From Spiroplasma floricola 23-6 (GTDB taxonomy: Bacteria > Bacillota_I > Bacilli_A > Mycoplasmatales > Mycoplasmataceae): a stretch of 64,000 nucleotides of DNA. The notes under the pieces are model-generated. The model saw only the letters and a list, made by a program, of their open reading frames with translations, did not search any database and was not told the origin of the DNA. Location of the stretch: positions 310,001 through 374,000 of the forward strand of contig NZ_CP025057.1 in NCBI RefSeq assembly GCF_002813555.1, in the 5' to 3' direction. The position numbers and the translations under genes are program-made. Position 1 is the stretch's first letter; the number at the start of each line of letters is the position of its first letter. This document shows positions 1 to 64,000 of the stretch, piece after piece.

Positions 1-92
1 AAACAGGAAAACAACCTATTGTTTTAGTTATAATTAATGAACTTGATGGATCATTTTTTGAACCAAAATCTAATAAAATAAAAAACTCATAG
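1..92 (+). CDS. Probable ribonuclease J, C-terminal end (partial)
   Basis: Only the last 29 codons are present, read from base 3 and ending in TAG at 90-92. The peptide TGKQPIVLVIINEL followed by a short charged tail resembles the C-terminus of RNase J, where a TGRRPMILPVIMEV-like strand closes the protein. RNase J is a metallo-beta-lactamase fold 5'-3' exo/endoribonuclease. The assignment rests on this short tail alone; another protein with a similar last strand is possible. It lies directly upstream of ftsK on the same strand. Confidence 0.5.
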   Translation, partial: TGKQPIVLVIINELDGSFFEPKSNKIKNS

Positions 93-185
93 TCTTTAAT
101 AACTATGAATTTTATTATTGATTTAAAAAGTCATTAAAATATATTAAAATTATAAGGTAAGGGCAAACAAATATAAGGTGAAATC

Positions 186-3125
186 ATGAATAATTTCAAT
201 GGGCAAAATAATCAAAATGATAATGACCGCACAATAGCTTTTACTATTCAAAAAAAGCAAAGAAAAGTAGACTCAGTAGCTTGAATAGTTGGAGCTTTAT
301 TATTATTTTTTATAAACCTAATATCATTGGGCAGAATTACCATAATTGGTCAATTTATAGATGATGTAATTTTTAATTTGCCTTTTGGATGATTTAAGTA
401 TTTCTTATATGCTCTATTCTTTCTAATTGATTTTGCAATCTATTTTGGAATTAAATTTAAACCAAAAAAGAGATTTATTGCAATGATTTTTCTAACGTGA
501 ATTGTTTTGTGTTGAATAATTTCATCAATTTTATTTATAGTTGCATATCATGTGCAAACAGAACAATTTAAAGTTGAAAATATTTGATCAAAGACAATAT
601 TAAAAGATTCTATAGGTTCATATGTTTCAAATTGAAAGAATAACTCTTTGTGAGGAGAAGACAATGGAACTATTTGATTGGCTAAACCAAATACATACTT
701 TACTTTTTGAGCTGGTGGGGGATTAATTGGAACAATTCTTTCAGGTATTGGAGCATATACTTCAATTTATTTTGGACTAATTATTTCACTATTTTTCTTC
801 ACTTTAGATATGATTTGAATTTTTACAGGAGATGCATTTTTCTTCTTTAAACCAAAATCAAAAAGAGTTGGAAAAAGATTGAGAATTTTATCTTTAAAGA
901 ATAATAAAATTAACATTAGAGACCATAATTATTCAAAACCTAAAAGAGAAAAAACAGCTAGAGGTATTTTCAATATTATAAATGTTGAAGATGATGTTAC
1001 TTTTGATGAAAGACAAATTCTAGCATCTGTAAAAGAATCAGATATAACTATAGAATTGCCGAGCTTTAATAGATATAAAGAAAAAAATATTTATCAAGAA
1101 GTAGACAATGATTTTTACAATGATGACTTTGCAAATATTGATTTGGAAAGATATAATTTAAATAGAAATTATCCAGAAGAATTTGTTCAACAACCAAATC
1201 AAGGTATGAATAGGGTTGTAGATTTTGATTTGGATAAGCGAAGAGAAGAAGCTAAAAATCGAGCACAATCATTGGTAAAAGAAGAACCAACTTATATGCC
1301 AAGAAGAGAAAAAGACTATGAATACAATATTCCTATGCCAATGGAGTCAAAATATGGTCAAGTTTCAACAGAACAAGCACGAGAAGAATTGGCAAAAGAA
1401 ACTAATATAACACCATTTGGAGCAAATGGTAAAACTCAAGAGCTTTTAAGAACAAGAAATAAAAAAGAAAAGATAAATGATAATTTAAATGGTCAAATTA
1501 CTTTAGATCATTTTATTAATGAAACTCAAAAAGAAAAAGAAGAAGCAAAAAGACAAGTTGAGGACTATGGAACTTATACTTCACCAATGCAAGAAAATCT
1601 TGCAAGAAATATTTTATATTCTTCAAATGGATATCAATCAAGAAATAATTATAATCAAACAATTGAAGTCAATAAAAATAAAGCAGTTGAGAAAAAACAA
1701 TATGTAAATAATTCTTATCAATTACCTTCAATTGATATTCTTAAAGAAAGTATTACAAATTCTAAGGATCAAGAAGAAACAAGAATGATTGCAAAAGAAA
1801 AGGCTGAAAGAATTAATGAGACATTTAAACAATTTGGTGTAAAAGCTGCTGTAAAACATATGAATATCGGTCCAAGTGTTATCAAATTTGAAATTCAACC
1901 AGAGCCAGGAACAAAAGTTAACAGTATTACGTCTCTTGAAAATGACTTAAAATTAGCACTTGCAAGTCAAAATGTTAGAATTGAAGCTCCAATTCAAGGT
2001 AAAGCTGCAGTTGGAATTGAAGTACCAAATGAAAAACCAGAGATGGTACCTATGAGAGGTGTTATTGAAAATACACCAATTGTTAAAATGTCAAATAAAC
2101 TACTATTTGCAATTGGAAAAACTGTTACAGGAGAATTATTATTTGGAGAATTAGATAAAATGCCACATTTACTTGTTGCTGGTTCAACTGGAAGTGGTAA
2201 ATCAGTTATGATAAATGGAATTATTTCATCTATTTTAATGAGAGCAAAACCTCATGAAGTTAAATTCTTAATGATTGATCCTAAAAAAGTTGAAATGTCA
2301 GTATATTCTACAATACCACATTTATTAGCACCAGTTATAAGCGATATGAATATTGCAAATAGTGCTCTTAAAAAAGTAATAAATGAAATGGAAAGAAGAT
2401 ATGCATTATTTACAACTCATGGTGTAAAAAACATAGCAGGGTTTAATGCAAAACAAAGCTCTGCTGCAAATAAATTACCTTACTTTGTAATTATTATTGA
2501 TGAATTAGCTGACTTAATGATGACTTCAAATAAAAAAGATGTTGAAGATTCAATTATGAGACTTACACAATTATCTCGTGCTGCAGGTATTCATTTAATT
2601 GTTGCAACTCAAAGACCTTCAACAGATGTTATTACAGGAGTTATTAAATCAAATATTCCTGTAAGAATAGCATTTTCAGTTGCCTCATCAATTGACTCAA
2701 GAACTATTCTTGATTCAAATGGAGCTGAAAAATTAATTGGTAAAGGTGACTTGCTATATACAATTCCAGGAAGTACTTCACTTGTAAGAGCACAAGGTGC
2801 ATATATTAGTGATGAAGAAATTGAAAGATTAGTACAACACTGTTCAAGTCAACAACAACAAATTTTTGAAACGGACTTTATAAAAGAAGAAGAGCAAACA
2901 TATTCAGTTAATTTGGGAGCAGGAAAAGATTCAATGTTTGATGAAATTAAAGATTATGTAATTAGAACTCAAAAAGCTTCAACAAGTTTAATTCAAAGAA
3001 AATTTAATATAGGTTATAATCGTGCTGCAAGAATAATTGATGAACTTGAAGAAAGTGGAATTATTGGACCACAAAATGGTTCAAAACCACGAGAAGTTTA
3101 TATTAAAAATGAAGATATGTATTAA
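186..3125 (+). CDS. ftsK: FtsK/SpoIIIE DNA translocase
   Basis: 979-residue chromosome-segregation translocase that pumps DNA through the division septum. Reading TGA as Trp extends the frame upstream of the first long standard-code segment to ATG 186 and adds the N-terminal membrane domain: about four hydrophobic helices within residues 35-225 with many Trp, all encoded TGA. A charged Gln/Glu/Asn-rich linker follows. The motor has Walker A GSTGSGKS at 666-673 and Walker B IIIDELADLMM around 769-779. The C-terminal winged-helix gamma domain, which reads KOPS-like sequences, contains RKFNIGYNRAARIIDELE. A hairpin terminator follows directly. Confident assignment; full family length. Confidence 0.97.
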
Positions 3126-3156
3126 AAATCAACAAAATAACTGTTGATTTTTTTTA
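3126..3156 (+). terminator. Rho-independent terminator after ftsK
   Basis: Inverted repeat AAATCAAC / GTTGATTT around a short A-rich loop, followed by a run of T. It starts right after the ftsK stop codon. Confidence 0.8.
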
Positions 3157-3186
3157 CACTATATAATAATAAAAAGGAGAGATTTT

Positions 3187-4953
3187 ATGGAAAACATAGT
3201 GAAAAATTTACCAGAAAAACCTGGTTGCTATTTGTATAAAAATAAAGACAACAAAATAATCTATGTTGGTAAAGCAAAAAATCTCAAAAAGAGAGTTTCA
3301 AGTTATTTTAATAAAGCTCACAATTACAAAACTACTAAATTAGTAAGAGATATATGTGATATTGAAACAATAGTTACAGAGAATGAAAAAGAATCATTAA
3401 TTCTTGAACAAAATTTAATAAAAAAATATAGACCAAGATATAACATTGTATTAAATGATGATAAAAAATATCCTTACATTGCAATCACAAAAGAAAAAGA
3501 TCCAGTATATGTTTATACAAGAAATTATGATAATAAAAATCAGATATCTTTTGGACCGCTTCCTGATGGAACTAGTGCTAGAAATATTTTGAAAACCTTA
3601 GAGAGAATTTATCCTTTAAGAAGATGTAAAGGTAATTTAAATAAACCTTGTATTCATTTTCATATTGATCAGTGTTCAGGTGCTTGTTTTAAAGAAATTG
3701 ATCAACAATACTATCAAAATCAAATCAATAACGTAAAGAATTTTTTTAATAGAACAAACGATGATTTTAAGAATAAGTTGGAAGAAAAAATGTTTATTGC
3801 TTCTAATAATTTACAATTTGAAGAAGCACAAAGAATTAAAAATATTATATCTCATTTGAATTTTTCAATTGTTGAACAATTTGTTGATTTTAATGATAAT
3901 TTGAACAGAGATGTATTTAATTATTATCAAACACAAGAGTATATTTGTTTTATAGTTTTATTTTATAGAAGTGGAAAGTTAATATTAAAAGATCAAATAA
4001 TAATTAAAAATGAAATAGAAGATATAAATTCACTCTTTGAAAATTTTATTATGCAAATATATTCAAAAAACATGCTCCCTGACTATATTGTTATTCCAGA
4101 ATCTCTAAATAGTAGTAGTTTAAAATTGTTATTTCAAAATAAAATAACTTATGCTTTAGATGATTCGAGTTTAAAAATTTTGGAATTGGCAGAAAATAAT
4201 GCAAAAGAATACATAAGACAAGAAGAACTTTATAAAAAACAAAAATCAATTAGTAAAGAAGAACTTTTAGATACAGTTCAAAAAACTTTAAAATTACCTA
4301 AATACCCTTATCATATAGAAATGTTTGATGTTGCAAATATTTTAGATGAGTTTGTAACAGGTGCTATGGTTGTTTTTAAAGGTGGTCAACCAAGTTTCAA
4401 TGATTTTAGAAAATACAATATAATAATTAATGAAAAAGGTGATTTTCAAAGAATGCAAAATATGATTTATAGAAGATATCAAAAAGATCTTTCAAATAGT
4501 GCAAATTTACCAGATTTGATAATAATGGATGGAGGCAAAATTCAAGTACATGCTGCTAAATCCCAATTGGAGCTTTTAGATTTGAATATTCCAGTAATTG
4601 GACTTGTAAAAAATGATAAACACAAAACAGAGTATATTTTAAACTTTGATGAACAAGAACTATATCTGGAAAAAACATTTGAAGTTTTTAAGTTTTTAGA
4701 GTTAATTCAAAATAGAGTTCATAACTATGCAATATCTAGTTTCAGAAAAAAACATACAAAATCTTTCTCAAAAGATGATTTATCACAAATAAAAGGAGTA
4801 GGAGAAAAAATGATTCAAAAAATAAATCAACTTTATCCTTCAAGAATGGACTTTTATAATTTAAATTATGATGATATGAAAAAAATAGTTAAACAAGATC
4901 ATATAGTATTTGCTATTCAAGAAATAAAAAGGAAAATAGAAAGTAAAAAATAA
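3187..4953 (+). CDS. uvrC: UvrABC excinuclease subunit C
   Basis: 588-residue nuclease of nucleotide excision repair that makes the incisions on both sides of a lesion loaded by UvrAB. The N-terminal GIY-YIG domain (residues about 8-90) has PGCYLYKN and YVGKAKNLKKRVSSYF. A UVR motif that binds UvrB lies near 195-230. The RNase H-like endonuclease half includes MFDVANILDEFVTGAMVVF and DLIIMDGGKIQ, and a helix-hairpin-helix (QIKGVGEKMIQKI) closes the protein. The start ATG follows an AAGGAG site. No Trp codon of either kind is needed. Typical length. Confidence 0.97.
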   Translation: MENIVKNLPEKPGCYLYKNKDNKIIYVGKAKNLKKRVSSYFNKAHNYKTTKLVRDICDIETIVTENEKESLILEQNLIKKYRPRYNIVLNDDKKYPYIAITKEKDPVYVYTRNYDNKNQISFGPLPDGTSARNILKTLERIYPLRRCKGNLNKPCIHFHIDQCSGACFKEIDQQYYQNQINNVKNFFNRTNDDFKNKLEEKMFIASNNLQFEEAQRIKNIISHLNFSIVEQFVDFNDNLNRDVFNYYQTQEYICFIVLFYRSGKLILKDQIIIKNEIEDINSLFENFIMQIYSKNMLPDYIVIPESLNSSSLKLLFQNKITYALDDSSLKILELAENNAKEYIRQEELYKKQKSISKEELLDTVQKTLKLPKYPYHIEMFDVANILDEFVTGAMVVFKGGQPSFNDFRKYNIIINEKGDFQRMQNMIYRRYQKDLSNSANLPDLIIMDGGKIQVHAAKSQLELLDLNIPVIGLVKNDKHKTEYILNFDEQELYLEKTFEVFKFLELIQNRVHNYAISSFRKKHTKSFSKDDLSQIKGVGEKMIQKINQLYPSRMDFYNLNYDDMKKIVKQDHIVFAIQEIKRKIESKK

Positions 4954-4960
4954 CAATATA

Positions 4961-4992
4961 TTGCTTATTTTTAGAATAAAAAAATGTATAAT
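4961..4992 (+). promoter_or_regulatory. Probable greA promoter
   Basis: TATAAT at 4987-4992 directly preceded by TG; a weak TTGCTT lies 20 bases upstream at 4961-4966. The TG-type -10 recurs before several genes in this window. Confidence 0.5.
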
Positions 4993-5019
4993 ATTTTAGT
5001 TAAATAAAAGGGGATTAAT

Positions 5020-5493
5020 ATGACAGATAAAGATATTATTTTAACTGCAGAAGGTCTACAGGAATTAAAAGATGAATTAGCACATTTAATTAATAATGTT
5101 CGTCCACAAGTTATTGAAGAATTGGTGGAAGCGCGTGCTCAAGGAGATTTATCAGAAAATGCAGATTATGATGCAGCAAGAAATAGACAAGCAGAAGTAG
5201 AAGCAAGAATTAAAGAAGTAGAAGCTATGCTTTCTAAAGCAAAACTTATTGAAGACACTAACTCAAAAAATAAAGAAGTTAAAATTGGAAGTCAAGTAAT
5301 TTTTGCAAATCAAAAAACTAAAAATGAAATGAAAGTAAAAATTGTTGGAGCTATTGAAGCAGATCCATTTGAAAATAAAATTTCAAACGAGTCACCATTA
5401 GCAAAAGCTATGATGGGTAAAGTTGTTGGAGATTCAGTTGAAGTTAGAGAACTTAAAGAACCTTACAAAATAACAATTAAAGAAATTAAATAA
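5020..5493 (+). CDS. greA: Transcription elongation factor GreA
   Basis: 157-residue factor that enters the RNA polymerase secondary channel and stimulates cleavage of backtracked transcripts. The N-terminal coiled coil carries the conserved tip DLSENADY with Asp43 and Glu46, the acidic pair that coordinates the catalytic metal. The C-terminal half (about 80-157) is the FKBP-like domain with IGSQVIF and ESPLAKAMMGK. Start follows AAGGGG. It stands alone with its own promoter-like element and terminator. Confidence 0.97.
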   Translation: MTDKDIILTAEGLQELKDELAHLINNVRPQVIEELVEARAQGDLSENADYDAARNRQAEVEARIKEVEAMLSKAKLIEDTNSKNKEVKIGSQVIFANQKTKNEMKVKIVGAIEADPFENKISNESPLAKAMMGKVVGDSVEVRELKEPYKITIKEIK

Positions 5494-5497
5494 TTTG

Positions 5498-5524
5498 ACC
5501 TAATAAAGATATTAGGTTTTTTTA
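5498..5524 (+). terminator. Rho-independent terminator after greA
   Basis: Stem ACCTAAT / ATTAGGT with a short loop, then seven T. Confidence 0.8.
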
Positions 5525-5539
5525 TATAAGGAGAAAACT

Positions 5540-6418
5540 ATGATAAAAGTTCAAAGTACATTTAAAAATAACTTACCAACAATTTATCTAGTTGGAACTC
5601 CAATTGGTAATTTAGATGATATTTCAAAAAGAGTTATAGATACTTTTCAAAAAGCAGATGTTATTTATTGTGAAGATACTAGAGTAAGTTTTAAATTATT
5701 TGAAAAACTAAAAATAAATAAAAAACTTAAATCCCTACATAAATTCAATGAACATTCAATTAGTGAGAGTTTTATTGAAGATATTAATAAATACAAAAAT
5801 ATAATTATTATAAGTGATGCTGGTATTCCTTGTATAAGTGATCCAGGAGCAATAGTTGTAAGTAAAGTTTTGCAAAGTGATATTCAAGTCAATATTACTT
5901 CAGTTAATTGTGGACCTGCATATATTCACGCAATTGCTTCAAGTGGTTTTATTTCTAGAAAAAACTTATTTTTAGGATTTTTAGATAAAAAAAACATTGA
6001 AAAAGAGTTTGACGAAATTCTTAACAAACATAAAAATAATGAAGTTATTATAAGTTTTTATGAATCTGTTCACAGAATTCAATCAACTATAAATCAATTA
6101 TCTTTAATGTTAAATAAAAATACAAAAGTAGTAATTGCAAGAGAATTAACTAAAATAAATGAAGAGTTTCTAAGAGGTTCAATATCTGAAATTTGTGATT
6201 ATATAAATGATAATCAATTAACTCTTAAAGGAGAATTTTGTATAGTTATTGATTCAAACTATGATTTAAATCAGGAATCAAAAATTGATATGGAAAAAAT
6301 ACTAATAGAAGTAGAGAATTTAATAAAAGAAAATGTAAGTAAAAAAGATGCAATAAAAACTATTTCAAAAAAATATAATATTAAAAAAAATGAATTAACT
6401 AAATTTTTTTATAAATAA
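5540..6418 (+). CDS. rsmI: 16S rRNA (cytidine1402-2'-O)-methyltransferase RsmI
   Basis: 292-residue SAM-dependent tetrapyrrole-methylase-fold enzyme that 2'-O-methylates C1402 in the ribosomal P-site region. Family signatures are visible in order: YLVGTPIGNLDDIS near the N-terminus, YCEDTR, ISDAGIPCISDPG (the Gly-rich SAM loop), and FYESVHRI. ATG follows AAGGAG. It is transcribed in the same direction as greA but after greA's terminator. Family length matches. Confidence 0.95.
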   Translation: MIKVQSTFKNNLPTIYLVGTPIGNLDDISKRVIDTFQKADVIYCEDTRVSFKLFEKLKINKKLKSLHKFNEHSISESFIEDINKYKNIIIISDAGIPCISDPGAIVVSKVLQSDIQVNITSVNCGPAYIHAIASSGFISRKNLFLGFLDKKNIEKEFDEILNKHKNNEVIISFYESVHRIQSTINQLSLMLNKNTKVVIARELTKINEEFLRGSISEICDYINDNQLTLKGEFCIVIDSNYDLNQESKIDMEKILIEVENLIKENVSKKDAIKTISKKYNIKKNELTKFFYK

Positions 6419-6466
6419 TAAAATTTTTAGATATTTATAACGATATAAATATCAGGAGGTTTTTAT

Positions 6467-6754
6467 ATGGAAAAATTAACTATAGAACAGTCAAAAAAAG
6501 TAGTAGGAGGAAAAGCAGTAAGTGGTGCTTTTTTAAGTGGTATAGGTTCAATCATGAAAGGTGCTTCAGAATTATTTACAAACTTTATTGGAGCAATTTC
6601 AACAACTGTATTTGGAGCTTTAACTATAAATAGAAATGATAAAGTTGAATTAAAAATAGGTAATTCTACTTTTAAAGTTGACAATACTGTTTCAAATAAA
6701 GCAAATGCGGAAAATAAAGTTTCACAAATGCCAAATGTTGTTAGTTTATTTTAA
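6467..6754 (+). CDS. Small secreted peptide with double-glycine leader (bacteriocin-like)
   Basis: 95-residue ORF with a strong AGGAGGT site 8 bases before ATG. The N-terminus MEKLTIEQSKKVVGG fits the double-glycine leader of class II bacteriocins and peptide pheromones: Gly14-Gly15, Val at -4, Leu at -12 and Thr at -11, though -7/-8 are Ser/Gln rather than Leu/Glu. After GG comes a Gly/Ala/Ser-rich hydrophobic stretch (residues 16-52) with GxxxG-like spacing, then a polar tail. Leaders of this kind are normally cleaved by a C39-peptidase ABC exporter; none is in the window. It is monocistronic with its own palindromic terminator. Function is inferred from the leader only. Confidence 0.6.
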   Translation: MEKLTIEQSKKVVGGKAVSGAFLSGIGSIMKGASELFTNFIGAISTTVFGALTINRNDKVELKIGNSTFKVDNTVSNKANAENKVSQMPNVVSLF

Positions 6755-6774
6755 GGTTCTTAAGAACCTTTTTT
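6753..6774 (+). terminator. Palindromic terminator after the double-glycine peptide
   Basis: Perfect 18-base palindrome AAGGTTCTTAAGAACCTT followed by TTTT; it begins inside the stop codon. Confidence 0.75.
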
Positions 6775-6890
6775 AAAATAAATAAAAACTGTAAATCAAT
6801 AGTTTTTCCTTTATAAAATAATTTTTATTGCTTTTTTTGTATTATTTAATTTTTATTATATAATTTAATAATATAAGGGGAAAAATAATT

Positions 6891-9683
6891 ATGAAAAAAC
6901 TATTATCATTTTTATCATCAATTGCATTTACAGCTTCTGCTTCATCAGCAGTTGCTAGTTGTAGCAATTTAGGAGATGGTTCTTCTAAAAATATTGATGA
7001 AATTATAAAAAACAAAGATTTGGGTAGGGTAAATAATGTTAATGAAAACATTTTAAAAAATGCTCTTAAAGAAAAAAACACAAAAATTGATGTAGACAAG
7101 TTGTCATTAACAAATGTTGATTTATTTGAAGGAACAGCTACTTTTGTACCAAAAAATAGAGCAGTTAATTATAATGGACAAGCAATTGTTAATTTTGATT
7201 TTGGAAATGTAAGAAAAGATTCTCAATATTTGTGAGAAGTTGTTAACAATACTTGATTAGGAACAATTACTAGTAACAATTCAAATGAAATATTAGAAGA
7301 ATTAGTTGGATTAAATCCGCTTTTAGATAAAAAAGAACTTGAAGTTAAAGATATTAACACTTGAGGTGCAACAATAGCGGCAAAAAGTTCTTCATCAATG
7401 TATAAAGGACAAATAACAGTATCTTATAATGTTATTAATGAAACTGGAGACTCATCTGCAAAATCACTTTATTCAGTAATTACAAATAGTTGATTAGGAG
7501 AAATTAATAAAGGTGAAGATGATAGAAAAACTGAAGAAAATATTATTAATGCAGTATTAACTAAAAATAATAATTTAGATAAAAATGAATTAAAAGTTAA
7601 AGAATTAAATCAATGAGGTGCAACAATAGGTGCAGTTGAGAATTCAAAAAAATATAAAGATGAATCATATGTAAGTTTCACTTTAAAAGGTGATACTCAA
7701 GGAGAATCAAATGAAAATTCTAAATCACTTTATAGTGAAGTCAAAACTACTTGATTGGGAAATATAGAAAATACAAATGAAACTAGCATTTTAAATGCAT
7801 TAAAGGCAAAAAATCCAAATTTAGATATTGAAAGTTTAACTTTAAAAGAAACAAATCAATATAATTCTATTTTAATTCCAAAATCGGGAACAACAAAATA
7901 TAAAGATCAAGTATGACTTTCATATAGTGTTTCAGGAGTTGTCATTCCTAGTGAAAAAAAAGAATTAAATCAAGTAATTACTACAAAAGATTATGATAAG
8001 AATTTGGCAATTAATTTAAACAAGGAACAAGAACCTACTAGTCAACAAGTTAAGGATTTAATTTATAGATCAAATCCTCAATTAGATATAAATCAAATTG
8101 ATATTAATAGCATTAGTCAAAAATCAACACAAAAAAATGAAGAAGGTAAAGAATATAGTCAATATTCAGCAAATGTTAAAGCTTTAGAAAATTCTTATAA
8201 TTATAATGGGTCAGTAGAAATAACTTTTTACACTTCATATAAAAATCAACAACAAAAGGAACTAAGTACAATTATTAAAGAAACAAACTTAGGAGAAATT
8301 AGTGAAAACTCAGATTTAGTAATTTTAAATACATTAGTAGAAAAAAATAATGCAGAGAATTTAAATTTAGGAGAATTAGTTTTATCTAATAAAAATGATA
8401 GTTCAGCAACAATTAGTGCTGTTGAAAATAGTGCTAATTATAAGGGTTCTGTTAATATTGCATATACTGTTAAAAAGGAAAATACAGAACAACCTGAAAA
8501 TATAATAAATTTATCAGAGCATATTAAAACTTCTGAATTAGGTGAGTTAAAAGATGCAAAAACAATTACAATTTTAGAAGAATTAAAGAATAAGAATAAA
8601 GATTTACATGTTGATGAAGTTGAAGTAAAAAATATTACATCATCATCAGCTATAATTAAAACAATTTCTAATTCAAAACATTATAATCAATCACAAGTAG
8701 AAGTAAAATTTTATTTAAAAGATAATGCTGAAAAACCAAAACCTTCAAACGAAGCATTATTAGTTGGTTACTGATATGAATGAGGAGGAGCAAATCAACA
8801 TAATGATCCTGTTAAACTTTTAGAAAGTTCAGAATTATTAAATAGTGCATATAATGTAATAGATGTTTCATTTTTATATACATGAGAACCATATGCAATG
8901 CCAACATTTGATCCATTTAGTCCACAAAGTAAAAGCAGAATTATAGACGCAATAAAAAAATTACAAAACGCTGGTAAAAAAGTAATTTTATCAATGGGTG
9001 GAGCAACTGGTGGAGAAATGAGATTTAAATCAGATCAAGTTGATCAATTAACTGCTACATTTGTTAAATATATGGATGAATATAATTTTGATGGAATAGA
9101 TATTGATTGAGAAGGTGGAGTACTTGGAGATAGACAAAGTCAACAAACTACAATCTCAGCATTAAAAAAAGCAAAAGAAATACAAAACTCTAAGGGGAAA
9201 GAATTTTTAATTACTATGGCTCCAGAATTGCCATACTTAAAATATAATACCGAAGCTGGTTCACAAGGAAGTTATATTCCTTTCTTAAAAGGACTTGAAG
9301 GTATATATGATTTTATCAATCCTCAATACTATAATGGTTGAGCATTTGGTCCATTTGTTGATCAAGAAGAAAAAGACTATTTAGGAATAAATACATCATA
9401 CATTTCAAATGATGATGTTGAATATAGAGGAGAATTTTATTACTTAGTAACAAAATATTTAACTACAAAAAAAAGTGCACAAAATGATTTCTATGAAAAA
9501 ATACCAACAAATAAATTTGTTTTAGGAGCAGCAACTAATGAACCTGCAGGAAGAGGAGCAGCAACTAGAGAATCAATTTATAATGCACATGTATTACTAG
9601 AAAATGACAATATTTATATTCGTGGATTAATGACATGAGCTATAAATTATGATGCTGTATTTAATTGACAATTTGAAGCTTAA
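6891..9683 (+). CDS. Repeat-bearing GH18 chitinase lipoprotein
   Basis: 930 residues when TGA is Trp. The N-terminus is a lipoprotein signal (MKKLLSFLSS... then AVASC, Cys about 24). Residues about 40-610 hold seven diverged copies of a roughly 70-85 residue unit with the pattern xxWLGxI, a helix with N-x-L, then YKGxxxVxY. The C-terminal part from about 621 is a glycosyl hydrolase 18 barrel: SMGGATGG, then DGIDIDWE at 734-741 matching DxxDxDxE with catalytic Glu741, and QYYNGW. GH18 enzymes hydrolyse chitin or related N-acetylglucosamine polymers. Membrane-anchored at the cell surface, it may act on host chitin, in keeping with an insect-associated bacterium. Confidence 0.88.
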
Positions 9684-9740
9684 TTCAAAGAAACATGAGG
9701 TCAAAAAAATAAATAAAATTATTGTTTAATTTAATAATAA

Positions 9741-9768
9741 AAATACAAGATTAGATCTTGTATTTTTT
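9741..9768 (+). terminator. Rho-independent terminator after GH18 lipoprotein
   Basis: Eleven-base stem AAATACAAGAT / ATCTTGTATTT with a two-base loop, then T run. Confidence 0.85.
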
Positions 9769-9869
9769 ACTAATACTCTTAATTTGTCTTTTAATAAATA
9801 TGAAAAACTGCTTATTACATTTTTTCTATTTAAAAAAATAAAAAAAATGTAAATTTAGACCTAAATTAG

Positions 9870-9972
9870 TATAAAATAATTTAGGTTGCTAGTTTCAACC
9901 GCACTTTTGTATGTAAAAAAGTAGTTTGAAAGATAACTCACATACAAGGCGAGTCTAGACTGGAGGAATAAA
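9870..9972 (+). promoter_or_regulatory. Promoter and structured 5' leader of rplU (L21-leader-like)
   Basis: A -10-like TATAAA at 9870-9875 precedes a leader of about 90 bases. It contains an 8-base-pair stem TTGTATGT (9907-9914) with ACATACAA (9940-9947), a small GTTG/CAAC hairpin before it and GTCTAGAC next to the ribosome-binding site. Firmicutes carry an L21 leader RNA at this position before rplU, presumed to be autoregulatory. I infer homology from location and architecture, not from a covariance search. Confidence 0.6.
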
Positions 9973-9973
9973 G

Positions 9974-10483
9974 ATGTTCGCAATTATAAAAACAGGTGGA
10001 AAACAAATTAAAGTTTCAAAAGATGATGAAATCTATGTAGAAAAATTAGACATAGAAGAAGGTAAAAAAGTTATTTTTGATGAAATTTTAATGATAGATG
10101 GAACTGTAGGTTCTCCTTTAATTAAAGGAGCAGCAGTTATTGGAACTGTTGTTAAACAAGGTAAAGGAAAAAAACTTAGAGTTGTTAGATATCATCCTAA
10201 GAAAAATGTTAACAAAGTATATGGTCACAGACAACCATACACAAAAGTGAAAATTGAAGAGATTTCATTAAGTGGTACAAAAGCTATAACAAATACATCA
10301 ACTGAATCAAAAACTGCAGTTGCTGTACAAAAAACTGCTTCTGCACCAAAAACAGCTTCAACTGGTACACCAAAAGCTGCACCAAAACCAAAAACAACTA
10401 CTGGAGCACCAAAAGCTACAGCAGCAAAACCAAAAACAACATCAGCACCAAAAGCTGCACCAAAACCAAAAACTGGAGAATAG
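9974..10483 (+). CDS. rplU: 50S ribosomal protein L21 with Ala/Lys/Pro/Thr-rich tail
   Basis: 169 residues. Residues 1 to about 98 are an ordinary L21 (MFAIIKTGGKQIKVSKDD, VRYHPKKNVNKVYGHRQPYTKV). The remaining roughly 70 residues are a low-complexity basic tail of SAPK, TPKAAPKPK and similar blocks, absent from standard L21 of about 100 residues. The tail is coded in frame without break and includes a 28-base exact direct repeat. First gene of rplU-prp-rpmA; prp starts 4 bases after its stop. ATG follows TGGAGG. L21 binds 23S rRNA domain VI region near L20. Confidence 0.96.
   Translation: MFAIIKTGGKQIKVSKDDEIYVEKLDIEEGKKVIFDEILMIDGTVGSPLIKGAAVIGTVVKQGKGKKLRVVRYHPKKNVNKVYGHRQPYTKVKIEEISLSGTKAITNTSTESKTAVAVQKTASAPKTASTGTPKAAPKPKTTTGAPKATAAKPKTTSAPKAAPKPKTGE
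10368..10473 (+). repeat. 28-base direct repeat in the rplU tail
   Basis: Copies at 10368-10395 and 10446-10473 are identical. They encode the TPKAAPKPKT / APKAAPKPKT blocks. This suggests growth or shrinkage of the tail by slippage or recombination. Confidence 0.85.
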
Positions 10484-10486
10484 TAG

Positions 10487-10798
10487 ATGGTAAAAGCTAA
10501 AATTGTTGAAAAAAACAATATAATAAATTCATTTGTAGTAAAGGGACATGCAAATTTTGATAAATTTGGTCAAGATATAGTGTGTGCTGGAATTACAGCA
10601 ATAGTTTCTGGATCATTAAATGCTTTAGATATTAAGTTTAAAAATAATGTTGAACTTAATGTTAATGAAAATGAAATAAGTATAAAAGTTATAAAAAATG
10701 ATGATTTATTAAATCATTTATTAGAATTTATGATTATACAGCTAGAAACTATAGAGGTTCAATACCCAAAGAATTTTAAAATAGAAAGGATGATTTAA
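10487..10798 (+). CDS. prp: Ribosomal-processing cysteine protease Prp
   Basis: 103-residue YsxB/Prp family protease that removes the N-terminal extension of L27. The conserved dyad is visible: His21 in [18 protein letters not shown] and Cys33. It sits between rplU and rpmA, the invariant location in Firmicutes and mollicutes whose L27 has the extension. Its start overlaps the translational context of rplU (4-base gap) and its stop is one base before the rpmA ATG, so the three genes are probably one translationally coupled operon. Confidence 0.92.
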
Positions 10799-10799
10799 T

Positions 10800-11090
10800 A
10801 TGCGTTTCTTATTAGGATTACAATATTTTGCTTCTAAAAAGGGAGTTGGTTCAACTAAAAACGGACGTGACTCAGAATCAAAACGTTTAGGAGCTAAAAA
10901 AGCAGATGGACAATTTGCTAATGCAGGTTCAATTATTTTCAGACAAAGAGGAACAAAAATCCATCCAGGTGCAAATGTTGGACGTGGTGGAGATGATACA
11001 CTTTTTGCTTTAGTTTCAGGTATAGTTAAATATCAAAAATTTGGTAAAAACAGAACTAGAGCAGTAGTTATTCCACAAGAATCTAAATAA
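10800..11090 (+). CDS. rpmA: 50S ribosomal protein L27 precursor
   Basis: 96 residues; L27 lies at the peptidyl-transferase centre. The N-terminus [17 protein letters not shown] contains the Prp recognition sequence; cleavage would be between Ala11 and Ser12, exposing SKKG. The usual QFFA is QYFA here. The remainder is canonical ([30 protein letters not shown]). A strong terminator follows, ending the rplU operon. Confidence 0.97.
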
Positions 11091-11097
11091 TAATATA

Positions 11098-11122
11098 AGA
11101 CCCCATTAGAGGGGTCTTTTTT
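11098..11122 (+). terminator. Terminator of the rplU operon
   Basis: GC-rich stem AGACCCC / GGGGTCT with loop ATTAGA, then six T. This is the strongest-looking terminator in the window. Confidence 0.9.
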
Positions 11123-11144
11123 AATAAAAATGGAGAAGATGTTA

Positions 11145-11996
11145 ATGTTAATTTGATTATTTGTAGGATTTTTTTGCATAATCTTAATATTTCTAATTTT
11201 TTATACTTTTAAAATATATAAACTTAGAAATAAAGAAAATGATAAGAAAAATATAAAAAAAGATTTAGAAGAATTTAAAAAGGCTTTTCAGAATAATCCA
11301 GATAAAAAAGTTTTAATTAAACACTTGAATATAACTGAGTATTTTAATATTTTTCCATTTATGAGTGAATTTAAAGAAATCAAAAAATTATACTCCAATG
11401 AAGATTTAATAAAATCTCTGAGACATACTCAAGATAGTTTTTATAAATTTTGAGCGAATAAAGAGTTTGATCTTTTTATTATTTTTGAAAAACTTACAAA
11501 AGAAAAACTCATAATATTTTCATCAGAAGTTGTGATTAAAATTTATATGGAATTTTCAATAGAAATTTTTAATTTATTTAAAAATACTTTTATTCAAGAA
11601 ATAATTCCCGCAACTATATGCAAATTTGAGAATAAAAATTATAAGAAATTAAAACCAAATATGATAAATGATTTTATAGATGAACAGTTTATGGAATTTT
11701 GTAAAAGAATGGATAAAATAATTCAAATTATTCAATCAGAGCTTTATGGTAAACAAAACGAAAAATATTCAGAAACACAAAATAATTTTAATGATGACAA
11801 TGAACAAAAAATAAGTAAGGCATATAAAACTTTAGAAGTATTACCATTAGATTCAGATGATAAAATTAAAAAGGCATATTTAAAACTTGCAAAAACTTAT
11901 CACCCTGATAAAAATAATACAGAATATGCAAAACAAAAAATGGTTGAAATAAATAATGCTTATGATATTGTTCAAAAAGATAGAAAGAAAGATTAA
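11145..11996 (+). CDS. Membrane-anchored J-domain protein
   Basis: About 283 residues. An N-terminal hydrophobic helix (LIWLFVGFFCIILIFLIFYT) is followed by a helical region without recognised domain and a C-terminal J domain, about 55 residues, with the HPD motif in AKTYHPDKNN. J domains stimulate DnaK ATPase; the anchor suggests recruitment of DnaK to the membrane. There is no Gly/Phe, zinc-finger or DnaJ C-terminal domain, so it is not DnaJ itself. Two in-frame ATGs exist (11139 and 11145); 11145 has the better spacing to GGAG. Confidence 0.8.
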
Positions 11997-12007
11997 GGTA
12001 ATTAAAA

Positions 12008-13360
12008 ATGAATGTAGAAAAAAATGTATTACTTGGTCAATATTTTGATCAAGCTTTAGAAGAAACAAAAAAAATAGTGGCAATTCCTTCATATAGAAGA
12101 GATTTAACATATGGAGCACCTGTTCATGAAGATATTAAAAAAGTTTTAGAACATTGTATAAATTTATTAAAATCTTTTAATTTTGAAACATTTATAGCAC
12201 CAGATCACAGATATGGTTATGCTGATTATGGAACTGGAGATAAATTATTTGGTATTATTTGTCACTTAGATGTTGTTCCAACTGGAAACATCGATGAGTG
12301 AGAAACTAATCCATTTGAACCAATTATTAAAGATGGAAAATTAATTGGTAGAGGAACTTTTGATGATAAAGGTCCTACAATGATGAACATTTTTGCTTTT
12401 AAATATTTAATTGACCATGGATTTAAACCAGATTATAAAATAAGATTTATTTTTGGAACAAGTGAAGAAACAAATTGAGAATGTATGGAAGCTTATGTTA
12501 AAAATGAACAATTATGTGATTTAGGATATGTTCCAGATGGACATTTCCCAGTTGTTTATGCTGAAAAATGAATTGCTGATATAGATTTAATTGGTAAATA
12601 CAGTTCGGAATTTGAATTAAGTGGGGGAGAAGTTTACAATGCAGTAAACGATTTGGTTAAATACAAAGGACCAAAACAAGAAGAAATAGCTTCTTGATTA
12701 AAAGAAAACTCAATAGACTCATATGAAAATGATGGATATTTATTTGTTAAAGGTGTTTCAGCTCATGGAAGTTTACCATTTAAAGGTATATCAGCTTCAA
12801 CTTGATTGTTAAAAGCAATTGATGCAAATGGATTAAAACATCCTTTAGCACAATTTGTTGCAAAATATGGACATTTAAACTTTGATATGAAAGAAATCTT
12901 TGGTGATTTAACTGATGAAACTGGTGATTTAACAGCATGTAATGGAATTGTAAATATTTCAAAAAGCGATTTTAGATTTACAATAAATTTTAGAATTCCT
13001 TGTACAAGAGATCCTAGAAAAGATGTTGTAGATGTATTAGAAAAATTTGTAAAAGACAAAGGTTTAGAGTTAAAATTATCTGCAATTGAAGATAGAGTTT
13101 ATTTCCCAAAAGACAGTGATGTTGTAAAAAATATTATGGAAGTTTACAAAGAAGTTACTGGTGACTTAAATGCAGAACCAATTGCAATTGGTGGGGGAAC
13201 ATTTGCAAAATCAATGCCAAATATGATTGCTTTTGGAGCTGAGTTTGATTTAAATGAATCAACAATGCACGCTTACAATGAATATGTAAAAATTGATGAT
13301 TTGAAAAAAATGATGGAAATTTATGCAAAATCATTGGTTAAATTAACAAAATTAAAATAG
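12008..13360 (+). CDS. pepV: M20 family dipeptidase PepV
   Basis: 450 residues with several TGA Trp codons. It is a zinc peptidase that cleaves Xaa-His and other dipeptides, supplying amino acids in an organism with little biosynthesis. Metal and catalytic motifs of M20 are in order: CHLDVVP (His86, Asp88), GRGTFDDKGP, GTSEETNWECM with the Glu pair, the dimerisation lid domain, IGGGTFAKSMPN and the late His in NESTMHAYNEYV. ATG 12008 is 11 bases after the J-domain gene, so the two may be cotranscribed. The IS element lies downstream. Confidence 0.93.
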
Positions 13361-13422
13361 TATTTTAAATATAGAAAACTTAAAGAGACATATAATCTTT
13401 AAAGTTATAATAATAAAGTGAC

Positions 13423-13461
13423 AACGTTCCCCCCAAATTGGGAACGTTTTTTTTTTTTTTT
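13423..13461 (+). terminator. Terminator-like hairpin overlapping the left end of the IS element
   Basis: Stem AACGTTCCC / GGGAACGTT with loop CCCAAATT, then about 17 T. It can terminate pepV, and its 5' arm includes the IS inverted repeat GTTCCCCCC. Confidence 0.75.
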
Positions 13462-14316
13462 TTATCATTTTTTATTCATTCTAATTCTATCATTATTATA
13501 AAAGTCCAATCATGCTCATGCTATTTCCATACATTGATTAATGTTTTCAATATGACATGTTCTTATAGTTTCATCTTTTAAACGACCATGAAAACTTTCA
13601 TGTTTACCATTATGATGAGGTGTTCCTGGTTTTGAATAGCTTCTAATAATTTGTAAATCATTACATAAACTTATGTAATCCAGAGAGGTATATTGATTTC
13701 CATTATCTGAATGTAATAATATTGAACCTAAATATTTTTTATTTTTATATGCCATTTCTACAGCTTCAAGAACAAAATCTGTTTTTTGATTATCAATTCT
13801 TTTAGATTTTCCTATTATTTCTCCAGTTAAATTATCTTGAACTGTGCAAATATAACCTTTTTTTGTTTTAACTGAAAATTCAGTTATATCACTAGTTCAA
13901 ATATTTTCAAAACCAATTTCTTTTGCTTCTTTTAAATAATTCTTTCTAATAGTTTCGTTATATCTTTTAATCTCATGTTTAGATTGTTTCTTAATGTAAT
14001 ATGCAATATGATTAAATTTTTTAAATATACGTTCTAATTTTTTATGATTAATTCTGAAAGGGTCAATATAATTTAATTTAAAATATAGGGCTCATCTTTT
14101 AGCACTATAAGCACTAAGGAAATTATTCCTTTCAATTTCTGAAATAACTAAATTCATAATTCTTGTATCATCCAGGAAATTCATTAAAGTTTTATTTTTT
14201 TTATATGTTGATGTTCTATTAATATTTAAAATTTTACAAATCATTGTTCTATTGCTCTTGGTATTTATCAATAATTGTTGAACTATTTCTTTTTGGTTTT
14301 GGCCTTGGAGGCTCAT
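13462..14316 (-). CDS. IS3-family transposase OrfB (DDE catalytic part)
   Basis: 284 residues with TGA as Trp; the stop is TAA at 13464-13462. The rve integrase core shows the three acidic residues: Asp in IWTSDITEF, Asp in LLHSDNGNQYTS and Glu in HHNGKHESFHGRLKDE. It follows the HTH_21-like N-terminal region (LLINTKSNRTMICKILNINR). It is probably made mainly as an OrfAB fusion by -1 frameshift rather than from its own ATG. No internal stop, so apparently functional. Confidence 0.88.
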
Positions 14317-14612
14317 TGCTTTTTTAAAATATCATTCTCCTTAATTAATTCCTTATTGTAATCAAATAGAATTCCTACAAACAGATCATTTGCCTTTTGA
14401 GATATACTGTAATCTATTTTATAAGGTAAACGAGTTTTTGAATCACCAATATCTGTATTTTTGTATTTGTTTATTATTGTTCCAATTGATCCTGTAGTTG
14501 AGTTAAATTTTAATGCTATTTCCTTTAGAGAATAACCATTCAAACTTAATTCAATAATTTTTTCTTTTTCTTCTTGAGTTCACTTTCTAAACTTTTGTCC
14601 TTTTTTTGCCAT
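14283..14612 (-). CDS. IS3-family transposase OrfA (helix-turn-helix)
   Basis: 109 residues; start ATG at 14612-14610. Sequence MAKKGQKFRKWTQEEKEKII, then SLKEIALKFN, a helix-turn-helix typical of IS3 OrfA proteins that bind the inverted repeats. A leucine/lysine-rich coiled end reaches the shift site A AAA AAG (14325-14319 on the minus strand). Because TGA is Trp here, OrfA reads nine codons further than the standard code would give and stops at TAG 14285-14283, overlapping orfB by about 34 bases. Confidence 0.85.
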
Positions 14613-14680
14613 ATACTTTATCCTTTTCTATTATTGTATAAAAATTGTTGCCTAAATGGGGGGAACATTCTGAGTAGAAA

Positions 14681-14714
14681 AAAAGTCAAAAATTTGACTT
14701 TTTTTTTTTTTTTT
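14681..14714 (+). terminator. Terminator between the IS element and the lipoprotein gene
   Basis: Stem AAAGTCAAA / TTTGACTTT followed by about 15 T. It may be the original pepV terminator pushed downstream by the insertion; that is inference from position. Confidence 0.7.
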
Positions 14715-14778
14715 ATAATCATTGGTATCAATTTGAATTGTTTATTTGTATTTTAATAGCTCTTTAAAAAGGAGGAAA

Positions 14779-16593
14779 ATGAAAAAATTATTAAGTGTAT
14801 TGGCAACAATTGGAGTTGTATCGTCATTTGCCACTAGTGCAGTTGCATGTGGTACAAAATCAGAAATTAAAAAACCTGATAAACCAGAAGAACCTAAAAA
14901 TAATATTGCTCAAATTATTCGAAGATTTGAACAAGATGTAACAAAAATATGAACAGAACATTATGAAAAAGAAATTGCTTCTAATTTAATTACTGTGGAA
15001 GATGGAGAAACTAATTATAAATTTTTAAATAAAGAAAATATTCAAAAATTCTCAAAACCAGAAAATAAAGATAAATTAACAACTGAAGAAAAAAAACAAT
15101 TTACAAATGATGTTGAAAAATTATTTAAAACTGAATTGTTAAAAAAGAAATTAAATGATCTTAAAAAAGTTAATGAATATAAAATAATTCTTGATGAAAT
15201 AGATTCAGTTTTTGAACATGTTGAATTGGTATTTAATGATAATTTTGAAATTAATTCAGGAGAAATAGTTCCTGGCAGTTACATAGGAAATGTGATAGTT
15301 GACTATAAAGTTGTGACTCAATATAAAGGACTTAAAGATGTTGAGAAGTTTAAACAATCTGAAACGTTAAAGTATACTTAAACAGAAAATGAAACATTTA
15401 AAAAAGTTGGAGATGTAATGTATAAAAACATTAAAAAAGATATGTTTACTATAAAAGAAACACAAAAATATGTGAATTTAAAATGAAATGATATTAAAGG
15501 AACAAGTCCTGATTCTGATGCTTATTTAAGTTCAAATGCTCAGTTAAAAAAATATTACAATAGTAATGAAGATTTTCATCAAGCTTTATTGAACTTAATT
15601 AAAAATAAGTACTTTAAAGATGCTTTTTCATCATTAGATATTTCTTATAATCAAAAAAGTATTTATAAAAGTGATAATTTTGCAGAGACAAATAAGAAAT
15701 ATTTAATTGTAAACAATTTTGATGAGCAAAATGCTATAGTTGTAAATCAAGAAAAAGATAGAGAAAAGATATCAAAAATTCTTTTGGGAGAGCAAGATGT
15801 TATAAAAGATACTTTAAAAAAAGAAGTATTCAATTCATTAGCTTTACAAAGAAATAGAAAAAAATATGAAATTGCTCAAAATAAGTTTTTGAATAGTTTT
15901 TTAACAAGTATTGAAGTTGAAAATTATAAGTTAAGTGATAGTTATCTCTTAGCAATAGCAATGGGATATGCTGATTTTATTGGTCCTATTATTAAAATTG
16001 GAGAAAAAGAAAATTCTTATATGCATAAACTTCCTGATTTTAAATTAGCTATTTCTTATTCATTAAATGGTGAAAACGATGAAATTAGTGAATCACTTCT
16101 AAATCTATCATTGAACTTATTTAATGTTTATAAAAAAGTTTGAGGTCCTAATAAAGTAAACCAAGATAGTTATTTATTTAATATTAATTATGACCAAAAA
16201 CGAGTTTGAGATAATTTTTGATATAATACTGTTTCATACTATGTTTATCAAAAAACTATAAATAATTTTTTAAATAGATATAGTGATTTTTATAATGAAA
16301 ACTTAAAAAAAGAATTGAATGCATTAAATATAACAAAAAATGTTTTTGACAAAGAAAATATCATTTCATATAATTTTGGCTTTAGTTTCACTGACTCTAA
16401 AGAAATAAGACAAACATTTTTTACTAATGCTAATGCATCAGATAAATTCTTCTTAAAGTTTGAAAATTTTAAGTCAGATAGTAGTGGAAATAATTGAAGT
16501 AATGTACTTGAATATTTGAAATTTAATTTGTTTGGCATAATAGAAATGAAGATTTTTTTAAATAAAAATCTTAATGAAGCAATCTTCTTTTAA
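14779..16593 (+). pseudogene. Lipoprotein gene interrupted by an in-frame TAA
   Basis: One frame runs from ATG 14779 (after AAGGAGG) to TAA 16591, 604 codons before the final stop, with a single internal TAA at 15379-15381 (codon 201). The first part has a lipoprotein signal ending SAVAC. Downstream of the TAA the same frame continues for about 400 codons with several TGA Trp and normal coding character, so it looks like one gene with a nonsense mutation, not two genes. An alternative is a restart at ATG 15418, which has GGAG seven bases before it; the second product would lack a signal peptide. It resembles the large paralogous lipoprotein families of mollicutes; function unknown. Confidence 0.75.
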
Positions 16594-16830
16594 AAGTAGA
16601 GTTGAGTAAATCTATTTATATCTATTCTTTTATGTATATAGTTTTCTACTGTTATTTATAAATGTTTTTTTCATTCCCATTGATATAAATAAAGTGTTTT
16701 AATTCAAAACATTTTCTTAGATCTCGTTTAAGGACTATATTCTTTAAATAATAATTTATTGTAACCAATAATAACACCTATATATTTTATCTATTAGTTA
16801 TTAATCTTAAGAAAGTTGAATTTCATATTT
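16594..16830. other. Non-coding gap after the broken lipoprotein gene
   Basis: I see no gene. It contains only weak AT-rich inverted repeats such as TGTTTTAATTCAAAACA near 16696-16713. It may be partly degenerate sequence. Confidence 0.4.
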
Positions 16831-16834
16831 AAAG

Positions 16835-16860
16835 ATAATGCTTAAAGGCATTATTTTTTG
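16835..16860 (+). terminator. Hairpin terminator before rpsB leader
   Basis: Stem ATAATGC / GCATTAT with loop TTAAAG and a following T run. It separates the lipoprotein region from rpsB. Confidence 0.65.
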
Positions 16861-16885
16861 TTTAAAATATAATTCTAAAAAATGA

Positions 16886-17030
16886 TATACTATACTTGTT
16901 TGTATATTTATTTTGGGTATGCAATCACATTTGGGAATTTTATATCCTAGTGCTTGTTAACTTTAATTAAACGAGTGGATATATTTAGAACTATAATGGA
17001 AGACTAACGAATAAAAATTAAGGAGGCCTT
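16886..17030 (+). promoter_or_regulatory. rpsB promoter and structured 5' leader
   Basis: TATACT-like -10 boxes occur at 16886-16896. The leader of about 130 bases folds into a long stem: TATATCC (16941-16947) pairs with GGATATA (16977-16983), with an inner CTTGTT / AACGAG helix. Position and size fit an autoregulatory S2 leader, as many ribosomal operons carry; this is inference. The ribosome site AAGGAGG is at its 3' end. Confidence 0.5.
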
Positions 17031-17034
17031 AAAA

Positions 17035-17874
17035 ATGGCAAAAGATTTAACAAGAGAACAGTTATGAGATGCTGGAGCTCAATTTGGACACCAAACTAAA
17101 CGTTGAAATCCAAAAATGAAACCATATATTTATGGAGCAAAAAATAAAAATCATATTATTGATTTACAACAAACAATTTGAAGATTAGAAGATGTTAAAA
17201 AATATGTTACTTCAATTGGACTAAAAAAAGAAAAAATTATTTTTGTTGGGACAAAAAGAAGTGCTAAAAATGCAGTTAAAGAAGCTGCATTAAGAAGTGG
17301 AAACTTCTTTGTTAACTCAAGATGATTGGGTGGAACTTTAACTAACATGAAAACTATTTCATTGAGAATTAAAACTTTATGAGATATTGAAAATGAAGAA
17401 AAAACTGGAAAAATTAATTTAAGACCTAAAAAAGAACAAATTTTAATTAGAAAAGAAAAAGCTAAATTAGAAAAAACTTTAGGTGGAATTAAACAAATGC
17501 ATAAATTACCTGCAGCTATGTTTGTAGTTGATCCAAAAACTGATGAAATTGCAGTTAAAGAAGCAAGAAAATTAAGAATACCAGTTATTGCAATTTGTGA
17601 TACAAACGTTGATCCAGATATGGTTGACTTTGTAATTCCTGCAAATGATGATATTCAAGAATCAGTAAATATTATTACTAATTTTATAGTTGATGTTTAT
17701 GCTGATGCTGCAGGAATTAAAATGCAACCAAGTAATTTAAAAGTTATTGCACAGAAAAAAGAAGATAAACAATATGATGGTGAAAGAAAACCATATACAC
17801 CAAGAAACAATGATTCTAACAATGAAAGACCTACATATAAAAAACCTGCAGTAAAAAATGAAGAAACAAAATAG
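17035..17874 (+). CDS. rpsB: 30S ribosomal protein S2
   Basis: 279 residues. Begins [34 protein letters not shown], with both Trp encoded TGA, and contains FVGTKRSAKNAVKEAA, NSRWLGGTLTNMKT and the late DTNVDPDMVDFVIPANDD. S2 sits at the head-body junction of the 30S subunit. The last 40 residues are a charged extension (DNNNERP-like). tsf follows 12 bases later, the universal rpsB-tsf pair. Confidence 0.98.
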
Positions 17875-17886
17875 GAGAGATGAAAA

Positions 17887-18762
17887 ATGGCAGTTACACC
17901 ACAATTAATTAAAGAATTAAGAGAAATGACTTCTGCTGGAATGATGGACTGTAAAAAAGCTTTAGAAGCTACAAACGGTGACATTGACGAAGCAGTAGTA
18001 TGATTAAGAGAAAATGGTTTAGCAAAGGCAGCTAAAAAAGCTGATAGAGTTGCAGCAGAAGGTGTTTCTTTTGCTAAAACAGATGGAAAAAGAGCAATTA
18101 TATTTGAAGTTAACTCAGAAACAGACTTTGTTTCAAAAAACGACAAATTTATGGCATTAATTGAAAATATTGGAAATGCTTTATTAAACTCAAAAGCATC
18201 AACTTTACAAGAAGCTTTAGAAATTAAATTAGCTTCAGGACAAACAATTAGTGAAGCTTGTATAGAAGCAACAGCAACAATTGGTGAAAAAATTGAATTA
18301 AGAAGAATTGCTGCAGTTGAAGGTGGAAAATTATCAATTTACAATCATGCAAATAAAAGAATATCAGTATTATTAGCATTTGATGGAAATATTGGAGAAG
18401 AAGATGCATACAATGTATGTATGCATGTTGCTGCTATGGCACCAAAATATTTAGAAGAGTCAGATGTACCTCAAGATTTTAAAGATCAAGAAATGCATAT
18501 TATTAAAGAAACAACTGATTTAACAGGAAAACCTGAGAATGTTGCTGAAGGAATCTTAAAAGGTAAGTTAAATAAAAAACTTGCTGAAGTTACTTTATTA
18601 GCCCAAAGTTTTGTTATGGATGAAAAACAAACTGTTGGAAATTTTGTTAAATCAAAAGGAGCAAAACTAACTCAAATGTTTAGATTTGAAGTTGGTGAAG
18701 GTATTGAAAAAGCCACTACAGATTTTGCAGCAGAAGTTGCAGCACAGTTAGCAGGTAACTAA
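17887..18762 (+). CDS. tsf: Elongation factor Ts
   Basis: 291 residues; nucleotide exchange factor for EF-Tu. The N-terminal UBA-like part reads [25 protein letters not shown], and the EF-Tu contact TDF motif appears in [10 protein letters not shown]. The dimerisation domain with two subdomains follows (ending with [12 protein letters not shown]). ATG 17887 follows GGAGAG. It is cotranscribed with rpsB, and the next gene starts 2 bases after its stop. Confidence 0.97.
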
Positions 18763-18764
18763 TT

Positions 18765-19553
18765 ATGAATTTATTAGCTGCATTAGAAAATAATAATTTA
18801 TTAGTTCTTTCAGTTGTGTTGCTTTTAATAATACCACTTGCTTCAATTTCATCATGATATATAACAATTAAATTTCAAAAATCAAAATCAGAAGTAAAAT
18901 TTGCAAATAAAATTTTAGTCTCAACAATGTTGAGTTTTCAAATTATTTCAATTCTTACTTCAATCTTAGTTTTACTTTCATATTTAGGAGTATTAGTTTC
19001 TAACGATGCTAGTTTAAGTCAAACTTTAACAATAGTATTTATTGTACTTTCTGTTGTATTATCAGCTGCATGATTTATAATGGTAATTTTCTTTTCAAAT
19101 CAAATATGATTTTATATTGAAACAGAAGAAGGAAAATTAATTACATTAGGAGAAACAATCAGATTATCTAAGGTAACAAAAATTATTGAAGATGATGAAA
19201 AAAGTGCAGTTTATATTAATTACTTAGAAGGAAAAAGAAACCTTAAAAAGCTTAAATTTAGTAAAAAAACAACAATTGGTATGTATTTTTTAGAAAATGT
19301 TGAAAAGATGGGTTTTGCTTTAGAAAAAGGTACAGAAATTACTTATTTTAAAGAAGAAATTGCCAAAATTAGAGCATTAGCTTTAGAAAATTCAGCAAAA
19401 GAAACTAGTAAAAAAGAAAATTCTAATGAAATAAAAGAATCTGATCAAAAACAAGATTCAAATCAAATAAAAGAATCAACTAAAACAAAAAAAGTTAGCA
19501 AAATAAAAGAAGCTAAAAATGACGATAATGATATTTCAAAAGAAGAAAAATAA
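18765..19553 (+). CDS. Unknown three-helix membrane protein with charged C-terminal tail
   Basis: 262 residues, not recognised. Three hydrophobic helices lie in the first 115 residues (LLVLSVVLLLIIPL; a segment beginning TMLSFQIISIL; TIVFIVLSVVLSAAWFIMVI). A short globular region with a repeated GKL/EGK pattern follows, ending in a Lys/Glu/Ser/Asn-rich disordered tail of about 70 residues. ATG is 2 bases from the tsf stop, so it is probably translated as the third gene of the rpsB operon. No catalytic motif seen. Confidence 0.75.
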
Positions 19554-19558
19554 TTTTC

Positions 19559-19587
19559 AAAACACATTTAATATGTGTTTTTCTTTT
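19559..19587 (+). terminator. Terminator of the rpsB-tsf operon
   Basis: Stem AAAACACAT / ATGTGTTTT, then T-rich. Confidence 0.8.
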
Positions 19588-19611
19588 ATTTAAATATAAA
19601 ATAATTATGAA

Positions 19612-19690
19612 AAAGGCAGAGGTAGCTATTGAAAGCTTGAGAAATACTCTTAGAACCTGATCTAGTTAATACTAGCGTAGGAAGTCCTTT
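19612..19690 (+). ncRNA. TPP riboswitch (THI element)
   Basis: Hallmark conserved blocks of the thiamine pyrophosphate aptamer are present: CTTGAGAAATACTC, then AACCTGATCTAG, then ACTAGCGTAGGAAG. P1 is AAAGG (19612-19616) with CCTTT (19686-19690). The gene downstream is a ThiT-like transporter, as expected. The expression platform (19691-19726) has a T run and a stretch TTCTGCTTTT that could pair with the 5' P1 strand, but the mechanism (termination or translation) is not clear to me. Confidence 0.92.
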
Positions 19691-19726
19691 AAAAGACAAG
19701 TTCTGCTTTTTTCATGGAGGAAATTC

Positions 19727-20656
19727 ATGAATAAAAACACAATTAAATTAACAATTTGCTTATCAACTATTAGAATCTTGCTATTTTTAGCTCTAATAGT
19801 TTGAGCAATTATTTCAGTTATTAAAGTAGGCTCTGAGGGAGCAAAAATGCCTATAGGAAAAAATATTACTGTAAGTATTTGTTTTTCATTATTTTTTATA
19901 TTATTTGTTTTAATGAATATTTCATTAATACTAAATATTATTTTTGATAGTTTAAATGTAAATAATAAAATAGTTATTGCACTTTCTATAATTACATTAA
20001 ATATTGAAACAATGATTATATATTTAAAAAAAGTCAACTTTAAAAAAATAAGTCTTAAAATGCAAAAATGAACAGCATTTGATATAACATCAATTGCTCT
20101 ACTTTTAGCTTTGTATTTTGCAATAGGGTTTGTATCAAGTTTAATTCCCCCAATGCCTTTTTATATAACTATTTCATTTAAGTATATACCTCTATTTTTT
20201 GGGGCATTTATTTTGCCTTTATCTGGGTGTATAACACTTTGCTTTCTGTCAGCAACTTTAACAGCTCTTATGCCAGGATCATATTTAGCCTTTTGACAAT
20301 TTTTATTTGATTATTGAATACCCACATTTTGTCTTTTTGTTGCTTACTTCTTTGCACCCAATATTAAATCAAATAAATGAATGAATAAAATAACAATTTG
20401 ATTTGCTTTTATAACTATTCCCATATTAATTATTTACTTTTCAAGAGTAATTTCAGGAGTTATTTATTGATTAAATCCAAATAAAGTAGATGTATGAAAA
20501 GAATTTGATTGAACAAATAATATAGAGTATTCATTTATTTATAACTCTTTTAACAGTATTTTTGACTATGTTTTATTAATGATTTGTGTACCTACTGTGT
20601 GTGAATCACTTTGAGTTATTAAAGAAAGATTTTTCTATAGAAATTTGAATAACTAA
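19727..20656 (+). CDS. ThiT-like thiamine ECF transporter S component with N-terminal extension
   Basis: 309 residues, many Trp as TGA. The C-terminal roughly 190 residues resemble ThiT, the substrate-binding membrane subunit of the energy-coupling-factor thiamine importer: ISFKYIPLFFGAFILPLSG, LTALMPGSYLAF and QFLFDYWIPTFCLFVAYFF, matching the ThiT HPVQFLLDYPLAF region. The first about 115 residues add three further hydrophobic helices not in standard ThiT (about 190 residues). ATG follows GGAGG just after the TPP riboswitch, which strongly supports thiamine or a precursor as substrate. The ECF A/T subunits are not in the window. Confidence 0.8.
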
Positions 20657-20671
20657 AAAACAAATACATTT

Positions 20672-20702
20672 TTGTTAAAAAAATTAGGGATTTTGTTATA
20701 AT
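20672..20702 (+). promoter_or_regulatory. pyrH promoter
   Basis: TATAAT at 20697-20702 with an extended -10 TG at 20694; TTGTTA at 20672-20677 is a possible -35 with 19-base spacing. Confidence 0.55.
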
Positions 20703-20720
20703 TTATCTAGCGAGGTAAAT

Positions 20721-21434
20721 ATGGCATTAAAATTTAAAAGAGTTTTATTGAAAATATCTGGTGAAGCCTTAAAAGGAAGCGGAGATATCTATGATAAGGA
20801 AAAACTAGATGAAGTTGCAAAACAAGTTATTCATTTAACAAAACAAGGATTGCAAATTGGTATTGTCATTGGTGGGGGAAATATTTGAAGAGGTAAATTA
20901 GCAGATACTCTTGAATTATTTAGAATAGAAGCTGACTATATGGGAATGCTTGCAACAATTATGAATGCTTTAGCATTTGAAGCTACATTGAGAAAACTTG
21001 GATTTGATAAAGTAAAAGTATATTCTTCTTTAGAAATCAAAACAGTTACCAGTTCATATAATTATAGAAATGCAAGAGAGAAACTTGACGAGGGTTATGT
21101 AACAATATTTGCTGGGGGTACTGGTTATAGTTACTTTACAACAGATACTGGAGCAAGTATAAGAGCTATAGAAATAAAAGCAGATGCTTTATTAATGGCT
21201 AAAAATGGAACAAAGGGAGTTTATGATTCAGATCCAAATACAAATGCTGAAGCGAAATTTTTAAAAAATTTAACTCACAATGATTTAGTAAGTAAAAATT
21301 TAAAAGTTATGGATTCAACAGCGGCTGCCTTATCAAGAGATGGTAAGTTAGAAATAGTTGTATTTGATATGAATGGAAAAGACAATATAATTAAAATTGC
21401 ACATGGTGAATTAGAGTGCACTGTAATTAAATAA
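20721..21434 (+). CDS. pyrH: UMP kinase
   Basis: 237-residue amino-acid-kinase-fold enzyme phosphorylating UMP to UDP. Start MALKFKRVLLKISGEALKG; GGGNIWRG with TGA Trp; the uridine site region DYMGMLATIMNALAFE; FAGGTGYSYFTTDTGASIRAIEI; DSDPNTNAEAKF. Paired with frr 19 bases downstream, a common bacterial arrangement usually next to tsf. Confidence 0.96.
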
Positions 21435-21453
21435 ATAGAGGAGAAAAAATAAT

Positions 21454-22002
21454 ATGATAAATGAAATAGTTCAATTAGCAGAACTTAATATGCAAGATTC
21501 AATTGATAGTTTTAAAGATTACTTATCAAAAGTTAGAACTGGAAGAGCAAATGCAAATATGCTAAATAGTGTAATGGTTGATTTTTATGGGACTTTAACA
21601 CCAATTAATCAAACTGCTCAAATTTCATCACCTGAACCACAACAATTAGTCATTAAACCTTATGATAGAAGTCAAGTTGGAGCTGTGATTGCAGGAATTA
21701 ACAAAGCAGATTTAGGGTTAAACCCAATTGGAGAAGCAGATTTAGTTAGAATTAACATTCCTGCTTTAACTCAAGAAATTAGAAAAGACTTAGTTAAAAA
21801 AATGTTAAAAGAACTTGAACAGTTTAAAGTTAGAGTAAGAAATGTAAGAAGAGATGCTAACGATAAAATTAAAAAAGATGCAAGTTCACCTGAGGATATT
21901 AAAAAAGATTTAGAAAATCAAATTCAAAAATTAACAGATAAGTATATCGATATTTTAGATAATTTAGCAAAAGAAAAAGAAACTGATTTAATGAAAATAT
22001 AA
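21454..22002 (+). CDS. frr: Ribosome recycling factor
   Basis: 182 residues; with EF-G it splits post-termination ribosomes. Contains the typical three-helix-bundle/hinge sequences SKVRTGRANANMLNSVMVDFYG, PINQTAQISSPEPQQLVIKP, RKDLVKKMLKELEQFKVRVRNVRRDAN. Start follows GAGGAG. Probably cotranscribed with pyrH; followed by a long hairpin terminator. Confidence 0.97.
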   Translation: MINEIVQLAELNMQDSIDSFKDYLSKVRTGRANANMLNSVMVDFYGTLTPINQTAQISSPEPQQLVIKPYDRSQVGAVIAGINKADLGLNPIGEADLVRINIPALTQEIRKDLVKKMLKELEQFKVRVRNVRRDANDKIKKDASSPEDIKKDLENQIQKLTDKYIDILDNLAKEKETDLMKI

Positions 22003-22030
22003 AAAAGTTATTAATTTATAAAAATTGTTA

Positions 22031-22070
22031 AAAAAAGACTGTGAATTCTTAAAAATTTACAGTCTTTTTT
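22031..22070 (+). terminator. Terminator after frr
   Basis: Eleven-base stem AAAAAGACTGT / ACAGTCTTTTT with an A/T-rich loop. Confidence 0.85.
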
Positions 22071-22192
22071 AATTTGTATAAAAATATTTTATTAATATTA
22101 AATTATTTTTTTAAAAAAAGTTTAGAAACTTATTCTATACATATATTTTAAAATAAATTTAGAATTTTAAATTCAAGAAGGAGAGAAAAAAT

Positions 22193-22663
22193 ATGAGAAA
22201 AATATTAACAATGTTAGGTTCATTTGGATTAGTTGCTTCAAATGGATTTATTTTATCAAATGTTGTATCTTGTGGTAATAATTTTAAATTACCTTCAGAG
22301 CCCAAAGATTTAGAAGAAGCTCAAAAATTATTAGAAGAATTAACTAAAAAAAGTGATGAGTTTCAAAAAAAATTACAAGAAGAAATGAAAAGTACAAATA
22401 TAGATGATAGAGATGAAAAATTTCCTGATTTTGCTAAAAAAAGTACAGCAGCTCAAGAAATGTATCAATATCAAGCTTTAACATTTGCATACACAAGTAA
22501 AATCTCTTATTTTAAAAATGAAGATAAGGATAAAATTATTTCTTTTATTAATGAACTTCAAAAACAGTTTGATAAGCATTTAAAACCTTGTGCTACTGAT
22601 AAAACTTATAAAAATATTATGTCAATTTTAGAATGACCTAAAAAAGATCCAAGACAAAAATAA
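22193..22663 (+). CDS. Small lipoprotein, unknown function
   Basis: 156 residues. Signal peptide MRKILTMLGSFGLVASNG... with lipobox SNVVSC; after the Cys the protein is Lys/Glu-rich and predicted helical (ELTKKSDEFQKKLQEEMK). A standard-code reading would stop at TGA 22634; as Trp, the frame continues eight codons to TAA. Starts after AAGGAGAG. It is the first of three consecutive surface protein genes. Function unrecognised. Confidence 0.75.
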
Positions 22664-22687
22664 TCAATTTCTTATATATAAATAAAT

Positions 22688-22720
22688 GAATCTAAGTTTT
22701 TAAAAATTTAGATTTTTTTT
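22688..22720 (+). terminator. Terminator after small lipoprotein
   Basis: Stem AATCTAA / TTAGATT (one bulge) with A/T loop, then T run. Confidence 0.7.
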
Positions 22721-22842
22721 ATATTTTTTATAAAGTTAGGAAATATATAGGCATCAGAAAAAAGCATATTAATTATTCAATAAAATATACTTAAACTTAA
22801 AATAATTTATATACTGAGAGATATACTTTTGCTAAAAAATAG

Positions 22843-22850
22843 TGTATAAT
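22843..22850 (+). promoter_or_regulatory. TG-TATAAT -10 element before the Ig-repeat lipoprotein
   Basis: TGTATAAT 56 bases before the start codon; no convincing -35. Confidence 0.4.
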
Positions 22851-22905
22851 TATAACAAATTATTAATAAAAAATACTCAAAAAGTTTTGAAGTGGGGTAA
22901 ATATA

Positions 22906-25581
22906 ATGAAAAAAATATCTTTTTTCTTTTTATCAATCTTATTATTAATATCAACAACAATGTTTACAAGATCTTGTATCACAATTGATGTAGAACAAAA
23001 TAAATATGTAACTCAACAATTTTCAGTAAATTACACTAGTGAAAGTGAATATACAATTTCAGATTGGGATACATATAAAAAAAATCATAATAGTTTTAAA
23101 ATATATTCTATGGATGAAAGTATTTTGCAAGTAACCTCAAATATTGACGATAATGGTTCATTTAAGATGATTGCAAATGGTATTGGGGAAGCAACTTTAA
23201 CTTTAGAAGCATATAGTAATAGTAAAATTCCTAAAAAAGTAAAGTGAAAATTCAAAGCAGATGTAGTATTTTTTGAATTATCAGAAATAAAAATTAATAA
23301 ATCTTTTGTTGAAATTGAACCAGAAAAAGGTTCAAGTATAATTGAAATTGAAAACTTTGATGAGTTGGAAGATGTCAAAGTTAGTTCTTTAAATGAGAAT
23401 GTTGCAACAGCAGAAATTGATGAGCAAGGAAATGTTCAAATAACTGCTTTAAATGAAGGAAAAACTAAAATCTCTGTTAATGCAGAAAATGCAATAGAAT
23501 CAGTTTCAATTGATGTAGAAGTTTTAAAACAAAAAGTTGCAGTTGAACTTTCAGCAAATAGTTTAAGTATAAATGAAAAAGCTAAAAATGAATCAATTTA
23601 CATTAAAAATTTTAATAAATTAGAAGGTATTGAAGTTAGCTCAACAAATAAAAATATAGCAACTGCAAATGTTAATGAATTAGGACAAATTGAAGTATTT
23701 GGTTGAAATGAAGGAAAAACTGAAATTACTGTTAATGCAGAAAATGCAATAGAATCTGTTTCAATTGCTGTAACTGTTTTAAAAGAGAAATTTGAAATAG
23801 AAGTTTCTTCAAATAACTTAACTATTAATGAAAAAGTTAAAGATACATCAATATATATTAAAAATTTTGATAAACTGCAAGATGTTAAAGTTGACTCTTT
23901 AAATGAAAATATAGCAACAGTTACAATTAATAAATCAGGAAATATTGAAATATTAGGCTTAATGGAAGGAAAAACTGAAATTACTATTAATGCATCAAAT
24001 GCAATAAAACCAATTAAAATTGAAGTAATAGTGTTAAAACAAAGATTTTTAATAGAAGTTTCATCAAATAACTTAATTATCGATGAAAAAACTGAAAATA
24101 ACTCAATTAATATTACTAATTTTGATAATTTAGAAGGTGTTGAAGTTAGCTCTTTAAATGAAAGTATAGCAACTGCAAATATTAATCAAACAGGAAATAT
24201 TAAAGTATTTGGTTTAACAGAAGGAACAACCAAAGTTGTTGTTGATGCAAAGAATTCAATAGAATCTGTTTCAATTGCTGTAACTGTTTTAAAACAAAAA
24301 ATAGCAATTCAAATATCATCAAATACTTTAAATATTGATGAAGATGCTAAAGATAATTCAATTAAAATTAAGAATTTTGAAAAATTAGAAAATATAGAAG
24401 TAAAATCAGTAGATGAAAATATTGCAACAGTAACAACAAATGAATTGGGATATATTGAAGTTACTGCATTAAAACAAGGAAATACTGAAATTACTATTAA
24501 TGCATCAAATGCAATAGAACCAGTTGAAATTAATATAATAGTTGTAAAACAAAAAATTTCAATTCAAGTTTCAACAAACAGTTTGAGCATGGAAGAAAAA
24601 ACTGAAAATAGATCAATTAATATTAATAATTTTAGTGAATTAGAAAACGTTACAGTTAGCTCTAAAAATCAAAATATAGCAACAGCAATAGTTGATAAAT
24701 CAGGAAATATTGAAGTATCTGGGTTAATGGAAGGAGCAACTAAAATTATTGTTAATGCATCAAATGCAATAGAACAAGTAGAAATTGATGTGGTTGTATT
24801 AAAACAAAAAATAGCAATTCAAATCTCTTCAAATAATTTAAGTATTGAGGAAAAAAACAAAGATAGTTCAATTCATATTAATAATTTCAGTGAATTTGAA
24901 AATATTGTAGTTAATTCAGCAGATGAAAATATAGCAAAAGCAAGTACTGATCAATTTGGAAATATTGAAGTTACTGCATTAAAACAAGGAAATACTAAAA
25001 TTATTGTTAATGCAGAAAATGCAATAGAGCTAGTTGAAATTCATATAAATGTTTTAAAACAAAAATTTGCAATTAATGTTTCTTCAAATTTCTTACAAAT
25101 AGAAGAAGAAAGTAAAGATAATTCAATTCGTATTAATAATTTTGCTCAATTAGAAGATATTGAAGTTAATTCATCAAATGAAAGTATAGCAACTGCAATT
25201 GTAGGTCAAAATGGAAATATTGAAGTATCAGCTTTAAAAGAAGGAACAACTAAAATTACTGTTAATGCATCAAATGCAATAGAACCAGTAGAAATAGAAA
25301 TTAGTGTATCACAAAAAATGTTTGATATAAAATTAAACAAAACAAAAGTAAAAATAACTTTATTAAATGGTATGGGCGGTGAAACTGTTAAAATAGAAAA
25401 TTACAGTGTTCTAAAAAATGTTCAAGTTACCTCAAAATCTTCAGGAATTATTGGTGTTTCAGTTAAAGATGATATTATAAAAATTAATGGACTTTTAGTT
25501 GGTAAAGGAGAAATTACTGTTAATGCAGATAATGCAAAATCAGCAGTTATTATAAAAGTTACTGTAGGACTGTTGATGTAA
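22906..25581 (+). CDS. Big_2-like Ig-repeat surface lipoprotein
   Basis: 891 residues. Hydrophobic signal then FTRSC, a plausible but atypical lipobox. After an N-terminal divergent domain come nine tandem units of about 84 residues, eight well conserved and the last degenerate. Each has SSNxLxIxEK, a SIxIxNFxxLExVxVxS strand pair, IATAxVxxxGxIEVxALxEGxTxITVNAxNAIE, then LKQK. The IATA...G.I...L.EG...I.V pattern is that of bacterial Ig-like group 2 domains, common in adhesins. One Trp is TGG (in SDWDT) and others TGA. Likely a rod-like adhesin; ligand unknown. Confidence 0.8.
23280..25320 (+). repeat. Eight tandem approximately 252-base repeats coding Ig-like units
   Basis: DNA-level identity is obvious between units: blocks such as GTTAATGCA(T/G)CAAATGCAATAG and TTAAAACAAAAA recur at a spacing of about 250 bases. 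Copies are diverged rather than identical, so the array is not recent in all parts. Confidence 0.8.
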
Positions 25582-25596
25582 AATTATTTATTCTGT

Positions 25597-25629
25597 AAAA
25601 ATATTTTAAAGCATAAAAATATTTTATAA
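25597..25629 (+). terminator. Weak terminator after Ig-repeat lipoprotein
   Basis: AAAATATTTTA ... TAAAAATATTTT inverted repeat; AT-only stem, so low confidence. Confidence 0.45.
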
Positions 25630-25668
25630 AATACTTGAATTTTTAGACATGTTTGTAGATAATAATCT

Positions 25669-25674
25669 TATAAT
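25669..25674 (+). promoter_or_regulatory. -10 element before tandem GH18-like lipoprotein
   Basis: TATAAT 27 bases before the start; no clear -35. Confidence 0.4.
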
Positions 25675-25701
25675 TTAATAAATTTTTAAAGGGGAAAAAG
25701 T

Positions 25702-28700
25702 ATGAAGAAATTATTAAGTATTTTAGGAACATTGACTTTAACATCAATGCCTATCACATCTGTTGTAAGTTGTATTAGTCCTGATCCAGGAAATAATTTT
25801 GGAGATTCTAACTTACAAACTGGAAATGAATGAAAAGGAAAAAGTGAAATATCAAAAGATGTAACAGAATTAAAATCTACTTCTGTAAAACTACAAAAAT
25901 CACAAGATGTTTTGTATACTGATTATTCAAATTTCAATAAAACTAATTATTCAGCTAGTTTATCTAATACTGAAAAAACTTCAGGATATAAAAACAAATT
26001 AATAAAAGAAAAATATCTTAAAACTGAAGATCATCTAACATTTAATCCTTATGCAGATATGGGTATTGTAGAAGATACTGCAGAGTATCTAATGAAAGAT
26101 AAAGGTGTTGGTGGAGCTAGTAGAGCTGATGCAGAAAAATGACTTGAAGGAAGAAATAACGCTGTTTACAATGATGTAGGTGAATATGCTACTAAATATT
26201 TTAACGAGGGAAATCAAAAAGGAAATGGTATAAAATTAGGATTTATGCAAAATGCTTCAGATACTGGAGAGTTAGTTCCTATGTGAAATGCTGCTCCTTC
26301 ACAAGGAAGTAAAGAAGGTATTTTAGCAACAGGAAAAAATCAAAAAGAGTATGCAAGATGATTTAATGATAAATATGAAAAATGAACAAATGGAAAACCA
26401 GAAGAAAATTGACAAAGACCTTCAGAAGGTGGATTAAATAAAGAAGATGTTACAATATCTTTTGGACCATTTGCAAATTCATTATGACATACTGCATATA
26501 TTAACAATAAAACTCCAGAAGAGTTAGCAACTACTATTAAAGCTGTTGGTGACAGATATGGAACAAAGAAATTTGATTTCTATTTTTCTTCACCATATTT
26601 AACTAAAAGTGGACAATATGGAGATTCTCAAAGATTATTGGCAAGTGCTTTAAAAATTTTAATGGAATCAGATTCTGGATATGATATTACATTATCTTTA
26701 GTTGTTTCAACTAAAGATGGAGTTGCAGTTCAAAAAGGATTAGAATCAGTTAAACAAATTGGAGATGAAGCATATCCTTTATGAAACTTCACAGAATATT
26801 TAGGTATGAACTTTAGATTAAATTTAATTCCATATTTAACTAATAGTAGTGTAAATGGAGCAGTTTATGAAGGTAATTGAGAATTAGATACAATTAAAAA
26901 GGCAATTACAAATACTAAAACTACTTGAACACAAATGTACAAAAATATTCATGGAAATGATGCAGCTCAATATACACCAGAAGAAATAAGTAGAAGAATG
27001 TCAATTACACCATGAATTGGAAGAAGAGCTGAAGAATCAGTTTATAGTTTTACAACAGAAGATGCTGCAAAATTAAGAGAATTTGCAGTAACAGAAAAAT
27101 TAGGTCAAATGTCAATGTTTTATATCTCAAGAGATATTCCTTCATTATTTGAACCAAATAAAGAAGTAAAACCAGGAGAATCAGTTTATGGATTAGCAGA
27201 TAAAAATGCATTAGATCAAAATATTAGAAGTGGTGCAGGTTATAAAGCTCATTCATTCTCAGATATTCTAAGTGGAAAAGTTCAAATAAATGAAGAATTA
27301 AAAGTAGAAGCTAAAACAAAAGAGGACATCAAAAAAAATGGTGGTATAGATTATAAAGAAGATATTGAAGCAAATAAAACTTTAATACCAGGAACAAATG
27401 GTGGATGAGAAAATCCAGGAGTGGATCCGGAAAATCCAGGAGGAGGTTCTGCAGGTTCAGGAGCTGGTGGAGGAAACATAGTTCCTCCAACACCTCCAAC
27501 AGGTCCAGGAGCAAGTTTATACACTAGTTGAGCTCAAGCAAATCCAAATCGTAAAACAAATATCACAAGTAAGACAAAAGCAAATGGTTCTACATACTTT
27601 TCACCATATTTAGATGCAGGATTGTATGAAGGAAATGATATTGCAGGAATTAAAAATAAAGTCTCAGGATTTGATAATTTAACATTATCATTTGTACAAC
27701 AAGTAAATAGCAGTGATAATAAAGAAATAGATTTATCAATTGCAGGTATTCCTAATAAAGATGCTAATTATCAATATTGAGAAGAGTATCAATTATATGG
27801 AAAAATGTTAAAACCAATGATAGATTCAAATAACTTTGAAAATATTAAAGTAGCTTATGGTGGAGCAACTACTGGTGGATATGTTGAAAAAAATCCATGA
27901 GATGTTGCTTTGAGAATGGCAGGAGCATCAAGAGATTCAAAAGCATCTGATCTACAAATTAGTCAAGCTACAGGTCATTTAGAAAAAGCCTTAATAAAAT
28001 ATCAAGAAGATTTAGTAAAAGTTGGAGAACGTTATTCTAAAAAAACTGGTCTTAAAATGCCAAAATCAATAGACTTTGATATTGAAGGTCATGCACAATA
28101 CCAAGAAGATGAATTAAAAGTACTTGGACAAACAATGGCAAATATGAAGAAAAAAGATCCTTCATGAGACTTTTCATTAACTCTTCCTGTGCTTCCAACA
28201 GGTTTAACAAGTGTTGGATATAATGTAATGAACATTATTAATAAAGAATTCAAAGCCGCTGGTTTATCTCAAAATCAAGTTCCAATTGTTAATTTAATGT
28301 TAATGGATTATGGTGATCCAATTTATGTTACTGCAAAAGCAAATGGAGAAACAAACTTTGATTTAGCAAAACAAGCAATTGAAAATACAAGAAATAATTT
28401 AGCTACTTCTTTAGAAGAAAACTGAGGTACTGTAGGAGTAAGTGGTAATAAATTATATTCATTAATTGGAGCAACTCCAATGATTGGTGTTAATGATACT
28501 GTTCAAGGTGTATTTACTCTTGAAGATGCAAAAGAATTATATAATTATGCTCAAGTTAGAAACTTAGCATATATAGGAATGTGATCAATGAATGATGATA
28601 GAGGAAGACAAGGTACTAGACCTGTTAATAAATCTCTTGTTACTCATGGATTAGCTTACTTAGAAGAATATGACTTTGCAAGAGCATTCTCTGGAGATTG

Positions 28701-28743
28701 AACAAATGAAGTAAAAGTTCCAAGAAAAGAATGAAAACATTAA
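25702..28743 (+). CDS. Lipoprotein with two tandem GH18-like domains, first lacking the catalytic motif
   Basis: 1013 residues. Signal MKKLLSILGTLTLTSMPITS then SVVSC lipobox. Domain 1 (about 100-560) is an alpha/beta barrel-like region: TFNPYADMGI, VTISFGPF, FDFYFSSPYL. A Gly/Pro-rich linker follows (about 570-605: ENPGGGSAGSGAGGG, PPTPPTGPG). Domain 2 (about 625-1013) has SPYLDAGL, AYGGATTGGY, SIDFDIEGH with Asp791, Asp793 and Glu795, LMDYGDP and GMWSMNDDRG, a GH18 chitinase layout. The aligned place in domain 1 is D292-F-Y-F-S296, without the Glu, so domain 1 is probably non-catalytic, perhaps a binding module. Confidence 0.82.
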
Positions 28744-28764
28744 TTTAATATAGAGTTAAAAAAG

Positions 28765-28797
28765 AAAATATTTTACTATTAGTAAAATATTTTTTTG
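28765..28797 (+). terminator. Terminator after tandem GH18-like lipoprotein
   Basis: Twelve-base stem AAAATATTTTAC / GTAAAATATTTT with loop TATTA, then T run. Confidence 0.8.
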
Positions 28798-28886
28798 TTT
28801 TATAACAACATTAATAAGTTTTCTTTTTAATAAGTTGTAAAAGATTTATTTATATATATACTAATTATTAGAAGAGGTGTATTATT

Positions 28887-30473
28887 ATGGGCTTTAATAT
28901 GGGTATGGTTGTTTCATATAATCAACAAAATTATGTAATAATAGAAATAATTGAAAAAGAAGTTACTGGTGGTTTTATTCAATTTTTAAAGCTTAAAAAT
29001 CTAATAAATCAAGAGATTTTAACTGTTAATTCACAAAAAGTCAATCATATTCAATTAAAAGGAAGCCAAAAAAATTCAGAAATTAATTTTGAAAATGAAT
29101 TGACTGATACAAGTTATATTGAATCCCTATTTCCAGAAATATTGTCAGATACAGATAGTGAAGATATGGAACTTTTTGACTTATCAGGAGAAAATACGTT
29201 TACATTAGATGATGTAATTTTTGAAGAAGAAGATATTGAGAAATTTGAAGTTCAAGATAATTTAGACTCTTTAACAAAAGAATCAGCTGCTTCTAGTATA
29301 GGTTTAATTCAAAACTTTCAAACACCTGAAACTAATATACATCTAACTCCAAGAAGATCAACAACTTTTGAAAAAATTTCACCCATTAGTGACACTTTTA
29401 GTAATTTAAAAATGGTTGGAGAATTGCCAACTGAAACAACTGAAATAATTCCAAGAAGAGTTTTAAATGAGCAAAAGAAGCAAGTGTTATTTGAAAAGCA
29501 AGTAAAACCTAAAGATTCTGAAGAACAAGTTGTTAAAAAGCAAATAATTGAACAACAAGTAAATCAAAATAATAATGTTAAAAAAACTGAAAATATTGAA
29601 ATAAGAAAAGAAGTAAAAATAGAACCTTTAAATCAAGTAAAATCAAATAATTTGCAAAAAGAAACTATTAATAGTAATATTAATTTCTTAAAAGAAAATA
29701 AAGTACAAAATGAAAAACAAGATTCTGCAAAAAAACTTGAAAAAGAAGCAGTTGAAAAACAAATACTTGAAAAGCAAGACTCTTTAAATAAATTAGAAAG
29801 AAATATATCTAATAGTTCAAAAGAAGAACAATTGGATACTCTTGAAACAGAACCATTAAATACAAAAGCATTTTTTGAAAATTTTAATAAACAAAAAAAA
29901 CTACATGAGGATTTTAATAGTCAATTTAAAAATAACAAAGAAAATACAAATACAATATTTGGAAGCAATAATAAATTTGATCAAGATGCACTAAAAAACT
30001 CAAGAATCTATAAAAAATTCAAATTAATGAGTAGATTATTAATCTTATTTTTAGTACTAGCTTTAATTACTCCAATTATTGGAATAATAGCAAAAGCAGT
30101 TGTAGAGTTAATTAAAACCAAAACTGTTGATTTAAAAACTTTATTCTCATTTGATTTATCAAAAACAAGTAATATAGCTATAACTGCAGTGTCAATTTTA
30201 ATGTCAACTGTATTTGTTATTTATTTAGTAATATATTTAATTTCAATAAGTGATAAACAATATAAGAAAATTGCATTCTATAACTTCCAATTAAAAAATA
30301 ATATTGAAATTATTGACTCTATTCAGGAGTATAATAATGAATCAAGTATTTATTTAATTAAAGTTCATAATGAAATAAAAAAAATGAAGAAGGATATTAA
30401 AAAAAGTAATAAGCAATATTTAAATCAACCAATATCAAATAATAAACAAGAAAACCAAAAAGTTTCACATTAA
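28887..30473 (+). CDS. Large unknown protein with two C-terminal membrane helices
   Basis: 528 residues without Trp; not recognised. The N-terminal 60 residues look like a small beta-rich domain (MVVSYNQQNYVIIEIIEKEV). Residues about 70-370 are acidic then Lys/Gln/Glu-rich and probably disordered or coiled coil. Two strong hydrophobic helices follow near 381-408 and 428-455, then a polar helical tail. This suggests a membrane-tethered cytoplasmic or surface scaffold. Own terminator; starts after GAAGAGG. Confidence 0.7.
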   Translation: MGFNMGMVVSYNQQNYVIIEIIEKEVTGGFIQFLKLKNLINQEILTVNSQKVNHIQLKGSQKNSEINFENELTDTSYIESLFPEILSDTDSEDMELFDLSGENTFTLDDVIFEEEDIEKFEVQDNLDSLTKESAASSIGLIQNFQTPETNIHLTPRRSTTFEKISPISDTFSNLKMVGELPTETTEIIPRRVLNEQKKQVLFEKQVKPKDSEEQVVKKQIIEQQVNQNNNVKKTENIEIRKEVKIEPLNQVKSNNLQKETINSNINFLKENKVQNEKQDSAKKLEKEAVEKQILEKQDSLNKLERNISNSSKEEQLDTLETEPLNTKAFFENFNKQKKLHEDFNSQFKNNKENTNTIFGSNNKFDQDALKNSRIYKKFKLMSRLLILFLVLALITPIIGIIAKAVVELIKTKTVDLKTLFSFDLSKTSNIAITAVSILMSTVFVIYLVIYLISISDKQYKKIAFYNFQLKNNIEIIDSIQEYNNESSIYLIKVHNEIKKMKKDIKKSNKQYLNQPISNNKQENQKVSH

Positions 30474-30499
30474 AAAGTCATTTATATGACTTTTTAATT
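30472..30499 (+). terminator. Terminator after the 528-residue protein gene
   Basis: Stem AAAAAGTCAT / ATGACTTTTT with loop TTAT. Confidence 0.85.
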
Positions 30500-30533
30500 T
30501 TTATTTGTAATAAAATATATATTGAGGTGCAAA

Positions 30534-32027
30534 ATGCAAGATTGAGATTTAAAAATTCTATTTCCCTTATTATTCATAGCATGTATTATTTCTATGGTCT
30601 TTTTGTGTATGAAAGAAAAACTGCAAAAAGGAGCATTTTTATGATTAGTTCAAATTATTTTGTTCTGAATTGCAGCAGGTTTTATGGGAAATCAAATAAA
30701 AAATCAAATTAGTTCTTTGAATTCAATAAGCTTTATAATTGCAAGTGTTTTTACAACATCATTTTTTCTAATTATTTTAAAACCACTTGCAACATTTTCA
30801 ACTGGTATATTAAAAAATAGAAAAATATGAATTCAAATAAGTAGTTTGATTATGATTATTTTATTATTTTTCATATGTTTATTTAATTTACCAGTATGAG
30901 CTTTAATAATAGTTTCTCTTTTATTTTCTTTTTGCTTAGCAAGTTCAACTTTGTTTTATTTATTTCTAAATGAACAAAGTTTTTATAGAATATATATATT
31001 ACCCTCAATTTGAATTACATTTATTTTTATAACTTTCTCAACAACTTTTGGTATATATTTAAGCAATTTAAATATAGTTATTGGAAATAGTTCGAATAGT
31101 TCAAATATTTCGTTGTTAGTTATACTAATTTTAATGATTTGTTCAGGTTTTGCTTTAAGTTTTTTATCAAAAGAAAATAAAAATATGGTTCAAACTTTTG
31201 ATCAAGAAATATTAGAAGATATCCCTAAAAAGAATAATGCTTTATTCTTAATTATCTATTTATTAGCTTTTCTTTTAACAATAACAAGTGCAATAAATAA
31301 TTCTTTATTTATAAAATTGTATATAGCATTGAATTTAAAAAATCTGAATTTCAATAATGAAGGAATAAGAATGTGACTTAGAATTAATGACTTTGCTTAT
31401 TTAATTCCAACAATAATAGCTTCGGTTATAAGTTATAAACTTTTAAGAAAATTTTTTGAACAAAAATATTTAGTATTTTTAAATATGTTTGTATTATTTG
31501 CTATTTATACAGCTATGGCTTTTGTTCAAAATCCTTTTATTTTCATAGTTTTAAATATTATTGCGGGAATTTGCTTTAACCAAATTATCTATTCTTTATT
31601 TTCAGCTTGTTTATTTTGAAATTATAGAGCTAAAAGAAATCCAGTAACAGGGTTTTATGGAAGTGCTATGTTTGCAAGCTATTTTATTGTTGATTCTGTT
31701 CAAAGTACATTAGCTGATTTGAAAGTTGGAGTATTTAAAAACTTCTCAAATTTGGATGAACTTTTAAATAGTAAATTTGATTTTCAAACTTCATTAAAAG
31801 AGTTTGATGATATATCAACAATAATTATGTCAATTTCTTGTGTTATGATTCTTATAGCAATATTAATATTTTACTTTATGAATAATAAAATATTTGCAGA
31901 TTATAGCAACTATAAGATAGCAACACAAAATTTAAAAATTTTAATTAAAAAAAGGGTAATAACAAAAACTAAAACAAAACTTGATATTAAATCTATTGAG
32001 AAAGGAATAATAGAAAGCAATGAATAA
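30534..32027 (+). CDS. Polytopic membrane protein, MFS-transporter-like
   Basis: 497 residues continuous with TGA as Trp, about twelve hydrophobic helices in two halves separated by a polar loop (KENKNMVQTFDQEILEDIPKKN). The arrangement and loop pattern resemble major-facilitator-type transporters of mollicutes, but I see no diagnostic signature and the substrate is unknown. ATG 30534 follows GAGGTG. The next gene overlaps its end by 8 bases, so the transporter and the sugar mutarotase are probably made together, which hints at a sugar or sugar derivative. Confidence 0.6.
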
Positions 32028-32847
32028 AATCTTTAATAATAGCTTTGAAATACTATATAATATAAATCCCTTTGAAATTAAAAGTATAAAAAAATCTGGT
32101 GTAGAGATTTTGTATCAAGCTAATGGAAGTTGAGATAAAACTTGACCAATTCTTTTCCCAATTTGTGGAACAATTAATGGTATTTTAGAACATAATGGAA
32201 AACAATTAGGATTAAAAAGACATGGTTTTTTCAATGAAATACAAAACTGAAAAATAATAGAAGAAAGTAATAAAGAAGTTAAAATTGAATATATTTCAAA
32301 TAATGATTTTTATGATATTTATCCTTTTAAATTTTCTATAATCATTGAAATGAACTTAAAAGAAGAGATGTTTTCTTTAAACATAATTGTTAAAAATTTA
32401 GAAAATGAAAAAATGTATTTTTCTATAGGACATCATCCAGGATTTATTTTTAATCAAAATTCAAATTTGAAGTTGTTAGAAGAACAATTATTTACAAATA
32501 AATTTAAATCAGGTTTAGTAGAAACTCTTGAAAAAGACATTTTAATTAAAGAAATTAATCATACAAATATTGATTTTTCTAACAATATATCTTATATGAC
32601 AGATAAATTCAGTGGTAAAGACATACAATTAAATAATAAGAGCATAGAGTTTACCCTTAAAGTTAAGAATTTCAAGAATTTGGTTTTATGAAAGCAAAAT
32701 AATGAAAGTGAATTTATTTGTGTTGAGTATTGAAATGGTATTCCAGATATGTTGGATAAAAAATCAAATGAGATAAAAGATAAACCCGAAATTCTTTCAT
32801 TAGAATCTAATGAAAGTAAAGATTTTTTATTAGAAATTCATTTTTAA
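32020..32847 (+). CDS. Aldose 1-epimerase family protein (LacX-like)
   Basis: 275 residues. Galactose-mutarotase-like beta-sandwich: FPICGTINGILEHNGKQLGLKRHGFFNEI, with the family His in RHGF, and SIGHHPGFIF, the second conserved His cluster. These enzymes interconvert alpha and beta anomers of hexoses; LacX-type members lack a proven substrate. The ATG lies inside the last codons of the MFS-like gene (overlap 8 bases), evidence for translational coupling. Confidence 0.82.
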
Positions 32848-32874
32848 AAAAAAGATGCTATTGCATCTTTTTTC
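32847..32874. terminator. Bidirectional terminator between LacX-like gene and ispG
   Basis: Stem AAAAAAGATGC / GCATCTTTTTT, loop TATT; runs of A and T on both sides allow use from both strands. The ispG stop codon lies within it. Confidence 0.8.
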
Positions 32875-33931
32875 ATTGTTCATAATATTCCATAATTAAT
32901 TTTTTTAATTCTGGAACTAATTCATCTTGTTTAACAGTTTTAAAAATTTTCCCTTTTTTGAAGATTATTCCACCTTTATTTCCCCCAGCAATACCAATAT
33001 CTGCTTGACTTGCTTCACCAGGTCCATTTACTACACAACCAAGTATGGCAACTTTTAATGGAAATTGAAGTTCTTCAACAAATTCTTCAACTTCTTTAAC
33101 AACTTCTCTTAAAGAAAATTCTAATCTTCCACAAGTTGGACATGCGATAACTTCAACCATATTGTGAAAAAGTCCTAATGAATTAAGCAATCTTTTTGCC
33201 ACTTTTATTTCTTCAACGGGATCTTCACTTAAACTTATTCTAATTGTACTTCCAATACCTTTTTGTAATAAATATCCTAGTCCAAAACTAGATTTTATAG
33301 CTCCGTTTAATAAACTTCCTGCTTCTGTTATTCCTAAATGTGCAGGATAATTTCAATTTTCACTTGCCATTTCATAAGCTTCAATTGCCATTAAGGGATC
33401 TGTTGCTTTTAAAGAGTAAATTATATTTCTAAAATCATATTTTTCTAAAATTTCAATATGCTCTCTAAGAGATTCAACCATTGCTTTTGCAGTTCACCCA
33501 TATTTTGCAACCATATTTTTTGGTAAACTTCCAGAATTAACTCCAATTCTAATAGGAATATTTTTTTCTTTACATTTTTCAACAACTGCAATTGTATTTT
33601 CTTCAATTCCAATATTTCCTGGATTAATTCTGATTTTTGCACAACCTGCATCAGCTGCTATTAGAGCAAATTTATAGTTAAAATGAATATCTGCAACAAT
33701 TGGAACAGGAGAGTTGTCAACTATTTCTTTTAATGAATTTGCATCATCAATTCCTAAAACTGCAACTCTAACTATTTGACAGCCTTCTTTAAAAAGAGAG
33801 TTAATTTGTTTTAATGTTTCTTTTACATCATGAGTTTTTGAAGTTGTCATTGATTGAATGACAACTTCATTATTGCCCCCAATTTCAATATTTCCAACTT
33901 TTACTTTTCTAGTATTTAGTCTATTTACCAT
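32858..33931 (-). CDS. ispG: 4-hydroxy-3-methylbut-2-enyl diphosphate synthase IspG
   Basis: 357 residues; the penultimate step of the MEP isoprenoid pathway, an Fe-S enzyme. N-terminal TIM barrel: [52 protein letters not shown]. The C-terminal Fe-S domain has CPTCGR and [10 protein letters not shown], giving the three cluster cysteines. Under the standard code it would stop at TGA 32875-32873; as Trp it continues four codons to TAG inside the terminator hairpin. It needs an electron donor; the small ferredoxin at 47072-47254 is a candidate, by inference. Divergent from the HEPN-like gene. Confidence 0.93.
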
Positions 33932-34059
33932 ATTAATTCCCCATCAAATTGTTTCTCCTAAAATATTATACACTTGTTTTTTTATATGTATTTTTAGATA
34001 TCAAAATAAGAGTATAAAATTATTTTTATGTATAATTAATATAGTAAGAGGTGAAAAAA
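33932..34059. promoter_or_regulatory. Divergent promoter region ispG / HEPN-like gene
   Basis: Two TGTATAAT elements face opposite ways: 33972-33965 on the minus strand toward ispG and 34029-34036 on the plus strand toward 34060. No clear -35 sequences. Confidence 0.5.
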
Positions 34060-34899
34060 GTGTCAAAAAAAACTACATTAAAAGATATAGTTCAAATTAA
34101 TAAAATACTTACCTCTAAACAATACAACTCATTAGAAGAATTTGATGAATATAGTAATATTATTCAAGAATATGTAGATGATACTTTCTTTAAAAATAAT
34201 GCTATTGTTGAAAAATTAGTGCAATATTGTGAAAAGAGCAGTAGATATTTAGATATTAATTTTAAATTTTTAAGTGGAATTGAGTTAAAAACAGAAGATG
34301 TTCACAATTATTTATCAATTACTAAAAAAGCTATTGAAAAAGCAATTTTTGTAGAAGATAGTATTTTTGAACAGTCAATATTTGTAGAAATCAAAAGTAT
34401 TTTCAAATATTTTTTAGAAAAAAGTTATGAGTTAGAAGCACTAAAAAATTACGAAACTTTGTATGGAATAAATTCATTAGAATTTCATCAACAAAATGAA
34501 AGTTTTAAATATCTTTATACAATATTTGATAAACTTACTTATATTGCAAGGCATTTAAATGACAAATATTGTAAAAGAGAAAATAATCTCACAGAAGCAT
34601 TAAAATTTTCAAATGACTTTTTAAAAGATATTTCTTTTTTAACAAATAATGCAAGTGATTTTCAAAAACTAAGTGACATTATTGATCAAATAACTTATTC
34701 AAAAGCTTGACACTATATTAGAAGATTGAGAAACTCTATAGAACACGATTTTGTAGATCCATCTTATAGATACAATATTTGTTTTTCTTTACAATTATTA
34801 TTTATAATTATTGGTAGAATAATTTTAGCATTAAATAAATATATTCAATCTGAAAGTGAAGTTAGAAAAACTTTGGACAATTTAAAACAACAAAAATAA
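34060..34899 (+). CDS. Unknown protein with HEPN-like Rx4H motif
   Basis: 279 residues, all-helical in appearance, not recognised as a named family. Near the C-terminus YIRRLRNSIEHDF contains R224-N-S-I-E-H229, the Rx4H pattern of HEPN ribonuclease or HEPN-like domains, in a helix followed by a hydrophobic helix. HEPN proteins are often RNases or nucleotidyltransferase partners, but the motif alone is weak. GTG start at 34060 chosen because GAGGTG at 34049 is the ribosome site; an upstream in-frame GTG at 34051 lacks one. The scpA gene follows within 25 bases. Confidence 0.6.
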
Positions 34900-34922
34900 G
34901 TTTAAAATGAAAGGGTACATAA

Positions 34923-35666
34923 ATGGATAAGTGAAATAAAATAGAATTAAATAATTTTAATGGACCTTTAGATTTATTGCTTCATTTAATTAAAGATAAA
35001 GAAATGGATATAATGGATATTAATCTTTTTGACTTATCTTCACAATATATTTCTTATATTAAAAAATATGAAGATTTAAATATTGAAATAGCAAGTGAAT
35101 ACCTAGTTATGGCTGCTTATTTAATAGAATTAAAGTCAAAATTATTAATACCAAAAGAAGAAGTTGAAATTGATTCAAATTATGAAGAACAAGAACGAGA
35201 TGAATTAATTAGAAGGTTAATGGAATATCATAAAATTAAAGAAGTTACAGACTTCTTTAAAACTAAACAAGAAGAATTTTTAAAGACTTTTAGTAAATCA
35301 AAAAGTATTATAAAAATCTCAAAAATAGATGATGATAAATTACCATTAGCAGAAAATAATATTGATATTGAAAAATTCTCAAATATCTTTTTAAGAGCTA
35401 TTGAAAAGAATAAGTTTAAAAAAATGGAAGTGAATACAATTACTTCTGTTGAAATATCACCAGAAGAAGTTGCAGAAGATATTATAATTTTCTTAAATAA
35501 TAATAATATTAAAGAAATTGAATTAGGGAAACTTATTGAAATAAAAGAATTTTCAATAAAAATGATGGTAGCAACATTTTTGGCAGTTTTAGATTTAGCA
35601 GCTAAGAAATTTATTTCACTATCTCAAGATCAAGAAGAAGTAATTGTCAAATATTTAGATTGTTAA
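34923..35666 (+). CDS. scpA: Segregation and condensation protein A
   Basis: 247-residue kleisin of the SMC-ScpA-ScpB condensin. The N-terminus WNKIELNNFNGPLDLLLHLIKDKEMDIMDI is highly typical and the C-terminal winged helix (IKEIELGKLIEIKE...) binds the SMC head. ATG 34923 and a TGA Trp at codon 4 precede the first long standard-code frame. scpB follows 14 bases later, the usual operon. Confidence 0.95.
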
Positions 35667-35680
35667 AAGGGAGGTAAATT

Positions 35681-36238
35681 ATGGATAATAAAAAAAGAAT
35701 GTCAATTATTGAAGGACTATTATTTGTAAATGGTGATGAAGGAACTTCAATTGAAGATCTTCAATTCATTTTAGGTGATATCAAAGAAAATGAAATTAGC
35801 GATTTAATTGATCAACTAATTAAGAAATACAGTAAAGACGATTCGTCAGGATTAAGTATTCAAAAGTTTGCTAAAAATAGATATAGAATGATTACAAAAA
35901 AAGAAAATGCTGATTTTTATGCAAAACTTGCAAATGTTAAAACTGAATCAAAATTATCAACTGCAAGTATTGAAACATTATCTATAATTGCTTATAGAGG
36001 ACCAATTTCAAAAGCAAATGTTGAAGAAATTAGAGGAGTAAATTGTGAAGCAATTTTCTACAAACTTAAATTAAGAAATTTAATTAAAGAAGCTGGTAAG
36101 TCTGATGAAGTTGGAAAACCAATGTTATATAAAGTTACACAAGACTTTTTAAAGTATTTTAATTTAAATAGTTTAGATGAATTACCTAAACTAAAAGAAA
36201 CAATAGAAGAAGAAAAAGAAATTTTCACTAGAGGTTAA
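35681..36238 (+). CDS. scpB: Segregation and condensation protein B
   Basis: 185 residues; two winged-helix domains that dimerise on ScpA. Signature pieces: IIEGLLFVNGDEGTSIEDLQ, LSTASIETLSIIAYRGPISKANVEEIRGVN and KLRNLIKEAG. Starts after GGGAGG. Linked to scpA and to rluB, as in Firmicutes. Confidence 0.95.
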   Translation: MDNKKRMSIIEGLLFVNGDEGTSIEDLQFILGDIKENEISDLIDQLIKKYSKDDSSGLSIQKFAKNRYRMITKKENADFYAKLANVKTESKLSTASIETLSIIAYRGPISKANVEEIRGVNCEAIFYKLKLRNLIKEAGKSDEVGKPMLYKVTQDFLKYFNLNSLDELPKLKETIEEEKEIFTRG

Positions 36239-36240
36239 TA

Positions 36241-36990
36241 ATGGAAGAAAGATTGCAAAAAATTATTGCCACTAGGGGATATTGCTCAAGAAGAAGAGCA
36301 GAAGAACTTATTGTGCAAGGTAAAGTAAAAGTTAATGGTAAAATTATAAAGGAGCTAGGTTCAAAATTTGATCCAAATGTTAAAATTGATATCAATAATA
36401 AAAGTGTAGAAGAAGTAAAAGAAAAAGTTTATTATTTATTTAATAAACCAAGATTAGTTTTAACAACAATGTATGATCCAAAAGATAGAAAAACTGTAGC
36501 AGAATTCTTTAAGGATTCAAAATTAAGAGTTTATCCTGTTGGAAGATTAGACTATGATGTTTCTGGAGCACTTATTATGACAAATGATGGTGAGTTTGCA
36601 AATTTTGTAATGCATCCAAAATATGAATTTAGAAAAACATATCAAGCTCTTTGTAAGGGTAAAGTACACAAATATCAAATTAAACAGCTTATTGATGGTG
36701 TTCTTATAGATGATAATTATAAGACAAAGGCAATTCAGTCAAGACTTTTAAAATATGATGAAGAATATGATGAGTCTGTAATAGAATTAACAATTGCTGA
36801 AGGTAGAAAACATCATGTTAAAAAAATGCTAATAGCAGCAGATATTTATTTGAAAAAATTAAAAAGAACTCAAATAGAGTTTTTAACAATAGAGGAACTA
36901 CCAATTGGTAAATTTAGAGAATTAAAATCTCATGAAATTAAACAATTTTATGGAATTTACAATTCATTGAAAGTTAAAAGAGGTAAGTAA
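36241..36990 (+). CDS. rluB: 23S rRNA pseudouridine synthase RluB-like
   Basis: 249 residues. S4 RNA-binding domain at the N-terminus (RLQKIIATRGYCSRRRAEELIVQGKVKVNG), then the RsuA/RluB catalytic domain with VGRLDYDVSGALIMTNDG (catalytic Asp in GRLD), KTYQALCKG and EGRKHHVKKML. The location after scpAB supports RluB (U2605-type) over RsuA. ATG is 2 bases after the scpB stop and the next gene begins at once after its stop, so the whole block is one operon. Confidence 0.9.
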   Translation: MEERLQKIIATRGYCSRRRAEELIVQGKVKVNGKIIKELGSKFDPNVKIDINNKSVEEVKEKVYYLFNKPRLVLTTMYDPKDRKTVAEFFKDSKLRVYPVGRLDYDVSGALIMTNDGEFANFVMHPKYEFRKTYQALCKGKVHKYQIKQLIDGVLIDDNYKTKAIQSRLLKYDEEYDESVIELTIAEGRKHHVKKMLIAADIYLKKLKRTQIEFLTIEELPIGKFRELKSHEIKQFYGIYNSLKVKRGK

Positions 36991-37608
36991 ATGAGAATAG
37001 CTATTTTTGGTACAGTAGGTGCAGGTAAATCTACTGTAAGTGAAGAAATATCAAAAAAATTAGGATACAAGGTATTTCCAGAACCGATTGACAATAACCC
37101 ATATTTTGATGATTATTATAAAGATAGAAAAGCAAATGTTTTTAAAATGCAAATATATATGCTAACAGCAAGAAGTCAACAATTAATGGAAGCTGAGGAA
37201 CTAAAAAATGTAATTTTTGACAGAACAATATTGGAAGATCCAATTTTTGTGGCAACCAATCATGATACAGGTGCAATGAATGATATTGATTATAAAACAT
37301 ACACAGATTTTTATGAAAATGTTGTTGTTCCAAATTTATCTGATAGAGGAAAATTTGATTTAGTAATTTATTTAAAAGTTTCAACAGATAAAGCAATTCA
37401 AAGAATTAGAGAAAGAGGAAGATATCAAGAATTTGATTCTCCAAGAGAATATTGGGATGTTTTGAATAAAAATTATGATAATTTTTTTGAAAAAAGAAAA
37501 CATATGTTTGATTTTTTAGTAGTTGATGCAGAAACTGATGATTTAGAAGAAAAAATGCAATTTATAATGAATAAAATTTATGAAAAAGATTCTACTTTAA
37601 AGAAATAA
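36991..37608 (+). CDS. Deoxynucleoside kinase (dAK/dGK type)
   Basis: 205 residues. P-loop GTVGAGKST at 7-15; PEPIDNNPYFDDYY and FDRTILEDPIF (the DR motif with catalytic Glu/Asp region); RIRERGRYQE lid. Family: monophosphorylating deoxyadenosine/deoxyguanosine kinases used by mollicutes for deoxynucleotide salvage. The exact nucleoside cannot be told from sequence. EYWDV uses TGG, one of few TGG Trp codons here. ATG abuts the rluB stop codon. Confidence 0.9.
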   Translation: MRIAIFGTVGAGKSTVSEEISKKLGYKVFPEPIDNNPYFDDYYKDRKANVFKMQIYMLTARSQQLMEAEELKNVIFDRTILEDPIFVATNHDTGAMNDIDYKTYTDFYENVVVPNLSDRGKFDLVIYLKVSTDKAIQRIRERGRYQEFDSPREYWDVLNKNYDNFFEKRKHMFDFLVVDAETDDLEEKMQFIMNKIYEKDSTLKK

Positions 37609-37870
37609 TAATTAATGCAATAGCAAAATAAGACATTTAAATTATTAAAATTTTTTAATATAGTTTTTATTGATTAATTATTATAAATTATAGTTACTTT
37701 ATAATTTGGTTATATATTTTTAGTGACTTTAATAATTTTGATAATTCTTGAAATAATTGGAAATATAAGTTAAAGGAATTTATCTTTTTTAAGATATTAT
37801 TTTTTATGATTTTTATTTTTTATAAATAAAAAGTATAATATAAAAAGTTATTAAAATAGGAGAATTAAAT
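37609..37870 (+). other. AT-rich intergenic region with yebC promoter element
   Basis: Nothing coding seen. TATAAT at 37834-37839, 32 bases before yebC, is the only clear element; no clear terminator for the upstream operon. Confidence 0.4.
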
Positions 37871-38587
37871 ATGGGAAGAGCACATGAAGTTAGAAAAGCA
37901 AGTATGGAAAAAACTGCTGCAATGAAATCAGCAATTTATGGAAGAGCTTCAAAAGAAATATATATGGCAGCAAAAGCTGGAAGTAAAGATCCAGAAGCAA
38001 ATTTAGCACTTAGAAGTGCAATAGATAAAGCTAAATCAAAACAAGTACCAGCTGATGTTATTCAAAGAGCAATAAAAAAAGCTGAAGGTGGAGATGCAGA
38101 TAACTATACTTCAAATAGATATGAAGGATATGGTCCTGGAAATTCAATGATAATAGTTGATTCACTTACAAATAATGTTAATAGAGCAATTGCAGAAATA
38201 AGAGATGCATTTAATAAAAATGGGGGAAAAATTGCAAATAGTGGTGCAGTTTCTCATTCATTTCAAGCAACAAGTATATTTGCATTTGAAAATAAAAGTG
38301 TTGAAGAAATCTTAGAGCTTTTAATGGAAACAGATTGTGAAGTAAATGATGTTCTTGAAGAAGAAGGTTTAACAGTTGTCTATGCACCATTTCAAGCATT
38401 TAATGCAATTAAAACAGCATTAGATAATGTAGGAATTAAAGATTATAAAATGGCTGAAACAACAATGTTAGCTGATGAAATGATTACAATTGTGAACTCT
38501 GAAGAAAAAGCAAAATTTGATAAATTAATGGATAAATTAAATGAGTTAGAAGATGTTCAAGATATTTATCATAACGTTGAAAATTAA
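37871..38587 (+). CDS. yebC: YebC/PmpR (TACO1) family protein
   Basis: 238 residues. MGRAHEVRKASMEKTAAMKSAIYGRASKEI is the YeeN-like subtype of the YebC family; GPGNSMIIVDSLTNNVNRAIAEIRDAF and VVYAPFQAFNAIKTAL are typical. Members were called transcription regulators and are now known to relieve ribosome pausing at difficult motifs such as polyproline (shown for YebC/YeeN in other bacteria). ATG after AGGAG. Confidence 0.93.
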   Translation: MGRAHEVRKASMEKTAAMKSAIYGRASKEIYMAAKAGSKDPEANLALRSAIDKAKSKQVPADVIQRAIKKAEGGDADNYTSNRYEGYGPGNSMIIVDSLTNNVNRAIAEIRDAFNKNGGKIANSGAVSHSFQATSIFAFENKSVEEILELLMETDCEVNDVLEEEGLTVVYAPFQAFNAIKTALDNVGIKDYKMAETTMLADEMITIVNSEEKAKFDKLMDKLNELEDVQDIYHNVEN

Positions 38588-38644
38588 ATTATAGTAAAAA
38601 AAGAACTACAAATTTAAATTAAATAATAAAATAAATTAAAGAAA

Positions 38645-38673
38645 AATGGGCTTAAATAGGTCTATTTTTTATT
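38645..38673 (+). terminator. Terminator after yebC
   Basis: AAATGGGCTTAAATAGGTCTATTT: a stem with G-U pairs followed by T run. Confidence 0.55.
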
Positions 38674-38727
38674 TATATAGTTATTGTGCAATAAAAAAAG
38701 TTTTTTATTTTCTTATTTTATATTTAA

Positions 38728-38970
38728 AAAAACTATTTTGAGATTTTCTTGTTAAAAATCAACTTAGGAAAAACTCTATATACTAATGAGAAATTATTTA
38801 AAAATAGTAATTTATTAACTATCAAATTTTTCCCAAATACGAATAATATTCCTTTAAATATTACTTTAAAAACTTATTTGGAATATGTTGGATTTAGATT
38901 AGGAATAGAGTTAAAAACAATTGAAGATTCAAAGAAAAAATCCTGTAAAATGACTAAAATGAAAAAATAA
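38728..38970 (+). pseudogene. Remnant resembling the C-terminus of an XRE-type antitoxin
   Basis: An open frame (stop at 38725) without ATG or ribosome site gives about 80 residues including NITLKTYLEYVGFRLGIELK. That resembles the end of HTH_3/HigA-like antitoxins (SLKTLLKYAKALGIELK type), where a helix is followed by LGxxL. No toxin is recognisable. It may be a decayed toxin-antitoxin locus; evidence is one short motif. Confidence 0.35.
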
Positions 38971-39096
38971 GAAAAAATAAATTAAAGGAATTATCTGCTA
39001 GATTAAAGAAAAAGTAATTATGATAAACATTTTATTTAGAAGGTTCAAAAATAATAATTTTTGATGAGTCAAAAACAGATTTAAATAAGGTTTCAA
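38971..39096. other. Degenerate sequence
   Basis: Short frames broken by TAA/TAG, for example ELSARLKKK then a stop and FYLEGSKIIIFDESKTDL. It looks like decayed coding DNA, continuing from the remnant before it. Confidence 0.35.
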
Positions 39097-39131
39097 AAAA
39101 AGAACTTAGAATATTTTTCTAAGCTCTTTTA
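39097..39131 (-). terminator. Terminator after the M13 peptidase gene
   Basis: Stem AGAACTTAGA / TCTAAGCTCT with A and T runs at both sides; can act on the minus strand. Confidence 0.7.
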
Positions 39132-39146
39132 TTAATATATTTTTTA

Positions 39147-41048
39147 CTATCAGATTTTAATTCTTTTTTCTTTTTCTAAATACATTTCATCACCAGGTTG
39201 AGTATTATAAACTTCGTGGAAATCATCAATGTTGATTAATACTCCATTACATCTAAATTCTTCTGGAGAATGTGGATCAATTAATAATCTAGTATTTTTC
39301 AATTCATCTGTAGATTTTCTCATTCAAATTTTTGCATAATTTTCAAAAAATAATTTAATATCTTCTTTACATTGTTCTTTGCAAATATCTAATGCTGCTG
39401 CAACTCCACTTAGATCCCCAATATTTTCTCCTAATGTTAATTTACCATTTACATTAGTTCCATTAATTTCATATTTATTGTATTGTTCTACTAATTTTTC
39501 TGTTCTCAAACTATATTGTTTATAATCTTCTTCTGTTCATCAATTTTCAAAGTTACCATTTTTATCAAATTTACTTCCTTCATCATCAAATCCATGGCTT
39601 ACTTCATGACCAATTACTGCACCAATTCCACCAAGATTTCTAGCTTTTGGCTCTTTAATATCATAGAATGGTTTTTGCAATATTCCTGCAGGGAAACAAA
39701 TTTCGTTTGAACTAGGGTTGTAATATGCGTTAACTGTTTGAGGATTCATATATCATTTTGTTTTATCTACTGGCAGATTAATTTCTTTTAATTCTTTTTC
39801 AAGAAAATGCTTTGATAGGTTTACTAGATTTTGATATAAACTTCCACCTTGTTCATAGCTTTTTATTTCAATTTTTGAATAATCTTCAAATTTATCTGGA
39901 TAACCAATTTTTATTGTAAATGAATTTAATTTATCAATTGCTTTTTCTTTTGTTGTTTGACTCATTCATTCTAAATTATTAATTCTTTTTGAATAAACTT
40001 TAATTAGATCTTTTACTATTTTTAAAACATCTTCTTTTGCTTCTTCTGAGAAGTGCTTTTTAATGTATTCTTTTCCTAATAATTCTCCAAGAGTGGAACT
40101 TGTAAATTCTACAGCTCTATCTATTTCTGGTTTCATTTCTTTTACACCACTAAATACACTTGAGTATTTAAAATTTTCTTCATACAAGTCTAAACTTAAT
40201 ACTGAAGAAGAAGCCACTAGTGTTTTTATTTTCAAGAAATCTTTTAAATCTTCTAAACTTATATTATTTAGCATTTCATTTAATTTTTTCATAAATTTAG
40301 GTTCAAACAATATAAAGATTGCAGCTTTTGCATATCCTATTTCAGTTAAATATTCTTCTCAATTAATAAATGGACAATGATTAGTTAATTCTTTTAGTGT
40401 AACTACATTATAAATATTTTCAGGACTTCTAAGTTCTTCTTGTTTTAACATACTTTGTGATATTTCTTTTTCAAAGTTATAAATTAAATCAAAAATGCTT
40501 TTTGTATTGAATTTTAATTTTGAAATTTTTGCTACATTTTCTAAGTAAGTTTTATAACCAGCTTTAATGTCTTTATGTCTTGGATGATTTTCATCATAAA
40601 AATCTCTATCTGTCATTCCCAATCCCATTGATCCTATCATTAAAGCTCTCACATCACTGTTTTTAAAATCAGAATCTACTGATTTAGAATGAAAAAATGA
40701 TATATTAAATTTTTTAAAACAATCTATTAAGAGACTAGTAAAATCTTCTTTTTTGTTTAATGAATCAATTTTAGAAATAATATCTTTAATTGGTTCAATT
40801 CCTTGTTTGTTTCTCATTTCTTGGTTTAAATAGTTTTTGAATAAATTGATAATTTTTTCTTGATCTGAGTTTAACTTTTTTTCATTATCTTTAAATTCTA
40901 GTATCATTTCTTTAATATCATCAATTGATTTTTTATGTAACATTTCAAAACTACCTCATGATGGATAACCACTTGGTAATTCTGTATTGTCAATTCATTC
41001 TTTGTTTATATGTTCAAAGAAATTATCTTGTTCTCTTATTTTTGACAT
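39147..41048 (-). CDS. pepO: M13 family metallopeptidase (PepO-like)
   Basis: 633 residues; neprilysin-type zinc endopeptidase, cytoplasmic here (no signal peptide). Motifs: [21 protein letters not shown] (NAYY substrate site), [13 protein letters not shown] (HExxH) and GENIGDLSG (third zinc ligand Glu). With TGA as Trp the protein ends KIW before TAG, matching the C-terminal Trp typical of M13. Start ATG 41048 follows AGGAGAAA. Probably degrades peptides to amino acids. Confidence 0.93.
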
Positions 41049-41151
41049 AATTTTTCTCCTTTTATATATAAGATTATAAGACTAATATCAAAATAAACAA
41101 TAGTAATGAAAATAATCTTATATTAACTATAATTAAGTGATTCAAATATTT

Positions 41152-41160
41152 TGCTATAAT
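41152..41160 (+). promoter_or_regulatory. Extended -10 of glpX
   Basis: TGCTATAAT, 24 bases before the start codon. Confidence 0.5.
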
Positions 41161-41183
41161 CATTATAAATAAGAGGTATTAAA

Positions 41184-42203
41184 ATGAACAGAGATATAGT
41201 TTTGTTGAGAACTGTTGAAGTAGTTGCTATTGCTTCATATAAATATATTGGAAAAAAAGATAAAAATTTAGTTGATAAAGCTGCTGTTGAAGCATTTGAG
41301 GTTATGTTAAAAAATGAAAAAGGTTTTAGATTAAAAGTAGTCAATGGAGAAGGTGAATTAGATCAAGCTCCAATGTTATTTGTGGGACAACTACTTGGTG
41401 ATTTAGAAGATCCAAGTGTTATGACCTATGATGTTAGTGTTGATCCAGTAGAAGGAACTCATCCTGCTGCTTACAATTTTGCAGGAAGTATTGCAACAAT
41501 TGCATTTTCAAGAGAAAATACTATGTTACAACTACCAGAAATGTATATGGAAAAGTTATTTGTTAGTACAGAATTTATTAATGAAATTGATTTAAAAAAA
41601 GGAATAGTAGAATCAATTAAAAATATGCAAAAAAAAGTTAATCGAAAAGACTTAAAATGTATTATCTTAGATAAACCTCGACATAAAGAAATTATTAAAA
41701 AAATGAATGATCTAGGAATAATTATAAGACTTATTCAAGATGGAGATGTTCTAGCTGCAATTGATGTGGTAAATGGAGATGCTGATTTTGTTTATGGAAT
41801 TGGGGGAGCTCCTGAAGGTTCTTTAATGGCAGCTCTTGCAATCTCTGCTGGATGTAAAATGCAATCAAAACTTGTAAAATATAAAGATATTTGACCAAAT
41901 GAAAAAGAAAGTGAAGCAAGAATGAAAAAAGAAACAGCTTGACTTGAAAAACACAATTTAGATTTTGACTCAATTTTAGAAGATTTGGATTTAGTAGCAG
42001 ATCATAGAACTAGATTTTTTGCAGCAGGTTTAACAGCTGGAGGAAGCTTAAAACCAGTTGATTATAAAAATGGTAAATTTTATGTAAATGCATTTATGTC
42101 TTCACATGGAATTGTAAGAAATTTTAATTCTGTTTATGATGTAAAAAAAGTAAATGATTTAAAACCTGAAATTAAATTTTTATTTGATAAATATAAAAGA
42201 TAA
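41184..42203 (+). CDS. glpX: Class II fructose-1,6-bisphosphatase GlpX-like
   Basis: 339 residues. LRTVEVVAIASYKYIGKKDKNLVDKAAVEAF, YDVSVDPVEGTHPAAYN (metal site DPVEGT), and GIGGAPEGSLMAALAISAGCKMQ are GlpX signatures. The enzyme hydrolyses fructose 1,6-bisphosphate, a gluconeogenic step not expected to matter in a fermenting mollicute, so another phosphatase role is possible. The family normally has GAPEG, which is intact. Starts after AAGAGG. Confidence 0.92.
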
Positions 42204-42244
42204 TTTTTAAAAAAATATAATATACTAAAAGAGAAGGTGAATTT

Positions 42245-43033
42245 ATGGACTCTCTAACTAAAGTACTATTGATAGCTTTAGGATTGTCATTAATATCGTT
42301 AATAATAATAAGAATATTTAATACATTTAGTTTAAATAGAATAGCTATTCATGAAATTAATTCTGCAGATAGCAATATTTCAAGTAGTAAAATTGATTCA
42401 ATCATTCAAAAATTTAAAGTATATTTAAAAATTGAAGAATTAAATATTAGTTATGGAGAAACAGAAAGTTATTATAGAATTAATCAAATGCTAAATAAAA
42501 GAAAGAAGCAAATTACAATTCCAAAATGAATTATGCCAAGTGTTGGTTATGAATTGGACTATATTTTAGCAAGTATTTGATTCAATGCTAAATTATTTCA
42601 AAAGGATAGAGATATAAAAAAAATGCAATTGATCTTAAAATGAATACCTTTATTTTTATATATAGTTTACTTCTCAACTTTTATATTATCTTTTGTAATT
42701 TATTTTTTAAATAAAGAAGCAATTATTCAAGCAACTTCTTCAAAATTTTTAATATTCATTTTTTCTAAACCTTTAATGGAGTTAATCTCTCTTACAGTTT
42801 TTTTATCTATAGTTATTTTAATTTTTAGCTCTAATATTTTAAAAATTAGATTAGAAGAAAAGTATGAAAATGAAATTATTGGTTTTGTAAAAAATGAATG
42901 TGAAAGTTATAAAATGGATATATCTGCAGCTAGAATATATGCAAAAGAATTTAATAAATTAGATTTTAAAATCTTTAGAATTAATGCAAAAACATCTAAT
43001 TTAAAATTTGTAGGACCTTTCACATTGTTATAA
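42245..43033 (+). CDS. Unknown three-helix membrane protein (possibly degenerate YugP-like)
   Basis: 262 residues with an N-terminal helix, a soluble segment, then two central helices (LKWIPLFLYIVYFSTFILSFV and LISLTVFLSIVILIFSS). The order of helix, QITIPxW segment, PSVGYELDYILASIWF and helix is reminiscent of the YugP zinc-peptidase family, but no HExxH is present, so it would be inactive if related. The similarity is a by-eye impression only. Starts after GAAGG. Confidence 0.55.
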
Positions 43034-43076
43034 AGATATCTATAATTCAAATTAAAAAATGCAAATAGAATCTTAA

Positions 43077-43110
43077 TAAAAAAAGAAAGCCAATAAGAGC
43101 TTTCTTTTTT
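43077..43110. terminator. Terminator between converging genes
   Basis: Stem AGAAAGC / GCTTTCT with A and T runs, between the 42245 gene and ppa. Confidence 0.7.
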
Positions 43111-43145
43111 CTTTTTTTAGCAGTATTTTAAAAACCTACTTTTTA

Positions 43146-43709
43146 TTATCCTTGACCAAGTCCTTTTTTCTTTCACTCAGCCATTATTTCTTCTTTACCA
43201 TTTGGTTTAGAATATCTTTCTTTATATTCTTCATATCTTTCTTTACATTCTTTTAATTCATGCATTGCTTCTTCTGCAGTTCCTCAACCGTTAATTTTAA
43301 CTTCTTTTTTTTGTAAAGATTTATATTGTAAAAAGAAATTTTCAATTTCATCTTTTAAATGTTGAGGTACATCTTCTAAAGTTTTATATGCATCAAATCT
43401 TCTATCATCTGCAAAAACACCAAATAGTTTTGTATCAATTTCTCCTGCATCAATCATTTTAATAGAACCTAAAATTCTTACATTGACTCCAACTCCTGGA
43501 AGAGTAGGGTAAGTTACAAGACTTATAACATCTAATGGATCTCCATCTCAATCAAGAGTGTTTGGTACAAAACCATATTCTCCTGGATAAAAATTAGCTC
43601 CATATAAAACTCTATCTAAGCTAATTTCATTAGTATTAATGTCATATTCATATTTATTTGAACTACCTTTTGGTATTTCAACTATCATTTTAATTACGTT
43701 ATTTTCCAT
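43146..43709 (-). CDS. ppa: Inorganic pyrophosphatase
   Basis: 187 residues, readable only with TGA as Trp. [57 protein letters not shown] carries the family active-site DGDPLD; VRILGSIKMIDAGEID and DDRRFDAY follow. Family I soluble enzyme that removes pyrophosphate from biosynthetic reactions. Downstream of, and same strand as, the RibU-like gene. Confidence 0.95.
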
Positions 43710-43770
43710 TATTAAAATCTCCTCTACAAAATTATTTTATATTAAAAAATAAAAACTATAAGATTTGTTT

Positions 43771-44475
43771 CTAAAATAAATGTTTATTTATAAGATTTAC
43801 AAGAATTTTTACACTAATTACAAATAATAATAGATTACAAAAAAATTTAGCAATTGTAACTCCAAAACCCACAAACATTATTGAAAATCAAAGTGTACTA
43901 TTTTTTTCTGGAATCAAAGCGGGATAGAGAGTTCTATATCATTCAAATATAAAAGTTTGATTGTATAGAAGTGATAAGCTAGCAGAAATTAAAGTAGCTA
44001 ATATTCCACTAATTACTATCATTCATAAATAATATTTCATTTTATTGTTTTCTTTTACTCTAAATAATAGAGATCTTTTAAGAAAAAAGAATACAACAGC
44101 AAATGCTATTAAAAATGATAAATCTGATAATGTCATTGCAACAACTCCAATTGGATCACTTCCTAAGGGAAGAACAATTCTCATAGAGTTTACTAATATA
44201 TTTATAATTGCTGAGTAAACAATATTTGAAGATAAGTATATAAACAAAATTCCAAAAAATGATACTTCTATTGAGTAAAAACCCATAATTAAAAGTCCAC
44301 CTAGAACATATTTGCTAAAAATAGTTAACAAAACTTCAAATGCAAATAACATAGACAATAAAGTAATTTTTTTTATATTTAATTGAAAATTATCTTTTAA
44401 AACTAATCTTCAATTATATTTATTGATTTCTGCAAAATCATATTTGTGATTTCAAAAACCATATTCGTTTTCCAT
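43771..44475 (-). CDS. Probable riboflavin ECF transporter S component (RibU-like)
   Basis: 234 residues, about six hydrophobic helices, TGA Trp throughout. The sequence is divergent; PLGSDPIGVVAMTLSD resembles the conserved substrate-region motif of RibU (FDPSDVPALIG type). The stronger evidence is the FMN riboswitch with terminator immediately upstream. RibU binds riboflavin or FMN for import by the shared ECF module. Start ATG 44475 after AAAGGAG (rc of 44481-44487). The specificity call is mostly contextual. Confidence 0.7.
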
Positions 44476-44494
44476 TTATAAACTCCTTTAATAT

Positions 44495-44526
44495 AAAAAG
44501 CCCCTTTAAATATAAAATGGGGCTCT
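44495..44526 (-). terminator. Attenuator terminator of the FMN riboswitch
   Basis: On the minus strand GAGCCCCATTTT ... AAAGGGGCTTTTT: stem AGCCCC / GGGGCT followed by T. It lies between aptamer and gene, so ligand-bound aptamer should favour termination. Confidence 0.8.
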
Positions 44527-44569
44527 TATGTAAAACAAAAATCAATCCTTAGGATTTTAAATTTGTTAG

Positions 44570-44686
44570 GTACTTTCTCACATCCGGACTTTATACCGTC
44601 GGTTTCAGAATTTCACTGAATCATGCTTTTTAAAAGCTCATAGACTTTCACTATCGGTAAGGAATCACACCTTGCCCCGAAAGTAC
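44570..44686 (-). ncRNA. FMN riboswitch (RFN element)
   Basis: Read on the minus strand: GTACTTTCGGGGCAAGGTG, GATTCCTTACCGATAGT, GATTCAGTGAAATTCTGAAA, ACCGACGGTATAAAGTCCGG, ATGTGAGAAAGTAC. These match the conserved blocks of the FMN aptamer in order; P1 is GTACTTTC with GAAAGTAC. Transcription-termination control is indicated by the following hairpin. Confidence 0.95.
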
Positions 44687-44814
44687 TCACAAAATTATTA
44701 TAAACTAAAATTTATAGTTTTAATAAATTCTAATTTATAAAAATTATAATTTATATTTATAATTTTTATAAATTACTATATAATATTTAAGAACATATAA
44801 AAAGGAGAAAAAAT

Positions 44815-45657
44815 ATGGAAGATAAAAATCACAATATTCCAGAACATGATGATGTAAAAGAGGGTAAAAAAGATCATTATCATGATGAACACCATTTTGA
44901 TGCTCTAGGTAACCATGATGATATCGATGAAGGAGATTTTCATTGAAAAAATAGTTTATATACAAGTAGAAGAAATCTAACTTTTAAAATAACTTTAACA
45001 GGAGTATTTCTAGCTTTGGCAATAGCAGTTTCTGCATTTGAAATGTCAATAGAAGCTGTTTTAGAGAAAATACAATTTCAAGGAGTTCCAATACCGTTTA
45101 GAATCTTTGACTTAATAGTTATAACACTATCATTGTCAGCTTTAGGACCAATATTTTCAGGTTTTATAGCTTTTGTGGCACCTTTTATTCACTTAGCAGA
45201 TGGATTTCACAATCCTCTCTCTGTTGTTATAGATTGTGCTGGATACTTTGTGTCAGTTTGAGTAATATGATTTTTCTATTACTTTGTATTTAGAAATTCT
45301 AGTATACATAAACATCAAATAAAAAGTGTTGATAGATTTAAAAGGTGAACACCAATAGTTGCATATGTCTCTATTATGACAATAGTTTATACATTACTAG
45401 TTTTTGCAATTATGTATTTAAATACTTCATTTGCACATTCTCATGAAGAACATAAGGAAGTAATTGCAAATATCTCATCACTTCACTTAGAAGATGAACA
45501 TAATCATGATCATGGACATTGAGAAGATATTGTAAAAAATTTAGGAGCATTTATTGGAATTATTTCAGCAATTGAGTTAGTTAGATTTTCAATTTGTTAT
45601 TCATTATTTGCATTAATTGAACCACAAGTTAAAAAAATTAATCATTATTATAAGTAA
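44815..45657 (+). CDS. His-rich membrane protein, ECF S-component-like
   Basis: 280 residues. The N-terminal 45 residues are soluble and rich in His/Asp/Glu (DHYHDEHHFDALGNHDD). About six helices follow; RIFDLIVITLSLSALGPIFSG, FVAPFIHLADGFHNPLSVV and CAGYFVSVWVIWFFYYF resemble mollicute ECF S components. A second His-rich loop (AHSHEEHKE, EDEHNHDHGHWED) sits between late helices. His-rich loops suggest a divalent metal (Zn, Ni, Co) substrate, but that is inference. Divergent from the RibU-like gene; a TATAAT lies near 44779. Confidence 0.65.
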
Positions 45658-45747
45658 AATAATTATTTGTTTAATAAAATACAGTCTTTTCATTAATATT
45701 TGATAAAATTAATATATCAGTTCAAATAGATTAGTGAGGAAAATAAA

Positions 45748-46770
45748 ATGGCTGGAAAAAAACCAACATATGTTTCTATGGATTTAGGAACAGCTTATAC
45801 TTTAGTATACATAGCAGGACAGGGAATAGTTTATAATGAACCATCAATAGTGGCTTATAAAATAAGAGAAAATAAAATAATCGCTGTTGGTTCTGAAGCA
45901 TATAAAATGATAGGAAAAGGGAATAAAAATTTAAGAATTGTGAGACCTATGGTAGATGGTGTTATAACTGATATTAAAGCTACACAAGCACAACTAAATT
46001 ATATTTTTGCAAGATTAAGATTGGAAAAAACTTTAAAGGGATGTGTAATGGTATTAGCTTGTCCATCAGTTATTACTGAATTAGAAAAATCAGCGCTTAA
46101 AAAAATAGCAATTAACTTAGGAGCTTCAAATGTATTTATTGAAGAAGAAGTTAAAATGGCTGCATTAGGCGGGGGAGTAAATATTTATGCTCCATCTGGA
46201 AACTTAATTATTGATATGGGTGGAGGAACAACTGATGTTGCTGTTATTGCATCAGGGGACATAGTTTTATCTAAATCAGTTAAAGTTGCTGGAAATTACT
46301 TAAATGAAGAGATCTTAAAATTTGTTAGAGCTCAATATGGAATGGAAATTGGAGTAAAAACAGCTGAAACAGTTAAAATTAATATTGGTTCATTAGCAAA
46401 ACAAGCTGATGAAAAATCAATGAAAGTTTATGGAAGAGATGTTGTTTCTGGATTACCAAGAGAAATTACAATATCTCCTGAAGAATTAAGAGAAGTATTA
46501 AAAATTCCTTTGTCAAGAGTTATTGAATTAACAGTTCAAGTACTAGAATTAACTCCACCTGAATTAGCAGGGGATATCTTTAGAAATGGTATCACATTGT
46601 GTGGGGGAACAGCTTTAATTAAAGGTATAGCAAAATATTTTGGAGATACATTACAATTGCCAACTAAAGTAGGAGAATTCCCATTATTAGCAGTTATTAA
46701 TGGAACAAAAAAATATGAAGCAGAAATTTATGCAAAATTAAGAGCTACAAAAACTGAATTAGATTATTAG
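45748..46770 (+). CDS. mreB: MreB-like bacterial actin
   Basis: 340 residues, typical MreB length. Phosphate-1 loop MDLGTAYTLVY (usual DLGTANT; Asn replaced by Tyr17), CPSVITELEKSALKKI, EEEVKMAALGGG (the Glu that activates water), IIDMGGGTTDVAVI (phosphate-2) and GITLCGGTALIKGI (adenosine motif). In Spiroplasma several MreB paralogs form the internal ribbon that controls helicity and swimming. I cannot say which paralog this is. Own terminator, monocistronic. Confidence 0.95.
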   Translation: MAGKKPTYVSMDLGTAYTLVYIAGQGIVYNEPSIVAYKIRENKIIAVGSEAYKMIGKGNKNLRIVRPMVDGVITDIKATQAQLNYIFARLRLEKTLKGCVMVLACPSVITELEKSALKKIAINLGASNVFIEEEVKMAALGGGVNIYAPSGNLIIDMGGGTTDVAVIASGDIVLSKSVKVAGNYLNEEILKFVRAQYGMEIGVKTAETVKINIGSLAKQADEKSMKVYGRDVVSGLPREITISPEELREVLKIPLSRVIELTVQVLELTPPELAGDIFRNGITLCGGTALIKGIAKYFGDTLQLPTKVGEFPLLAVINGTKKYEAEIYAKLRATKTELDY

Positions 46771-46796
46771 AAAATGTCTTTGGACATTTTTTTTAT
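46771..46796 (+). terminator. Terminator after mreB
   Basis: Stem AAAATGTC / GGACATTTT with loop TTT, then T run. Confidence 0.8.
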
Positions 46797-46857
46797 ATCT
46801 AAAATAATGGAAAAAATTCTAAAAAAAAATCTTTTTTCATAACTTTTTTTATTTGTA

Positions 46858-46866
46858 TGCTATAAT
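46858..46866 (+). promoter_or_regulatory. Extended -10 before small ORF
   Basis: TGCTATAAT ending 4 bases before ATG 46871; transcription would start at or near that ATG. Confidence 0.45.
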
Positions 46867-46870
46867 AAAA

Positions 46871-47011
46871 ATGAAATTACAAGGAGTTGTAATTCTCATA
46901 TTAATAATAAGGATATTAAAATTGTTCAAAAGAAATCTCTGATTATCTTTTTTAAAAAAAATTATTAATAAATTAAATAAATTTGCTTTTGAATGAGTGG
47001 CATTTTTATAA
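46871..47011 (+). CDS. Possible 46-residue hydrophobic basic peptide (leaderless)
   Basis: ATG directly downstream of an extended -10, so an mRNA would begin close to the start codon without a ribosome-binding site. The peptide (MKLQGVVILILIIRILKLFK start) has a hydrophobic N-terminal half and a Lys-rich amphipathic remainder with Trp encoded TGA twice. It ends at TAA 47009. A 16-base inverted repeat spans its second half and a terminator follows. It could be a small membrane peptide, a small RNA or chance; no homolog recognised. Confidence 0.3.
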
Positions 47012-47037
47012 TTTGAAAAGTTTTTAAAAAAGATAAT
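46942..47037. repeat. 16-base perfect inverted repeat with 64-base loop
   Basis: Arms ATTATCTTTTTTAAAA (46942-46957) and TTTTAAAAAAGATAAT (47022-47037). AT-only apart from one G-C pair. Confidence 0.7.
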
Positions 47038-47068
47038 AAAAAAATTCTTTAATAAGAATTTTTTTTGT
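47038..47068. terminator. Bidirectional terminator before ferredoxin gene
   Basis: Stem AAATTCTT / AAGAATTT, loop TAAT, flanked by A and T runs. Confidence 0.75.
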
Positions 47069-47071
47069 TTT

Positions 47072-47254
47072 CTATTCGTCCCCAATTTTAACAGCACCAG
47101 TAGGACAAACCATTTGGCATTCAACTAATTCTAGATCATTTTCGTTTGCTTCTGCAAATCCATCATCATCCATGAAAAGAGTACCTGTTTCATCTATTTG
47201 TACACAAGCCATGCATCCAATACACATTGACTTATCTATCCAAGTTTTTTTCAT
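47072..47254 (-). CDS. Small [4Fe-4S]-type ferredoxin
   Basis: 60 residues. Cluster ligands CIGCMAC (Cys11, 14, 17) and VCP (Cys50), a single-cluster Fer pattern as in Bacillus; an extra Cys46 could form a second contact or nothing. The middle is acidic (DETGTLFMDDDGFAEANENDLE). Start at 47254 (MKKTW) is preferred over upstream ATG 47269 because GGAG sits 9 bases before it. It may deliver electrons to IspG or Fe-S assembly; inferred. Confidence 0.9.
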   Translation of the reverse strand: MKKTWIDKSMCIGCMACVQIDETGTLFMDDDGFAEANENDLELVECQMVCPTGAVKIGDE

Positions 47255-47343
47255 AAAAAACATCTCCATTTCATTAATATAATAACAATAATTTACAATA
47301 TTTCTATATTTAATTTATAATATAAATTAATGGGGTGAAAAAA

Positions 47344-48021
47344 GTGAACCTAACAAGAATGGAACGTAATAAACAAATTCACGATAAAGTTAGAAAAGAA
47401 ATTTCATATAAGAAAAATATTCAAGATGAAAAATCAGTAATTCATTCTACTTTTGAAAAACTTAAAAAAATTGATATGGATTTTTTTAAGGAAAAACTAG
47501 CAATATTTGATGCTAAGCACGAATTTGAAAAACCATATCTTGACAGAGATAAGTCGTCTTGCTTATTTCCTGAAGAGATTAAATATGAAATGAAGTTAGA
47601 GATTTCAGAACTTAAAAAGCTTGGAAAAGCTGAAGTTGTAAATAACTCTAAAGTTGAAACAGAAGAAGAAACATTTACTTTAAAAAGTGAAAAATATATT
47701 AATTTATATAGAAGTTTACAAGCCAATGAAAAGAATTTTCAAAAGAATATAGATAAACTAAAAGAAAAACAAGCAGGGCTTAAAATTATTCCTCAAGATA
47801 TCTCAATGACTACTGTACAACAAGTAAGAAGCAAAGATAATAGAAGTACTCAACAAATGATTCTTGAAGTTAATGATAAAAATGAAAAAGGTCAAAATAA
47901 GGTTATAAAAACTTGAAAACTTTATGAAAGAAAATATAGATTTAAATGATCATTACCTATTTTAATAATTTTAGCAATTTTAATGATTCTAACTATAATA
48001 ATTCCAATTTTCATTGTTTAA
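47344..48021 (+). CDS. Unknown tail-anchored protein
   Basis: 225 residues; not recognised. Highly charged helical N-terminal part (MERNKQIHDKVRKEISYK after an initial VNLTR), then a single C-terminal hydrophobic helix LPILIILAILMILTIIIPIF at the very end, i.e. tail-anchored with the bulk in the cytoplasm. GTG 47344 chosen because GGGGTG at 47332 serves as ribosome site. TGA Trp just before the anchor. It precedes cmk by 16 bases, so likely the first gene of the cmk operon. Confidence 0.65.
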
Positions 48022-48037
48022 AAGGGGTAAAATAAAT

Positions 48038-48700
48038 ATGAAAAATATCAATATTGCAGTAGATGGAACAGCAGGATCAGGAAAAAGTTCTGTAATGATT
48101 AAAGTGGCAGAAAAATTGAAAATGAATTTTATTGATACAGGAGTTATGTATCGTGCTTTTACAAAATTATGTATTAATAATGGTGTAAACTTTTCTTCTG
48201 ACAATGAAATTCAAGCTCAAATAAAAAATTTTAATTTTAAGTATATAAATGAAAATTCAATAATAGTAAATGGTATTGATTTAGGAAAAAATATTTCTGA
48301 TTATGATGTTGCAGAAAATATTAAATATGTTGCCAAAAACAATGATGTTAGAGCTTTTATGGTAGAAGCTCAAAGAAAAATGTCAGAAAGTAAAAATAAT
48401 ATAGTAATTGGAAGAGATATAACAACTGTTGTTTTACCTGATGCTGAGTTAAAAATTTATTTTGATTGTTCTATAGAATCAAGAGCAAAAAGAAGATACG
48501 AACAAAATAAAGCTAAAAATATTGTTCCAAATGTATACGAAGATATTTTGAGACAGATTGAACAAAGAGATGATTATGATAAAAATAGAGCAGTAGGAGC
48601 TTTAAAGATAACAAAAGATGCTTGATATATTGATACTAGTAATTTAAGTATTGAAGAAGTAATTAATATAGTTTTAAAAAAAATAGAAGAAATTAAATAA
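48038..48700 (+). CDS. cmk: Cytidylate kinase
   Basis: 220 residues. P-loop GTAGSGKSS at 10-18 in IAVDGTAGSGKSS; DTGVMYRAFT; VIGRDITTVVLPDAELKIYF; RAKRRYEQ lid; GALKITKDAWYIDTS with TGA Trp. Phosphorylates CMP/dCMP. Start at 48038 after AAAGGGG. Followed by der, the Firmicutes order without rpsA. Confidence 0.96.
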
Positions 48701-48728
48701 TTTTTATAAATAAAAGAGGTGTAGAAAT

Positions 48729-50042
48729 ATGGCAAGAAAAGGAATTGTGGCAGTTGTTGGAAGACCAAATGTTGGTAAATCTACACTATTTAATAGAATA
48801 ATAAGAGAAAAAAAAGCTATTGTTGAAGATAAACCTGGTGTAACAAGAGATAGAATGTATGGAAGAGCAGAGTGATTGACGATGCCTTTTATTGGTGTTG
48901 ATACTGGAGGAATAACTTTACAAGATAGTCCTTTTTCAAAAGAAATAAGAATGCAAGCTGAAATAGCTATTAAAGAAGCTGATGTGATTGTTTTTGTAAT
49001 TAATTTTAAAGATGGAATTACTCCAGAAGATGAAATGGTTGCAAAAATTCTTTATAAAACTCAAAAACCAATTATATTAGCTGTAAATAAATATGATAAA
49101 AAAGAGCAATTTGATGAGTCTTTTACTTTTATGACTTTAGGTTTTGGAGAACCTTGTTTAATTTCCTCAACACACGGTATTGGAGTTGGAGACTTATTAG
49201 ATAAAGTAATTGAAAATATGCCTAAATTTAATGAAGATCACGAAAATGAAGAATTAAAATTAGCTATTGTTGGAAGACCAAATGTTGGTAAATCAAGTTT
49301 AGTAAATGCACTTGTTGGAGAAGAAAGAATGATAGTATCTGATGTAGCTGGAACAACAATTGATGCAGTTGACAGTAAAATTAAATATAATGGCAATGAT
49401 TATATAATTATAGATACTGCTGGTATGAGAAAAAAAGGTAAAATTTATGAAAATCTTGAAAAATATAGTTATCTTAGATCTATTACCAGTATTAACAAAG
49501 CAGATATTGTTCTTTTAGTTCTAGATTCAAGTGAAAAAGTTGCAGATCATGACACAAATATTGGTGGTGTTGCTTTTGAAGAAAATAAACCTATAATAAT
49601 TATTGGAAATAAGTGGGATTTAGTTTCAAATAAGGAAACTAATACAATGAAAAAGAAAGAAGAAGAAATAAAAGCTTATTTTAAATATTTAAATTATGCC
49701 AAAGTACTATTTTTGTCAGCAAAAGAAAATAAGAGAGTAAATAAAATTTTTGATGTTGTTGATTTAGTTCAAAAAAATATTAAAAAGAGAATTCGAACAA
49801 GTTTATTAAATGAAATTTTCAATAAAGCACAATTAATAAATCCAGCTCCAAATCATAATGGAGGTAGATTAAAAATATTTTATGCTTCACAAGTAGAAGC
49901 ATATCTTCCAACTTTTGTTTTATTTGTAAATAATCCAGAATTTGTACATTTCTCATATAAAAGATTTTTGGAGAATCAAATTCGCTCACAATTTGATTTC
50001 AGTGGTGTGCCAATTACAATAATTTTTAGAGAAAGGAAATAA
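48729..50042 (+). CDS. der: Ribosome assembly GTPase Der (EngA)
   Basis: 437 residues; two tandem GTPase domains plus a C-terminal KH-like domain. G1 motifs GRPNVGKST (11-19) and GRPNVGKSS (about 182-190); G3 DTGG and DTAG; G4 NKYD and NKWD (this Trp is TGG). KH part contains [15 protein letters not shown] and [21 protein letters not shown]. Needed for 50S maturation. gpsA starts 4 bases after the stop. Confidence 0.97.
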
Positions 50043-50046
50043 TAAA

Positions 50047-51051
50047 ATGATAAAAGAAAGAATATCAATAATAGGTACAGGAGCATATGGAACAGTATTG
50101 GCTAATGTTTTAGCTGATAATGGCCATGATGTATTAATGTATGGTATTGAAGAGTCACAAGTTGATGACATTAACAATAATCATTTAAACTCAATGTTTT
50201 TTAAAGATTTATTAATAAATTCAAACATAAAAGCAACAACAGATTTTGCAGTTGCTATGGAAAAAGCAAATATTGTAATTTTAAGTGTTCCCACATTTGC
50301 ATTAGATAATGCAATTGAAAATATAATTAAATATGGTAAACATGAAATGCATATTATAAATGTTGCAAAAGGATTAGATGAAAAAAACTTGGATTTATTG
50401 AGTAAAAAAATCAAAAAGCAGTTTGAAGGTACAGGAATTATGAAATCTTATGGAGCAATTTATGGACCATCAGTAGCAATAGAAGTAATTATGAGAAAAC
50501 CAACTTGCGTTATGAGTTGTAATGAAGATGAAGAAATAGCAACATATATGGCAAATATTTTTTCAAATGAATATTTTATTGTTAAAGTTTCAACAGATAT
50601 TGTTGGATGTGAAATAGCAGCTGCTTTAAAAAATGCAGTAGCTATTGGAGTAGGAATTCTGCATGGTTTTTCAGCAGCAGATAATTCAAAAGCGTCATTA
50701 ATTACTATTGGAAATGCAGAAATTTATAATGTTGCAAAACATTTTGGAGCTAAATTAGAAACATTTATGAATTTTGCTACACTTGGAGATCTTATTTTAA
50801 CTGCTTCTTCTGTAAAATCAAGAAATTTTTCATTGGGTGTTCAAATTGCAGAAAACGATGACGCAAAAAAAATACTCACTTCACATAAACATACTGTTGA
50901 AGGGGTTTTATCTTGTAAATTAGCATATGAGATCTCTAAAAAATATCAAATTGATACTCCAATGTTTGAAATACTATACAAAATACTATACAATAATCAT
51001 AAGCCTAGTGGGTTAGTTAATGATTTTTTCAAACACGCTAAGGTAGTATAG
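50047..51051 (+). CDS. gpsA: Glycerol-3-phosphate dehydrogenase [NAD(P)+]
   Basis: 334 residues. Rossmann start ISIIGTGAYGTVLANVLADNGHDV; VPTFALDNAI; NVAKGLD; YGPSVAIEV; the catalytic Lys in AALKNAVAIGVGILHGF; TLGDLILTASSVKSRNFSLG. Makes sn-glycerol 3-phosphate for membrane lipids from dihydroxyacetone phosphate. In operon with der and hup. Confidence 0.96.
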   Translation: MIKERISIIGTGAYGTVLANVLADNGHDVLMYGIEESQVDDINNNHLNSMFFKDLLINSNIKATTDFAVAMEKANIVILSVPTFALDNAIENIIKYGKHEMHIINVAKGLDEKNLDLLSKKIKKQFEGTGIMKSYGAIYGPSVAIEVIMRKPTCVMSCNEDEEIATYMANIFSNEYFIVKVSTDIVGCEIAAALKNAVAIGVGILHGFSAADNSKASLITIGNAEIYNVAKHFGAKLETFMNFATLGDLILTASSVKSRNFSLGVQIAENDDAKKILTSHKHTVEGVLSCKLAYEISKKYQIDTPMFEILYKILYNNHKPSGLVNDFFKHAKVV

Positions 51052-51070
51052 ATATAAGGGGTCGAAAACC

Positions 51071-51346
51071 ATGACAAAAAAAGAATTATCTGAAAAACTA
51101 TCAACAGAATTTGGTAGCACAAGAGCTGAAGCTGAAAGAATGATTAATTTTGTATTTGATGAAATCTCAAATGCATTAGTTAAAAAAGAAGAAGTTGCTT
51201 TGGCAGGTTTTGGAAAATTTGTTACTTCTGAAAGAGCTGCACGTGAAGGTGTTAACCCAGCAACTGGAGCTAAAATCAAAATTGCAGCAACAACAGTTGC
51301 TAAATTTAAAGTAGCTAAACAATTAAAAGACGCAGTTGCTAAATAA
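51071..51346 (+). CDS. hup: DNA-binding protein HU
   Basis: 91 residues. MTKKELSEKLSTEFGSTRAEAERMI; FGKFVTSERAAREGVNPATG with the DNA-intercalating arm (NPATG). Nucleoid architecture protein. Same operon order (gpsA-hup) as in Bacillus. Followed by a terminator. Confidence 0.97.
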   Translation: MTKKELSEKLSTEFGSTRAEAERMINFVFDEISNALVKKEEVALAGFGKFVTSERAAREGVNPATGAKIKIAATTVAKFKVAKQLKDAVAK

Positions 51347-51363
51347 AAAGGGTATTTTAAATA

Positions 51364-51390
51364 AAAAACTTGCTAAAAGCAAGTTTTAAT
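51364..51390 (+). terminator. Terminator after hup
   Basis: Stem AAAACTTGC / GCAAGTTTT with loop TAAAA. Confidence 0.8.
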
Positions 51391-51400
51391 TTTGAAGAAA

Positions 51401-51952
51401 ATGTTTGAATTATTCAAAATAGGCTTAATAAGTAAAAAGGCTCTTTTAATATTAAATTACTCTAAAATTAAGATTAATGAAAACCAATTAGCTATTCTAT
51501 TAATTATTATGGAGTTGTCAAACGATGATCAAAAAAACTTTACACCATCACAAATTGCACAGCACATGATGATATCTAAAGAAGAAATAGAAAAAGAAAT
51601 ATCAGAATTATTAAAGAATAGAATTATTAAACTTGAACAAAAAGGTAAAAAAACTATTCTTGATCTGACCCCATTATTTAATAGACTACTTGTGGAAGTG
51701 GAAGAAAAACACTCTAAACTAAGAAATGACAATACGTATAATTTTATTGAAAAAATTTTTAACTATGAACTTAATAAACAAGAAATAGAAAAAATAGAAA
51801 ATTTCATTGAATTAGGTATTTCTAAACCAAAAATTATGTCAATAATTGATGAATATAAAATTAATAATATAAATGATTTATTCAAGAAATTAGAAGAACA
51901 AGCTAAAAAAACATCAGTAAAAATTACTATGTATAATTGATTAAATGATTAA
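51401..51952 (+). CDS. DnaD-like replication protein
   Basis: 183 residues. N-terminal winged helix (NENQLAILLIIMELSNDDQKNF, TPSQIAQHMMISKEEIEKEI) and a C-terminal helical region (YNFIEKIFNYELNKQEIEKI, IENFIELGISKPKIMSIIDE) resembling DnaD/DnaB primosome domains. DnaD helps load helicase at oriC and restart sites. The ribosome site is weak; ATG 51401 is one of two options (TTG 51392). TGA Trp four codons before TAA. Its end overlaps recU, which converges, by 26 bases. Confidence 0.72.
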
Positions 51953-52412
51953 AAATTTGATTAAAATCAAATTTAATACCTGAAAAACTTATTTCAAAGA
52001 AATTATCTTTGAAATAGTTATAGGGTATTTTTTTATTCTCCATTTTTTTTATTTCATTTATATGTAAAAAAAATAATTTTTCATATAAATGAAAATAAAC
52101 TATGATAAAACCACTACCATTGTTTTTATTAACTAAATTCAATTTTTCTATTTGATGTTTTTTAATATTGTTCAAATTAAAAAAATCTTTTTCTGTTTCT
52201 TTTGCTTCAAATTCAATGTAAATTCCTTTTCAAAGCCCTATATAATCACAAAAATAGTTTTTGTTTAATCGTGCTGTTACTATATTGTTTTCAACAGAGA
52301 TAATATTGTTATTTATAGGCATTTTATATATAAAACCTTTGGTTGGATCTAATGAATTAATACTGTTGTTTATAATCATTTCTAAGTACATTCCTTTATT
52401 TTTAATAATCAC
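51927..52412 (-). CDS. recU: Holliday junction resolvase RecU
   Basis: 161 residues. NKGMYLEMIINNSI resembles the RecU start NRGxxLE; YIGLWKGIYIEFEAKET carries the nuclease motif G.YIDFEAKET; HQIEKLNLVNKNNGSGFIIVYF follows. It cleaves Holliday junctions during recombination. GTG start at 52412 fits GGGTG as ribosome site (upstream TTG 52439 is less likely). Length is a little short of the Bacillus protein (about 200). Convergent 26-base overlap with the DnaD-like gene. Confidence 0.88.
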
Positions 52413-52496
52413 TTTTATCACCCAATTTATTAATCGCAATATATTTACAAAAAATTACAAAATAAGATACAATAAGACTAAATAGGGGGCTAAAAA

Positions 52497-52826
52497 ATGG
52501 CAGATTATATTAAATTATCAAAGCAAGATATCTTAGATAAAGACTTCGAAGTAGAATATAAAGGTTATAAAGTAGAAGAAGTTGACTCTTTTTTAGATAT
52601 GATTGCAGAAGATTACAAAACATTTACAGACAGAGAAATTAAAAAAGATGAAAAAATAGCTCTTTTAGAAGATGAAGTTAAGAGAGTAACCAATGACTTA
52701 AAACAAACAATTGCAAGTTTAAAACTTACAGAAAATCAAATTGATGAGTTAGCAAGAAAAGGACTTAACAGTTCAGATATTATTAAAAGAATCTCTAATT
52801 TAGAAAAAGATACATATAACAAATAA
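52497..52826 (+). CDS. gpsB: GpsB/DivIVA-like division protein
   Basis: 109 residues. MADYIKLSKQDILDKDFEVEYKGYKVEEVDSFLDMIAEDY is the DivIVA-family N-terminal domain that binds membrane-protein partners; a coiled coil (ALLEDEVKRVTNDLKQTIASLK) follows. In Firmicutes GpsB coordinates wall synthesis; in a wall-less cell its partner must differ. Located directly before rnpB as in Bacillus. Confidence 0.88.
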   Translation: MADYIKLSKQDILDKDFEVEYKGYKVEEVDSFLDMIAEDYKTFTDREIKKDEKIALLEDEVKRVTNDLKQTIASLKLTENQIDELARKGLNSSDIIKRISNLEKDTYNK

Positions 52827-52831
52827 TTTGG

Positions 52832-52837
52832 TATAAA
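52832..52837 (+). promoter_or_regulatory. -10 element of rnpB
   Basis: TATAAA(AT) about 11 bases before the mapped 5' helix of RNase P RNA. Confidence 0.5.
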
Positions 52838-52847
52838 ATAAAGATTG

Positions 52848-53214
52848 AGATTAAATCTGAATCAACTGCTATATTTGAAAAATAATATAGAGGAAACTCC
52901 ACGCTTGCACATTCTGAGATGAATGTAGTGATTGTGCTAGAGGAAAAAATAACTCTAGGTACCAATTTTATTTGGTAACGACTTAAGTATAGTCTAAGGG
53001 TATTTATACCTATGATAAGCTTTTTAAAGTGCCACAGAGACGATTAACTAGAAATAGTGAAATGGAACGGGTAAACTCCACAAGCAAGAAACTCAAATTT
53101 TGGTAGAGGAGCTTAAAGGTGAGGAATTCAACAAACCTTTAGGATTGCAGATGCAATAGATAGATAGTTGATGCACGAAAGTGTTACAAAACGTGGGTTA
53201 TGATGATTTAATTT
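52848..53214 (+). ncRNA. rnpB: RNase P RNA (bacterial type B)
   Basis: Catalytic RNA that matures tRNA 5' ends. Universal blocks are present: GAGGAAACTCCACGCTTGCA near 52890, GCCACAGAGACGA near 53031 and GAAATGGAACGGGTAAACTCC near 53055. The terminal helix P1 pairs AGATTAAATC (52848-52857) with GATTTAATTT (53205-53214). The position after gpsB is conserved in Firmicutes. Ends are set from P1 and may be off by a few bases. Confidence 0.95.
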
Positions 53215-53239
53215 CACTATATTTTTTAAGGATTTGTAT

Positions 53240-53695
53240 ATGGAAAAATTATTTGAATATTTAAAATTGAATAATTTAACAATATCTAGTTGTGAGTCAT
53301 TTACTGGTGGATATTTTGCAAATGAAATAACAAATTTATCAGGAGCTAGCAATTATTTTAAAGGAGGATTTGTTTGTTATACTGATGAATTTAAATCACA
53401 AATTTTGCAAATTGATATAGAAGTAATTAAAAAATATGGTGCAGTTTCTTTAGAAACTTTAAATTTAATGTTATCTAAAACACAAGAATTATTGAAAACA
53501 GATATAGTTTTTGCTTTTACAGGTTTTTCTACTCCAATTGATGATAATAATGTTTTATCAGGATTGAGTTATGTTGGTTTTAAAATGAAAGAAAAAATAT
53601 ATACATATGAATTTAAAGTTTTAGAAGATATTTCAAGAAAAGAATATAAAAAAAGAGCTTGTAATTTTGTTATAAATAAATTACTAGAATTGTAA
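53240..53695 (+). CDS. cinA: CinA C-terminal domain protein (nicotinamide-nucleotide amidase type)
   Basis: 151 residues, only the C-terminal CinA domain: SSCESFTGGYFANEITNLSGASNYFKGGFVCYT, YGAVSLETL, FTGFSTPID. Family enzymes deamidate NMN to NaMN; full-length CinA also has an N-terminal COG1058 domain, absent here. ATG 53240 follows AAGGA; the upstream TTG gives a worse start. Sits directly before recA, the cinA-recA linkage of Firmicutes. Confidence 0.9.
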   Translation: MEKLFEYLKLNNLTISSCESFTGGYFANEITNLSGASNYFKGGFVCYTDEFKSQILQIDIEVIKKYGAVSLETLNLMLSKTQELLKTDIVFAFTGFSTPIDDNNVLSGLSYVGFKMKEKIYTYEFKVLEDISRKEYKKRACNFVINKLLEL

Positions 53696-53708
53696 TTTTT
53701 TTTCTTAT

Positions 53709-53728
53709 ATTTGTCGATTATGACAAAT
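53709..53728 (+). promoter_or_regulatory. Inverted repeat just upstream of recA ribosome site
   Basis: ATTTGTC-GATTAT-GACAAAT, perfect 7-base arms, ending immediately before GAGGAGG. Could be a protein operator or an RNA hairpin limiting recA translation. Confidence 0.5.
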
Positions 53729-53741
53729 GAGGAGGAAAATT

Positions 53742-54779
53742 ATGATAGAAAAAACATTAGAAGAAAATAAAAATGAGGTGCTTTTAAATATGAATAATAA
53801 CATTTATGATGATCCAGCTTTTAAAAGCGTCTTAAAAGATATTGAAAAAACTTTTGGAAAAGGTTCAATTATGAAACTTGGAGACTCTGTAAATTCAACA
53901 ATTGATGTAATTCCAAGTGGAAGTTTTTTATTAGATAGAGCAATTGGAGTTGGAGGTTATCCAAAAGGTAGAATTATAGAAATATATGGTCCAGAATCAA
54001 GTGGTAAAACCACACTATCTTTGCATGCCATTTGTGAGGCACAAAAAAATAATGGAAGAGCTGCATTTATAGATGCAGAACATGCTTTAGATCCAAGATA
54101 TGCCCAAAATATTGGTGTAGATATAAAAAATCTTGTTGTAGCCCAACCAGATTCAGGTGAACAAGCTTTAGATATTTTAGAAATGTTGGTTAAATCAAAT
54201 ACAATAGATATTGTAGTTATTGACTCAGTTGCAGCTCTTGTTCCAAAAGCAGAATTGGATGGAGAAATGTCAGATCAACAAATTGGTTTACAAGCAAGAT
54301 TAATGTCTAAAGCTTTAAGAAAATTAAATGGAATTGTTTCAAAAACAAATACAACTGTTATATTTATTAATCAATTAAGAGAAAAAGTTGGAGTAATTTT
54401 TGGAAATCCAGAAACAACTCCTGGAGGTAGAGCTTTAAGATTTTATTCCTCATTAAGACTTGAAGTTAGAAAAGGTGAAACCATTTCTGTAAATGGAGAA
54501 GCAACTGCAAATAAAGTAAAAATTAAAATAGTTAAAAATAAAGTTTCTCCACCTTTTAAAACTTGTCAAATAACAATTGCTTATAATAAAGGTGTAGAAA
54601 AAGATATTGAAGTTATTGAAATGGCAACAATTTATAATGTTTTAACAAAAGCAGGAGTTTGATATTCTTATGGTGAAGAAAAAATAGGGCAGGGAAAAGA
54701 AGCTGTAAGAGAATGATTTACTAATAATCCTGATAAATATGAGGAAATTCAAAATAAATTAAAAGATTGTATAGAATAA
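53742..54779 (+). CDS. recA: Recombinase RecA
   Basis: 345 residues. Walker [10 protein letters not shown] at 83-91; [40 protein letters not shown]; loop [21 protein letters not shown]. The C-terminal acidic tail is short. ATG 53742 follows GGAGG; the N-terminus is about 20 residues longer than usual before the first canonical helix ([22 protein letters not shown]). Two TGA Trp near the C-terminus. Intact, unlike recA of some other Spiroplasma species, where truncation has been reported. Confidence 0.97.
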
Positions 54780-54781
54780 TA

Positions 54782-54811
54782 AAAAAATCGAAATTAGTTT
54801 CGATTTTTTTA
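54782..54811. terminator. Terminator after recA
   Basis: Stem AAAATCGAAA / TTTCGATTTT with loop TTAG, flanked by A and T runs; may serve the converging gene too. Confidence 0.85.
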
Positions 54812-54815
54812 TTAT

Positions 54816-56660
54816 TTAAACTTCTACTCGATCATTTCTACCAATTGTTTCTTCATCTGTAACACTTGGTTTTAAAACTTCATTTTTTTGCATTTTCTTA
54901 TACCATTTAAATTGTCCTTCAAATGGATATAATTCTCTAACTTTTAAAATAACTTCGGGATAATAATTTTCCTGCATTTTATTTCAATTGTAGCCTTTTT
55001 TATTTTGTTTTTTAAATTGCTCTGCTTCTGTTTTCATGTTTAATTCTTCAAAAGCTCTTAAAACTTGTTTTCCTTTAAATGAACCAAATCTAATTTCTTT
55101 GTTTCTTTGAGTACTCAAGAATAAACCTAAACTAAACATAAATACTCCAAATATTGCTAAAATTCCAGCCTGTTTTAATAGATACAATGTATCTGAACTG
55201 TTAAATCCGTTTTCTCCAATTCCAAATATAATTGAGCCTATACCTTGAATTGAGAATCTATACTCTGATAAGAAACTTATTCCATAGAAAAAGTCAAATT
55301 GCATGAAACTTGGAAATGTCCCAGAACCTGCAGCAATATTTATAACTAGATAAATAATAACTAAAAATTTAGAAACCATTTCATCTGTGAATGCAAATCA
55401 CAGAGCTTGAATTGTAACAGCAAATATTAACTCTATATAGAGTAATCATAATCATAGTGAGAATAAGGCAGCAGAACCAATTGCTGAATATCCAGTTAAA
55501 GATAAAACAGCAATAAGTAAACTAACTTGAATTATACCTGTTGTGTACATTAACATCGTCTTTGTAATAAATCATTTTTTGGCCGATAAGTTGTGATTTC
55601 GTTTTCCTCTATCATAGATAAAAGTTTGCATAAATGTTCCAACAAATAAACCTATACATATGAAAAATTCTCCAAGACCAATTCCATATATTCCATTTCT
55701 AGCACCTTGTTGGTCAAAATTAATCATATTTAGTTCTTCTTTTGAATTGCTATAAATATATTTAATAATTGCCAATATTAATTCTTCTCGTCATGTATTA
55801 TCTAAGTAATTTCTTTGATCATTTTTTGTTTCTTTTATTTCATTTTTAATTGATTCAGCTGCTTTTTCATCAAATAATTTATCAATTATTTTTAAAACAA
55901 TTGAAGCTCTATATTCATACATACTTTTCATATAGTAACCAAATATAAAGTTTCTTTCATAAGTTGTTCAAAGATCCATTTTTACTTTTGGAGAAGGTAC
56001 TAAATCAGAATCAGATCTTAAAAAAGTTCCTATTTTATATACTAAATATTCTAATGTTCCAGTATTTAACTTTAAATCAACATAATATTTTTTTCCTTTT
56101 CATTGTTTATTAATCTCTTCTTTAGAAGAAATATAGTGAATATTTGTAAGTGACATTCCTTCTTTTATTTCATTTGAGCTAAATATATTTTTTTCATCTT
56201 CAACACCTTGTTTTTTAGCATTTAAATTTGATTTTAAAAGATCTCAAATATTTACTGGCATAATATAATTTTTAAGATCTTCACTAGGTTTTAAATAATT
56301 TCCTGTGTTTGTTCTTATTTTATTAGGTTCTCCAGATGGTTGTGCTTTTTGAATAGCTTCTTCTAAAGTAGAAGTATTGTCTGTAGTTAAAGCATCATTA
56401 TTTTCATCTCTTAGAACACCAAGTTCATATTGTTTTACAATTGTTCCTGGCTTTTTATAAATTCAAACTGTATTATCTTCATTCATTATCGCAATAGGTG
56501 CTTTTCCTAGATTATCAATAGGATTTCAAAATCCTAAAATACAAGTAATAGCATAAATAATAGGTATTATTGCAATACCAAAAAATTTAATTAACCTTTT
56601 TTTTGATGAAAGAACTCTTGAAGATAACTCAATTCAATAACCTTTGAATATATCTTTCAT
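54816..56660 (-). CDS. YhgE/Pip-family membrane protein (ABC-2 permease fold)
   Basis: 614 residues, continuous only with TGA as Trp. The N-terminus matches the YhgE/Pip family: SSKKRLIKFFGIAIIPIIYA, then GFWNPIDNLGKAPIAIMNEDN, the W-P-x-x-N-L...P-A-V-x-N-x-D signature after helix 1. A large extracellular domain (about 70-340) and five or six C-terminal helices follow, typical of ABC-2-like permeases; a cytoplasmic tail of about 80 residues ends the protein. Family members include phage-infection protein and type VII-associated proteins; the substrate is unknown. It interrupts the recA-rny linkage. One TGG Trp in the tail. Confidence 0.82.
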
Positions 56661-56710
56661 GTTATTTACTTCTTTCTAATTTTATAAAATCTAAGTCAAG
56701 TTGTTACTAA

Positions 56711-56744
56711 GTTTATTTATAATAAATAGTATTTATAAATAAAC
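56711..56744. promoter_or_regulatory. Inverted repeat in the divergent YhgE/rny intergenic region
   Basis: GTTTATTTATAA (56711-56722) and TTATAAATAAAC (56733-56744), perfect 12-base arms with 10-base spacer. Operator or hairpin; no known factor. Confidence 0.5.
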
Positions 56745-56807
56745 CTAATTATTGTAAAATAATATTGTTGTAAATGCAACACCACGCTTTCTAGGATTGG
56801 AGAAACA

Positions 56808-58340
56808 ATGCTAGTTACAAATTTAAAAGAAAACATATTTATTGCGTTTTTAACTATATTAATAGTATTTCTAAGTATTGCTATTGGATTTATAGTTTAT
56901 TTAGTTAAATCTCGTCGACGCAAATATATTTTACAAAAAATAAAAGACGAAGCTAAAATAATTAAAATGAATATAATAGCAGAAGCAAAAGCAAAAGCGG
57001 ATTTTATAAAATTAACTGCTGAAAATGAAACTAAGTATATTCAAGAAAAAATTCTTTTAGAAGAAAAAAATCTAAAATTAAAACAGGTAAAAATTGATGA
57101 AGAGTTAAGTTCTTTATCTAAAAAAGAAGAATTCATAATTGAAGATAGAATTAATCTTAATAAAAAAAGAAAAGAACTTGAAGTTGAATCAAAGAAAATC
57201 TTATTACTATTAGAAAATATTTCAAATTTAACTGAAGAGGAAGTCAAAAATGAAATATTTACTTTAATAGAAAACAAATATTTAAGTGATTTTACAAATA
57301 AAATTAAAAAACAGGAAGAAAATTTAGCTAGAAATGCTCAAAAAAAAGCTATTAAAATCTTAATAGAGGCAATGCAAAGTGTTCATATTGAAGTTACTTC
57401 AGAGAAAAATACAACTTTTTTTGAGTTAGAAAATGAGTCTTTAAAAGGAAAAATTATTGGTAAGGAAGGAAGAAATATTAAAACATTTCAATCTTATGGG
57501 GGTGTTGATATCATAATAGATGACACACCAAATAGAATAACTATTTCATCTTTTAATCCAATTAGAAGAGAAATTGCGTATTTAACATTACAAGAACTTT
57601 TGAAATCAGCAAGAATTCATCCTGCAGCAATTGAAGAACAATTAATTTTACAAGAAGAAAAATTAGAAAAACATTGTTATGATATTGGAATAAATATATT
57701 AGAAGATCTAAAAATTGATGATTTTCCATCTGAAATAGTTATAATGCTAGGTAAATTAAAATTTAGACATAGTTATGGTCAAAATGTTTTACAACATTCT
57801 ATTGAAGTTGCTATTATTGCTAAAAATATTGCTAAACAATTAAATTTAGATGAAAAGATAGCGCTTAAATCAGGACTTTTACATGACATAGGGAAAGCTG
57901 TGGATTTCGAAAAAGAAGGAAGTCATGTTACATTGGGTGTAAATATACTTAGAAAGTATGATATGGATAATATAATTATTAATGCTGTAGAATCGCACCA
58001 CAATGATGTAGAAAAAAATACCTATTATGCTGAAATTATAGCAATTGCTGATGCAATAAGTGCAGCAAGACCTGGAGCACGAAATAATGATTCAGAAGAT
58101 TACTTTATAAGAATAAAAAATTTAGAAGATATTTGTTTAAAACAAAAAGGAGTATTAAAGGCCTATGTTTTAAAATCAGGAAGAGAAATAAGAGTAATGG
58201 TAAATCCAAATGCTGTAGATGATTACAATATGAAAAAACTATCTTTTAAAATAAAAGAAGAAATTCAAAAAATTAATAAAACTCCAGGGGATATCTATAT
58301 TACAATTATTCGTGAAAAACGTGAAACTATTAAATTATAA
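56808..58340 (+). CDS. rny: Ribonuclease Y
   Basis: 510 residues; membrane-anchored endoribonuclease that starts mRNA decay. N-terminal helix (FLTILIVFLSIAIGFIVYLV), coiled coil about 40-190, KH domain with GKIIGKEGRNIKTFQ, HD domain with RHSYGQNVLQHSIEVA and GLLHDIGKA (metal-binding His-Asp), then SHHNDVE. The usual location next to recA is kept except for the intervening YhgE gene. ATG after GGAG. Confidence 0.96.
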   Translation: MLVTNLKENIFIAFLTILIVFLSIAIGFIVYLVKSRRRKYILQKIKDEAKIIKMNIIAEAKAKADFIKLTAENETKYIQEKILLEEKNLKLKQVKIDEELSSLSKKEEFIIEDRINLNKKRKELEVESKKILLLLENISNLTEEEVKNEIFTLIENKYLSDFTNKIKKQEENLARNAQKKAIKILIEAMQSVHIEVTSEKNTTFFELENESLKGKIIGKEGRNIKTFQSYGGVDIIIDDTPNRITISSFNPIRREIAYLTLQELLKSARIHPAAIEEQLILQEEKLEKHCYDIGINILEDLKIDDFPSEIVIMLGKLKFRHSYGQNVLQHSIEVAIIAKNIAKQLNLDEKIALKSGLLHDIGKAVDFEKEGSHVTLGVNILRKYDMDNIIINAVESHHNDVEKNTYYAEIIAIADAISAARPGARNNDSEDYFIRIKNLEDICLKQKGVLKAYVLKSGREIRVMVNPNAVDDYNMKKLSFKIKEEIQKINKTPGDIYITIIREKRETIKL

Positions 58341-58367
58341 AGCACCAAGAAAATGGTGTTTTTTGTT
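58341..58367 (+). terminator. Terminator after rny
   Basis: Stem GCACCA / TGGTGT (partly) with loop AGAAAA, then T run. Confidence 0.7.
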
Positions 58368-58396
58368 ATAATAATTTGTGATTGGAGTGAAACAAT

Positions 58397-59740
58397 ATGG
58401 GATTTGGAGATTTTTTAGCTAATAAAATGAAAAAATCTATTGAAAAGAACTTGAAAAAAAGTACTTTAAATAGTGAAAATATAAAAGAAGTATTAAGAGA
58501 AATTAGATTAGCTCTTCTAGAAGCTGACGTTAACGTTGATGTTGCTAAAAGATTTATATCTAATGTAGAAAAAAAATCTGAAGGAGTTTTTATTGAACAA
58601 GGAGTTAGAGCAGATCAACAAATGATCAAAATAGTTCATGAAGAATTAGTTGACATTTTAGGAAAAACAAATAAGCCCTTAGAGATTGATAAAAAGCCTT
58701 CAATTATAATGATGGTTGGATTACAAGGTGCTGGTAAAACTACAACAGTAGGAAAACTATCTCATTTAATTACTAAAAAAAATAAAAAGAAAACTTTAAT
58801 GGTTGGTTTAGATATTTACAGACCAGGAGCTATTGATCAATTAGTTGAATTGGGTCAAAAAAATAATTTAGATGTTTTTGAACAAGGAAAACAAGATCCA
58901 ATTAAAACTGCAAAACAAGCAATTGATTATGGTCAAAAAAATGGTTATGAAGTAATAATTTTAGATACTGCTGGTCGTTTACAAATAGATAAAGAATTAA
59001 TGAAAGAACTAAACAATATTAGAAAAGCTGTTTCTCCTCAAGAAATAATTCTTACAGTTGATGGTATGACAGGACAAGATATAATAAATGTTTCACAAGA
59101 ATTTAATGATTTATTAAAATTAACTGGAGTAATTGTTACAAAACTTGATGGTGATGCTCGTGGGGGAGCAACTCTTTCAATTACAGATATAACAAAATTA
59201 CCAATTAAATTTATTGGTGAAGGTGAGGGTATTTCTGCTCTTGCTGAATTTCATCCAAAAAGAATGGCAGATAGAATTCTTGGAATGGGTGATGTTGAGA
59301 GTCTATTTGAAAAAGCAGCAGATGTTATTGATCAAAGAACAATGGAAAAAACCATGAAAAGAATGTTTGCTGGTCAATTTGATTTAGAAGATTTAAAAAA
59401 TCAAATGGAACAAGTTGCAAAAATGGGAAATCTTGGTGGAATAATGAAAATGATGCCAGGATTAAATGGAAAAGTAAGTGAAAATCAAATTAATCAAGCG
59501 CAACAAAAACTTTGAGTTGCAAATATTTTAATGAGTTCTATGACTTTAAAAGAAAGAAGAGAACCTAGACTTTTAAAAGCTATAACTAGAAAACAAAGAA
59601 TTTTGAAAGGTTCAGGTAGAAGTGAAAAAGAATTTAATGAATTATTAAATCAATTTGATAAAGGAAAAAAACAAGTTCTTGAAATGTCAAAAGCATTAAA
59701 ATCAGGAAAAATACCTAATATGGGTGGTTTAAAATTTTAA
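58397..59740 (+). CDS. ffh: Signal recognition particle protein Ffh (SRP54)
   Basis: 447 residues. N domain ending ALLEADVNVDVAKRF; G domain P-loop GLQGAGKTT at 108-116, DTAGRLQIDKELM, TKLDGDARGG; Met-rich M domain (MEQVAKMGNLGGIMKMMPG) that binds signal peptides and SRP RNA. A TGA Trp in KLWVAN joins two standard-code segments. Cotranslational targeting to the membrane. Confidence 0.97.
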
Positions 59741-59765
59741 ACTAGATATTATTCTAGTTTTTTTT
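59739..59765 (+). terminator. Terminator after ffh
   Basis: Stem AAACTAGA / TCTAGTTT with loop TATTAT, then T run. Confidence 0.85.
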
Positions 59766-59805
59766 ATTTTTAAATATATAATTTTGATAAAGGACAATTG
59801 AAAAA

Positions 59806-60528
59806 ATGAAAAAGAAATTAGTTGTAATAACAGGAGCATCAAGCGGAATAGGAAAAGAATTAGCTAAATTATTTATTAAAGATGGATATCCAGTTTTACT
59901 TTTAGCTAGAAGAGTAGAATTACTTAAAGAATTTGAATCAAAAAATGTAATTATTGCAAAAGTTGATGTTACAAATTTTGATCAATTTGAAAAAGCAGTT
60001 AGAAAAGCAGAAGATAAATTTGGATTAACAGATTTAATAATAAATAATGCTGGAGTTATGTATTTAGATAAAATCTACAACCTAGATTTAAAAATGCAAA
60101 ATGAAATGTTTGATATAAATGTAAAAGGTGTGCTAAACGGAATGAACATTGTTATAAATGATATGAAAAATAGAAATGCAGGAACGATAATAAATGTTGG
60201 AAGTGTAGCAGGAAGATGAACAGGTGATGATAGAGCAATTTATAATGGTAGTAAATTTGCAATTAGAGCTATAACAGAACAAAGTAGAAAAGAGATGGCG
60301 AAATTTAATGTAAGAGTTCTTACAATTGAACCTGCATTAGTTGATACAAATCTTTCAACAGGAACTAGTAATTCAGAGGTAATTAAAAGTTATCAAGATT
60401 GAAAACAAAGTTTAGATAAAGGACTTGAAAGTTCACAAGTTGCTGAAGTTATTCTCTATATGTATAAAATGCCTCAAGAAATTTCTTTAAAAGAAATAGT
60501 AATTAGTAGTACAAAACAATCAATATAA
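59806..60528 (+). CDS. Short-chain dehydrogenase/reductase
   Basis: 240 residues. Classical SDR: cofactor loop TGASSGIGK at 9-17, NNAGVM, catalytic Ser in VGSVAGR and YNGSK with Tyr146 and Lys150. Arg at the end of strand 2 (LLARR) suggests NADP. C-terminal region IEPALVDTNLS is YdfG-like (3-hydroxy acid or serine dehydrogenase group), but the substrate cannot be told. TGA Trp in the middle joins two segments. Monocistronic. Confidence 0.88.
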
Positions 60529-60547
60529 TAGTTTTGAATTTTAATAT

Positions 60548-60583
60548 AAAAAAATGGATTTTCTTAAAAATCCATTTTTTTTG
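60548..60583. terminator. Bidirectional terminator SDR / converging gene
   Basis: Stem AAAAAATGGATT / AATCCATTTTTT. The stop codon and last codons of the minus-strand gene are part of the hairpin. Confidence 0.85.
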
Positions 60584-61475
60584 TTTCAATTTTTTTAATC
60601 TCTTTTTCTTGTTCAGAAATAGCTTGTAATTTTCTATTTGCCTCTTCAATAGTTTTTCTAGTAACTTCTTTTTCAATTCTTCTTTTTTCTGCTTCTTTAA
60701 TTCTTTTTCAACATCCTTCTTTCATTGCATCTGACATTAGCAATATAGATAGGATAGAAATATCAAATATTTGTCCAATAACTTTTTCAACATGTTTTCT
60801 TTCTTTAGTAGATAAACTTTCAGATTTATATTTTTGTAATGTATTAATTTCTTTAAAATATCAATCAGTGAACTCTTTACCAAATCTTTCATAAATCACA
60901 GCACTACCTTCATTTACAAAGTAAGATATATTTTTAAATAAACTTAATCTTACTTCTGCATCTTTATATGATGTTGATCTGAATTGCTCAATAACATTAT
61001 TTAACTTATCATCATGATATTGATTTCCTATATCTTCAACTATAACTCTTGTGGGTTGACTTACTAATTTTCAAAGCGGTTTTTTATTTGCAGATTCTGA
61101 TTCCACAAATTTATAATTCATAGCCTTTGTATATTTTTTAATACGTAAAGGCAAGATATACATATCATATGAGATATATTCTGAATATCTTCACTTTCTT
61201 GCAACTATTTCTGAAATTATGTTATATACCATTTCTAAAATAGTTAAGTTTAATGTTCTTTCATTTAATTTAAATTCCAGTTTATTCATTCTTAATAATT
61301 GATAGTACTCATAACCGTAATGTTCAAGTGAAATCATATTAAAGTAAGTTTGAACTGTTGAATTATTCAAAATTGCAGAATATGAAAATTGAATATCGGG
61401 AACAAGAGCATCAACTATATTTTCAAATTGTGGTCTATAATCTAAAATAGATTGAAATTGTTTTTTTTCTGCCAT
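60564..61475 (-). CDS. Unknown cytoplasmic protein with C-terminal coiled coil
   Basis: 303 residues continuous with TGA as Trp; not recognised. N-terminus MAEKKQFQSILDYRPQFENI; mixed helical middle with many aromatic residues (YYQLLRMNKLEF, YISYDMYILPLRIKKY), and a charged coiled coil over the last about 60 residues (RIKEAEKRRIEKEVTRKTIE). No signal peptide, no clear membrane helix. ATG follows GGAGAAG. It converges on the SDR gene. Confidence 0.7.
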
Positions 61476-61568
61476 AAAATCTTCTCCAAAATCTCATTTA
61501 TATTTTATCATAAAATTATTTAAATAAATATTGTAAAGTATATAATAAGAGTGGCCTTAGGAGAAAAA

Positions 61569-62033
61569 ATGAAGATAAAATTAATTTGTTTTAATAAAAT
61601 AAATAAAGAATTTAAAGAACCTTATGAATTCTATATTAATAAAATACAAAAACACTGTGATTTAGAAATAATAGAAATTAATGAGTTTGATCATGGAGAT
61701 ATAAAATCTAATATGATTAAAAATGAACAAAATATACACTTAAGGCTTAAAGAACTAAAAAATTTTGAAATATTTTTATTAGATATTAATGCAAAACAAT
61801 ATAGTTCAAAGCAAATAGCTAAACTTTTAGAGGAAAATAAAAACTATAAAGGGGGCAATATTTGTTTGATAATCGGTCCAAGTGATGGATTTAGTAAAGA
61901 ATTTAGAAATTTGTATCAAAATAAAATAAGTTTTGGTTTAATAACATTACCTTACAATTTAGTGAGAATAGTTTTGCTAGAACAAATTTATAGAGGTTTT
62001 AAAATATCAAAAAATCAAAAATATCATAAATAG
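61569..62033 (+). CDS. rlmH: 23S rRNA (pseudouridine1915-N3)-methyltransferase RlmH
   Basis: 154 residues; SPOUT knot enzyme acting on helix 69 of 70S ribosomes. LLDINAKQYSSKQIAKLLE; ICLIIGPSDGFSKEF; the diagnostic C-terminus LLEQIYRGFKISKNQKYHK. Start ATG 61569 follows AGGAGAA; upstream in-frame TTG/GTG options lack a site. Normal length. Confidence 0.95.
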   Translation: MKIKLICFNKINKEFKEPYEFYINKIQKHCDLEIIEINEFDHGDIKSNMIKNEQNIHLRLKELKNFEIFLLDINAKQYSSKQIAKLLEENKNYKGGNICLIIGPSDGFSKEFRNLYQNKISFGLITLPYNLVRIVLLEQIYRGFKISKNQKYHK

Positions 62034-62110
62034 ATTATTTATTTTTTTTAAAAAAATAGACTTTTTTAGATTAATATATAAAATGATATTGTCACTAAGG
62101 AGGCAATCCT

Positions 62111-63070
62111 ATGTTTAACGAAAAATCAACTTTTAATTGATTTCCAGGTCATATGAATAAGAGCATTAAAGAGATTGAAGAGAAAATCTCAATAGTTGAC
62201 TTAGTTATGGAAATCGTAGATGCAAGAGCACCATTTTCTACACAAAATCCTTTGCTTAGAAAAATTCTAAATAAAAGGCCTAGATTAATTATTATGACAA
62301 AGTTTGATTTGTCAGATAATGAAATTACAAATCAATGAGCCGAATATTTTAAAAATTCTGGGCATAAAACATATATTGTAAAAGACAAACAAGCAAATAT
62401 TTATAATGATGTATTAAAACTTATCAATGAGATGACAAGAGAAACTCAATTAAAACAAAAAAGTAGGGGTGTAGAAAACCCTCAATTAAACGTTCTTGTT
62501 GTAGGAATACCAAATGTTGGTAAATCAACAGTAATCTCAAAACTTTCAAAGGGAAAAAGTTTAAAAATAGGTAACAAACCTGGAGTAACTAGAGGTATGC
62601 AAAGAATTACTATGAATGATAATGTAACTTTAATTGATACTCCTGGAATTCTTCCAGCAAAATTTGAAAATGAAACTGTTGCTTGTAATTGTGCAGCAAC
62701 AAATTCAATTCGCTTAGATATAGTTCCAAAAGAAAGAATGGCAACAAAATTAATGAGATATATTTATAACTCATATCCTTCATTAATTGAAAATACTTAC
62801 AAAATCAATAAAAATGTATTAAGGCCAATAAATTATGATGACACATTTACTATTTTTGAAGAAATAGCTAAAAGAAGCAAATTTATAATTTTAGATGAAA
62901 TACCAGATGTTGAAAGAGTTATTGAATTGTTTATTCATGATATTATCAACAATAATCTGGGAAAAATTTCTTTTGAAAAACCAATAGAAATAAAAGAAAT
63001 ATCAAAACAAGCAATTGATGAAAATGATCTGGATTCAACAGTAGTTAGTGATTTAACAGTAGAATGATAG
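62111..63070 (+). CDS. rbgA: Ribosome biogenesis GTPase A (YlqF/RbgA)
   Basis: 319 residues; circularly permuted GTPase for late 50S assembly. Start MFNEKSTFNWFPGHMNKS; G4 TKFD precedes G1 GIPNVGKST, then DTPG, the permuted order. C-terminal RNA-binding helical domain (SKFIILDEIPDVERVIELF). With TGA as Trp the frame continues one codon to TAG 63068-63070, so it overlaps rnhB by 7 bases. Confidence 0.95.
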
Positions 63071-63684
63071 AAAACATTAGATATTTATTTGATCAAAATA
63101 TACGAGAGCAATACAAAGTTAGGTTAATAGCAGGAAGTGATGAAGTGGGAAGAGGTGCTATGGCAGGACCAATTGTTGTTGCGTCAGCTATTTTAAAACC
63201 AGATTATAATAATTCAAAAATAAAGGATTCAAAATTGCTAAATGAAAAACAAAGAGAAGAACTGTATGAGGAAATAAAAGAAAATTGCATCGCATATAGT
63301 ATTTGTGAATATGATTCAAAATTTGTTGATCAATATAATCCAAAAAAAACAAGTCAAATAGGAATAATAGAATCTATTAAAAGTTTAAAAGTTAAACCAG
63401 ACATTTGCTTAATTGATGGAGAAAGTATAGAATTAGCACGGTATAAATGCTTACAAATTATAAAAGGAGATAACTTGAGTATAAGTATAGGAGCTGCAAG
63501 TATTCTTGCAAAAGTGTACAGAGATAGAATAATGAATAATTTTCACTTAGAATATCCTCAGTATAATTTTATAAAAAATAAGGGTTATTGTACAAAAGAG
63601 CATCAAGAAAAAGTTAAAGAATATGGTGCCTTAAATATACACAGGTTTTCTTATAAACCAATTAAATTTCTAAAGGAGAAATAA
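63064..63684 (+). CDS. rnhB: Ribonuclease HII
   Basis: 206 residues; removes ribonucleotides from DNA. Catalytic DEVGRG (Asp26, Glu27) in AGSDEVGRGAMAGPIV; KDSKLLNEKQRE; CLIDGE; SILAKVYRDRIM. Start ATG lies inside the last codons of rbgA, giving translational coupling; the rbgA-rnhB order is as in Bacillus. Confidence 0.96.
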   Translation: MIENIRYLFDQNIREQYKVRLIAGSDEVGRGAMAGPIVVASAILKPDYNNSKIKDSKLLNEKQREELYEEIKENCIAYSICEYDSKFVDQYNPKKTSQIGIIESIKSLKVKPDICLIDGESIELARYKCLQIIKGDNLSISIGAASILAKVYRDRIMNNFHLEYPQYNFIKNKGYCTKEHQEKVKEYGALNIHRFSYKPIKFLKEK

Positions 63685-63685
63685 A

Positions 63686-64000
63686 ATGAGTTTTAATAAA
63701 AGTAATGAAATATATCAAGAATGAATTAATTCTACACACCTAGATGAAAGTTTAAAAGAAGAACTTTTAAATGCAACTGATGAAGAATTAAATGCTGCAT
63801 TTAATATTCAATTAGAATTTGGTACTGCTGGAATAAGAGGTATACTTGGAGCAGGACCTGGAAGATTTAATTTATATACAATTAAAAAAGTAACTATGAG
63901 TTATGCAAAACTTTTAATATCAAAATATGGAGAAGAATTATCAAGAGGAGTTGTTATTGGTCATGACAATAGAAGATTTTCAAAAGAATTTTCACAATTG
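63686..64000 (+). CDS. Phosphoglucomutase/phosphomannomutase, N-terminal part (partial)
   Basis: First 105 codons; the gene runs out of the window. EWINSTHLDESLKEELLN with TGA Trp, then LEFGTAGIRGILGAGPGRFN, the N-terminal signature of bacterial alpha-D-phosphohexomutases, and VVIGHDNRRFSKEF. The catalytic phosphoserine loop lies beyond the end. Interconverts hexose 1- and 6-phosphates for glycolipid or polysaccharide precursors. Starts 1 base after the rnhB stop with AAGGAG. Confidence 0.92.

What the first reader, a model, noticed from the sequence alone, without database searches (positions are those of the whole stretch)
6467..6754. Double-glycine leader peptide in a wall-less bacterium
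The first 15 residues fit the leader of C39-processed bacteriocins or pheromones (Leu -12, Thr -11, Val -4, Gly -2, Gly -1), and the presumed mature part begins with a Gly-rich hydrophobic helix. It has an excellent ribosome site and its own terminator, so it looks like a real expressed gene. A secreted peptide of this type next to a chitinase lipoprotein could act against competing gut bacteria or as a signal. No exporter or immunity gene is adjacent, which is unusual.
Basis: partly seen in the sequence, partly recalled or inferred. Interest (0 to 1): 0.72.

Follow-up and report, generated by a model that had tools for sequence, protein, structure and literature searches.

The report
Competence-linked secreted peptide of spiroplasmas
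This small gene encodes a peptide built to be trimmed and exported by a single transporter elsewhere in the genome, and in these wall-less bacteria it appears to be switched on together with DNA-uptake and recombination genes, which suggests a natural-competence system with its own secreted peptide that seems not to have been described before.

Summary
In detail: a 95-aa ORF with a 15-residue double-glycine leader, strong ribosome site and terminator hairpin. The genome has exactly one C39-ABC exporter with intact catalytic and ATPase motifs. The leader is conserved in 44 genomes: G-1 in 43, G/A-2 nearly always, L-12 in 40 of 43; the one G-1 mutant comes from a genome without a C39 exporter. 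Peptide and exporter co-occur in 60 family genomes (both 49, one alone 3, neither 8).

The chitinase neighbour is incidental: elsewhere the locus is usually rsmI-peptide-rplU. The new finding is regulatory. Across the genus, peptide and exporter genes share a CGAT box before the ribosome site (37 of 38 in a motif search). The box also precedes recA, recU, ruvAB, an ssbB-like gene and a comEA-position/comEC operon. In the window only three genes carry it: peptide, recA, recU. A sigma factor lies at the sigH locus. Other lineages have different boxes, again shared by peptide and exporter.

Best reading: a secreted peptide of a SigX/SigH-like competence regulon, plausibly a CibAB-like fratricin. 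Secretion, activity and competence are untested.

The parts
6467..6754 (+). Precursor of a double-glycine (C39-type) secreted peptide, 95 aa
   Evidence: translation; orthologues; alignment A1
6467..6511 (+). 15-residue leader MEKLTIEQSKKVVGG
   Evidence: length and key positions conserved in 44 genomes
6512..6751 (+). Presumed mature peptide, 80 aa: Gly-rich helix (about residues 20-50), then a beta hairpin (about 59-71)
   Evidence: single-sequence AlphaFold model, low confidence, pLDDT 62; conserved DKxExKIGNSTFKxDN segment
6441..6444 (+). CGAT box, inferred -10-like element of a competence/recombination regulon
   Evidence: shared with the exporter in the genus, 37 of 38 sites; with recA and recU in this window
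6430..6453 (+). Perfect inverted repeat GATATTTATA-ACGA-TATAAATATC overlapping the box; only partly kept in relatives
   Evidence: sequence; relatives
6454..6459 (+). Ribosome-binding site AGGAGG
   Evidence: sequence
6753..6776 (+). Terminator-like hairpin followed by a T run
5020..5493 (+). greA (neighbour; also precedes the peptide in genus g19)
   Evidence: ORF; g19 loci
5540..6418 (+). rsmI, conserved upstream neighbour
53742..54779 (+). recA, behind cinA (about 53240-53695), with CGAT box at 53715
51927..52412 (-). recU with CGAT box at 52436-52433
   Evidence: Pfam RecU 9.6e-36; box

Best explanation
The ORF is the precursor of a secreted peptide. Its 15-residue leader is recognised and cut after Gly-Gly by the C39 domain of the single peptidase-containing ABC exporter of the genome (genome 915487-917526), which exports the 80-aa remainder. 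Gene and exporter are unlinked but expressed from matching promoters of a competence/recombination regulon (comEA-position gene + comEC, ssbB-like, recA, recU, ruvAB), probably read by the alternative sigma factor encoded at the sigH locus. Once outside, the cationic, Gly-rich helical peptide most likely acts on the membranes of neighbouring wall-less cells, as a fratricin/bacteriocin in the manner of pneumococcal CibAB, releasing DNA when the cell is ready to take it up. Shown by sequence comparison: leader, exporter, co-occurrence, shared boxes, identity of most regulon genes. Inferred: cleavage, secretion, control by the sigma factor, competence itself, and the membrane activity (about 40% likely; signal about 20%; DNA capture or surface role about 20-25%).
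For: One C39 domain in the genome, over cut-off, on a 679-aa C39-ABC with QxxxxDC, His, Asp and ABC motifs. Peptide and exporter in 60 family genomes: both 49, peptide only 2, exporter only 1, neither 8; Fisher 1.5e-7 without correction for descent. G050 has lost C39 and its leader reads GV. CGAT box before both genes in the genus; a de novo motif search trained without the window genome places CGAT (or CGAC/CGAA) in 37 of 38 upstream regions. Different boxes shared by the pair in other clades: CGAA in g20, CTAAT in g3/g22, TTATTCTTTA in g4, AGGAA in g19. The same CGAT box before recU (9 genomes), ruvA (5), ssbB-like (5), recA (4), comEA-position/comEC (4 read). Among 104 genes of sampled own-genome regions one off-spacing chance hit. 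Sigma-70-type protein between rlmB and rpmG-secE. In g19 an apparently intact comEC is found in exactly the 8 genomes with the peptide, and is absent or stop-containing in the 6 without. G005 has a frameshifted peptide gene, a broken sigma gene and no comEC hit. Independent: in S. poulsonii ruvA, ruvB, recU and comEC transcripts rise together in culture (PMC5874924).
Against: Mesoplasma-like genomes (g5) keep the peptide (6 of 7) and a C39 hit (7 of 7, one broken) with no detected ComEC or sigma relative, so the peptide may have a role apart from competence. No immunity gene is identified. I found no DNA-uptake experiment for these species. The link between sigma factor and box is by analogy only. 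The genome-wide box pattern alone is not very specific (158 hits against 84 for the reversed control). Bacteriocins usually vary fast and patchily, whereas this gene is mostly single-copy, widespread and under purifying selection (dN/dS mostly about 0.1-0.4).
Confidence: 0.68

Rival explanations
1. Competence pheromone: the exported peptide is the signal that triggers the regulon, as CSP does in streptococci.
For: Exporter and GG peptide are coregulated with competence-type genes, as comC/comAB are tied to competence; it is a core gene under purifying selection.
Against: The mature part is about 80 aa, long for a pheromone. The peptide shares its box with late-type (uptake and recombination) genes. 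No receptor was found or searched for; mollicutes are generally thought to lack two-component receptors (own knowledge).
Confidence: 0.2
2. Ordinary bacteriocin against other species, unconnected with DNA uptake; the shared box only marks a stress or late-growth programme.
For: Class IIb bacteriocin models match a few members weakly (lactococcin G-beta/enterocin 1071B 0.028, cerein 7B 0.043). In g19 a second GG-leader ORF follows, as in two-peptide bacteriocins. Mesoplasma-like genomes keep the pair without detectable ComEC.
Against: Single-copy core gene at a conserved locus, no immunity gene; in g19 it is missing exactly where ComEC is missing or broken.
Confidence: 0.2
3. Surface or DNA-capture component: the secreted peptide stays at the cell surface and helps to bind DNA or host surfaces.
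For: Cationic mature part; long conserved hydrophilic C-terminal segment, unusual for a pore-forming peptide; joint absence with ComEC in g19.
Against: No fold or family match that would support it.
Confidence: 0.2
4. Cytosolic small protein whose GG is accidental.
For: There are no secretion data.
Against: Leader length and key positions conserved in 44 genomes, exporter co-occurrence, shared promoter boxes.
Confidence: 0.04
5. The box belongs to an SOS-type DNA-damage regulon rather than to competence.
For: recA, recU, ruvAB and an SSB are DNA-damage and recombination genes.
Against: The comEA-position/comEC operon, an ssbB-like gene, the GG peptide and its exporter are included; the box is asymmetric and sits at a fixed promoter-like distance from the ribosome site.
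Confidence: 0.15

Closest known systems
CibAB competence-induced GG bacteriocins of Streptococcus pneumoniae (PMC7595303)
   Same: GG leader, export by a C39-ABC, core gene, expressed with the competence regulon; a two-gene arrangement in g19
   Different: no sequence similarity found, longer mature part with a conserved C-terminal segment, no CibC-like immunity gene found, producer has no cell wall, activity untested
Core SigX competence regulon of streptococci (comEA, comEC, ssbB, cinA, recA; PMC5069739)
   Same: overlap with the CGAT-box genes: comEA-position gene, comEC, ssbB-like, recA behind cinA; link to a GG peptide
   Different: different box sequence; recU and ruvAB included; dprA, coiA, comF and comG not searched for; sigma factor very divergent
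ComC/CSP with ComAB
   Same: GG peptide plus C39 exporter tied to competence
   Different: exporter unlinked, no known receptor, long mature peptide
Orphan C39-ABC transporters of mycoplasmas, e.g. gene 0401 of JCVI-syn3A (PMC6609329)
   Same: same transporter type in a related mollicute group
   Different: there no GG substrate had been found and another function was proposed; here a conserved candidate substrate exists. Whether 0401 is an orthologue was not tested
MG428 sigma-factor recombination regulon of Mycoplasma genitalium (mostly own knowledge; the key paper is not held)
   Same: alternative sigma factor with recombination genes in a mollicute
   Different: promoter and regulon not compared here; no GG peptide known to me in that regulon

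Membership tests
C39 (PCAT) double-glycine substrates | leader ending in GG (or a rarer variant) with hydrophobic residues at -4 and -12 | tested here: met
   44 leaders: G-1 in 43, 35 GG and 8 AG, L-12 in 40 of 43
C39 (PCAT) double-glycine substrates | a C39-ABC exporter in the same genome | tested here: met
   single C39 in own genome, full-length with motifs; co-occurrence in 60 genomes
C39 (PCAT) double-glycine substrates | cleavage after GG and export | not testable with these tools
   needs mass spectrometry or an in vitro cleavage assay
class II / class IIb bacteriocins | match to a curated bacteriocin family | tested here: not met
   only weak sub-cut-off matches
class II / class IIb bacteriocins | adjacent immunity gene | tested here: not met
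   none in the window neighbourhood; a 125-aa membrane protein follows the exporter, role unknown
class II / class IIb bacteriocins | antibacterial activity | not testable with these tools
   needs an assay
SigX/SigH competence regulon | shared promoter box before comE, ssbB and recA genes | tested here: met
SigX/SigH competence regulon | alternative sigma factor gene | tested here: met
   sigma-70-type protein at the sigH locus; some genomes have a broken copy
SigX/SigH competence regulon | the sigma factor drives the boxed genes | not testable with these tools
   needs expression or knockout and RNA-seq
SigX/SigH competence regulon | dprA, coiA, comF, comG present | not tested
competence pheromones (ComC type) | cognate membrane receptor kinase | not tested
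   no receptor searched

The most novel reading that the evidence does not exclude
Spiroplasmas and related mollicutes carry a sigma-driven natural-competence regulon with its own exported double-glycine peptide, so that wall-less bacteria couple killing of, or signalling to, neighbouring cells with DNA uptake; the same peptide family is the missing substrate of the orphan C39 exporters of this lineage.
Probability: 0.5. Interest if true: 0.88.

Novelty: new variant of a known kind. Interest (0 to 1): 0.76.

Why it matters
C39 exporters of mycoplasmas were described as having no apparent double-glycine substrate, to the point that another function was proposed for the one in the minimal cell JCVI-syn3A (PMC6609329). 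A conserved, coregulated candidate substrate makes that question testable in the Spiroplasma lineage. The shared boxes also predict a competence regulon in bacteria whose competence has only been suspected (PMC5874924), and give a short list of genes, including several of unknown function, to test. If it holds, it could open natural transformation as a tool for laboratory genetics of spiroplasmas.

Tried and rejected
SLATT-domain hit of the peptide (E 0.0013-0.0023, below cut-off, hydrophobic stretch): rejected. PDB hit 8qad (molecule named sc-apCC-6-LLIA, apparently a designed coiled coil): rejected. Chitinase association: the chitinase is not part of the locus in the relatives read. Search next to the gene for an exporter or immunity gene: none. 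Genome-wide pattern for other GG leaders (GAGG-ATG-(V/I)GG): only this ORF; the other hits read by eye as FtsZ, an FAD-type start, a lipoprotein and an unidentified match; the pattern is narrow, so other substrates are not excluded. Genome-contig scan with P0001 found nothing; the scan with RsmI was swamped by other bacteria but named G072 as Williamsoniiplasma lucivorax. A1 could not be used for viral contigs. Weak extra hits in relatives were PTS permease, lipoprotein and other unrelated genes. The family-wide sigma search was too weak outside the genus to test co-occurrence. Literature: no paper found on a Spiroplasma GG peptide.

Full report
WHAT IS THERE. The ORF at 6467-6754 exists as described. 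Its first 15 residues, MEKLTIEQSKKVVGG, have Leu -12, Thr -11, Val -4 and Gly-Gly; AGGAGG stands 7 nt before the ATG; the end of the gene folds into a hairpin with a T run. TGA is read as Trp in this genome (neighbouring genes need code 4), so it is a mollicute.

IS IT MORE THAN CHANCE. A protein search found orthologues in all 20 genomes of the genus (in G005 the gene is frameshifted between leader and mature part), and a profile of 23 orthologues found the peptide in 51 of 60 genomes of the family. In 44 genomes where I read the leader, it is 15 residues long in 43 and ends GG in 35, AG in 8 and GV in 1; L-12 is kept in 40 of 43 and I/V/L at -4 in 38 of 43 (starts other than ATG are assigned by alignment). 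Pairwise dN/dS is mostly 0.1-0.4, i.e. purifying selection, with values near 1 in the helical part for the two closest pairs, on few changes. In most relatives read, the gene lies between rsmI and rplU; here a chitinase-type lipoprotein gene stands between peptide and rplU. In genus g19 it lies behind greA in several genomes and is often followed by a second GG-leader ORF.

THE EXPORTER. The genome has one C39 domain, on a 679-aa C39-ABC with peptidase, membrane and ATPase domains, 600 kb away, behind rimP. A 125-aa membrane protein gene overlaps its end. In 60 family genomes peptide and C39 are both present in 49, peptide alone in 2, C39 alone in 1, neither in 8 (Fisher 1.5e-7). Descent is shared, so the number of independent losses is smaller than the count; I did not reconstruct it. 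G050, one of the two with peptide but no C39, is the only genome read whose leader has lost Gly-1.

THE SHARED BOX. Upstream of the peptide I noticed CGAT about 10 nt before the ribosome site. The same element stands before the exporter in the genus. A motif sampler trained on 38 upstream regions of the other genomes (19 peptide, 19 exporter) puts a CGA-type box (CGAT, rarely CGAC or CGAA) in 37. In other clades the sequence differs but is again common to both genes: CGAA in g20, CTAAT in g3/g22, TTATTCTTTA in g4, AGGAA in g19. For the clades outside g1 this is by eye, a few pairs could not be read, G021, g5 and g2 show no clear common box, and I computed no background for these boxes.

THE REGULON. 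In the own genome the pattern box-ribosome site-start occurs 9 times (reversed control 8). Besides peptide and exporter it precedes recU, ruvA(B), a short SSB, a 177-aa membrane protein, a 251-aa and a 108-aa protein of unknown function, and one site that looks like chance. recA has it with a slightly longer spacing. In the 64-kb window only peptide, recA and recU have it. Over 104 genes of sampled regions the only further hit is off-spacing (some of those regions were chosen because they hold boxes). Across the genus the pattern has 158 hits against 84 for the reversed control, so single hits are not reliable, but fetched hits fall repeatedly on the same genes: recU in 9 genomes, ruvA 5, SSB 5, recA 4 with the window, and the 177-aa gene 4. 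The 177-aa gene stands directly before comEC, with holA further on, the position of comEA in Bacillus (own knowledge); it has no HhH match, so I call it comEA-position only. The SSB matches best two short NCBI SSB models of 131 and 112 positions, lengths like those of competence SsbB proteins (own knowledge).

THE SIGMA FACTOR. The genomes of the genus have a divergent sigma-70-type protein of about 200 aa, near the origin in nearly all. In the own genome it lies between rlmB and rpmG-secE, which is the sigH neighbourhood of Bacillus (own knowledge). It is broken by frameshift, deletion or stops in G005, G010 and G014; in G010 the break is at a T tract, so phase variation or a sequencing error is possible. 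That it reads the box is inference.

LINK TO DNA UPTAKE. In g19, an apparently intact comEC is present in exactly the 8 genomes with the peptide and absent or interrupted in the 6 without (Fisher 3.3e-4 uncorrected). G005, with a frameshifted peptide gene and a broken sigma gene, also has no ComEC hit. Against a strict link, g5, g21, g22 and g4 have the peptide without a detected ComEC. In Spiroplasma poulsonii, ruvA, ruvB, recU and comEC transcripts rise together in culture, and its authors suggested natural competence (PMC5874924).

MECHANISM. I consider it about 90% likely that the peptide is a C39 substrate and about 80% likely that it belongs to a competence/recombination regulon. What it does outside is open. 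The helix with Gly spacing, the net positive charge and the coregulation resemble CibAB, which lyse non-competent neighbours (PMC7595303); SigX boxes before bacteriocin genes are known in S. pneumoniae and S. gordonii (PMC5069739). In wall-less cells a membrane-active peptide could work without wall hydrolases. The long conserved C-terminal segment and the lack of an immunity gene are not explained by this. The structure model is a single-sequence one of low confidence.

NOVELTY. No family model, PDB entry or paper found here covers the peptide. The kind of system is known from streptococci; the lineage, the peptide family, the box and the unlinked arrangement appear new. The orphan-exporter statement in PMC6609329 concerns JCVI-syn3A; I could not examine the M. 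mycoides group and make no claim that its transporter has this substrate.

Noticed in passing
L091, L092, L095, L099, L101 (genus g19): A second GG-leader ORF (e.g. MKLLTIKQQKEVIGGAAWIIGALV...) directly follows the peptide gene, like a two-peptide bacteriocin pair.
   Followed up: partly
L346; genome C1 about 965582 (-): A CGAT-box gene of 108 aa, unknown function, stands at the head of an mraZ-rsmH-ftsA-type division cluster; similar ORFs with the box in several relatives. A division brake during competence is one possibility.
   Followed up: partly
L213, L242, L248, L253: A 250-aa protein preceded by the CGAT box in four genomes; the own-genome copy has no family match.
   Followed up: partly
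L231, L233, L266, L275, L281: SocA/Panacea-like proteins (L266 tested) preceded by the CGAT box in five genomes.
   Followed up: partly
L353, L354, L355: The sigH-locus sigma gene is broken in G014, G010 and G005; in G010 at a T tract, compatible with phase variation or a sequencing error.
   Followed up: partly
L098 (G050): Genome without a C39 hit whose peptide leader ends Gly-Val and whose second peptide appears to lack its start.
   Followed up: yes
L249, L254: A 210-aa protein with a Cys-rich N-terminus behind a CGAT box.
   Followed up: no
window 52840-53230: Non-coding stretch between a DivIVA/GpsB-like ORF and cinA, possibly RNase P RNA from its look; not searched in Rfam.
   Followed up: no
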